IMG/VR virus record: IMGVR_UViG_3300042922_000335
Location: 1-31,062 of that record
Source of the DNA: a virus
Direction: 5' to 3' (one strand)
Length of the DNA stretch: 31,062 nt
The notes under the pieces are model-generated. The model was not told the origin of the DNA and did not search any database. It saw only the letters and a list, made by a program, of their open reading frames with translations. This document shows, in pieces, positions 1 through 31,062 of this stretch (positions within the stretch are counted from its first letter, which is position 1; every line of letters begins with the position of its first letter). Both the position numbers and the translations under genes were made by a program.

Positions 1-32
1 CCCAAATGATTCATAATAAGCTCTCTGTAGCC

Positions 33-83
33 GCTCAAAATTTTTGTCAAAATTTCTCATGATAAATGACAAAAATTTTGAGC
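33..83. terminator. 17-bp perfect inverted repeat after the last tail-fibre gene, possible terminator
   Basis: Positions 33-49 and 67-83 are exact reverse complements (GCTCAAAATTTTTGTCA on the left arm) separated by a 17-nt loop. The repeat begins 3 nt after the stop of the last late gene, where a terminator for the minus-strand late transcript is expected. The loop is long and there is no clean U-run after the stem, because the stem itself carries the A/T runs, so it is not a textbook terminator. It might instead contain binding sites at the phage right end, since each arm carries TTTTTGTCA, also seen beside the repeats near 30.56 kb. Nothing else is recognisable in positions 1-32. Confidence 0.45.
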
Positions 84-86
84 ATT

Positions 87-233
87 CTAAGAATCAATTC
101 CAGCGAGTATTTCTTCTTTTTCCACCTTGGAAAGCTTCGTATATTCCTGAATAATATCCTCAGCAATTCTATTCTCCATATGCATTCTTGCTTTAATGGC
201 ATTAACGAATATTGATTTCTTCCATGTCGGCAT
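87..233 (-). CDS. small conserved phage protein, XkdX-like position (48 aa)
   Basis: This 48-residue frame starts with MPTWKKSIFVNAIKARM and ends ...EEILAGIDS. It lies 3 nt after the stop of the preceding gene, in operon order. Small acidic/amphipathic proteins of this kind, with a KLSKVEKEEI-like end, commonly follow tail-fibre genes in Firmicutes phages, where they are usually annotated hypothetical or XkdX-like. The N-terminus is basic and the C-terminal half is a predicted amphipathic helix. No function is known to me; a role in fibre assembly or attachment is only suggested by position. A longer frame over the same DNA (47-265) encodes a much less protein-like sequence and is rejected. 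Confidence 0.65.
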   Translation of the reverse strand: MPTWKKSIFVNAIKARMHMENRIAEDIIQEYTKLSKVEKEEILAGIDS

Positions 234-236
234 ACT

Positions 237-557
237 TTACACCCCCAATACTTCTGCCAAGGCAATATTTAGAGCCGCTACTTGCGCCTCCATTGCTTCA
301 GCTTTTGCTTTTGCGATGGAAGCTTCTTCATCTGCGGTTAAATTTCTTTCGACAACTGTTTCTCCATCCTCTTCATAAAAAATGTTATCTATATACTTAT
401 AACCTACGCTTAATGGATATTGTGTAGTGTCTACAGCAATCGCATCCTCTCCATACTGCACTCTTGCAATTTGATTTGCCACCTCGTAATTATCACAAAC
501 AATAATATTTCGTACTATATTGCCTTTTATTAAACTAAATATCTGATTACACCACAT
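237..557 (-). CDS. tail fibre-associated protein / fibre assembly-like (106 aa)
   Basis: The start follows a GGAG ribosome site. The N-terminal part (residues 1-60) resembles small proteins that follow receptor-binding genes in Firmicutes phages: a hydrophobic IFSLIKG...NIIVCDNYEVANQIA stretch, then a YPLSVGYKY segment typical of proteins that sit at fibre tips or chaperone them. The C-terminal 35 residues are an Ala/Glu-rich helix. It lies directly downstream of the glycine-rich tip gene and just before the last small gene. Family membership is inferred from pattern and context only; it may be a fibre chaperone or an XkdW-like protein. Confidence 0.6.
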   Translation of the reverse strand: MWCNQIFSLIKGNIVRNIIVCDNYEVANQIARVQYGEDAIAVDTTQYPLSVGYKYIDNIFYEEDGETVVERNLTADEEASIAKAKAEAMEAQVAALNIALAEVLGV

Positions 558-572
558 AGCAATCTCCTTTCC

Positions 573-1460
573 TTAACTTGCAAACCATCTTACTATAACG
601 ATTCCTGACCCACCAGCAGCATACCGACGAGGATATATACCGTTTTCGCCTCCACCTCCACCTCCGCCGGTGTTTGGAGTTCCAGCTGTAGCATACTGGT
701 AGTTACTAGAACCATTAATAGATAAATTGGTGTAGTTCCCACCTGCGCCGCCACCGCCAGCTCCACCTTGTCCATTTCCACCACGCTCGCTATAGTAGCC
801 ATCGTGCGCTTGGAGATCATAATTATATCCAAAACCACCGCCACCACCAGCGTAAAGCGTTCCGCCGGCTTCTCCAAATGCTCTTGTGGTAAAACCTTGA
901 CCTGCACCGGGAGGTGTTCCAGCACCACTGGAACCTCCATTATACCGATTTTGCTCTACCTGTCCACCAGAACCATCCGTTCCACCAGCACCAGCTACGT
1001 ATCCATTTCTACCATATGCACCTCCTCCCGAACCGCCGTTAGTACCATTGTTCCCCGCAACAGATACGCTTCCAAAAGAACTAGCACTACCATTATGTGC
1101 GTCATTATCATTTGCTGCTCCTCCTGCACCAACTACTATAGGTATCTGTGTACCAGGTGTTACAGCAACGGTTTGCGTTAGTGTGTAACCACTACCAGCT
1201 CCATTATTAATGTAACTGCCGCCGCCACCAACAAGGAACACTTGAACGGAATCTACGTCAGTAGGAACAGTCCACATTTGTGAAGAAGTAAATATGACTT
1301 GGCCAGATTGAGCGGGACCGCTTGCATACGCTAACCTTGCCACTCCATTTACACCGATGTATATTTTCTTTACTTTTCGAGCTACATCTCCTACTCCTAC
1401 ATACGCCTTTTTTACTTTCCTTGCAACGTTTGAGACTCCTACATACAATCCTTTTGCCAT
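573..1460 (-). CDS. glycine-rich tail tip / receptor-binding adhesin (295 aa)
   Basis: The N-terminus has three tandem 14-residue repeats of the form Y-V/I-G-V-x-x-VARKVKK starting near residues 6, 20 and 34. This head-to-tail motif is known at the start of many Firmicutes phage tail proteins. After a short beta domain (about residues 50-90), roughly residues 100-285 are rich in runs of Gly with Ala, Ser and Asn (GGGG, GAGG, GGSGGG). Such composition suggests a stack of polyglycine-II helices, as known in the tip adhesin gp38 of phage S16. The last residues, GIVIVRWFAS, look like a capping strand. The gene has a clear GGAGG site and follows the fibre shaft gene, so it probably binds the receptor. 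Confidence 0.75.
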   Translation of the reverse strand: MAKGLYVGVSNVARKVKKAYVGVGDVARKVKKIYIGVNGVARLAYASGPAQSGQVIFTSSQMWTVPTDVDSVQVFLVGGGGSYINNGAGSGYTLTQTVAVTPGTQIPIVVGAGGAANDNDAHNGSASSFGSVSVAGNNGTNGGSGGGAYGRNGYVAGAGGTDGSGGQVEQNRYNGGSSGAGTPPGAGQGFTTRAFGEAGGTLYAGGGGGFGYNYDLQAHDGYYSERGGNGQGGAGGGGAGGNYTNLSINGSSNYQYATAGTPNTGGGGGGGENGIYPRRYAAGGSGIVIVRWFAS

Positions 1461-1469
1461 GTATTCCTC

Positions 1470-2117
1470 CTATTCATATACAAAGTAAAGTGACCCAGTA
1501 GCCAGAGCAGATACTCCCGCTGTAAGGTCTGCTGTACCATAATCACTAGACATTTTTCTCCAAGAGCCCCAACTTGCTCCAGCGGCAGACCTAATATAAA
1601 ATGCATTGTCACCATGAAATCTAATAGCGATTTGAGCACCATATCCCCCTGACGGGTCTGTATGTGGAATATAAATTACATGAAACCAATCGGTATCAGG
1701 AAAACCAGGAATGTTTGTTGATGATGCGATATATGGAGAAGGATATGTTGCGGATGTAAAATCTATAACCCCATACCATGCCGATTGTGCAAAGTGACTT
1801 GGCGGATGTCCCCCAATTGAATCTGCATTACCACCATTAGCTGGCAGGCTTGTAGGCAATCCTGTAATCATACTTGCTGGATGTGTAGCTGGATGAGTGT
1901 AAACAGTATCTGTAAACTTCGCATTTGCCGGAACATCGGATTCCACCGTATGTCCGTTGACTTTTTCAGGGTTGGTAGCTTTTTCATTTAAAAATGCATC
2001 GTTCAATATCAACTGCCTAAAATTTGCATTGAATGTATCTGCATGGTTTGGGTCAGTAGTCTCTAATTTTCTCAAATGCTCATTGTATTCAGGGTTACTT
2101 GTATCAAAATAAGCCAT
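1470..2117 (-). CDS. tail fibre with C-terminal knob domain (215 aa)
   Basis: A GGAGG site precedes the ATG. The N-terminal 45 residues are helical and hydrophilic (HLRKLETTDPNHADTFN). The middle has fibre shaft signatures, VNGHTVESDVPANAKFTDT and TYTHPATHPAS, common in trimeric phage fibres. From about residue 110 a domain with YGVIDF, WFHVIYIPH, AQIAIRFHG, AFYIRSA and GSWRKM resembles the pyocin-knob-like domain at fibre tips. The gene lies between the tail-collar protein and the glycine-rich tip protein, so it probably forms the distal shaft that carries the adhesin. Length is short for a fibre, in keeping with a small baseplate. Confidence 0.8.
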   Translation of the reverse strand: MAYFDTSNPEYNEHLRKLETTDPNHADTFNANFRQLILNDAFLNEKATNPEKVNGHTVESDVPANAKFTDTVYTHPATHPASMITGLPTSLPANGGNADSIGGHPPSHFAQSAWYGVIDFTSATYPSPYIASSTNIPGFPDTDWFHVIYIPHTDPSGGYGAQIAIRFHGDNAFYIRSAAGASWGSWRKMSSDYGTADLTAGVSALATGSLYFVYE

Positions 2118-2128
2118 TCTACATCCTC

Positions 2129-2509
2129 CTAAAATATATCATCAATTTCAATCGGCATCTCTATATCTGAATCTTTTGGTTTTGGAGTAAATGCCCTTAT
2201 TGTGACAGCATCCCCATCAGCATCAATAAGAGCTATTTCACTGATTTTTTGTCCTGGTAACTCACCAATTTCCAAAGTACATAAGTAGCGGTAGGAAGTC
2301 TCTGTAATCTTGGTTATGGATTCCACATTCTTTCTTAGAATCTCATGTTTTAAAGCTATATCATCAATCCCAGGAGTAATAATATCTCCTGACTGAGTTG
2401 CTCCACCAGTGCCAAAAGCCATTTTAGTTATTGCTGGGACTGGCGATATACCAGCTCTTGCCTTTGCCATTTTTGCTTTTGCCGTTATTGTAATTATGCT
2501 ATTTGGCAT
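2129..2509 (-). CDS. tail-collar fibre N-terminal-domain protein (126 aa)
   Basis: Begins MPNSIITITAKAKMAKARAG after a GGAGG site. It continues with ITKMAFGTGG, then a block ILRKNVESITKITETSYRYLCTLEIGE and KISEIALIDADGD. This pattern matches the N-terminal module of phage tail-collar/tail-fibre proteins that dock onto the baseplate; here it stands alone without a distal fibre. It sits directly after the tail protein I gene, as in P2- and PBSX-type baseplate operons. It probably connects the fibre encoded by the next gene to the baseplate. Confidence 0.8.
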   Translation of the reverse strand: MPNSIITITAKAKMAKARAGISPVPAITKMAFGTGGATQSGDIITPGIDDIALKHEILRKNVESITKITETSYRYLCTLEIGELPGQKISEIALIDADGDAVTIRAFTPKPKDSDIEMPIEIDDIF

Positions 2510-2520
2510 AATAAACCTCC

Positions 2521-3231
2521 TTAAATGTTTTCGACTATCTCTTCACCATTAGGGTATTTATAAGTTATCCGAATTGGTAAATTAGCACCCTCTGAATTAA
2601 GAAGAGTACTTCCATCTAATAAAAAACTTCCATCCAAAGCCTGGACATCACTCCACCATTTTACCCCGATGATTAACCCCAAGCGTATACGAATGGATTC
2701 TTCGTTTTGCACTGCATAATGATAGATAAGTCTGTAATTATCCTTTGCACTGGCTTCCTTTACCTGACGGACATTTCTTTTTAAGGAATCAAATGGCAGT
2801 GTAGCAGCATCGATATCCCTGGGTAACACAAGAAGGAATTCAGCCCATCGGGTAGTATCGTATTGATATAGTGGAATGAGTTCGGGATTCTGATATCCTA
2901 AAGCCTTTACAGCAAGGAGAATCCCTTCCTTTGTCCCTGCCTTCTCCGCTATGATTGCCCTCATGCTAAGCCTGGTACGATAGGTTTCAATATCTTCCCC
3001 CTTCAGCATAGGCATATTCCTGTCACGCCCATGTTCCAGGAGCATTGACTCACTAGCAGATATAATCATGGATTCTTCCCTTACCCGGAAGATATCTTGT
3101 TTACAATCATCGAATATTTTACCGATAACCTTAAAAAATATATAAAACTGGTTAACCTTTTGCTTTCCCTTACGGAGAGGCGTGAAAAGGAGGCTAAACA
3201 TATAATCTCCGAACTTCTCAAATATTGTCAT
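2521..3231 (-). CDS. baseplate tail protein I / XkdU-like (236 aa)
   Basis: Follows the baseplate J gene by 2 nt with a GGAG site. The position between baseplate J and the tail-collar protein is that of P2 gpI or PBSX XkdU. The protein is mostly helical in the first 120 residues (FYIFFKVIGKIFDDCKQDIF, MLLEHGRDRNMPMLKGEDIE, then RTRLSMRAIIAEKAGTKEGI). The element after GTKEGI, a helix then a PELIPLYQ-type strand, is typical of this family. The C-terminal part is beta-rich with LDGSFLLDGSTLLNS. It likely links the wedge protein J to the fibres. Confidence 0.75.
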   Translation of the reverse strand: MTIFEKFGDYMFSLLFTPLRKGKQKVNQFYIFFKVIGKIFDDCKQDIFRVREESMIISASESMLLEHGRDRNMPMLKGEDIETYRTRLSMRAIIAEKAGTKEGILLAVKALGYQNPELIPLYQYDTTRWAEFLLVLPRDIDAATLPFDSLKRNVRQVKEASAKDNYRLIYHYAVQNEESIRIRLGLIIGVKWWSDVQALDGSFLLDGSTLLNSEGANLPIRITYKYPNGEEIVENI

Positions 3232-3233
3232 AG

Positions 3234-4364
3234 TCAGCTCCTTTCAACTGTAACAGACAGTTCTCCAAGGATAATAACCTTATCTGTTTCAAGAAAAACA
3301 TCCTCTTCAGGAATTAATACCTTTACATTTTTTATGGTAGACACGGTTTTCTTGATAGCATATACAATATCCGCATGAGTAAGCTCATTCAGCTCCCTTT
3401 CTTTACTTATCTTTAGGAATTCGGTTATAGCAGCCGTTACCCCTTCAGCAATACCGGAATCAGAAGTAGTTTCCGAAATAGTAACGGTTACTGTGACAGG
3501 TTGCTCAATAATCGTGGAGCTCTTAACAAGGACATCATCATATGACCCGGCTATTTCATCAATAGAAGTCTTTACTAACGCAAGTAACGCCTCTGTAGCT
3601 TCTCCGGCTGTACCAGTAACGACAATATCAACCGTCCCTTGTCCTCTTGGGTGCTGGTCATTTACTTTAGCAAATAAAACGCCTGGGACTTCTTCAGCAG
3701 TATTTTGATATTTCTCTGCGATTGGCCTTGTCGCTAAGTCTGACCAGGAGCGGAGTGTTCTTTCACGTAAGCTTTCGATGTCTTCAAGGTCACTGCCTTC
3801 TCTTGTTATCCATCCTGATTCATTCGTAACAGTGCAGCCACCATCCAAATAAGTAAGTGTGCGGGTTATCTGTCCTGTAGGTACATTGTATTTACTTCCT
3901 GCAAGCTCTGCTTCAACAAGAACCTGAACGGAAGAACTTCCTTGCTGAAGTATCGTATCACTTACCACAAAGAACCGTAGCTCTTCACCATTTAAATCTT
4001 TTATCGTTTTGAAAACATGACCTTGCGGTATTTTAACAGCATCCTCAGTGTCCCCACGGGTAACAGTTACCATTCCTTGAGTTTTTACAGCCTCCTTCTG
4101 TTTCTTTGAGAAGTCAGCAGCCTTAAGCTTTAGCCAGATACCCTCTGCATGGGATACAAACATATTGTTGAGAATACTACGCAAGAGAGTAACTAATTCA
4201 ATCCGTATCCTTAGGACTATCATAAGCAAGGTGTAAAAAATACCACCGGAATTAAAATTCGTTATAGAAAAGCCTTCATCGGTTAATTGCGTTATTGTTT
4301 CTTCCTTCAGCTCATCTATATCAGGAACCGGAAGTATTTCATCAAGAATACTTTCATCAATCAT
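3234..4364 (-). CDS. baseplate J-like wedge protein (XkdT-like, 376 aa)
   Basis: Belongs to the baseplate J/gp47 family: an N-terminal helical part, SHAEGIWLKLKAADF, TRGDTEDAVKIPQGHVFKT, then the diagnostic beta domain with ELAGSKYNVPTGQI, and TREGSDLEDIESLRERTLRSWSDLATRP. These are core signatures of the family that forms the baseplate wedge with the gpW/gp25 protein. The ATG at 4364 is preferred to one 30 nt upstream because GGAGG lies 9 nt before it. It overlaps the preceding wedge gene by 8 nt, suggesting translational coupling. Confidence 0.9.
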   Translation of the reverse strand: MIDESILDEILPVPDIDELKEETITQLTDEGFSITNFNSGGIFYTLLMIVLRIRIELVTLLRSILNNMFVSHAEGIWLKLKAADFSKKQKEAVKTQGMVTVTRGDTEDAVKIPQGHVFKTIKDLNGEELRFFVVSDTILQQGSSSVQVLVEAELAGSKYNVPTGQITRTLTYLDGGCTVTNESGWITREGSDLEDIESLRERTLRSWSDLATRPIAEKYQNTAEEVPGVLFAKVNDQHPRGQGTVDIVVTGTAGEATEALLALVKTSIDEIAGSYDDVLVKSSTIIEQPVTVTVTISETTSDSGIAEGVTAAITEFLKISKERELNELTHADIVYAIKKTVSTIKNVKVLIPEEDVFLETDKVIILGELSVTVERS

Positions 4365-4770
4365 TTGTGACCACCTCCACATTAATTCTGTCAAGACTTA
4401 CAGCAAGACTAAAGGTATCGGAATCATTGATAAATGAAAAGGTGACAAGGATTGTAATGATATCGTTATCAAAGCTTACATCTGTGTTAATAGTATCCAT
4501 ATCAATTATATCTCTGTTACTGAGCTTTTCCTTTATCCGCTCCCCAATTTCCAGTATGGTAAGTTCATCATCCTCACTCTGGATAAATTCCAGTAGTGAC
4601 CAACCCCATTCCAAATCATAGAATACTTCTCCGGCTTGGGTCATTGCCTCAAGTCGTATATCCTGCATTAGACATTCAAAACCGGATGCAGTAGGAGCGT
4701 CCCCTGTGGCTGCCTGGGTGAGCTGCCAAGTATCATCAAGTTTTATATCCGTGTCATATAATCCAGCCAT
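4357..4770 (-). CDS. baseplate wedge protein, XkdS/gp25-like (137 aa)
   Basis: The start at 4770 is chosen because GAGAGGTGG lies just upstream and because TGATG fuses the previous stop to this ATG. Sequence GLYDTDIKLDDTWQLTQAATGD, CLMQDIRLEAMTQAGEVFYDLEWGWSLLEFIQ, then TILEIGERIKEKLSNRD resembles the XkdS/DUF2634 and gpW/gp25-type wedge proteins that precede baseplate J. The C-terminal third is a beta domain with hydrophobic alternation. Family assignment is from order and pattern rather than a unique motif. Confidence 0.75.
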   Translation of the reverse strand: MAGLYDTDIKLDDTWQLTQAATGDAPTASGFECLMQDIRLEAMTQAGEVFYDLEWGWSLLEFIQSEDDELTILEIGERIKEKLSNRDIIDMDTINTDVSFDNDIITILVTFSFINDSDTFSLAVSLDRINVEVVTND

Positions 4771-5054
4771 CAAACCACCTCTCCAATAATGCAAGGGTTT
4801 AATTCACCATAGAGCATCCCGATCGCAACGGTTTTCCCGGCTTCAACATTAATTTTAGAAAGAATACCTGGTATTTCTGGAAAGCGTTCATCAATAGCAC
4901 CTGATTTGCCAAGTATCTTGAGATTATAGGAATACCATTCCCCTGAAGCTGTTACCTTCGTTACTTGCGCACGCATGAACGATGCAAGCTGTAAATGAGG
5001 AAAATCACTTGCAATCTGTTTCTCTACGACGTTTTTTATCATATCTTCAAGCAT
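4770..5054 (-). CDS. baseplate spike/OB-fold-like small protein (XkdR/DUF2577-like, 94 aa)
   Basis: A 94-residue protein with an N-terminal helix (MLEDMIKNVVEKQIASDF), then strands AQVTKVTASGEWYSYNLKIL and a C-terminal AGKTVAIGMLYGELNPCIIGEVV. The latter resembles the OB-fold of spike and hub-plug proteins in contractile tails. It lies between the hub (gpD-like) gene and the wedge genes, the slot held by XkdR in PBSX or gpV in P2. It has a GGAGG site and overlaps the next start by one base. No long spike helix is present, so a small plug-like role is inferred. Confidence 0.6.
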   Translation of the reverse strand: MLEDMIKNVVEKQIASDFPHLQLASFMRAQVTKVTASGEWYSYNLKILGKSGAIDERFPEIPGILSKINVEAGKTVAIGMLYGELNPCIIGEVV

Positions 5055-5098
5055 TGGTTTGCTCCTCCGTTTCCGTTGTCCTGTAAATCATCACACGG

Positions 5099-5866
5099 TT
5101 AGAAATATATATAAGTACGAATAAATCCCGCCTCATTGGTAGTAAAAACAACTTTCTTAACCTCGTATTCACCGGATATCTGTGGGTGCGAAATACTTAT
5201 TTTCTGTGAGTGTTTTATAAAGGGAGCAGAAACTGTCTCAAGCTCCCAAACACCTCCCGACCGATTAAGTGATATAATATTTGTTCCATACTCAAAAGCA
5301 TAGATTTTCGATTGTTGCGGCTTTATTCCCCAATGGAATGAACCACCGGAAAAGTAGAACTTTTCTGAAATTCCCCATATGGAGTGTATCTCATTGATAA
5401 CAGCGATAACATTCTTTTGATAGATGGGTACTCTTGCCTTTTCTGGATAGGTTGTTTTTGTAAGTTTCACATTTTTAACCCCTGCTTTTGTAAGGCAAAA
5501 CGAGAGTATTTCTTGTGGAGTAGTATCCAGGAAGGTTGATGTGATGTTTGTCTCTTCCAGCAGAATCATTTCGTCTTTCAGGAGTATCTCATTCATATTG
5601 CTTCCGTCATTGTAGGGCTTTGTGATATATCCTTCAAAAACCTCATCGAATACATCATTATAGCCAAGCTGTATAAGGGCTTTTTCTTTGGCTGCCAGTG
5701 AGATGTTTTCTTGAAATTCCTGTGTGAATCTCACTTTTGACCAATCATAGTAACTATCTTTGTTTGAATAAACTTCAATTTCAATACCTTCCGTAAAGGT
5801 ATATTCCCCGAGCTTTACACTAATTTCAGGATAAAAAAGCTCTGTAGCTTCCATTCTTAGAATCAC
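5099..5866 (-). CDS. baseplate hub, late control gpD / XkdQ-like (255 aa)
   Basis: The sequence ATELFYPEISVKLGEYTFTEGIEIEVYSN, a central WSKVRFTQEF...IQLGYNDVFDEVFEGYI, then DTTPQEILSFCLTKAGV and a C-terminal HPQISGEYEVKKVVFTTNE fits the tail hub family of PBSX XkdQ and P2 gpD (T4 gp27-like). The hub joins the tube to the spike. The reading frame opens with GTG at 5866; an ATG at 5854 is an equally plausible start because AAGGAA lies upstream of both. It is short for the family, which often carries extra domains. Confidence 0.75.
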   Translation of the reverse strand: MILRMEATELFYPEISVKLGEYTFTEGIEIEVYSNKDSYYDWSKVRFTQEFQENISLAAKEKALIQLGYNDVFDEVFEGYITKPYNDGSNMNEILLKDEMILLEETNITSTFLDTTPQEILSFCLTKAGVKNVKLTKTTYPEKARVPIYQKNVIAVINEIHSIWGISEKFYFSGGSFHWGIKPQQSKIYAFEYGTNIISLNRSGGVWELETVSAPFIKHSQKISISHPQISGEYEVKKVVFTTNEAGFIRTYIYF

Positions 5867-5879
5867 TTCCTTTTCCTTT

Positions 5880-6464
5880 TTAGTAAGGCATATTGGTAAG
5901 CTTATTTGAATAGCTCGTTATGTGTGCATTATCTACAGCAGGTGATTTACTGGGTGCACTTCCCCGGTTATTGTTTAGATAATTTTGATAAGCAGGGTCT
6001 AAACTATAACTTGAAGTATTAGTAGTGCTTTTTTTCTTACCTGTAGACTTTGTTGCTTTTATTTTCATAGTGTTGTATGTCCAGAACTCAAGGCTTACTG
6101 TAAGTTGTTCTTTCTTGTTTTCTTCCTTGGTTCCAAGACTTTTAAAAATAACTTTTTTGATTTTTCGGGCTGCCGTATGCTCATTGATAATCTCATGTAC
6201 AATAGGTTTCTTTTGTCCTGATTTTAAAAAAAGGTTTTGTATTTTCTCAAGCTTTTGCTTCTTGGTTAGCTTTGGGCTATCTTCCAATATGAGCTCAATG
6301 GTAATCTTGGCATCCTCATATCCTGTAGCTTGTTTGGCTTTGGCAGAGCTGCCCTGGACTTCCTGTTCCTCAACAAGTGCATCATGCTTCACTTCAATGC
6401 TTTTGATGAGACCGGGGAGGACAACCCCGCTCACCTTTATCGAACTGTCATCGACAAATATCAA
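5880..6464 (-). CDS. tail protein between tape measure and hub, XkdP-like position (194 aa)
   Basis: Starts with TTG at 6464, with GGGGAGGG 6 nt upstream and overlapping the end of the tape-measure gene. Residues 1-130 form a beta-rich domain (IKVSGVVLPGLIKSIEVKHDALVEEQ, AKQATGYEDAKITIELILED, then a KLEKIQNLF helix) resembling the N-terminal part of proteins that initiate the baseplate between tape measure and hub. The usual LysM domain of XkdP is absent; instead residues 130-194 are a low-complexity Lys/Ser/Thr/Asn tail ending LTNMPY. The role, joining tube and hub, is inferred from order. Confidence 0.6.
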   Translation of the reverse strand: MIFVDDSSIKVSGVVLPGLIKSIEVKHDALVEEQEVQGSSAKAKQATGYEDAKITIELILEDSPKLTKKQKLEKIQNLFLKSGQKKPIVHEIINEHTAARKIKKVIFKSLGTKEENKKEQLTVSLEFWTYNTMKIKATKSTGKKKSTTNTSSYSLDPAYQNYLNNNRGSAPSKSPAVDNAHITSYSNKLTNMPY

Positions 6465-6466
6465 GA

Positions 6467-8905
6467 TTATCCCTCCCCTGGCATTGGTGTACCGTTGCTA
6501 TTGATATAGTCCTCAATTTCTTTAATAAGCTTGAAGAGCTGCGGGAGCTCCTTAATCTTGCTAAAGTCGGTGGTCAATACAAATTTGTCAATTGTGATTC
6601 CCTTGTCGCTTTCCTTTTCTTTTACGGATTCCCTTGATTCTCTGGAAACCTCTCGTAAATCAATTTTCTTGAGGGGCTTCCTTCCACTAGAAGTGTCAAT
6701 CTTTCCAAGTCCTTTTTCTACCGCCTGGTAAGGGATGTCGTCGCCTTTTTCAATGCCTTCAGCAATGGTTGTCATTGTCCTATGTCCTGAGAGCGTCAAG
6801 TCACTGAGAGGGCCTTCTTTGGCATCAGAGAAAGGAAGGAGCTTTCTTACATTTTTAAAGATACCCTTAACAGCATCTACCGGAGCAGAAGCAGCACTCT
6901 TTATACCATCAACAAGCGTATGTATAATTTTAGCACCACTGTTACGAAACCACTCCGGCAGACCAGAAATAAAGGTCTTTACATTGTCAATACCTTCTAC
7001 AAAAGCACCTTTTACCCTGGTCATTAACCCTTTGAAAAAAGCTACAATGGTATCCCAATGTGTAATGATTAGTAATGGTATTCCAATAAAGGGCATAAAG
7101 GCAGCAATTGCTATTTGCAACCACAAGGGCATCCCAGAAAATAAATTCTTTATCCAGTCAAAGCCTGCTTTTATACCATCTACAAATCCATTCCAAACGC
7201 CCTGTATCCAGGCTACAACAGTATCCCAATTCTGCCATAAAAGAATGATTGCTGCTATGAGTGCCACAATTCCTATTACAATCCATGTAACGGGATTAGC
7301 GAGCAAAGCCGACGTAAATCCCCATACTGAACTTATTAGTCCTGGCATAGCTGTTACGGCAGTTCTTATAGCTTGCTTTGCCATACCTACAAGACCAAGT
7401 GCCATATTTTTTAGAGCATTGGCTCCGTTAATGGCTGCGGTTTTTGCCATACTTGCTATACTTCCAGCTACATTCCTAATACCTGATACTGCCGTTGATG
7501 CAAAGCTTTTTATATTACTAAATCCTTTTTTCAATCCATCACCAGCATATAGAGCTTTTATGTAAATTGTATCGCATAGTCCAGGTAATGCCATCAAAGC
7601 AAGACGAAAACCATTTAAAAAACCTGCTGTTTTTGTAAATACAAGACCAACACCGCCAATAACAGCAACTAGAGTACCACCTACTGTCAGGAATATACCT
7701 ATTCCTAATACAACAAGCATTATATTTCTAACTAAATCTTGGTTTTTATCTATCCAATCACTGACGTTAGCTAACACTTCTGAGCCTTTATCAACCATCT
7801 TATTGTAAGTAGGTAATAAGGTATTACCTATACTTTCTGTAACATTGTGTATACGCTGCGTAAGGGTCTCGTAACGATCTGGCTCAGTTTGATTAATAGC
7901 ATTCGCCATTTCTTGAGTGACTGCTGTACCTTTACCCATTGAATCATATAGGGTTAAAATATTTTTTTGAAGGTCTCCGGTTTTCGAGTACATGAGGTCT
8001 ATCAATGCAACCGCTTCATCAGAACCAAAAGCACTCTGTATATCCTGTTTTTCCATAGCATCTAAGGTTTCCCCATACTTGGATTTTAAGATACCCAGTA
8101 TCTCTGGCATTGAACGTAGCTGCTTGTTGGAATCTATGAAAGATAGACCTAATTCATCCCCTGCTTTAGCAGCCGTTCTCAAGAATGCTCGGTACTTTGT
8201 TCCAGCCTCAGAACCACTCATAGTAGCTTGCAGCATCCCAAGTATTGAGAGCTGCTCTTCAAGGGGGACATTCGCTGTAGTTGCTGCGCCGCCAAGAGCA
8301 GTGACAGACTCAGCCATACTTGAACCGGATGCCTTAAACGTTAAAATTGCCTGTGCCATACCAGCAGAGAATATTTCAGCAAACTCAATATCTGATAAAT
8401 CTGAATAAAAATCCTTATAGATACCGTATCCCGTTGCAAATAAGGATGTCATTTCATCAATTGTGGAGCCCGTTGCCTTTGCTGTAACACCTGCTATTTC
8501 TGTGTATTTGGCAATACCAACTTCGTTTAGGCTATCAATACCACCTTTTATATCCACGGCAGCGGATAAAAACTCAGGCTTAGTAGTTCCTGCCCAGGTA
8601 TTTGAAAAATCCGTTGCCGCTTTCTCAAGGGTTTTTAAATCTTTAACCCCCATTGAGCTCAATTCACCTAGCGCACGCTTGGTATCAAACGTTGCTTTCA
8701 CTGGTGATAGGGCTGCATCGGTTATCTGAGCACCAACACCCGCCACCGTAGCCCCTACTTTTGTCATGCCTCCGAATGTTTGTTGTAATCCTTCTAGCTT
8801 AGATACAGAACCACCAACGGAAGATTGAACCCTTGACATCGGGCCAGTTAAATTATCAACCATATTCATTATCAGTGATAACTTAAAAACAGATTCTAAA
8901 CTCAC
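6467..8905 (-). CDS. tail tape measure protein (812 aa)
   Basis: The longest gene. The GTG at 8905 is preferred as start because AGGTGA lies 8 nt upstream and the protein then opens MSLESVFKLSLIMNM, typical of this family. Residues about 50-380 contain the TP901-type core (FDTKRALGELSSMGV, SSMAESVTALGGAATTANVP, LGMLQATMSGSEAGTKYRAFL). Hydrophobic segments lie near residues 395-424, 540-558 and 594-616. Like other tape measures it should span the tube lumen, set tail length and be injected first. About 800 residues would imply a tail of roughly 120 nm by the usual 0.15 nm per residue rule; that figure is an inference. Confidence 0.92.
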   Translation of the reverse strand: MSLESVFKLSLIMNMVDNLTGPMSRVQSSVGGSVSKLEGLQQTFGGMTKVGATVAGVGAQITDAALSPVKATFDTKRALGELSSMGVKDLKTLEKAATDFSNTWAGTTKPEFLSAAVDIKGGIDSLNEVGIAKYTEIAGVTAKATGSTIDEMTSLFATGYGIYKDFYSDLSDIEFAEIFSAGMAQAILTFKASGSSMAESVTALGGAATTANVPLEEQLSILGMLQATMSGSEAGTKYRAFLRTAAKAGDELGLSFIDSNKQLRSMPEILGILKSKYGETLDAMEKQDIQSAFGSDEAVALIDLMYSKTGDLQKNILTLYDSMGKGTAVTQEMANAINQTEPDRYETLTQRIHNVTESIGNTLLPTYNKMVDKGSEVLANVSDWIDKNQDLVRNIMLVVLGIGIFLTVGGTLVAVIGGVGLVFTKTAGFLNGFRLALMALPGLCDTIYIKALYAGDGLKKGFSNIKSFASTAVSGIRNVAGSIASMAKTAAINGANALKNMALGLVGMAKQAIRTAVTAMPGLISSVWGFTSALLANPVTWIVIGIVALIAAIILLWQNWDTVVAWIQGVWNGFVDGIKAGFDWIKNLFSGMPLWLQIAIAAFMPFIGIPLLIITHWDTIVAFFKGLMTRVKGAFVEGIDNVKTFISGLPEWFRNSGAKIIHTLVDGIKSAASAPVDAVKGIFKNVRKLLPFSDAKEGPLSDLTLSGHRTMTTIAEGIEKGDDIPYQAVEKGLGKIDTSSGRKPLKKIDLREVSRESRESVKEKESDKGITIDKFVLTTDFSKIKELPQLFKLIKEIEDYINSNGTPMPGEG

Positions 8906-8909
8906 ACTA

Positions 8910-8938
8910 TTGCTCACCTCGTTTCTTGATGGTATAAT
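8910..8938 (+). promoter_or_regulatory. promoter of the plus-strand membrane-protein gene
   Basis: A perfect -10 hexamer TATAAT (8933-8938) lies 17 bp downstream of TTGCTC (8910-8915, 3 of 6 matches to TTGACA), with TGG just before the -10. The predicted start is near 8945, giving a leader of only about 15 nt that contains the ribosome site AAAGGAGGG. It overlaps the 5' end of the tape-measure gene on the other strand, so the two transcripts diverge here. Confidence 0.7.
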
Positions 8939-8959
8939 AAGGAAAAAGGAGGGATACAA

Positions 8960-9199
8960 ATGATAATATTTATTACTATGATAAAAGTAATAGTCTTTGC
9001 TTTATGTCTGGGTGCAATTATCTCAGTTATTGTCTTAGTTCCAATGTTTTTATATACCATTCCTTATACATTGTGGGTGGGGCGTGAAAACACAATGGGT
9101 AGACAAAAGGATAAACAAAAGGAAAAAATATTTAGTGCCGCCAAGAATGCGACTAAACTTTATAAATCATGGATAACAAGACAGAAACCGACCATATAG
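8960..9199 (+). CDS. small membrane protein, autonomous moron in the tail operon (79 aa)
   Basis: The only plus-strand gene inside the late operon. It has its own promoter, a strong AAAGGAGGG site 6 nt before the ATG, and a terminator whose loop holds the stop codon. The protein is strongly hydrophobic over residues 1-40, broken by Pro28 and Pro35 (one long or two short membrane segments). The rest is a Lys/Arg-rich tail (RQKDKQKEKIF, ATKLYKSWITRQK), so the C-terminus is predicted cytoplasmic by the positive-inside rule. Base composition is more AT-rich than the flanking tail genes. This is the layout of a moron, a lysogen-expressed cargo gene; superinfection exclusion or a host-envelope effect is a guess. 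I do not recognise the family. Confidence 0.8.
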   Translation: MIIFITMIKVIVFALCLGAIISVIVLVPMFLYTIPYTLWVGRENTMGRQKDKQKEKIFSAAKNATKLYKSWITRQKPTI

Positions 9200-9213
9200 A
9201 GGTCGGTTTTTTT
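9185..9213 (+). terminator. intrinsic terminator of the moron
   Basis: Stem AAACCGACC (9185-9193) pairs with GGTCGGTTT (9201-9209) around a 7-nt loop, followed by a T run to 9213. The T run is on the plus strand, so it ends the plus-strand transcript; on the minus strand no U-run follows, so late transcription should pass. Confidence 0.88.
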
Positions 9214-9804
9214 AATCTGAGAACACTTTTGAAATTGCTCTCGCCATAATATCTTCCTCAACCTCTTCCAAATACCTTGCCCGGGCGAAGAGCTCTAAAA
9301 ATTCATCAAAGTGCAACTCCCCGATATTATCTGGCAGAAGAGCAGGGGGGACGAACCTGTGAATCTCAAGCGTGGCTGCTTGTATAAAGTCCGCCTTCAC
9401 CCTTCCGAGCAGCTCCTCTACAGTTTCATTAAATTTGCATTTTTAGAAAGACCAAGCATGGAGAGCAGCTTTTCACCAGCACTTAAAGCAAGAGCCGGAT
9501 ATTCCTCAAGGTCTGCCTCTAACTTGCTTCGGTGTTCCGGGACAACATTATCAAACATAAAAGTTTTAATGGCTTTTGTCATACCGTTGGAAGCCGTTTT
9601 CACATAACGGTCATAGCTTGCCGTTGTAGGCTTCTTAAAAATATAAGAGACTTCAATTTCTGTATCATCGTCAGGCTCCAACGTCAATTTAAGCTGGTAT
9701 ATCTTGTCATACTTTTTCTTAAAATCTTCCAAGCTCATACCTGTATCCTTGCTCTTAGCTTCAGTTGCTACCTCTGTACCTGTTTTCATTATGTTCTCAT
9801 CCAT
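9212..9804 (-). CDS. tail assembly chaperone, long -1 frameshift product (GT-like, about 197 aa)
   Basis: The short chaperone frame (stop at 9418) overlaps a second frame that is open from just upstream and ends at 9212. A -1 shift at AAATTTA (9436-9430) would join the first 125 codons to a 72-residue extension beginning NETVEELLGRVKADF. The extension has no good start of its own: the only candidate, GTG at 9400, has a purine run directly against it with no spacing. Two overlapping frames just before the tape-measure gene is the classic G/GT layout of tailed phages, where the long form recruits tube protein to the tape measure. The shift itself is inferred. Confidence 0.75.
9418..9804 (-). 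CDS. tail assembly chaperone, short form (XkdN/DUF6848-like, 128 aa)
   Basis: Start at 9804 is chosen because GGAGGT lies 7 nt upstream of that ATG; an in-frame ATG 21 nt earlier has no such site. The protein has a hydrophilic N-terminus, then FKKKYDKIYQLKLTLEPDDDTEIEVSYIFKKPTTASYDRYVKT, typical of small chaperones that follow the tube gene in Firmicutes contractile-tailed phages. It ends ALSAGEKLLSMLGLSKNANLMKL. It is located between tube and tape measure and is predicted to bind the tape measure and prevent early tube polymerisation. Confidence 0.8.
   Translation of the reverse strand: MDENIMKTGTEVATEAKSKDTGMSLEDFKKKYDKIYQLKLTLEPDDDTEIEVSYIFKKPTTASYDRYVKTASNGMTKAIKTFMFDNVVPEHRSKLEADLEEYPALALSAGEKLLSMLGLSKNANLMKL
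9430..9436 (-). other. -1 ribosomal slippery heptamer A AAT TTA
   Basis: Read on the minus strand, frame-0 codons are GCA AAT TTA ATG AAA CTG TAG. The heptamer A AAT TTA has the exact X XXY YYZ form in the correct phase and lies 9 codon-bases before the frame-0 stop. After a -1 slip the ribosome continues AAT GAA ACT GTA into the downstream frame. A possible stimulatory stem downstream pairs GCTGCT with AGCAGC around 9375-9414, which I judged only by eye. Confidence 0.75.
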
Positions 9805-9838
9805 TGTAAAGACCTCCATTGTCATTTATTTTGAGATA

Positions 9839-10276
9839 TTAGATAGCTTTAACGCCATCACTTTCGATTCCATTTACGATAATCATATCAAGGTCGACCT
9901 TGATACTTTTATCACCTTGAGCAGCTTTGTTACTTCTTTTGGTAAAAGTAACAGTAGTTAGAACATCACTTCGTGTTCTGTCCCCTTCATTCGCATAGGA
10001 TACAACGATTTTAGGAATTACAAGCTTTAGAAGGGGCTTTTTCTTACTCTTGCAATAATCAAGTAACACATCATAATCATCACGGAGCAGACTGATTTTA
10101 CCTTCAGACTTATAATTTCCTTCCCCGTATCCCCTTGGTTTTTGTCCTTTTCCATAAGCAAGCTCTTTTTCAAGCTCATCGTCATAGCTAATTTCCTGAA
10201 TCTGAATTGTCAAACCCGGAAGTTTAATGTCTACATCTGCCCAATCATAGGCTTTCCCATTTACCAATAGTGACAT
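9839..10276 (-). CDS. tail tube protein (XkdM-like, 145 aa)
   Basis: AAGGAGG precedes the ATG. The protein is short and beta-rich (VNGKAYDWADVDIKLPGLTIQIQEISYDDELEKELAYG, then DVLTTVTFTKRSNKAAQGDKSIKVDLDM). It follows the sheath gene by 13 nt, which is the invariant tube position in contractile tails. YGKGQKPRGYGEGNYKSEG is a loop typical of the XkdM/P2 FII-type tube fold. It polymerises into hexameric rings inside the sheath. Confidence 0.85.
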   Translation of the reverse strand: MSLLVNGKAYDWADVDIKLPGLTIQIQEISYDDELEKELAYGKGQKPRGYGEGNYKSEGKISLLRDDYDVLLDYCKSKKKPLLKLVIPKIVVSYANEGDRTRSDVLTTVTFTKRSNKAAQGDKSIKVDLDMIIVNGIESDGVKAI

Positions 10277-10288
10277 TTCATGACCTCC

Positions 10289-11719
10289 TTAATTTGAGCT
10301 CGGCTTTGTTCTGCCAAGATCGATTGTAATTTCTCTTATGTATCCTCTGGATATGTAACGGATTATTACCGCCATTGTCTCTGTAGCAATAATATCCTGG
10401 TCAGAAGGTACACTAATTGTTGCAGAGGTGATTTCCTGATTTCTCGCCATTTCATCAAGAGGTGATTCCATAAACTTGGCTCTTGTTTCAAGTTCACCCT
10501 GCACATCCTCTAAATCAATGTCATCCTGAAGGAGCTGAAGAGCGTCCTTACGGACTTCCCGTATTATTTTATTCTTAACACGGACATCCTCTGCATAACG
10601 GTAATCAGAGCCATCCGGTGACATTACCCTGGCATTGGTAACATAAAAGTTATCAAGCCCATCATATTCCCGGAAAGTAATATATTTTGCTGTATCCAGC
10701 AACTCAATATAATCTGCGATTCCATTGGGGCGGAGCTCTAGCATCTTGGTTTTTACAATTCCCATTCCGGCAGTGTCCCTGGTCTTTCCAATACTCTGGT
10801 GTACACTGGTCTTAGAATACAGACCGCATACAATACCAGCATTGTTAATCTCCCTGGTGACACCATCCATACCAACATAGAGGGAACGAGCTGCAACAAC
10901 CTGAATGTCAGTATTAGCAATTACCTTTCTGTCTGCTTCCAGACGTAGCGCATAGTCGGTAACGTTTTCATTCTCTTCAGGAACATAAGCCTCTAGTACA
11001 AATAAGAGCGGTTTATGGTAAAGAGCTGCCAGTTCTTTTTGCTGTTCTGATACAGCCGACCAGAGAGCCTTTTGTGATTCACCGACGATATGAACAAGTT
11101 CATATTGCTCATTGAATCTTTTCAGCTTATCTATGGCAACGAGAACGTCAGCATTTGTCATAGAGGGTGCAGTTGTTTTAAATTTGTACACATCACCTAC
11201 AAGAAAAGAATTTGCCTGGTTAGGTTCTGCCCCTTCCGTAAAGGTTACTGTCAACCCGGTAAGAGGGATTGCATATGTACCCGTTAACGGAACGGTTAAC
11301 TCATCAGAATAGCTATAGCCTCCATCAATGGAGTAATGAAAGAGAGCGGTATTCCTTTTGCCCTGACCTGTAATATTAATGATTACATCAAACGCATTAT
11401 TCGGGTTTCCTGAAGCAACCAGAGAGCCTGTTCCAGTACCTGTCTTTTCAACCTCTCCCAGACTTCCGGCTGTAGTGGCAGCAACCGGAATGCAATAGAT
11501 TCTGTCAGAGCCATTCTCTATTGAATCCAGGACTTTGTCAGCGAGTGGGCTTAGTCCTAAACGCTCCTTTATTTTTTCGGCTGTCATGCTCCCGATAATT
11601 GTAATAGGCGAATCAGAAGTAATCGGGGATACACCAATCTTTACATGGATACCTTCGCCTTTATCCCCTGAGAGCCCCAAAAGACCGTCTGTAATAGTTG
11701 TTGTCACATCACGAAGCAT
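10289..11719 (-). CDS. contractile tail sheath protein (476 aa)
   Basis: Start chosen at ATG 11719: AAGGTG lies 5 nt upstream and the previous gene's stop overlaps as TGATG. The N-terminal 90 residues and the C-terminal domain (VTNARVMSPDGSDYRYAEDVRVKNKIIREVRKDAL, then a beta arm YISRGYIREITIDLGRT) fit phage sheath proteins of the DUF2586/subtilisin-like sheath type. About residues 100-190 are an extra beta domain rich in Gly, Thr and Asn (GTGTGSLVASGNPNNAFDV, FHYSIDGGYSYSDELTVPL), probably facing outward on the tail surface. The sheath contracts to drive the tube through the cell wall. Confidence 0.88.
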   Translation of the reverse strand: MLRDVTTTITDGLLGLSGDKGEGIHVKIGVSPITSDSPITIIGSMTAEKIKERLGLSPLADKVLDSIENGSDRIYCIPVAATTAGSLGEVEKTGTGTGSLVASGNPNNAFDVIINITGQGKRNTALFHYSIDGGYSYSDELTVPLTGTYAIPLTGLTVTFTEGAEPNQANSFLVGDVYKFKTTAPSMTNADVLVAIDKLKRFNEQYELVHIVGESQKALWSAVSEQQKELAALYHKPLLFVLEAYVPEENENVTDYALRLEADRKVIANTDIQVVAARSLYVGMDGVTREINNAGIVCGLYSKTSVHQSIGKTRDTAGMGIVKTKMLELRPNGIADYIELLDTAKYITFREYDGLDNFYVTNARVMSPDGSDYRYAEDVRVKNKIIREVRKDALQLLQDDIDLEDVQGELETRAKFMESPLDEMARNQEITSATISVPSDQDIIATETMAVIIRYISRGYIREITIDLGRTKPSSN

Positions 11720-11937
11720 CACTTCACCTTCTTTCCAATAGGGTTATCAGAGAAGGAAGTGACTGCCTTATCATATTCTTTTTCCGTAACCATTTTCCCA
11801 ACCTTCCAGCCAAATGCTGCACATATTCCGCTAAAAATGGAGGAAGGTGTTTTTCTCTTCAGTCTCAGCTCTTCAATACTGAAGAACTGTTCCGTAGTAT
11901 CAGCCGTTTCCGACTGATTTTTTGATGTTTTATCCAT
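11719..11937 (-). CDS. small unknown protein before the sheath (72 aa)
   Basis: The ATG at 11937 has AAAGGAGC 6 nt upstream; an upstream extension lacks a site. The protein is hydrophilic and lacks membrane segments (MDKTSKNQSETADTTEQFFSIEELRLKRKTPSSIFSGICAAFGWKVG...). Its stop overlaps the sheath start, so the two are translationally coupled. Small unknown proteins occur in this slot in PBSX-like tails. It is possibly a structural or assembly factor; I do not recognise a family. Confidence 0.7.
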   Translation of the reverse strand: MDKTSKNQSETADTTEQFFSIEELRLKRKTPSSIFSGICAAFGWKVGKMVTEKEYDKAVTSFSDNPIGKKVK

Positions 11938-11938
11938 G

Positions 11939-12439
11939 TTATAGCTCCTTTCCCTGGATAACAGAATCAACTATAATATCTTTAATCTTTGCAAAGTCGG
12001 TATCTTTGTAGATGCCGCCGTCAAACTTAATCTTTACATTGACGGCAGCTTTTGATTTTAGGATACTGTCTTCATCGTCTACCCATTCCGCCTCAAGAAC
12101 ATTAATAGCAGTATAATTCCCTTTTATCTCAATTCCTTTGCCAAGCAAAATGAGAAATTTCTCAAAGATTTCCTCTGTGCATTCCGGGTCAGGGTCTCCA
12201 ATGATAACACTGAAGGTCGTTTCTCTGGAAAAAAGCTTTCTCCTCTTATACTGTGCGCCTGTTTGGTCTTGGTATAATTTTTTTGCGCCGCTTCGGTCGA
12301 AAGTTTCTTCCTCAAAAAGTACCGCTCCCACATGAGCATCCTGAGATAGTTTCAGCTTTTTCATACTGATAAAAATCTTTGATTTCACTCCGGCATCTTT
12401 CAGGCATTTTGAAAGGTGTTCTCTGCATTCTGTAAACAT
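11939..12439 (-). CDS. probable tail terminator / head-tail joining protein (166 aa)
   Basis: GGAGG site 7 nt before the ATG. Sequence begins MFTECREHLSKCLKDAGVKSKIFISMKKLKLSQ and continues with SRETTFSVIIGDPDPECTEEIFEKFLILLGKGIEI and a C-terminal AAVNVKIKFDGGIYKD. The length and alternating alpha/beta pattern, and position between gpG-like and sheath genes, match tail terminator proteins that cap the tube. The functional call is positional only. Confidence 0.6.
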   Translation of the reverse strand: MFTECREHLSKCLKDAGVKSKIFISMKKLKLSQDAHVGAVLFEEETFDRSGAKKLYQDQTGAQYKRRKLFSRETTFSVIIGDPDPECTEEIFEKFLILLGKGIEIKGNYTAINVLEAEWVDDEDSILKSKAAVNVKIKFDGGIYKDTDFAKIKDIIVDSVIQGKEL

Positions 12440-12441
12440 GA

Positions 12442-12942
12442 TTAATCCTCCTGGAAATAATCCTTAATCGTTCCTTTGATTTCTTTGATATCTTCATCAT
12501 TGATACCAAGAAAGGGACGGGCAGGGATATTAACGGTAACAGTGACCTGTTTTTTACGTACCCATTTGTCAGCATAACGGAAGATAAGCCCTTTTGATGT
12601 TTTCGCTTTGATAGTGATACGTCGGTTCTTAGCCCCTAGTTGATGTGTTGCTGCATAAACTTTATTGGTACCAACGGCAAAACCGGAGGCATCCGCTTTA
12701 GTCTTTATGGAATTGCGAAGTGCTGCACTCTTTACCAAAGTGACACCTCCGTCATTCTCAACCCGAATGGATTGCTTCCACTTCTTACCTTCCGGGTCTT
12801 TCCCTGTCTTAAAGCGTTCCAGGGTAGATTCCCGGATTGATTCCGCAATAGAAGCGTTTATCCCTTTTTTATCAATATCGGCAATCTGTCTAAGCCTACT
12901 CATTAACGCTCTGGTATCACCTTCAACTCTTATGCTGTACAT
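12442..12942 (-). CDS. phage virion morphogenesis protein, Mu gpG / P2 gpS-like (166 aa)
   Basis: Sequence MYSIRVEGDTRALMSRLRQIADIDKKGINASIAESIRESTLERFKTGKDPEGKKWKQS fits the phage virion morphogenesis family (Mu gpG, P2 gpS tail completion). The GKDPEGKKWKQ segment is a family signature. The C-terminal IPARPFLGINDEDIKEIKGTIKDY is also conserved. The protein is needed for tail completion or head-tail joining. It lies between gp36-like and tail genes as in Mu. Confidence 0.88.
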   Translation of the reverse strand: MYSIRVEGDTRALMSRLRQIADIDKKGINASIAESIRESTLERFKTGKDPEGKKWKQSIRVENDGGVTLVKSAALRNSIKTKADASGFAVGTNKVYAATHQLGAKNRRITIKAKTSKGLIFRYADKWVRKKQVTVTVNIPARPFLGINDEDIKEIKGTIKDYFQED

Positions 12943-12946
12943 AAAA

Positions 12947-13396
12947 TCACATTCCCTTCAAAGAGTTCCTGGAAAAAAGCCTCGGGCTTGATGAAACGGT
13001 AAACCCGGTCTGCGCTGCCTTGGCAGTATCTTCCGTACCGAGACTGACTTTTCCTTCCGCCAGCAATGCAAGAAATTTAATAGCAGCATTATAGCGGTTT
13101 AAGTAGTTCTTTTCCCGGTCATTCTCATCAATACCAATCCTAGAATACAGATTGTAGACAGCTATATCCTTTGCAAACTTATTAATTACCTGTGGGACAG
13201 CGGAAAGAGGAACCGGATACCTTTTTGCAAGATATCCGTCAATCTCTGCTCCGGCGTCCGATATAGCGGAGTCAATAATCGGAATGATTTTTGTTTCTCG
13301 TTCTGTTACATCTTCGATATATTCATCACCAATGATAGTATTGAGAGCATCATCTTTAATCATAGAGCGTACTTCCGTCACTTCACAGTATCCCAA
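12947..13396 (-). CDS. Mu gp36-like head completion protein, DUF1320 (149 aa)
   Basis: Starts at TTG 13396 with AAAGGAGTG upstream, giving MGYCEVTEVRSMIKDDALNTIIG. Residues 45-75 contain DSAISDAGAEIDGYLAKRYPVPLSAVPQVINKFAKDIAVYNLYSR, the hallmark of DUF1320/gp36 head-completion adaptors (related to gp6/HK97-type connectors). The C-terminal ends FTVSSSPRLFSR, matching the SRPRLFSR-type ending seen in many members. It binds below the portal to make the head-tail adaptor. Cannot be confused with tail genes. Confidence 0.9.
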   Translation of the reverse strand: MGYCEVTEVRSMIKDDALNTIIGDEYIEDVTERETKIIPIIDSAISDAGAEIDGYLAKRYPVPLSAVPQVINKFAKDIAVYNLYSRIGIDENDREKNYLNRYNAAIKFLALLAEGKVSLGTEDTAKAAQTGFTVSSSPRLFSRNSLKGM

Positions 13397-13410
13397 TTCG
13401 ATCCACTCCT

Positions 13411-14298
13411 TTAAGCGGCAGTGCCATCACTGCCATATGCCATCTGCCAGAAAGAATAACCAGAATTTCCACGGGAATCTGTTCCATAAAGAAATTCTTT
13501 ACGCATGAATACGTTATCATCTGTATCAGCAGTCATAGGAACAAACTTAGCCTTTTGTCTTTCCTGATAGATTAGCGGTTTAATCGGTTTGTTAGTGCAG
13601 AGCAAAAACCACATAGAATCATTTCCGGCAAGGTCAGGAACCACCAGCAGCTCCGCGGTTCCTTTTAAGACGTTTGTCGTTCCGTCTATCTGGTCAGCAA
13701 GAAGAATTTTTCTTGCTTCTCCTTCCAATGCAGGAGGAACAACCAAAAGGTCAGGAATAATCTTTAATGGCTTTTTGTTCTCATCCGTGTAAGACATAAT
13801 TGTTGCCCTTGCTGCGGAATAGGATTCAGGCGAAAGTTTTGCAGTACCCTTATTTCCGAATACCTTTTTCCCTACCTTATGGGAATCGGAGAAATAGGGT
13901 TGACCATCATAGCATTTATTTTCAAATCCAGCAGGCAGTAACGTAAATACTAGTTCATCCGGGTGTTGTGCAGCACTCTGACCAAGGGACTGGATAGCAG
14001 GATTATAGATACCGATTCTATCATCTTCAATGTCATTGCGAGGGATTCCGACTGTAACTTCAAAATCCTTGTTTTTGATGGTATAATCAGAAGCTGTCAA
14101 GTTTGTTATCTGACGGTCTCCAATCCACTCACGCATCATGGGAATTGTGCCCAGCCACTTATAATTTTCTTCCCCTGTAGAGGAAGGCACTACCGTTGCC
14201 ACTCTGTCATAGAGGGGCTTTGTTTCTGTAAAGGCCTTTGTAAAAATAGTGTTGAACCCAGTAAAAAGACCTCTTAAAGACTGTTGATTTACTATCAT
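13411..14298 (-). CDS. major capsid protein, Mu gpT-like (295 aa)
   Basis: AGGAGG lies 7 nt before the ATG. The sequence MIVNQQSLRGLFTGFNTIFTKAF, then PSSTGEENYKWLGTIPMMREWIGDRQI and FEVTVGIPRNDIEDDRIGIYNP match the Mu gpT major head subunit family, with an HK97-type fold known for the family. Further signatures are YDGQPYFSDSHKVG and the C-terminal FLYGTDSRGNSGYSFWQMAYGS. Length (295) is close to Mu gpT (about 305). It will be the most abundant virion protein and the clearest marker of the Mu-type head. Confidence 0.95.
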   Translation of the reverse strand: MIVNQQSLRGLFTGFNTIFTKAFTETKPLYDRVATVVPSSTGEENYKWLGTIPMMREWIGDRQITNLTASDYTIKNKDFEVTVGIPRNDIEDDRIGIYNPAIQSLGQSAAQHPDELVFTLLPAGFENKCYDGQPYFSDSHKVGKKVFGNKGTAKLSPESYSAARATIMSYTDENKKPLKIIPDLLVVPPALEGEARKILLADQIDGTTNVLKGTAELLVVPDLAGNDSMWFLLCTNKPIKPLIYQERQKAKFVPMTADTDDNVFMRKEFLYGTDSRGNSGYSFWQMAYGSDGTAA

Positions 14299-14323
14299 GA
14301 TTTATCCTCCTTATTCTGAACCG

Positions 14324-14722
14324 TTATATGGTTTCTACGGCAATGCCGTCATCTGTTACAGCAATGACTTTTCCCGCCCTTGAGCTTCCAGTCGCTAATG
14401 CAGTGACAGTACAGTCATCTACAATATAGCAATCCTTCATGACGTGCTCCGGCTTTATTTTGTTGGCTGCAACGGTAGTGTTATCCCATACGAAAACACC
14501 CCTTCTTACTTTCACGGTAATAGCTCCGGCTGTTCCTCCGGTATTATCTGCATATTCTTCCGCACGACCGACGGCAGTTAAACCCTCAGCTTTCGTTGCT
14601 GCTTTTGCGTTTCCATTGGCATCCAGGACAACAAGCGTCCCATCCTGGATGATTGCTCCCGCAACGACCGGGAGGATTAACACCTTGCCGCCTTCTGCGA
14701 GCTCTGCTGTATTTCTTCCCAT
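14324..14722 (-). CDS. capsid decoration/fibre protein, DUF2190-like (132 aa)
   Basis: A Gly/Ala/Val-rich beta protein (GGKVLILPVVAGAIIQDGTLVVLDANGNAKAATKAEG, TVKVRRGVFVWDNTTVAANKIKPEHVMKDCYIVDDCTVTALATG). The pattern matches small decoration proteins (DUF2190-like) encoded between protease/scaffold and major capsid. An AAAGGAAG site is present and the start lies 1 nt after the protease stop region. It presumably trimerises on the capsid surface to stabilise it. Confidence 0.75.
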   Translation of the reverse strand: MGRNTAELAEGGKVLILPVVAGAIIQDGTLVVLDANGNAKAATKAEGLTAVGRAEEYADNTGGTAGAITVKVRRGVFVWDNTTVAANKIKPEHVMKDCYIVDDCTVTALATGSSRAGKVIAVTDDGIAVETI

Positions 14723-14723
14723 A

Positions 14724-15311
14724 TTATTTTACTTCCTTTCCGCCATACTTTTTGAGGTCTTCCTCACTAATGCCTAACTGCTTGCAGATTAGCAAAGTCG
14801 TATCGTCCAGTTTTTCCTCTTTGTTGGCTTTGGTTTCAATATCAAGTTCGCCCATTGGTACACCCTGGGGAGCTTTCTCAACAAAGGAAGAGAAGCCTTC
14901 CGGGTCTTTCAGTGCATATTGTGTCGCCCAGTCCTTTTGTGCAGGCGTTAATTTACCAGCTTTCAACGCCTTTAAAACAACTTCATCGGCATCCCTTTGA
15001 GCAAGTCTGTCTTTTAGCTCTTTGAACTCTTTCTCAGAAACAGTTCCCGGCTTCTGTGAAAGTGCCACGATAGCAGCGGCAGCCTCTTCGGTTTTCGCCC
15101 CAGCCTTCAGACCGAGCAGCTCACAGATAACTTTGTTCGCAACGACCTTTTCATCATCACCAGGAGCTCCGGCACCGTCCTTGTCTTTTTCATCCTTATC
15201 CTTGCTTTTCTTAGCATCTGCAACGGTAGTCTTTAAAGCATCAAGAATCTGTTCCTCCGGTGTATCTTCTCCAAGACCGAGAAGAGCTGCAAGCTTCTTT
15301 AAAATATCCAT
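14724..15311 (-). CDS. nested scaffold protein from internal start, Mu gpZ-like (195 aa)
   Basis: Within the protease gene, a perfect AAGGAGGT (15325-15318) sits 6 nt before an in-frame ATG at 15311. The product begins MDILKKLAALLGLGEDTPEEQ and equals the C-terminal scaffold half of the protease. In Mu the scaffold Z is made from an internal start in gene I in the same way. The internal site is stronger than that of the full-length gene, fitting the excess of scaffold over protease needed in a prohead. The domain is Lys/Glu/Asp-rich and helical. Confidence 0.8.
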   Translation of the reverse strand: MDILKKLAALLGLGEDTPEEQILDALKTTVADAKKSKDKDEKDKDGAGAPGDDEKVVANKVICELLGLKAGAKTEEAAAAIVALSQKPGTVSEKEFKELKDRLAQRDADEVVLKALKAGKLTPAQKDWATQYALKDPEGFSSFVEKAPQGVPMGELDIETKANKEEKLDDTTLLICKQLGISEEDLKKYGGKEVK

Positions 15312-15779
15312 GTTGTTACCTCCTTCATATTCATCCAAATTAATAGAATTTATTATCGGAAACATACCATCAATAGCGGGTGTATTTGTAAGAGCAACGG
15401 AGTGTAAAACAATAGCCTTTCCGTCATGTTTCCTTACAAGTACTACTGGCGAGAGATAGCGGTATTCCTTATTTTCAAGATACTTTTTCGCCTGTGGTGT
15501 CCATTCCACCTTGGCAACGATCGCTCCATCCTCTATGAAGATATCCTTTATCCAACCACCAGCCGGAGCCTGGATATCTTTTAAGGTCTGGTGCTCATAA
15601 TCAATTACAATGTCATTTTTTCTGGAAAGAAAGGTCTGTTTCATTAGCTGAAAACTTTCCTCATCTACATCAAAATTTCCCTTCCGGCTTATCACATGAC
15701 CGAGTGGTAATATCTTTACTGTTTCAGGAACTCCTTTTACTTCCGTTTGGTTTCCACTGCAAGCAATTAATTTCTGCAT
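14724..15779 (-). CDS. capsid maturation protease with scaffold domain, Mu gpI-like (351 aa)
   Basis: The ATG at 15779 is preferred because GAGGTGA lies 5 nt upstream. Residues 1-155 are the Mu-like prophage I protease domain (GVPETVKILPLGHVISRKGNFDVDEES, KNDIVIDYEHQTLKDIQAPAGGWIKDI, YRYLSPVVLV and the HSVALTNTPAIDGM motif). The IDYEHQ and SVALTNTP segments carry the probable catalytic His and Ser. The rest is a charged helical scaffold domain with a KKSKDKDEKDKDG linker. The protease cleaves scaffold and itself after prohead assembly. Length is close to Mu gpI (about 361). Confidence 0.9.
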   Translation of the reverse strand: MQKLIACSGNQTEVKGVPETVKILPLGHVISRKGNFDVDEESFQLMKQTFLSRKNDIVIDYEHQTLKDIQAPAGGWIKDIFIEDGAIVAKVEWTPQAKKYLENKEYRYLSPVVLVRKHDGKAIVLHSVALTNTPAIDGMFPIINSINLDEYEGGNNMDILKKLAALLGLGEDTPEEQILDALKTTVADAKKSKDKDEKDKDGAGAPGDDEKVVANKVICELLGLKAGAKTEEAAAAIVALSQKPGTVSEKEFKELKDRLAQRDADEVVLKALKAGKLTPAQKDWATQYALKDPEGFSSFVEKAPQGVPMGELDIETKANKEEKLDDTTLLICKQLGISEEDLKKYGGKEVK

Positions 15780-15790
15780 CTGTTTCACCT

Positions 15791-15834
15791 CGACTAGATA
15801 GTCGTTTAACAGCGTTAGCACGCGTTATAACGCT
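15791..15834. repeat. stacked inverted repeats between gpF and protease genes
   Basis: The 114-bp gap 15780-15893 is unusually long for this tightly packed operon. It contains the dyad CGACTAGATAGTCG (15791-15804), a perfect 12-bp palindrome GCGTTATAACGC (15822-15833) and an overlapping arm pair AGCGTTA/TAACGCT (15811-15817 and 15828-15834). Further upstream on the minus strand is ATTATTC/GAATAAT around CCAGA. No coding frame of merit is seen. It could be a processing or attenuation element, or a protein-binding site that adjusts capsid gene expression. Confidence 0.5.
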
Positions 15835-15893
15835 TTCATTTTATTATTCTCTGGGAATAATGCCTTTTTACTTTTTTAAGCTGTATTTAAGGC

Positions 15894-16634
15894 TTATCCG
15901 CTTTTGTCATTCTTTTGACTGTGATATGCCTTGACCAATGCTTCAGGGTATCCCTTCAAGTCTGGTGTAAAGGGTACCTTTGCCGGGTTATTGGAAAAGC
16001 TCGGGTCAGGCAGCACATTCACAAAACGTCCGTTCTTAAGTTCCGCAGCTTTGGGGACTTCCGTTTCAACGGTCAGCCCACGTTGTTCTACCTGACGCTT
16101 TGACAGGGTTCGTACAGTGCAGCGACACCGGAATCCGTTAGGAGGATACCAGGTATCCCATATAGGGGAATCTGCCGGGAACACCCTGCCATCCATAGCA
16201 AGATGGCTTGGTCGTGTGTGCTTGTCATTTACTGCGTCATACATCCAATAAGGACGTAGCTTTAAGACATTCGGGTCAGTCATTTGCTTATAGTGTCCAA
16301 CCTGATAAGCGGTTTGCGTATTCGTTCGGAAGATATTATCTGCCTGGAAATTGGTTATTCCTTCATAACCTTCCGTTTCAAGAAATTCATTCATTCTGTC
16401 TCGGAAGCTTTTCATGGTTTCCCCGTCCTCAATTGCTTTTACGAGCTCATCATGAAATTTTTTCAGTACTTGAATTTTGGTATAGCCTGAGACTGTGAAA
16501 GCATGAGCTTGATATTCCTGGGCAATTTCATAAAACTTTTCTGGTGTGACAGGAATTTTTTCTTTGAAATAGTTCAAAGCCTCTTCAAACGTAAACTCTT
16601 TGTTCCGGCTTATAATGCTTTCAAACTCATTCAT
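15894..16634 (-). CDS. minor head protein, Mu gpF-like (246 aa)
   Basis: The ATG at 16634 has GGGTGA 6 nt upstream and overlaps the portal gene end. The central and C-terminal parts carry the Mu F-like signature: FRTNTQTAYQVGHYKQM, YWMYDAVNDKHTRPSHLAMDGRVFPADSPIWDTWYPPNGFRCRCTVR. The HTRPSHLAMDG and PPNGFRCRC motifs are diagnostic of the phage head morphogenesis family (SPP1 gp7-like). It binds the portal and is thought to enter the head, affecting early ejection. The stand-alone form, not fused to the portal, is as in Mu. Confidence 0.93.
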   Translation of the reverse strand: MNEFESIISRNKEFTFEEALNYFKEKIPVTPEKFYEIAQEYQAHAFTVSGYTKIQVLKKFHDELVKAIEDGETMKSFRDRMNEFLETEGYEGITNFQADNIFRTNTQTAYQVGHYKQMTDPNVLKLRPYWMYDAVNDKHTRPSHLAMDGRVFPADSPIWDTWYPPNGFRCRCTVRTLSKRQVEQRGLTVETEVPKAAELKNGRFVNVLPDPSFSNNPAKVPFTPDLKGYPEALVKAYHSQKNDKSG

Positions 16635-18189
16635 TCTCAATCACCCGCCCCTCAAGGTCAGCAAGTAACATTACCTTTTGAAGCAGTTCTTCAATATCAG
16701 TGATATCCATTTCCCTGGCAAGCTGCTCTACAAGTTTCTCATCTTCAAAGAGCTTTTTCACTTCCTCAAGGCTTTCCGCACTTGATAACATACTTTGAAC
16801 TGGTGCAAAGAGTTTTTGAAACAACCCTGCGCTTTGTTTGGCTGCTAGGGAGGACATCGTATCAATCCGAGCTTGTGAACCTGGGCTTGTGTCTGTTTTG
16901 TCCTTCAGGGAAAACTCCTTCATAGAAAAGGGATTTATGTTCTTTGTAGGTGCTGCAACCTCTTCATCATCCTCTGGTTTTGGAATAGAGAACTTTTTGT
17001 ACAGGTGTGAGGTAGGAACTTTCAGACCAATCTCACAAATAAGGGATGAGTAAATTTCAACGGTTTCCTTTAAGTCTGCGGCTTCTTCACAATCATATCG
17101 TATGTAAGGGATACGCCTGTCTTCTCCAAAATTGAAGAATACTAAAGGTCGTATCAGGTCACGCCGTAACGTTGCAGCAAGTGACTTACAATCGGCAACT
17201 GTAAGGTCATGCCTAACCTCATTATGGGTCTTACTTTGTGCAAAGCTGCCACCCCCCGAATCACTGGTGAGTGTCTGCCCCAGAATAGCCTTAGACATCT
17301 GCTCATCACAATATCTTGCAAGTCTTTCATAGACATCAACGGAAGAAGTCTTACCGGATTCTATAAATTCTATCTCAGTTCCATCTGGCACAATACCCGC
17401 TGCATCCGTACCAATTTGTATCAATGCACGCATGAGAGCAGCTCTATCATCTTCACTTGCACCGTTTGCATATTTACCAAGACGAAGAGGCATTCCGAAA
17501 ATCTCACAGAAGCTTACCCAGTCTTTAATGTCATAGTTTTTGAAGAGATACATCCAGGCAACAACCCTTAAAACACCAGCTCTGGAAGGGTGTCCGCTCC
17601 GAGCTTTGTAACGATGGATTATGAATTTGTTATCGGGAATGACAACCCCCGCCGGATATTCCTTTGTTGTTACCTTAAAGGTATCCTCCACATCCCAAAA
17701 GAAACGCTTTTGATGTCGGCTCTTGATATCCTTTACTACAACGTGACCGTCGTCATAGTCCCATATGATTTCTGAAACTGCGATACCTTTCCCGATCGCA
17801 TCCAGTAAGTCCATTGCGATATCCTCAAAATTCTCTAAGCTGCCCAGCTCATTGGTCACAAATTCTGCAATTTCTTTGTCCTTCTCATTTTCAGTGTCAA
17901 AAGGGATGATTTCAAAGTCAAGCCCAGTAACGGCATTTTTTCGGGTTTGCAGTTGTGAGAAGAGGTGCGGGTCTTTTTCCTCCATCTCCTCAAAGAGCTC
18001 CATTTGCCTGAGAACATCCCCGGCATCCGCTTCCCGAAAGATATTAGCAAGTCTAACAGGAGTGAGCCCATTGCTTGGGTAGTCTGAATATTTATCCTGT
18101 ACCTGGGCAACTGCAATTTCTGTCAGGTCAGGTTTTTTTCTGGTAACTTCTTTTTCTTGTGCTTTGTTCTTTCGATTAAAAATACTCAA
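16627..18189 (-). CDS. portal protein, Mu gp29-like DUF935 (520 aa)
   Basis: Starts at TTG 18189, with AGGAGGTGA upstream. Motifs GLTPVRLANIFREADAGDVLRQMELFEEMEEKDPHLFSQLQTRKNAV, FEIIPFDTENEKDKEIAEFV, IIWDYDDGHVVVKDIKSRHQKRFFWD and ILGQTLTSDSGGGSFAQSKTHNEVR match the DUF935 portal family of Mu-like phages. The dodecameric portal is the site of DNA entry and tail attachment. Length 520 matches Mu gp29 (512). It is followed by gpF with an 8-nt overlap, as in Mu. Confidence 0.95.
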   Translation of the reverse strand: MSIFNRKNKAQEKEVTRKKPDLTEIAVAQVQDKYSDYPSNGLTPVRLANIFREADAGDVLRQMELFEEMEEKDPHLFSQLQTRKNAVTGLDFEIIPFDTENEKDKEIAEFVTNELGSLENFEDIAMDLLDAIGKGIAVSEIIWDYDDGHVVVKDIKSRHQKRFFWDVEDTFKVTTKEYPAGVVIPDNKFIIHRYKARSGHPSRAGVLRVVAWMYLFKNYDIKDWVSFCEIFGMPLRLGKYANGASEDDRAALMRALIQIGTDAAGIVPDGTEIEFIESGKTSSVDVYERLARYCDEQMSKAILGQTLTSDSGGGSFAQSKTHNEVRHDLTVADCKSLAATLRRDLIRPLVFFNFGEDRRIPYIRYDCEEAADLKETVEIYSSLICEIGLKVPTSHLYKKFSIPKPEDDEEVAAPTKNINPFSMKEFSLKDKTDTSPGSQARIDTMSSLAAKQSAGLFQKLFAPVQSMLSSAESLEEVKKLFEDEKLVEQLAREMDITDIEELLQKVMLLADLEGRVIENE

Positions 18190-18208
18190 AGTATCTCACC
18201 TCCTGGCT

Positions 18209-19969
18209 TTAATAAGAGCCGTTTCTGAATTTAAGAGCCCGGCTGATAACAGACTTATAATCAACCTTTGTACCAACCTTTACATCAAGAGCAGCTCTCA
18301 CACACATTTCAAGAGCATCCGGGCCATCATCGTTTTTACCCATTGGATATTCTTTCATTTGTTGTAGGAGTGTTTTGTGTTTCTCATTGAACTTTAGATA
18401 ACCATTTTTAACAAAAGGCTGCAATGACTGTATTCTCAAGTCCTTATTCTGCACACTGTTAACCTCTTCGATTGGGAGGTATTCCCCAGCCTCTGCGCTC
18501 CGCTGTGCCATAACATCTTTAAAGAAATGTTGGAACTGTACCGTCTCAACCCTGAATTTGGTGAACGGTTTCTTATAATCCCTGCGGAGCCGCTTCGATG
18601 TTTCAATCGCATCCTCAATGATGACATCCGGCTTACGTTTCTCAATGGAAGCAACTGCAATGTACATATAGCCTGTCTTTGTATCCTTTGCAATACCGAT
18701 GATAGCAGAGGTATCACTTTTTTTATTTTTTCCAAGTGACGGGTCATTTGCTCCCACAAAAAGGAAACGTCCATCTGAGAAATCAACCTCCTCATCATTG
18801 TAATAGCTGAACCATTCTTCATTAAAAGCACAGCTATCAGGGTCTATCGGGTCATTCTGGATTTCAGAGTTAAAGCTGCTTTCGCCTTCAGATACCCGGA
18901 TGACCATAAGGTCATAATAACTGAGCTTTGCTTCCCACAAGACCTCTGTACCTTCAAGCATTTCCTCTTTATTTGCTTCAAAGAACGCCTTTGCTTCTTC
19001 CTGCCTATCATCATTTGTAAGGTCTGTATAAATGAGCTCCCAGGCATCCCAAAGCTTGTCATTCTTTGCAAAGCTGATTACACCACGGTATTTGACCGTT
19101 TTGTATTGTGGATTCTTCGCTACGTTGGCAAGCAGCGCATCGAAGTGAAGTAGCGTTCCGATATAAACAATATCCGTATAGGTATCACCCGCCTTGGATA
19201 CCGCTTTGTAAAACCAGTTCCGTAACTTCTTTCGTTGCTCTGGCGTGTTAACATTTTCATCATTTTCAAGGTCATCACAGATAATCAGGTCAGGTCTCCA
19301 CTGTTTATGACGACGACCACGTATTTTCTTTCCGCTGCCGATAGCCTCAATCTTTACTCCGTTTGATAACAGGATTACCCCGGCTTTCCAGACCTTGCCC
19401 TCCATATCTCCAAAATCTTCTTTTATGGCTGCGTTTTCCTCATACTCCGTTTTGATATCGGTGAGGAATCCTTCCGCCTGGTCAGAGCTATCGGATAGAA
19501 TGATTACATAATGCTTATAGGCATAGGCTGAAGCGTGAAGCGTATCTTTAAAAGTAAAGTTTGTAGACTTGGCATGACCACGGGGAGCCTCAATTGCTCT
19601 ACGGCATCCCTCTGCCCGGGATATTTCTTTTGCATCCCTGATAGCGTTTTTACCCTTCATAACGCCTGTTGACCAGATACGGTCAAGTTCTGCGTGAAAT
19701 GCTGGTGATTCTCTCACAAAGTAGTGCGGAAGATAAGCCCTTCCGAAGTATTCAAGGTCAAAGGCACCCAGCTTTTTTCGGAGCCCTTTCTGCCCTGTGA
19801 GTTCTGCACCGTTACGAAACTCCTTTAAGAGCTGCGCACGTTCTTCCTGGTTGTTTCCTTCCCTGGTAACATATTTCTCAAAAAGCTCCCGCTGGTATTC
19901 CCTGTTGGCAATTTCTTCACGGTCTTCCTGTTCTTCAAGTTTTTCAATGTACTCCTTTAAATCAATCAT
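18209..19969 (-). CDS. terminase large subunit, Mu gp28-like (586 aa)
   Basis: The ATPase Walker A-like segment is APRGHAKST (about residues 128-136) and Walker B is PDLIICDDLEND (D232, D233). The C-terminal RNase H-like nuclease starts with LFVGANDPSLG (D409) and ends with DDGPDALEMC (D551), where metal-binding acidic residues are expected. It cuts packaged concatemer-like or integrated DNA and drives it into the head. In Mu-like phages packaging cuts flanking host DNA after a headful. The start overlaps the gp27-like gene by 8 nt. Confidence 0.95.
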   Translation of the reverse strand: MIDLKEYIEKLEEQEDREEIANREYQRELFEKYVTREGNNQEERAQLLKEFRNGAELTGQKGLRKKLGAFDLEYFGRAYLPHYFVRESPAFHAELDRIWSTGVMKGKNAIRDAKEISRAEGCRRAIEAPRGHAKSTNFTFKDTLHASAYAYKHYVIILSDSSDQAEGFLTDIKTEYEENAAIKEDFGDMEGKVWKAGVILLSNGVKIEAIGSGKKIRGRRHKQWRPDLIICDDLENDENVNTPEQRKKLRNWFYKAVSKAGDTYTDIVYIGTLLHFDALLANVAKNPQYKTVKYRGVISFAKNDKLWDAWELIYTDLTNDDRQEEAKAFFEANKEEMLEGTEVLWEAKLSYYDLMVIRVSEGESSFNSEIQNDPIDPDSCAFNEEWFSYYNDEEVDFSDGRFLFVGANDPSLGKNKKSDTSAIIGIAKDTKTGYMYIAVASIEKRKPDVIIEDAIETSKRLRRDYKKPFTKFRVETVQFQHFFKDVMAQRSAEAGEYLPIEEVNSVQNKDLRIQSLQPFVKNGYLKFNEKHKTLLQQMKEYPMGKNDDGPDALEMCVRAALDVKVGTKVDYKSVISRALKFRNGSY

Positions 19970-20531
19970 TGGTCAGAATCCGCTCCTTTGCTTTTAGGAG
20001 AATTGCATGAAGCTCCTTTGTCAGCTGAGGGTCTGCTTTTATAGCTTTTGTTAAATCCGCTTCAAGGGCTTCCAGTGCAAGCTCTGTCTTACTCTTATAA
20101 TCCCGTTTGACTTTCTGCTCATACACTTCTACACGGGAAAGAGAAGCAATGAGCCGCCCAGCCTTATCAAGTGGCATTTCTGCAAAATCGTCCTCTGCTG
20201 TAGATACTCTCTGCATCAATCCATCCATCAAGACCATTCTTGAAGCCTTGGTAAAGTCCAAGTCAGGATTTTTCTCAACGGCTGCAGCGATAGCTTTTGT
20301 CCTTTCCAGGGTTTCCGCTACACGCTGCGCTGCTTGGTTTGCTCTAATAGCATAACGACCAACTGCGCTTTTACTGATTTCATATCCTTTTTCCTTGAGC
20401 CAGACAGCAATGTCCTCATAGGTAATCGAAGTGTCAAGGAGTTGGGCGTCAAGTTGTTCTTTCAAATCCTCGGGTAGTTGTGTGATTTTTGAGCTTACCC
20501 TTGTGCGCCTTCTCTCTGTTTTCTCTGCCAT
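19962..20531 (-). CDS. terminase small subunit candidate, Mu gp27-like DUF3486 (189 aa)
   Basis: ATG is fused to the previous stop as TAATG. The N-terminus (RRRTRVSSKITQLPEDLKEQLDAQLLD...ITYEDIAVWLKEKGYEISKSAVGRYAIRANQ) is a DNA-binding HTH typical of DUF3486 (Mu gp27), with the SKSAVGRYA recognition helix near residues 53-62. The remainder is a long helix bundle with a C-terminal ALEALEADLTKAIKADPQL. It precedes the large terminase and presumably recognises the packaging site. Confidence 0.9.
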   Translation of the reverse strand: MAEKTERRRTRVSSKITQLPEDLKEQLDAQLLDTSITYEDIAVWLKEKGYEISKSAVGRYAIRANQAAQRVAETLERTKAIAAAVEKNPDLDFTKASRMVLMDGLMQRVSTAEDDFAEMPLDKAGRLIASLSRVEVYEQKVKRDYKSKTELALEALEADLTKAIKADPQLTKELHAILLKAKERILTND

Positions 20532-20845
20532 TACACATCAACTCCTGGGTCTTCGATTGTACCTTCAACGAGATCAACACCTTTTTTGGTGAGCTTTAGA
20601 ACAGCATCCTTTCGGTAAGCACTATAGGCATTTACCGTCTTATCGACAAAAGCGATATATTCCCCCTCCTTCAGATAATCAAGATGCTTGGCGATGTCTG
20701 GGGAAACTATCATTCCATCTGCAACAAGAGCATTTGTTATCTGTCGGAGGAGTAACGTATTTTGATGACCTTTTACAAGGCTGCGGATAATATAGCCACG
20801 GATAGCTTTATTCCGGCTTACCTCAAGTTCATTCATTTCATCCAT
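20531..20845 (-). CDS. small winged-HTH-like phage protein (104 aa)
   Basis: AAGGAGG is present before the ATG. The sequence (RGYIIRSLVKGHQNTLLLRQITNALVADGMIVSPDIAKHLDYLKEGEYIAFVD, then VLKLTKKGVDLVEGTIEDPGVDV) resembles the VpaChn25_0724 family of small HTH proteins found beside Mu-like terminase genes. It has the layout of a winged helix with GxxLVEGT at the end. Its role is unknown; the gene is invariably in the packaging block, so a packaging or late regulatory role is plausible. Confidence 0.8.
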   Translation of the reverse strand: MDEMNELEVSRNKAIRGYIIRSLVKGHQNTLLLRQITNALVADGMIVSPDIAKHLDYLKEGEYIAFVDKTVNAYSAYRKDAVLKLTKKGVDLVEGTIEDPGVDV

Positions 20846-20859
20846 CTTGTCACCCCTCC

Positions 20860-21147
20860 TTAATTATTTTTACCTTGCAAAATTCTATCAAGTTTACCGT
20901 TCATGTCACCCATCTGCTTATCCACGTTGTTCAGTGTCCGAATGAAATCCTCTCTTAGTACATAGACGAGAGGAAGGTCACTCTTAAGCTCAGACAGTTC
21001 CTTCTTGACCTTCTCAATATCATCGGTGTTTTTTTTGATTGCTTCTTTCATGTCGGCAATAGCACTCTTGATACTCCACCCTACAATTGCAACGACAATA
21101 GTAGCGACAAGCTGAAGACCAAACATGAAAATCTCACTTCCTACCAT
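20860..21147 (-). CDS. membrane-anchored coiled-coil protein (DUF2730/XhlA-like, 95 aa)
   Basis: A single N-terminal membrane segment (residues about 7-27, MFGLQLVATIVVAIVGWSIKS) is followed by a coiled coil (MKEAIKKNTDDIEKVKKELSELKS) and a polar helix ending KLDRILQGKNN. The layout matches DUF2730-type proteins in Mu-like phages and XhlA-type lysis proteins. It follows the holin-like gene by 17 nt, so a lysis accessory role is likely. It could act as a peripheral holin partner or spanin-like factor. Confidence 0.7.
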   Translation of the reverse strand: MVGSEIFMFGLQLVATIVVAIVGWSIKSAIADMKEAIKKNTDDIEKVKKELSELKSDLPLVYVLREDFIRTLNNVDKQMGDMNGKLDRILQGKNN

Positions 21148-21164
21148 GTGCCTTTACTCCCTCA

Positions 21165-21596
21165 TTAAGTTATTGTTTTAAGGCTGAGAACTTTCTCCTC
21201 AATCAGCTTTGCAACATAATCCCTGAAGCTTCCGAAATTCTCTTCGATAAGCCTAGCAGCTTCGGGCTTCACCGCTGCGGATATTTCAATGGCAGCTCTT
21301 GACGCTAAAGCCAGTAATTCCTCACGGTCTGCTTTTCCTGCTTTCACGGCTTCCCTTAAGCTTTTTGCTGTAGTCTGTTCAATAGCTGCCACGGTAACAG
21401 CTGTCAGCTCCTCAACATCTTCCAGCGCATTGTTCAGCAGGAGGCGAGCCCCTTCATCCTTAAGCTGCTCCGTCTGCATCTTGACTTTTGCCGTAAACTT
21501 TCGTATACCGTATGTAGCATACGCTGCCAAAAGTCCCAAAAGGGCAAGCATAATTGTGCTAACACCTTCTGTAAATACTGTCTGCATTGTACTCAT
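21165..21596 (-). CDS. holin-like protein, LLH family type (143 aa)
   Basis: The ATG at 21596 has GGAGG 8 nt upstream; a longer reading from 21647 lies in the terminator and is rejected. Residues about 12-29 are one membrane segment (TIMLALLGLLAAYATYGI) followed by a long helix rich in Lys, Glu and Ala, then a C-terminal KPEAARLIEENFGSFRDYVAKLIEEKV. This matches the LL-H family of phage holins. It is the first gene after the terminator, so probably the first gene of the late operon. It permeabilises the membrane for amidase release. Confidence 0.75.
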   Translation of the reverse strand: MSTMQTVFTEGVSTIMLALLGLLAAYATYGIRKFTAKVKMQTEQLKDEGARLLLNNALEDVEELTAVTVAAIEQTTAKSLREAVKAGKADREELLALASRAAIEISAAVKPEAARLIEENFGSFRDYVAKLIEEKVLSLKTIT

Positions 21597-21624
21597 AACC
21601 TTTTCCTCCTTCAAAAGTTTAGAT

Positions 21625-21661
21625 AAAAAAAATAACCATAGGAGCATAACTCCTATGGTTA
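21625..21661 (-). terminator. strong intrinsic terminator ending the early/middle operon
   Basis: The stem TAACCATAGGAG (21633-21644) pairs perfectly with 21650-21661 around a 5-nt loop, and on the minus strand is followed at once by eight T residues (21632-21625). It falls between the Mor-like gene and the holin gene. Transcription from the early promoter should therefore end here unless antiterminated. Confidence 0.9.
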
Positions 21662-21721
21662 ATATTACAAGGTTTTCTATGAACTTTACATTTGTAGCAC
21701 TTCTGAGATTTTATTCCATTT

Positions 21722-22048
21722 TCAGGCAGGTTCTCCGCCTTCAATTCCTAAATCAAAAAGGGAATATTGTCCCTGAAGGTGTCCTTCTCCGCATAGCTCC
21801 CGAATCCAACGGTCTGTAACTTCATACTTTTTTGCAAGCTCTAAATGGTTATAGCCGTTAAATTCTTCCCTTATCCTGGCATCCCTTACGGGTCTTACCA
21901 GACTTTCCGGCTTCGGTAGGTATATTGTAGCCCCTCCGACAATCTTGGTGAGCTTTATGAGATTCTCAATTCCAATCGCTTCCGCAATTTCTCTATACAT
22001 TCCTTCAGGTATCATTTCAAGTGTAAGATACTTTTCTAACTCATTCAC
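21722..22048 (-). CDS. Mor-family transcription activator (108 aa)
   Basis: Starts at GTG 22048 with a perfect AAAGGAGGT 7 nt upstream. The protein has the Mor/C layout: an N-terminal dimerisation region with IAEAIGIENLIKLTKIVGGATIYLPK, where the GG-x(2)-YLP turn is diagnostic, then a helix-turn-helix with EFNGYNHLELAKKYEVTDRWIREL (about residues 62-85). In Mu, Mor activates the middle promoter, leading to C and late genes. No C homologue is visible, so this protein probably activates the late operon directly. It is the last gene before the terminator, at the end of early transcription. Confidence 0.92.
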   Translation of the reverse strand: MNELEKYLTLEMIPEGMYREIAEAIGIENLIKLTKIVGGATIYLPKPESLVRPVRDARIREEFNGYNHLELAKKYEVTDRWIRELCGEGHLQGQYSLFDLGIEGGEPA

Positions 22049-22068
22049 TGGGTACCTCCTTTCAAAGA

Positions 22069-22794
22069 CTATACCCTCTTGGTGTACTTCAGGCTAATCC
22101 ATCCAGCACCAGACTTTAACCTACCCCAGCCGCTTTTTTCTTCTACGATGGTATATTTATTCTTGTGTCCAGCCTTTTCCTTTATGGAACCAGTAGCTTT
22201 GTAATTTGTTCCAGCTCCGGCTCTTATGTTCAGCTCGTCACAAGTCGTAGTAACTATGTAAGCAGCCGTTTGGGTAGAGCTTGTAAGAGCAGCCTTAAAA
22301 TCGTCCCAGGTATGTTTTGTCGAATTGTATACATAAGGATTAGGACAAATCTTTCCGGTCACGTCATAATGCCTGATTACATTGGATGCAGGAATGTTGT
22401 ACTTTTTCATAAGGGATTTTACCAATTCAACGGCTGCACTCACGGTAGCATCTTCAAAATACCAATCTTTATCAGTGGCACCAAGAGAAGCAGTGTTTTT
22501 CTTCCTTACACAAAGTTCAATGCCAATACTGTTTGTATTCCTGCATTCCTGGTGCTTGTAGGTAGTAGCTCCACAATGCCAGGCGATGTCTGAATCCTCA
22601 ACGCTTTGATATATTTCACCTTGAAAACCGATGTAATAGTGAGCGGATGCTCCAATGTATTTTGAGGCATAATATTGACAATTTGCTTTTGCTCCGCCAA
22701 GAGCTCCGACATAGTGAATTACCAAATATTTAATTCTTGCAGTGCTGTTCTTATCGGTAAAATTGTAAGGTGTTAGAAGTTTTGTGATAGTCAT
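22069..22794 (-). CDS. N-acetylmuramoyl-L-alanine amidase endolysin with SH3 domain (241 aa)
   Basis: An Amidase_2/T7-lysozyme-like zinc amidase. The ligand His27 lies in IKYLVIHYVG, His142 in NVIRHYDVTGKICPNP and Cys150 in the same segment, with E93 in the IGIEL motif. Residues from about 177 form a bacterial SH3-type wall-binding domain (TCDELNIRAGAGTNYKATGSIKEKAG ... WGRLKSGAGWISLKY). There is no signal peptide, so it depends on a holin for export. It overlaps the small upstream gene as ATGA. Its place before the Mor gene and terminator would put it in the early or middle transcript, which is unusual. Confidence 0.93.
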   Translation of the reverse strand: MTITKLLTPYNFTDKNSTARIKYLVIHYVGALGGAKANCQYYASKYIGASAHYYIGFQGEIYQSVEDSDIAWHCGATTYKHQECRNTNSIGIELCVRKKNTASLGATDKDWYFEDATVSAAVELVKSLMKKYNIPASNVIRHYDVTGKICPNPYVYNSTKHTWDDFKAALTSSTQTAAYIVTTTCDELNIRAGAGTNYKATGSIKEKAGHKNKYTIVEEKSGWGRLKSGAGWISLKYTKRV

Positions 22795-22964
22795 TCGTCT
22801 GTACCTTCTTCCCCGGAAAAGCCCATCTTATCAGGGTCAACACTGTTCCGATAGACTTTCAGCTCATCCTCCGACATCTGAAGAATCTCAAGTCTGAGTT
22901 TTTCTCTTTCTTCTGGTGACAATTCTGCGGTATGTTCGCTTAAAATACTGTTTGGTTTATTCAC
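22791..22964 (-). CDS. small acidic unknown protein, GTG start (57 aa)
   Basis: GTG at 22964 has AAGGAGG 7 nt upstream. The protein (MNKPNSILSEHTAELSPEEREKLRLEILQ..., ending EEGTDE) is highly acidic with a helical middle. Its stop overlaps the amidase start (ATGA), so the two are coupled. Possibly a regulator or inhibitor of amidase synthesis; no family recognised. Confidence 0.65.
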   Translation of the reverse strand: MNKPNSILSEHTAELSPEEREKLRLEILQMSEDELKVYRNSVDPDKMGFSGEEGTDE

Positions 22965-22976
22965 GTTTATTCCTCC

Positions 22977-23231
22977 TTATAGGGCTTTATATTCTTGTTC
23001 TTTTTCAGCTTTGTATGTGGATACAAGCTCTCTGATACGTTTGGTCAATTCTGGATCGCATTCAATCTCATGACTTTCAAGAGCACCATAAGCAACATTA
23101 CCGAGGAATAACTTTTGTGTCTTACTTGTTAGTTTCGCCCTCCATGTACGTTCCAGATAAAATAGTATACAATCTAGCTCTTTTATCTCATCCCTTAGTC
23201 TAATTGCCTTCATCATTGTTTCATGTTCCAT
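22977..23231 (-). CDS. unknown early protein (84 aa)
   Basis: AGGAGG lies 6 nt before the ATG. Predicted almost all helical (MMKAIRLRDEIKELDCILFYLERTWRAKLTSKTQKLFLG...), with a C-terminal ELTKRIRELVSTYKAEKEQEYKAL helix. No membrane segment or known motif. It sits in the block of small unknown early genes between Gam/GemA and the amidase. Confidence 0.75.
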   Translation of the reverse strand: MEHETMMKAIRLRDEIKELDCILFYLERTWRAKLTSKTQKLFLGNVAYGALESHEIECDPELTKRIRELVSTYKAEKEQEYKAL

Positions 23232-23268
23232 AATAACCTCCTAACTGGTAATAAGGCGGGTAAGATAT

Positions 23269-23541
23269 CTATTCATTTTTTCTTCCGTATCGCCATTTAT
23301 CACTATGCTTTGTAACTTTACAAACTAGTGTAAATACCGCTTTTATTATATGTACTTCCTCACAATCATCACTGGAGAGTTTATAGATAAACAATTCCTT
23401 TCCATTATCCCGGATATAGACTGTTCTTTCTGAATGCTGCTGAAGTTCAGGAGTGTTGTACGTTTCTCCATACCAGCGAATATTACCACTAGAGCCTATA
23501 CAACGTGGTTCAAAGTAGAATTCATCTCTTAAGACAATCAT
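23269..23541 (-). CDS. unknown early protein (90 aa)
   Basis: The ATG at 23541 is chosen because GAGGAGG is 6 nt upstream; an in-frame ATG 15 nt earlier is part of the ribosome site. A compact alpha/beta protein (MIVLRDEFYFEPRCIGSSGNIRWYGETYNTPELQQHSERTVYIRDNG, then CEEVHIIKAVFTLVCKVTKH) with no recognised motif. The ends are basic (WRYGRKNE). Function unknown. Confidence 0.7.
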   Translation of the reverse strand: MIVLRDEFYFEPRCIGSSGNIRWYGETYNTPELQQHSERTVYIRDNGKELFIYKLSSDDCEEVHIIKAVFTLVCKVTKHSDKWRYGRKNE

Positions 23542-23552
23542 TATGTGCCTCC

Positions 23553-23882
23553 TCAATCATCCATAGAAATATCACCGTAGAGTATCTTCTCAATCTTTTC
23601 ATTTTCAGTATGTAGCCTATCAATTTTCCTGCGATTCTTCTCTAAGGATTCACTAACCTTAATATACAAGTCAATGTCCATCCCCTCTTGAAACTGATTT
23701 ACTAAATCACCATTTTCTTTTAAGATACGACCAATCATATCATGATTAGTGTCACTTCTGTTTCTGTAAAGCATTGTAATAGGATTAAATATCCAACCAG
23801 CTTTAAATATAACTTGAATTAATTCTTTCTTAGAAAAAATCATCAAATCATTTTCGGTGATTTTATCCTTCTTTTTTGACAT
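23553..23882 (-). CDS. unknown early protein (109 aa)
   Basis: Overlaps the upstream gene by 20 nt with a weak ribosome site (AAAGGC), suggesting coupled translation. N-terminus is basic (MSKKKDKITEND), the middle has IFKAGWIFNPITMLYRNRSD and the C-terminus is a coiled coil (ESLEKNRRKIDRLHTENEKIEKI). No catalytic motif seen; possibly a DNA- or protein-binding early factor. Confidence 0.7.
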   Translation of the reverse strand: MSKKKDKITENDLMIFSKKELIQVIFKAGWIFNPITMLYRNRSDTNHDMIGRILKENGDLVNQFQEGMDIDLYIKVSESLEKNRRKIDRLHTENEKIEKILYGDISMDD

Positions 23883-24144
23883 ATACAGAGCCTTTCTGAA
23901 GGTGTGATTCCTCCGTATAGATATTCACATACGTTCCAGAGTTATCCAACTCATATTTAAAGAATACCCTACCTGTTTTTATCAAATGAATACAAGCGAT
24001 ATTTGTTATTTCATGCGTTTCCAAGTTGAGGTTTACACCCATAATATTAATCTGTTTATCCGAGAGAATATTGGACGCTGCATAGGTTTGAATCTTATCA
24101 CCTATTTCATAGGGGCATATTGCGTTAAATGCTGCATATTTCAT
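23863..24144 (-). CDS. unknown early protein, beta-rich (93 aa)
   Basis: AAGGAGG lies just before the ATG, inside the end of the GemA-like gene. Begins MKYAAFNAICPYEIGDKIQTY, continues NIMGVNLNLETHEITNIACIHLIKTGRVFFKYELDN. The IGDKI start and short strands suggest a small beta barrel. No function is recognisable. Expressed with the replication-phase genes. Confidence 0.7.
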   Translation of the reverse strand: MKYAAFNAICPYEIGDKIQTYAASNILSDKQINIMGVNLNLETHEITNIACIHLIKTGRVFFKYELDNSGTYVNIYTEESHLQKGSVYVKKEG

Positions 24145-24606
24145 CTAGTTCGCCTCCTTGTTTTTACCTTGTTCTCTGTTTACCATTTTTTTGAGGGCTT
24201 CAATGAGCTTATGCATCTGCGGAACAGAGAGCCACTCAATCCGCTCTACCTGGAACATCTTTTTTACAAAACCATTTATCCGAGCATTGTTATTATTCCA
24301 TCCTAGTTCATCTGTGAGAGCATAAACCTTTTTGCGAAGATTTTCGGTAAGAGGGTTTCCACCCTCATTGGTTCGCTTACCGTGTCCAGCCCGGATGACA
24401 TCATCCTTCATATTCGAGAGAACTCGACAAACTCTGTCAATTTCACCTTGCGTCAGCAGCTTCATGCTGTCTTTCCTGGTCTCTCGTAAGATAATGGCAT
24501 AAAGGTTTTCTTCCTCAAGGGAAAGCTCCGAGGATTTTGCCAATCCCCATATTGTACGGATAGAGCAGGAGGGGCGATTCCGCCCCCCATATCTTTTTTC
24601 TGCCAT
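24145..24606 (-). CDS. GemA/Mu gp16-like regulatory protein (153 aa)
   Basis: ATG at 24606 with GGAGG 6 nt upstream; longer readings upstream are rejected. Contains IRTIWGLAKSSELSLEEENLYAIILRETRKDSMKLLTQGEIDRVCRVL, then VYALTDELGWNNNNARINGFVKKMF. These are the hallmarks of the DUF1018 GemA/gp16 family of Mu-like phages (the WGLAKSSELS and ALxxELGW motifs). In Mu, GemA modulates host gyrase-dependent expression and gene activity during lytic growth; that detail is from the Mu family, not from this sequence. Confidence 0.9.
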   Translation of the reverse strand: MAEKRYGGRNRPSCSIRTIWGLAKSSELSLEEENLYAIILRETRKDSMKLLTQGEIDRVCRVLSNMKDDVIRAGHGKRTNEGGNPLTENLRKKVYALTDELGWNNNNARINGFVKKMFQVERIEWLSVPQMHKLIEALKKMVNREQGKNKEAN

Positions 24607-24616
24607 GTCTGCCTCC

Positions 24617-25132
24617 TTACTGCTGCAACACTTGAAGTTTTTCTTTATCCGTCTCATACCAGAAGGTATCTTCTTTCTTAAGAGAAGCACCCACCCGGAT
24701 GATTTCATCCTCCGTATACTTGGACTTAAGAACATCCTTGTTGATATTTTCTACTGTAACAATGCAATCGGTCATCTTACGAGCCTTAAGGCTTTTGATA
24801 ATGGCAGCAAGTTTTTCCTTTGGCTTAGGGAGTACAACTTTTGTACTCAAGCGGAAGCCTGTCTTACCAAAATTCAGCATCTTGGTTTTACCGTCCAGCT
24901 CATCCCTATGCTCTTCAACAAATGCCTTTATATCCTTACCAAGAGAAGCAATACGGTCATTTATTGGTTCTGCCTCCTGGGATGCTGTAAGCTTAATACC
25001 TTGTATTTGCTTGTTCATTTCACCTTCAATGTCTACAAGGTCAAGTTCTGCCTCTGCAATTTTCTTTAATGCATCGTCTACATCTGCCCAGGTTTTAAAA
25101 ACCGGACTTTCTTTGATTTTAGTTCTTGCCAT
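24617..25132 (-). CDS. gam: host-nuclease inhibitor Gam (171 aa)
   Basis: The ATG at 25132 (MARTKIKESPVFKTWADVDDALKKIAEAELDL) has a GGAG 8 nt upstream; an upstream extension of 39 residues is unsupported. Long helices (ELDLVDIEGEMNKQIQGIKLTASQEAEPINDRIASLGKDIKAF) precede a basic beta segment with GFRLSTKVVLPKPKEKLAAIIKSLKAR. The length matches Mu Gam (174). Gam is a Ku-like dimer that binds free DNA ends and shields them from exonucleases such as RecBCD/AddAB while the phage transposes. It is in the early operon after the transposition genes as in Mu. Confidence 0.92.
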   Translation of the reverse strand: MARTKIKESPVFKTWADVDDALKKIAEAELDLVDIEGEMNKQIQGIKLTASQEAEPINDRIASLGKDIKAFVEEHRDELDGKTKMLNFGKTGFRLSTKVVLPKPKEKLAAIIKSLKARKMTDCIVTVENINKDVLKSKYTEDEIIRVGASLKKEDTFWYETDKEKLQVLQQ

Positions 25133-25154
25133 ACTATTTACTCCTTTCATTGCT

Positions 25155-25325
25155 TTAAATATCTTCTTCCCAGTCACCTTTTGAAATTTCCTCATCCGGC
25201 GTCTCAAGTTTGCTTTTAATGACCTTGCACTCAAGTTCTTCCTCGACAATAGCTTCCAACAGCTCGAAAAAGCTATCTAATACCTCCAAGTCCTTATCAA
25301 TTTCAAACGTATAAGTCATCTGCAT
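25155..25325 (-). CDS. small acidic unknown early protein (56 aa)
   Basis: AGGAGGG/AGGTG lies 8 nt upstream of ATG 25325. Sequence MQMTYTFEIDKDLEVLDSFFELLEAIVEEELECK..., strongly acidic (ending DWEEDI). Such small acidic early proteins are often DNA mimics or inhibitors of host enzymes, but that is only a composition-based suggestion. Sits between two other small unknown genes and Gam. Confidence 0.65.
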   Translation of the reverse strand: MQMTYTFEIDKDLEVLDSFFELLEAIVEEELECKVIKSKLETPDEEISKGDWEEDI

Positions 25326-25360
25326 AAGTTAACACCTCCCTCCATAAGAATATTAAAATC

Positions 25361-25546
25361 TTAGACATTCTTTTCTAGCACCATTGCCATAATTTCAGCT
25401 ATGATGTCGCGATCTCGAATAGCTTCTTTATACTCCTTTTCGTACCCGGGTTTTGCTGTATCAAGATTTGCAGAAGTTGAAAAATGATAGCATTGGAATA
25501 TCGCCATAGATTTTTGCTCTTCTAAAAACTCCATAACAGACTTCAT
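25361..25546 (-). CDS. unknown early protein (61 aa)
   Basis: AAAGGGG is 7 nt before the ATG. Predicted helical with MKSVMEFLEEQKSMAIFQCYHFSTSANLD, then KEAIRDRDIIAEIMAMVLEKNV. No motif or membrane segment. Co-transcribed with neighbours, likely a phage-specific regulator or host modulator. Confidence 0.7.
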   Translation of the reverse strand: MKSVMEFLEEQKSMAIFQCYHFSTSANLDTAKPGYEKEYKEAIRDRDIIAEIMAMVLEKNV

Positions 25547-25569
25547 GGTTTATCCCCTTTCTGACACAA

Positions 25570-25767
25570 CTAGCAAGCATTAATTTCTTCCTTTCTCACC
25601 AAGAGCAGTACACTTTCAGGGCTTATGGGAAGCGGTTGTGTAATACCCGTTCCCTCAATACTTGCTTTTGCAATCTTTCCAGAATGAATATCTATCACCA
25701 CACCAAATTCTTTATAAATTCGGTTAAAATCATTAACCGGGATATCTTCTAACGTTAGTTTTCTCAT
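25570..25767 (-). CDS. unknown early protein following the transposition ATPase (65 aa)
   Basis: ATG 25767 has GGAGG 8 nt upstream; a GTG at 25788 is less likely. Sequence MRKLTLEDIPVNDFNRIYKEFGVVIDIHSGKIAKASIEGTGITQPLPISPESVLLLVRKE. A small alpha/beta protein without recognised motif. The start is 32 nt after the MuB-like stop, in the operon. Confidence 0.7.
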   Translation of the reverse strand: MRKLTLEDIPVNDFNRIYKEFGVVIDIHSGKIAKASIEGTGITQPLPISPESVLLLVRKEEINAC

Positions 25768-25799
25768 TTTATTAGCCTCCTTTGCCACTTTGGATGAGA

Positions 25800-26774
25800 T
25801 TAGAGCATCATCATGTTAGATGCCTGACTTATTACATCAAGAGTAATTTTATCTTTACCACGTTCCTGAAGGATACGGAAAACGTTATTGAGTGTTCGGT
25901 CGAGCAATCTAAAGCATCCAGTTTGATGATTGCACGCTCTGGCTTTCAATTCAGCGAGTGCATCTTCCTCCACTTCATACCCTTCAAGAAAACTCTCAAC
26001 CTCTTTATTCGTAAGCCCTTTAAGGCTTGCATAAAAGTCTACACGGTTTGCAAATCTGGTAAGATAGGATTTTATTTGTGCTTCAAGCTTGGGTTCTCCG
26101 GCTATTACCATTCCAACATCTGTCTGGTCAAATATAGCCCTTAGAATTTCCATTTTCTTTTGTGTATACTTGCTGATAAGCTTATCCGCCTCATCAATAA
26201 CCAGGAGATAGCCACGGTTAACGTTGAAAAACTCCCGGATACCGTTGACACGTTTCCATATAGTTCCGTAGGTTGTAGGAATACCAAGAGACCTTTCTAT
26301 TGCTTCTACCAGGTCACGGCTGCTCATAGTATCATCACACTCAATATAAGCAACACGAGGCATTTTTGAGTAATACTTCAAAGCATGGGTTTTTCCGTAT
26401 CCTGACTTACCAACTACAATCCCAAGTCCTATGTATTCTTGACAGGAGCTGCACACACCTATAATATTCTGAGCATCGTGGCTCTCAAAGAAACTGGCAC
26501 GCTGTTTTACAACTCGAAAAGTAGGTTTTTGCTCATTGGATGCAGTAGTGTTCTCACCAGTAGCATCCTGAAGGAAAGCGGAAAGCTTGGATTCCAATTC
26601 AGTCGAATCACTATCATATTTATTCGCCAGATACCTTGATACGGTTGTACGAGAATAGTTTATATTACTTGCAAGTTCCGTAATGGTCATGCCCTTACGC
26701 TTTATGTATTCATTTACTTTTTCTGCTATGGTCTTTATTTCGCCTGTATAGGCTCTTGCTGCTAATGCTTCCAT
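25800..26774 (-). CDS. transposition target-selector ATPase, MuB-like (324 aa)
   Basis: An N-terminal HTH (about residues 15-60: IAEKVNEYIKRKGMTITELASNINYSRTTVSRYLAN) precedes an AAA+ domain. Walker A is GKSGYGKTH (about 122-130) and Walker B is LVIDEADKL (D194, E195). The C-terminal part has DQTDVGMVIAGEP (sensor-like) and LTRFANRVDFYASLKGLTN. This matches MuB, which binds target DNA as an ATP-dependent filament, delivers it to the transposase and gives target immunity. The ATG has GGAGG 8 nt upstream and the gene follows the transposase by 18 nt. Confidence 0.93.
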   Translation of the reverse strand: MEALAARAYTGEIKTIAEKVNEYIKRKGMTITELASNINYSRTTVSRYLANKYDSDSTELESKLSAFLQDATGENTTASNEQKPTFRVVKQRASFFESHDAQNIIGVCSSCQEYIGLGIVVGKSGYGKTHALKYYSKMPRVAYIECDDTMSSRDLVEAIERSLGIPTTYGTIWKRVNGIREFFNVNRGYLLVIDEADKLISKYTQKKMEILRAIFDQTDVGMVIAGEPKLEAQIKSYLTRFANRVDFYASLKGLTNKEVESFLEGYEVEEDALAELKARACNHQTGCFRLLDRTLNNVFRILQERGKDKITLDVISQASNMMML

Positions 26775-26792
26775 GTATTTATCCTCCTTGGA

Positions 26793-28883
26793 TTATCCGA
26801 GGGCTCTTAACTTTTCGAGTGCCGTCTGAGCCTTCTGATTGAAAAATTCTTCGTGACCTTTTTCATTTTGTTCTTTGCTTTGTTTCTTAGAAATACTTCC
26901 GTCCTTCATACCTATGCGGAACTCCTTGTCATTGGGAAGCTGTACAACCTTTTGTTTCGCCTTAGAGACTGTAAGGTCTAAGCTGCCAACCACAACCGGA
27001 GTACTGTTTTCATCTTGTACACGGTATTCGTAGGGCGTTTGAAAATCTTCGAGTAGTTCCCTGGTTTCTCTAAGCTGCCGTTTCTGCTTTCTCATATGCT
27101 CTTCAAGTGCTAATTGTGTGACACCCGGTGCAAATTGTAGAAGCTCAGAAGATACCGCCTCACAGATACGTTTTCCGCTCTTGTCATACACATATAGCTT
27201 GGTGACATCGTCGATATCCCATTTGATATTTACTGTCTCACCAATATAATGGCAAAGCTCATAATCTGTATAAAGAGTACCAAATTTTATTATTCCCTGG
27301 TTACGCACAAGAGCAGTATCAGCTTTCATAAGGAGCATTGCTGCATACTCTCTTGGAGGAGCTGCTTTTACATACCTTTCAACTGCATTATCAAATAATT
27401 CAATCGGTGTAATGTATTTTTCACGGGCTTTCTTTAAAGAACTGTGTTCCCGTTTGTGGTAAACTTCATTTTTCCAACGTGTCCAATGCTCATAAAATTC
27501 TTCCATCGTGAGAAGCTCCCCACGCTCAAGCATTTTAGGAATGTCTTTTTTCCGTTTGTCATCTGTTCTTGTCCCTGTAAGGGTACCGACATAACTTTCC
27601 ATCCACTTGGTAAATAGGTTGCAAACAGTACGAAAGAATCGTTCAATCTGACCTTTTCCCCATGGCTCGTAAGGCAAGGAGCGTGACCAATCTTCAATAC
27701 CGATAGAGCGGTAAAAACCTTTGGTCTCACTGTCAAATTGTAAATCCTGCATCTGTCTTTCTTTACGGCTCTGTCCTGTGTTTGTTTCTGCTGTATAATC
27801 TTTTCCGTTATCAATGTGCAAGTGCTTCGGTACACCGCCAGGGTGGGAGTAGACCATCTTCACAAGGCTTTCCTTTAGTATCTGTGCGTTTGCATCTACA
27901 CAGAGTACGTCACCCATGATGCAGCGTGAGCGGGTATCTATCCAAGCAACCAACTTCGGTCTAACCGCTTTTACCTTCCCGTTAGGGCTGGTGTACTGCA
28001 CCCAGCAATCAAAAGTATGCTCATCCCCTTGGACAAATTCCATGATAGATAGTGCAGTCGTGTCACGTTTTCCCTTTAGCATCTTGGCATTTTTAAATTC
28101 CCTCATGCCGTTTGCTGCCAGGTAGTGAGCATTTTTACCCCTGAGCTCATCCATTAAATACTTTATGTACCTTGCAACTGTTTTTATGGAAGGATAGCCT
28201 TCCCATCCACGCTCAAAAGCTATATCTTCAAATTTCCAGTACAGCATTTCGATAGTACCTTTATTTTGAGCAAAGCTCTTATCAAACCAAATATTTTCAA
28301 TGATAGCCTTTTGTTCATCGGTAAGACTTGGGAAAGTATTAGAATCCTTTGGCTTTCTGCAAAGAGCAAGGACTTTGAAGTAATCAAAATTGCGATTTTC
28401 TTCTTTCTCAAGTTTCAATGCCCATGCACTAGCCTCAAGGTAAGCTTCAGCATAGCGGTACAATGTTCGTTGACTTATTCCTATTTTCAAAGCCATTTCA
28501 TCGGAATAAGATGTCCGATCGTTATCTTTATATGATACAAACTCCTCAAGTTTTCTTGAAAGCTCAACTGCTTCATAGTATTGCTGCTTGCGTGTCTCAA
28601 TGTACCAATTCAAGTCAATGTCAAGATACCATGGATATCCTTCATCTTTTGGCTTAACTTCAGTATTGTTACAATCCACTTTTTGGCTAGCCTTATAGGC
28701 CTTTCTTGCTTGCGAGGAGAGAGAGGAAAGGGCAACGGTTACTCGTTCTTTTCCACCATTTTCACTTAGTTCCTTCAATGTCTTAAATGAACCAGGATTC
28801 CGCTTCATTCGTTGAACTAAAGTATTATAATTGATGCCTTCATAATCCGCTGCCGCTTCCAATGATATAAATGTTTCAGCCAA
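26793..28883 (-). CDS. DDE transposase, MuA-like (696 aa)
   Basis: Starts at TTG 28883 with AGGAGG 9 nt upstream. N-terminal residues 1-240 hold several HTH regions: a Mu-type domain (SLEAAADYEGINYNTLVQRMKR) and further DNA-binding segments (EMALKIGISQRTLYRYAEAY; YPSIKTVARYIKY). The catalytic core has D287 in EFVQGDEHTFD, D358 in HIDNGKDY and E414 in GQIERFF, with spacing close to MuA D269, D336 and E392. The C-terminal 150 residues are charged and helical, where MuA carries its MuB/ClpX contacts. It cuts and joins the phage ends and drives both integration and replicative lytic growth. Confidence 0.96.
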   Translation of the reverse strand: MAETFISLEAAADYEGINYNTLVQRMKRNPGSFKTLKELSENGGKERVTVALSSLSSQARKAYKASQKVDCNNTEVKPKDEGYPWYLDIDLNWYIETRKQQYYEAVELSRKLEEFVSYKDNDRTSYSDEMALKIGISQRTLYRYAEAYLEASAWALKLEKEENRNFDYFKVLALCRKPKDSNTFPSLTDEQKAIIENIWFDKSFAQNKGTIEMLYWKFEDIAFERGWEGYPSIKTVARYIKYLMDELRGKNAHYLAANGMREFKNAKMLKGKRDTTALSIMEFVQGDEHTFDCWVQYTSPNGKVKAVRPKLVAWIDTRSRCIMGDVLCVDANAQILKESLVKMVYSHPGGVPKHLHIDNGKDYTAETNTGQSRKERQMQDLQFDSETKGFYRSIGIEDWSRSLPYEPWGKGQIERFFRTVCNLFTKWMESYVGTLTGTRTDDKRKKDIPKMLERGELLTMEEFYEHWTRWKNEVYHKREHSSLKKAREKYITPIELFDNAVERYVKAAPPREYAAMLLMKADTALVRNQGIIKFGTLYTDYELCHYIGETVNIKWDIDDVTKLYVYDKSGKRICEAVSSELLQFAPGVTQLALEEHMRKQKRQLRETRELLEDFQTPYEYRVQDENSTPVVVGSLDLTVSKAKQKVVQLPNDKEFRIGMKDGSISKKQSKEQNEKGHEEFFNQKAQTALEKLRALG

Positions 28884-28913
28884 ATCTCTTTTCCTCCTTT
28901 ATGCTTTACTTTT

Positions 28914-29018
28914 CTACGTACTCTTGATAAAATGAGATTGATGAATATTTTCATCAGCTTTGCCGAGAAGAGCGGGACATTTGGGAATGGACGCTCTTTT
29001 CTTTTTGCCTTTAAGCAT
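28914..29018 (-). CDS. small basic candidate protein before the transposase (34 aa)
   Basis: In the 150-bp gap between the coiled-coil protein and the transposase, ATG 29018 follows GGAGGG with good spacing (a nearer ATG at 29024 is too close). The product is MLKGKKKRASIPKCPALLGKADENIHQ..., basic at the start. There is no homologue that I recognise, and such a short frame can arise by chance; the good ribosome site and phase in the operon favour it. A translated peptide here could tune transposase expression. Confidence 0.4.
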   Translation of the reverse strand: MLKGKKKRASIPKCPALLGKADENIHQSHFIKST

Positions 29019-29033
29019 ATTCATCCCTCCGAA

Positions 29034-29330
29034 TCATTTACCGAAATTAAGCTTCTTCAAGTCCTGCTCAACTTTCTGTATTTCAGACACTACATAATCC
29101 CTCATGTCATTTAAGCTTTCTATACTCGACTTCTTCATTTCCAGATATGCATATAAATCGTCTAGCTGCCTCTCTATTTCTTCCTCAAGTTCCTCCATCT
29201 TAGATTTAAGAGTATTTATCTTCACTTCAGATATTATCTCTTTCATATTTGGAGTAGGAAGACTTCCCTCCTTACCCATGGCAGCTTTTAAGCTTTCAAT
29301 TTCCGTGAGTAAAGCTGTAATATTCTTCAA
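29034..29330 (-). CDS. coiled-coil early protein (98 aa)
   Basis: Starts at TTG 29330 with AAGGAGG upstream. The sequence is nearly all charged helix (LKSKMEELEEEIERQLDDLYAYLEMKKSSIESLNDMRDYVVSEIQKVEQDLKKL). It lies between the Cro-like regulator and the transposase. Function unknown; possibly an oligomerising regulator or replisome-interacting factor. Confidence 0.75.
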   Translation of the reverse strand: MKNITALLTEIESLKAAMGKEGSLPTPNMKEIISEVKINTLKSKMEELEEEIERQLDDLYAYLEMKKSSIESLNDMRDYVVSEIQKVEQDLKKLNFGK

Positions 29331-29342
29331 ATTAATTCCTCC

Positions 29343-29555
29343 TTATGCTGTTTTTTTCAATTCCTCTAAATCAATATCAAGTACTTGTGCGATTTTCAAA
29401 GTATACTTATTGCCTGTTCTTTCACCATAAAGGATAAGGTTTAGGTATTTGTTACTTGTTCCAACCTCTTGTGCTAACTGTACTTGTGTCATTCCTTTTT
29501 CTATAAGATTCTTCTTAACCATCTTTCCAAAATTAGTTAGTTTCCTTTTCTGCAT
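29343..29555 (-). CDS. Cro/Ner-like XRE HTH regulator (70 aa)
   Basis: A small one-domain HTH protein: FGKMVKKNLIEKGMTQVQLAQEVGTSNKYLNLILYGERTGNKYTLKIAQVLDIDLEELKK. Residues about 22-41 are the two-helix DNA-binding core (TQVQLAQEVG, then SNKYLNLIL). Ribosome site AAGGATG. The first regulator in the early operon, opposite the repressor, is the Cro/Ner position; Ner in Mu turns down early transcription. It likely binds the same promoter region as the repressor. Confidence 0.88.
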   Translation of the reverse strand: MQKRKLTNFGKMVKKNLIEKGMTQVQLAQEVGTSNKYLNLILYGERTGNKYTLKIAQVLDIDLEELKKTA

Positions 29556-29576
29556 TTAGCATCATCCTTCCTATAT

Positions 29577-29747
29577 CTATCTGAATTTTTTAAGTGATGC
29601 TGGTATTTTTTTTATACTCCCTGAAACTCTATGTACAACTTCGAGAACTTCAGTTGTTGCTTTTACAACCAGCCAATTATCAGAATTCAAACCGATATTG
29701 TTTAGTTGAATTTTTTGTGCTCTTGTAGGTCTTTTACCGTGTTTCAA
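29577..29747 (-). CDS. DUF6906-like small protein, TTG start (56 aa)
   Basis: TTG at 29747 has a perfect AGGAGG 7 nt upstream. The sequence MKHGKRPTRAQKIQLNNIGLNSDNWLVVKATTEVLEVVHRVSGSIKKIP fits a family of tiny phage proteins with the signature KHGKxPTxxQK...GLNxxNWLVVK, usually labelled DUF6906. It is the first gene transcribed from the early promoter. Function unknown; its compact basic N-terminus and central WLVVK strand suggest binding to nucleic acid or a host protein. Confidence 0.82.
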   Translation of the reverse strand: MKHGKRPTRAQKIQLNNIGLNSDNWLVVKATTEVLEVVHRVSGSIKKIPASLKKFR

Positions 29748-29842
29748 AATTTCACCTCCTGAAAACTAATTACTATGAATGAGAATAAATAGAAGTGTAG
29801 GCTACGGGTTACGAAAAGTTAGGAGAACCTCTCAGATTTTTT

Positions 29843-29871
29843 TTGTAATTTAACCCTGACTGTGATAATAT
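29843..29871 (+). promoter_or_regulatory. candidate repressor promoter
   Basis: TTGTAA (29843-29848) and TAATAT (29866-29871) are separated by 17 bp on the plus strand. The predicted start near 29878 would place both operator sites 29907-29951 in the repressor leader, about 105 nt before its ATG. A second candidate, TTCTCA with TAATAT at 29960, would leave too short a leader. Confidence 0.45.
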
Positions 29872-29900
29872 GGTAATGATATATTTATCTATCCAAAACA

Positions 29901-29929
29901 ATTTTATACCACAAATGAGAACTTGTCAA
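29901..29929 (-). promoter_or_regulatory. early lytic promoter
   Basis: On the minus strand, a perfect -35 TTGACA (29929-29924) and -10 TAAAAT (29906-29901, 5 of 6 to consensus) are separated by 17 bp. This is the strongest promoter for the early operon, with a predicted start near 29894. The operator O1 fills the spacer, so repressor binding should block polymerase. Confidence 0.85.
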
Positions 29930-29951
29930 CAATAAGTTCTCATTTGTGTGG
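29907..29951. promoter_or_regulatory. paired repressor operators O1 and O2
   Basis: O1 is TACCACAAATGAGAACTT (29907-29924), lying exactly in the spacer of the early promoter. O2 is the inverted copy AAGTTCTCATTTGTGTGG (29934-29951). Fifteen bases of the arms are perfectly complementary, and O1 and O2 centres are 27 bp apart. They lie between the early and repressor genes, where repressor and Cro-like protein act. The exact repetition shows they are a specific binding site. Confidence 0.85.
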
Positions 29952-29982
29952 TTTTTATCTAATATTTTAAGGAGGTTTATCC

Positions 29983-30426
29983 ATGAATGAAAGCTTTGTT
30001 GATATAGGATTGAGGATTTCTGCTCAAATGGAAAAACTAAAATTAAAGCAAAAAGACTTATGTGAAGATACTGAAATATCCAAAAACGCTATAAGTAATT
30101 ATGTTAATGGTAATAGGATACCGGATACAAATTCAATATATAAACTATCGAAAGCATTAAATGTTTCCATGGAATGGTTACTAACAGGAAGTGATTCTAA
30201 CATTACCACAAATGAGAACTTTACTGAAAAAGAGACATTGGAGGAAGACGAAGAAGATTTATTAAACGGATATAGAGAATTAAATGACCGTGATAAACGA
30301 GAAGTCTTAGCTTACATAAACATGAAAAAGGACTTGCAGAAGAAGAATATCAAGTCCAAGTCATCAACTTCCAGAAATGGAAAAGGCAAAACGGGAGAGG
30401 AAGCAGCAACAAGTGAAACTGCTTAA
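29983..30426 (+). CDS. lysogeny repressor, XRE HTH (147 aa)
   Basis: AAGGAGG lies 7 nt before the ATG. Residues 8-65 are an XRE/HTH_3 domain: ISAQMEKLKLKQKDLCEDTEISKNAISNYVNGNRIPDTNSIYKLSKALNVSMEWLLTGS, with recognition helix near ISKNAISNYV. The C-terminal part is polar and acidic (EKETLEEDEEDLL), then a Lys/Ser-rich tail (SKSSTSRNGKGKTGEEAATSE). It has no S24 peptidase domain, so RecA-stimulated self-cleavage is not expected. The gene points away from the early operon, and its leader carries the operators, suggesting autorepression. Codons about 74-80 encode a third operator copy. Confidence 0.93.
   Translation: MNESFVDIGLRISAQMEKLKLKQKDLCEDTEISKNAISNYVNGNRIPDTNSIYKLSKALNVSMEWLLTGSDSNITTNENFTEKETLEEDEEDLLNGYRELNDRDKREVLAYINMKKDLQKKNIKSKSSTSRNGKGKTGEEAATSETA
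30204..30221 (+). promoter_or_regulatory. third operator copy inside the repressor gene (O3)
   Basis: TACCACAAATGAGAACTT occurs here exactly as in O1 (18 of 18 bases). The site lies 297 bp from O1 in the same orientation and within the coding sequence, in codons for TTNENF between the HTH domain and the acidic C-terminal part. A chance 18-base match in 31 kb is negligible. It may support DNA looping or block elongation of the repressor's own transcript. Confidence 0.75.
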
Positions 30427-30442
30427 TTTTTTTTATTGTCTT

Positions 30443-30463
30443 GATAGATTTCTCTATCTTTTT
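30443..30463 (+). terminator. weak intrinsic terminator of the repressor transcript
   Basis: Stem GATAGA (30443-30448) pairs with TCTATC (30453-30458) around a 4-nt loop, followed by TTTTT (30459-30463). It lies 17 nt after the repressor stop, in plus orientation. The stem is short and AT-rich, so the termination may be partial. Confidence 0.55.
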
Positions 30464-30464
30464 A

Positions 30465-30569
30465 TGTCACATTGAAAATATTCTCAAATGAGTTTATAAA
30501 AGTGTGAGAAACCCTGATTTTAAGCCAATGTGACAGTCATTTTTTTAAAATATGTTTTTGTCACATTGA
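30465..30569. repeat. three copies of TGTCACATTG, putative transposase end-binding sites
   Basis: TGTCACATTGA occurs at 30465-30475 and 30559-30569 on the plus strand, and TGTCACATTG at 30535-30526 on the minus strand, i.e. two direct and one inverted. The sequence between the copies is AT-rich, and the 12-mer ATTTTTTTAAAA is repeated at 30539-30550 and 30569-30580. The layout (several copies of one short site, mixed orientation, beyond the repressor gene at the early end) is that of MuA binding sites L1-L3. The exact phage end could not be fixed. Confidence 0.6.
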
Positions 30570-30728
30570 TTTTTTTAAAACTCAGACTGAAAATATACAA
30601 TCTAGAACGTTGTTTTGAACGAACGTTACTGACCTAACAGGGCTGTAAATGCTTAATTTTTAAGGATTTTTTCATTATATCGTTAAAGATTTGCACAATA
30701 AGAACGCTTCGTTAGCACGTCGTTTCAC
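30570..30728. other. AT-rich non-coding stretch, possible phage left end
   Basis: No reading frame, promoter or strong hairpin is seen between the last TGTCACATTG copy and the ncRNA promoter. There is a short repeated AACGTT (in AACGTTGTTTTGAACGAACGTT) and a weak CTTAA/TTAAG dyad near 30652. The phage-host junction may be here or further right. Confidence 0.4.
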
Positions 30729-30757
30729 TCGACATACTTTTTTTAGAATGGTATAAT
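30729..30757 (+). promoter_or_regulatory. strong promoter for the putative ncRNA
   Basis: TCGACA (30729-30734, 5 of 6 to TTGACA) and perfect TATAAT (30752-30757) are separated by 17 bp, with TGG preceding the -10 (extended -10 feature). It is one of the best consensus promoters in the window, yet no coding frame follows. Predicted start near 30764. Confidence 0.8.
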
Positions 30758-30763
30758 CATCAT

Positions 30764-30925
30764 ATGAGCCATTATTACACGTAAACCCTCTATGCTGCTG
30801 AGGCTTCCAAAGTGTAAAACTGGCTCAAATGCTTATTTTATCAAGTTTTTTATAATCTGTAAAATGATTTTTGTGCAGGAAAAAAGAACATCATTTAATT
30901 TTCAACGATGTTCTCAATATTTTTG
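30764..30925 (+). ncRNA. putative structured non-coding RNA (about 160 nt)
   Basis: The transcript would open with a nested hairpin: TGAGCCA (30765-30771) pairs with TGGCTCA (30821-30827), TTACAC (30775-30780) with GTGTAA (30812-30817), and CCTC (30787-30790) with GAGG (30800-30803), leaving a 9-nt loop TATGCTGCT. The internal loops of 3x3 and 6x8 are purine-rich and ordered. An AT-rich linker follows, then a hairpin terminator at 30885-30914. It does not match any riboswitch or ribozyme core that I know. The only frame is a six-codon ATG frame without a ribosome site. It may be a phage or host small RNA. Confidence 0.5.
30885..30914. terminator. bidirectional intrinsic terminator
   Basis: AGAACATC (30885-30892) pairs with GATGTTCT (30907-30914), loop 14 nt. 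On the plus strand the tail is TCAATATTTTT; on the minus strand the stem is followed directly by TTTTTT. It can end the ncRNA from the left and a gene entering from the right, which suits a phage-host boundary. Confidence 0.6.
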
Positions 30926-31062
30926 TCATACAATCTTACATTAAATTGATTAAACCCGTATAAATACTGACATTTCTCATTAACTCTCGTGTTATCCCAC
31001 ATTATCCCGGTTTGTCAGATATGTTGTCTGAGTACAGTTAAACCGTTTTTCTTAACTATTTC
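30926..31062. other. non-coding right edge
   Basis: I find no convincing coding frame or RNA gene in this stretch. It is AT-rich with short repeats such as GGGATAA (minus strand). It may be the 3' flank of a host gene beyond the window or more phage end DNA. Confidence 0.35.

Follow-up and report, generated by a model that had tools for sequence, protein, structure and literature searches.

The proteins gp15 of HK97 and Ltp of TP-J34 are described in PMC10883804 as blocking DNA injection, a block that is overcome by changes in the tail tape-measure protein (TMP), which is named there as the target of Ltp. HK97 gp15 is an annotated moron product of 62 aa with one N-terminal hydrophobic stretch, and its gene, which has a terminator, comes after the frameshifted tail chaperone and before the TMP. 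Ltp, a surface lipoprotein, and Sie2009 of Tuc2009 are small envelope proteins of Gram-positive prophages that have also been proposed to be morons (PMC10883804, PMC3952083); the passages of these two papers that deal with them give no location beside the TMP for their genes. A membrane-localised block of genome entry linked to the TMP is, in turn, the feature of SNIPE, a DUF4041 membrane nuclease of the host-defence type (PMC13190303).

Here we analysed a window of 31,062 nucleotides, by which we mean the whole stretch of viral DNA under study. It belongs to a Mu-like temperate myophage of Bacillota, with a Mu transposase, a Mu portal, a gpT capsid, a CI-type repressor, a sheath and Baseplate_J, and its tail genes are on the minus strand. 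As read from the sequence, the gap between chaperone and TMP (8910-9213) contains on the plus strand a promoter, a Shine-Dalgarno sequence, a 79-codon gene and a terminator:

8910-8915, plus strand: -35-like hexamer TTGCTC, which agrees with the consensus at 3/6 positions and overlaps the opposite-strand Shine-Dalgarno of the TMP (from sequence)
17 nt, plus strand: spacer between the -35-like hexamer and the extended -10 (from sequence)
8930-8938, plus strand: extended -10 TGGTATAAT (from sequence; position conserved in relatives)
8946-8952, plus strand: Shine-Dalgarno AAGGAGG, separated from the ATG by 7 nt (from sequence; conserved in relatives)
8960-9199, plus strand: small gene of 79 aa, ATG at 8960 and TAG at 9197-9199 (from sequence, ORF and dN/dS)
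9185-9213, plus strand: intrinsic terminator (from sequence; recurs in relatives)

The surrounding genes to which we refer below are the following:

6467-8905, minus strand: TMP (matches to phrog_28 and PF10145), start GTG 8905-8903 set from alignment
7586-7630, minus strand: TMP residues 426-440, which closely follow the first hydrophobic segment (about 393-423), with the densest TMP differences against the near-identical phage L033
9212-9420, minus strand: second (T) ORF of the chaperone, stop at 9212 (family match, phrog_8523)
9418-9825, minus strand: tail assembly chaperone, DUF6848 (family match)
29983-30426, plus strand: CI-type repressor gene, which shares the small gene's strand

The T ORF is probably produced by a -1 frameshift, judging from the sequence. 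A slippery A AAT TTA lies at 9430-9436 on the minus strand, just before the chaperone stop, and is consistent with such a frameshift joining both chaperone ORFs. Upstream of the repressor gene there is a long inverted repeat, ACCACAAATGAGAACTT...AAGTTCTCATTTGTGTGGT (about 29910-29955), that may be an operator or a terminator, and a MuB-like ATPase (25800-26774, minus strand) has a helix-turn-helix match at its N-terminus. A search for an operator shared by the cassette promoter and the repressor region returned only chance 10-mers. The first-pass annotation had stated that every other gene is on the minus strand, which is correct for the tail operon; over the whole window it does not hold, given the plus-strand repressor gene.

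The locus resembles that of HK97 gp15 in its chaperone/TMP slot, in having its own terminator, and in a product of about 60-80 aa in which a polar tail follows one hydrophobic segment at the N-terminus. In contrast, gp15 is encoded on the sense strand and the small gene is antisense; the tail of the small protein is basic; HK97 is an E. coli siphophage and the window comes from a Mu-like contractile-tail myophage of Bacillota; and exclusion is proven for gp15 but putative for the small protein. Alignment of the family profile with gp15 using hhalign gave no match and, since the two proteins are unrelated in sequence, the likeness is one of position and kind only. The small protein would also join Ltp and Sie2009 as a small envelope protein of a Gram-positive prophage; however, no lipobox was seen in its family, which we compare with Ltp and Sie2009 by description only, and TP-J34 is a siphophage, unlike the phage studied here. 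With SNIPE it would share the TMP-linked entry block at the membrane, but it is too short to hold a nuclease domain.

In the terminator hairpin, the arms AAACCGACC (9185-9193) and GGTCGGTTT (9201-9209) enclose a loop that contains the small-gene stop codon; the 5' arm corresponds to the last sense codons of the gene (the KPT codons), and the T-run (9207-9213) overlaps the stop of the second chaperone ORF. With the promoter reaching into the TMP ribosome site and the T-run into the chaperone stop, the unit fills the gap almost exactly, and for the same reason the small-gene transcript would stay out of the neighbouring coding sequence. Consensus scanning is weak by itself (13 promoter-like sites found vs 7.9 expected); it did not call the small-gene promoter, because the -35 matches only at three of six positions, and it listed the terminator hairpin in the minus reading only. 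It is therefore the comparative evidence, namely recurrence, motif position and purifying selection, that identifies the unit as real. Promoter, ribosome site, gene and terminator recur together in dozens of other phages, so that the plus-strand unit proposed in the first-pass annotation is borne out, and TGnTAnnnT is found at -36 to -27 of the small-gene start in 24 of 42 relatives, vs 1.05 expected from shuffles. In addition, dN/dS of the small gene is 0.03-0.31 in informative pairs, indicating a protein gene under purifying selection, on which ground we rejected an incidental ORF.

The same data bear on the possibility that the promoter or the transcript is what matters, by interfering with or insulating TMP and chaperone transcription, and that the ORF is incidental. 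Such an RNA-level device would fit the overlaps with the TMP ribosome site and the chaperone stop. However, the dN/dS values, a protein architecture that is kept down to about 20% identity and a transcript that stops before reaching coding sequence make it extremely improbable.

In the 33 members aligned, this architecture comprises an N-terminal hydrophobic helix, which closes with an invariant PY, then a basic linker, and finally a helix at the C-terminus that bears an ATKLY-like motif (NATKLYKSWIT..KPT in the window protein). AlphaFold2 predicts helices at 2-45, 50-54 and 57-73 (pLDDT 84.5, pTM 0.55). The tail has a median net charge of +6.5, in agreement with the earlier description of a basic-tailed membrane protein, and by the positive-inside rule it should be cytoplasmic. 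The profile search of the protein suggested in the first-pass annotation did not yield a curated family: searches by sequence of Pfam, PHROGs, NCBIfam, PADLOC and PDB gave no convincing match. The best weak matches were to DUF2852 (E 0.0017, in 9/33 members), and the others were isolated single-member matches. A fold search with the predicted structure found nothing in PDB and nothing below E 4.5 among viral structures, and tblastn against annotated phages and plasmids gave only two chance-level matches at E 9. The family has apparently not been described before.

Short hydrophobic-basic proteins include membrane toxins, and the PADLOC model for a 4TM effector matched one of five members weakly (E 0.0084), so we considered that the gene could encode a small membrane toxin or a lysis or abortive-infection effector. 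This is improbable since the unit has no antitoxin or control gene, a lethal product from a constitutive extended -10 promoter would be untenable in lysogens and the effector match is weak and confined to that member.

To follow the gene in relatives, viral contigs were searched with the TMP N-terminus, which gave 192 relatives; in the best 80 of these the chaperone-TMP gap was scored with profiles of the second chaperone ORF and of the small protein, leaving 75 loci after removal of duplicates. The slot was occupied in 44 of these 75 non-redundant loci (gap of 304-412 bp, all antisense) and empty in 31 (gap of 3-106 bp), counts that are not population frequencies, as they come from the best 80 of 192 relatives and from a TMP query alignment to which occupied loci contributed most of the sequences, and as the most divergent small proteins were admitted on iterative profiles plus position. 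None of the 75 loci had a gap of intermediate size or another gene in the slot. On the TMP tree 7 presence/absence changes are needed, 6 of them forced by well-supported branches. Among the empty-slot Mu-like Bacillota phages, which have the same tail gene order as the window, is FP_Mushu, with a TMP N-terminus 65% identical and a chaperone-TMP gap of 60 bp without a gene. FP_Mushu produces virions (PMC5883640), and the small gene is therefore not needed for tails.

These results weigh against a tail-assembly or TMP-handling factor placed antisense by chance. The gene always adjoins TMP and chaperone and its divergence tracks that of the tail genes, as such a factor would, but the relatives that do without it, the virions of FP_Mushu and a lysogen-type promoter of its own, on the strand that does not suit late expression, make this reading very improbable. 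A structural tail part was rejected because of the empty loci and the FP_Mushu virions. The first-pass annotation had named conservation of the gene in all related phages as a structural part as the finding that would speak against it, and had proposed looking for relatives in which chaperone and TMP are adjacent; such relatives do occur. Its term moron also fits a complete autonomous unit that is present or absent between the same two genes.

Relatives found with the small protein alone all have the gene antisense between chaperone and TMP; culturable bacteria that carry such relatives include Ruminiclostridium papyrosolvens C7 and Lutispora thermophila. Outside this slot it was not found in phages, plasmids or 391 Clostridia genomes, which contained three carriers only, all already known. 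More distant phages with the same TMP type (a Vibrio phage, SNW-1, K139 and HP2) have no annotated antisense gene there. Judged on these comparisons, the small gene belongs to an autonomous, slot-locked, antisense and selected accessory gene family of Mu-like Bacillota phages. In the chaperone-TMP gap of L051 the small gene is frameshifted and pseudogene-like, as in a loss in progress. Two empty loci, L031 (4510-4560) and L100, retain, directly behind the chaperone stop, a strong hairpin that can be read as an antisense terminator and is possibly the scar of a lost cassette. The genome of Paenibacillus sanguinis (G003) has two copies of the gene (L116 and L120), probably in two related prophages that would be a natural test of co-residence.

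The AT-rich composition of the gene had been taken to suggest a recent gain. Small-gene GC is indeed below TMP GC in 43/43 measured relatives (by about 7 points on average); however, it follows the GC of each phage (r = 0.93), the gene diverges in step with its flanking tail genes (r 0.66-0.88) and it is not found outside its slot. GC tracking and congruence with the flanks point to long residence with losses and not to recent acquisition, and losses together with allele swaps fit better. Such a swap is seen between the window and L033, which diverge by at most about 10% across most flanking tail genes and by 29% within the small-gene coding sequence, with the promoter and terminator ends well conserved on either side; this pattern indicates that small-gene alleles are exchanged between phages.

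Furthermore, cassette distance correlates with TMP 1-60 and again with TMP 301-480, the region around the first membrane segment. For the first correlation linkage would be a sufficient explanation, because residues 1-60 adjoin the cassette. When the flanking genes were taken out, the correlation was much lower at TMP 121-300 and 481-720 than at 301-480, where, with the chaperone ORF and TMP 1-60 partialled out, a partial r of 0.21-0.27 was left (1-2/500 permutations as high). The window and L033, near-identical phages with different small-gene alleles, show their densest TMP difference at residues 426-440, and L083 and L092 show the same trend. Conversely, L021 and L028 have cassettes 97% identical and TMP 421-450 93% identical, although TMP 61-360 has been exchanged. 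In that pair the exchanged block is the PhageMin_Tail part of the TMP (61-360), with 63-73% identity vs 93-100% elsewhere in the TMP. The signal is modest, the TMP windows were picked post hoc and the 421-450 patch of the TMP varies in general, so that the co-variation with TMP 301-480 is suggestive only, and consistent with TMP-directed action.

The main rival explanation is lysogenic conversion without exclusion, in which the membrane protein would alter a function of the host envelope (transport, secretion or stress) and so help the lysogen. The same anatomy, an autonomous unit encoding an accessory membrane protein, fits it, and no family assignment favours exclusion. On the other hand, a gene of general benefit to the host needs no such slot and this one is found solely beside the TMP, and the cassette correlates with part of the TMP; we regard conversion of this kind as possible but on the unlikely side.

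The best explanation, which we hold tentatively, is that the gene is a moron expressed in the lysogen whose product is a membrane exclusion protein acting on incoming TMP or DNA. What makes exclusion plausible is that this slot is taken in HK97 by gp15, a moron with a proven role in exclusion. According to this, its own promoter would keep the small gene on in the prophage state, and the protein would sit in the cytoplasmic membrane, basic tail inside, and block DNA entry of related phages via the hydrophobic part of the incoming TMP, as gp15 and Ltp do for their targets. Because of the antisense placement, late transcription would yield no small-gene mRNA and would probably oppose small-gene transcription, and the block would fade while virions are made. 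Repressor immunity already guards against close relatives, which we count against exclusion. A more specific proposal, unlikely as it stands, is that of a slot-locked family of entry blockers, with each allele fitted to the membrane segment of the adjacent TMP and an antisense position that acts as a switch, on in the lysogen and silenced by late tail transcription.

Two unrelated groups, the HK97-type siphophages of E. coli and the Mu-like myophages of Bacillota, thus have a gene for a small accessory membrane protein in the chaperone/TMP gap. Naturally swapped alleles and empty sites are ready-made pairs with which to address TMP specificity, and the fixed antisense orientation raises the question of how phages shut off self-blocking proteins while virions are assembled. 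If the genes of both groups are TMP-directed exclusion genes, the chaperone/TMP gap would be a predictable site in which to seek new exclusion proteins, whichever host the phages infect.
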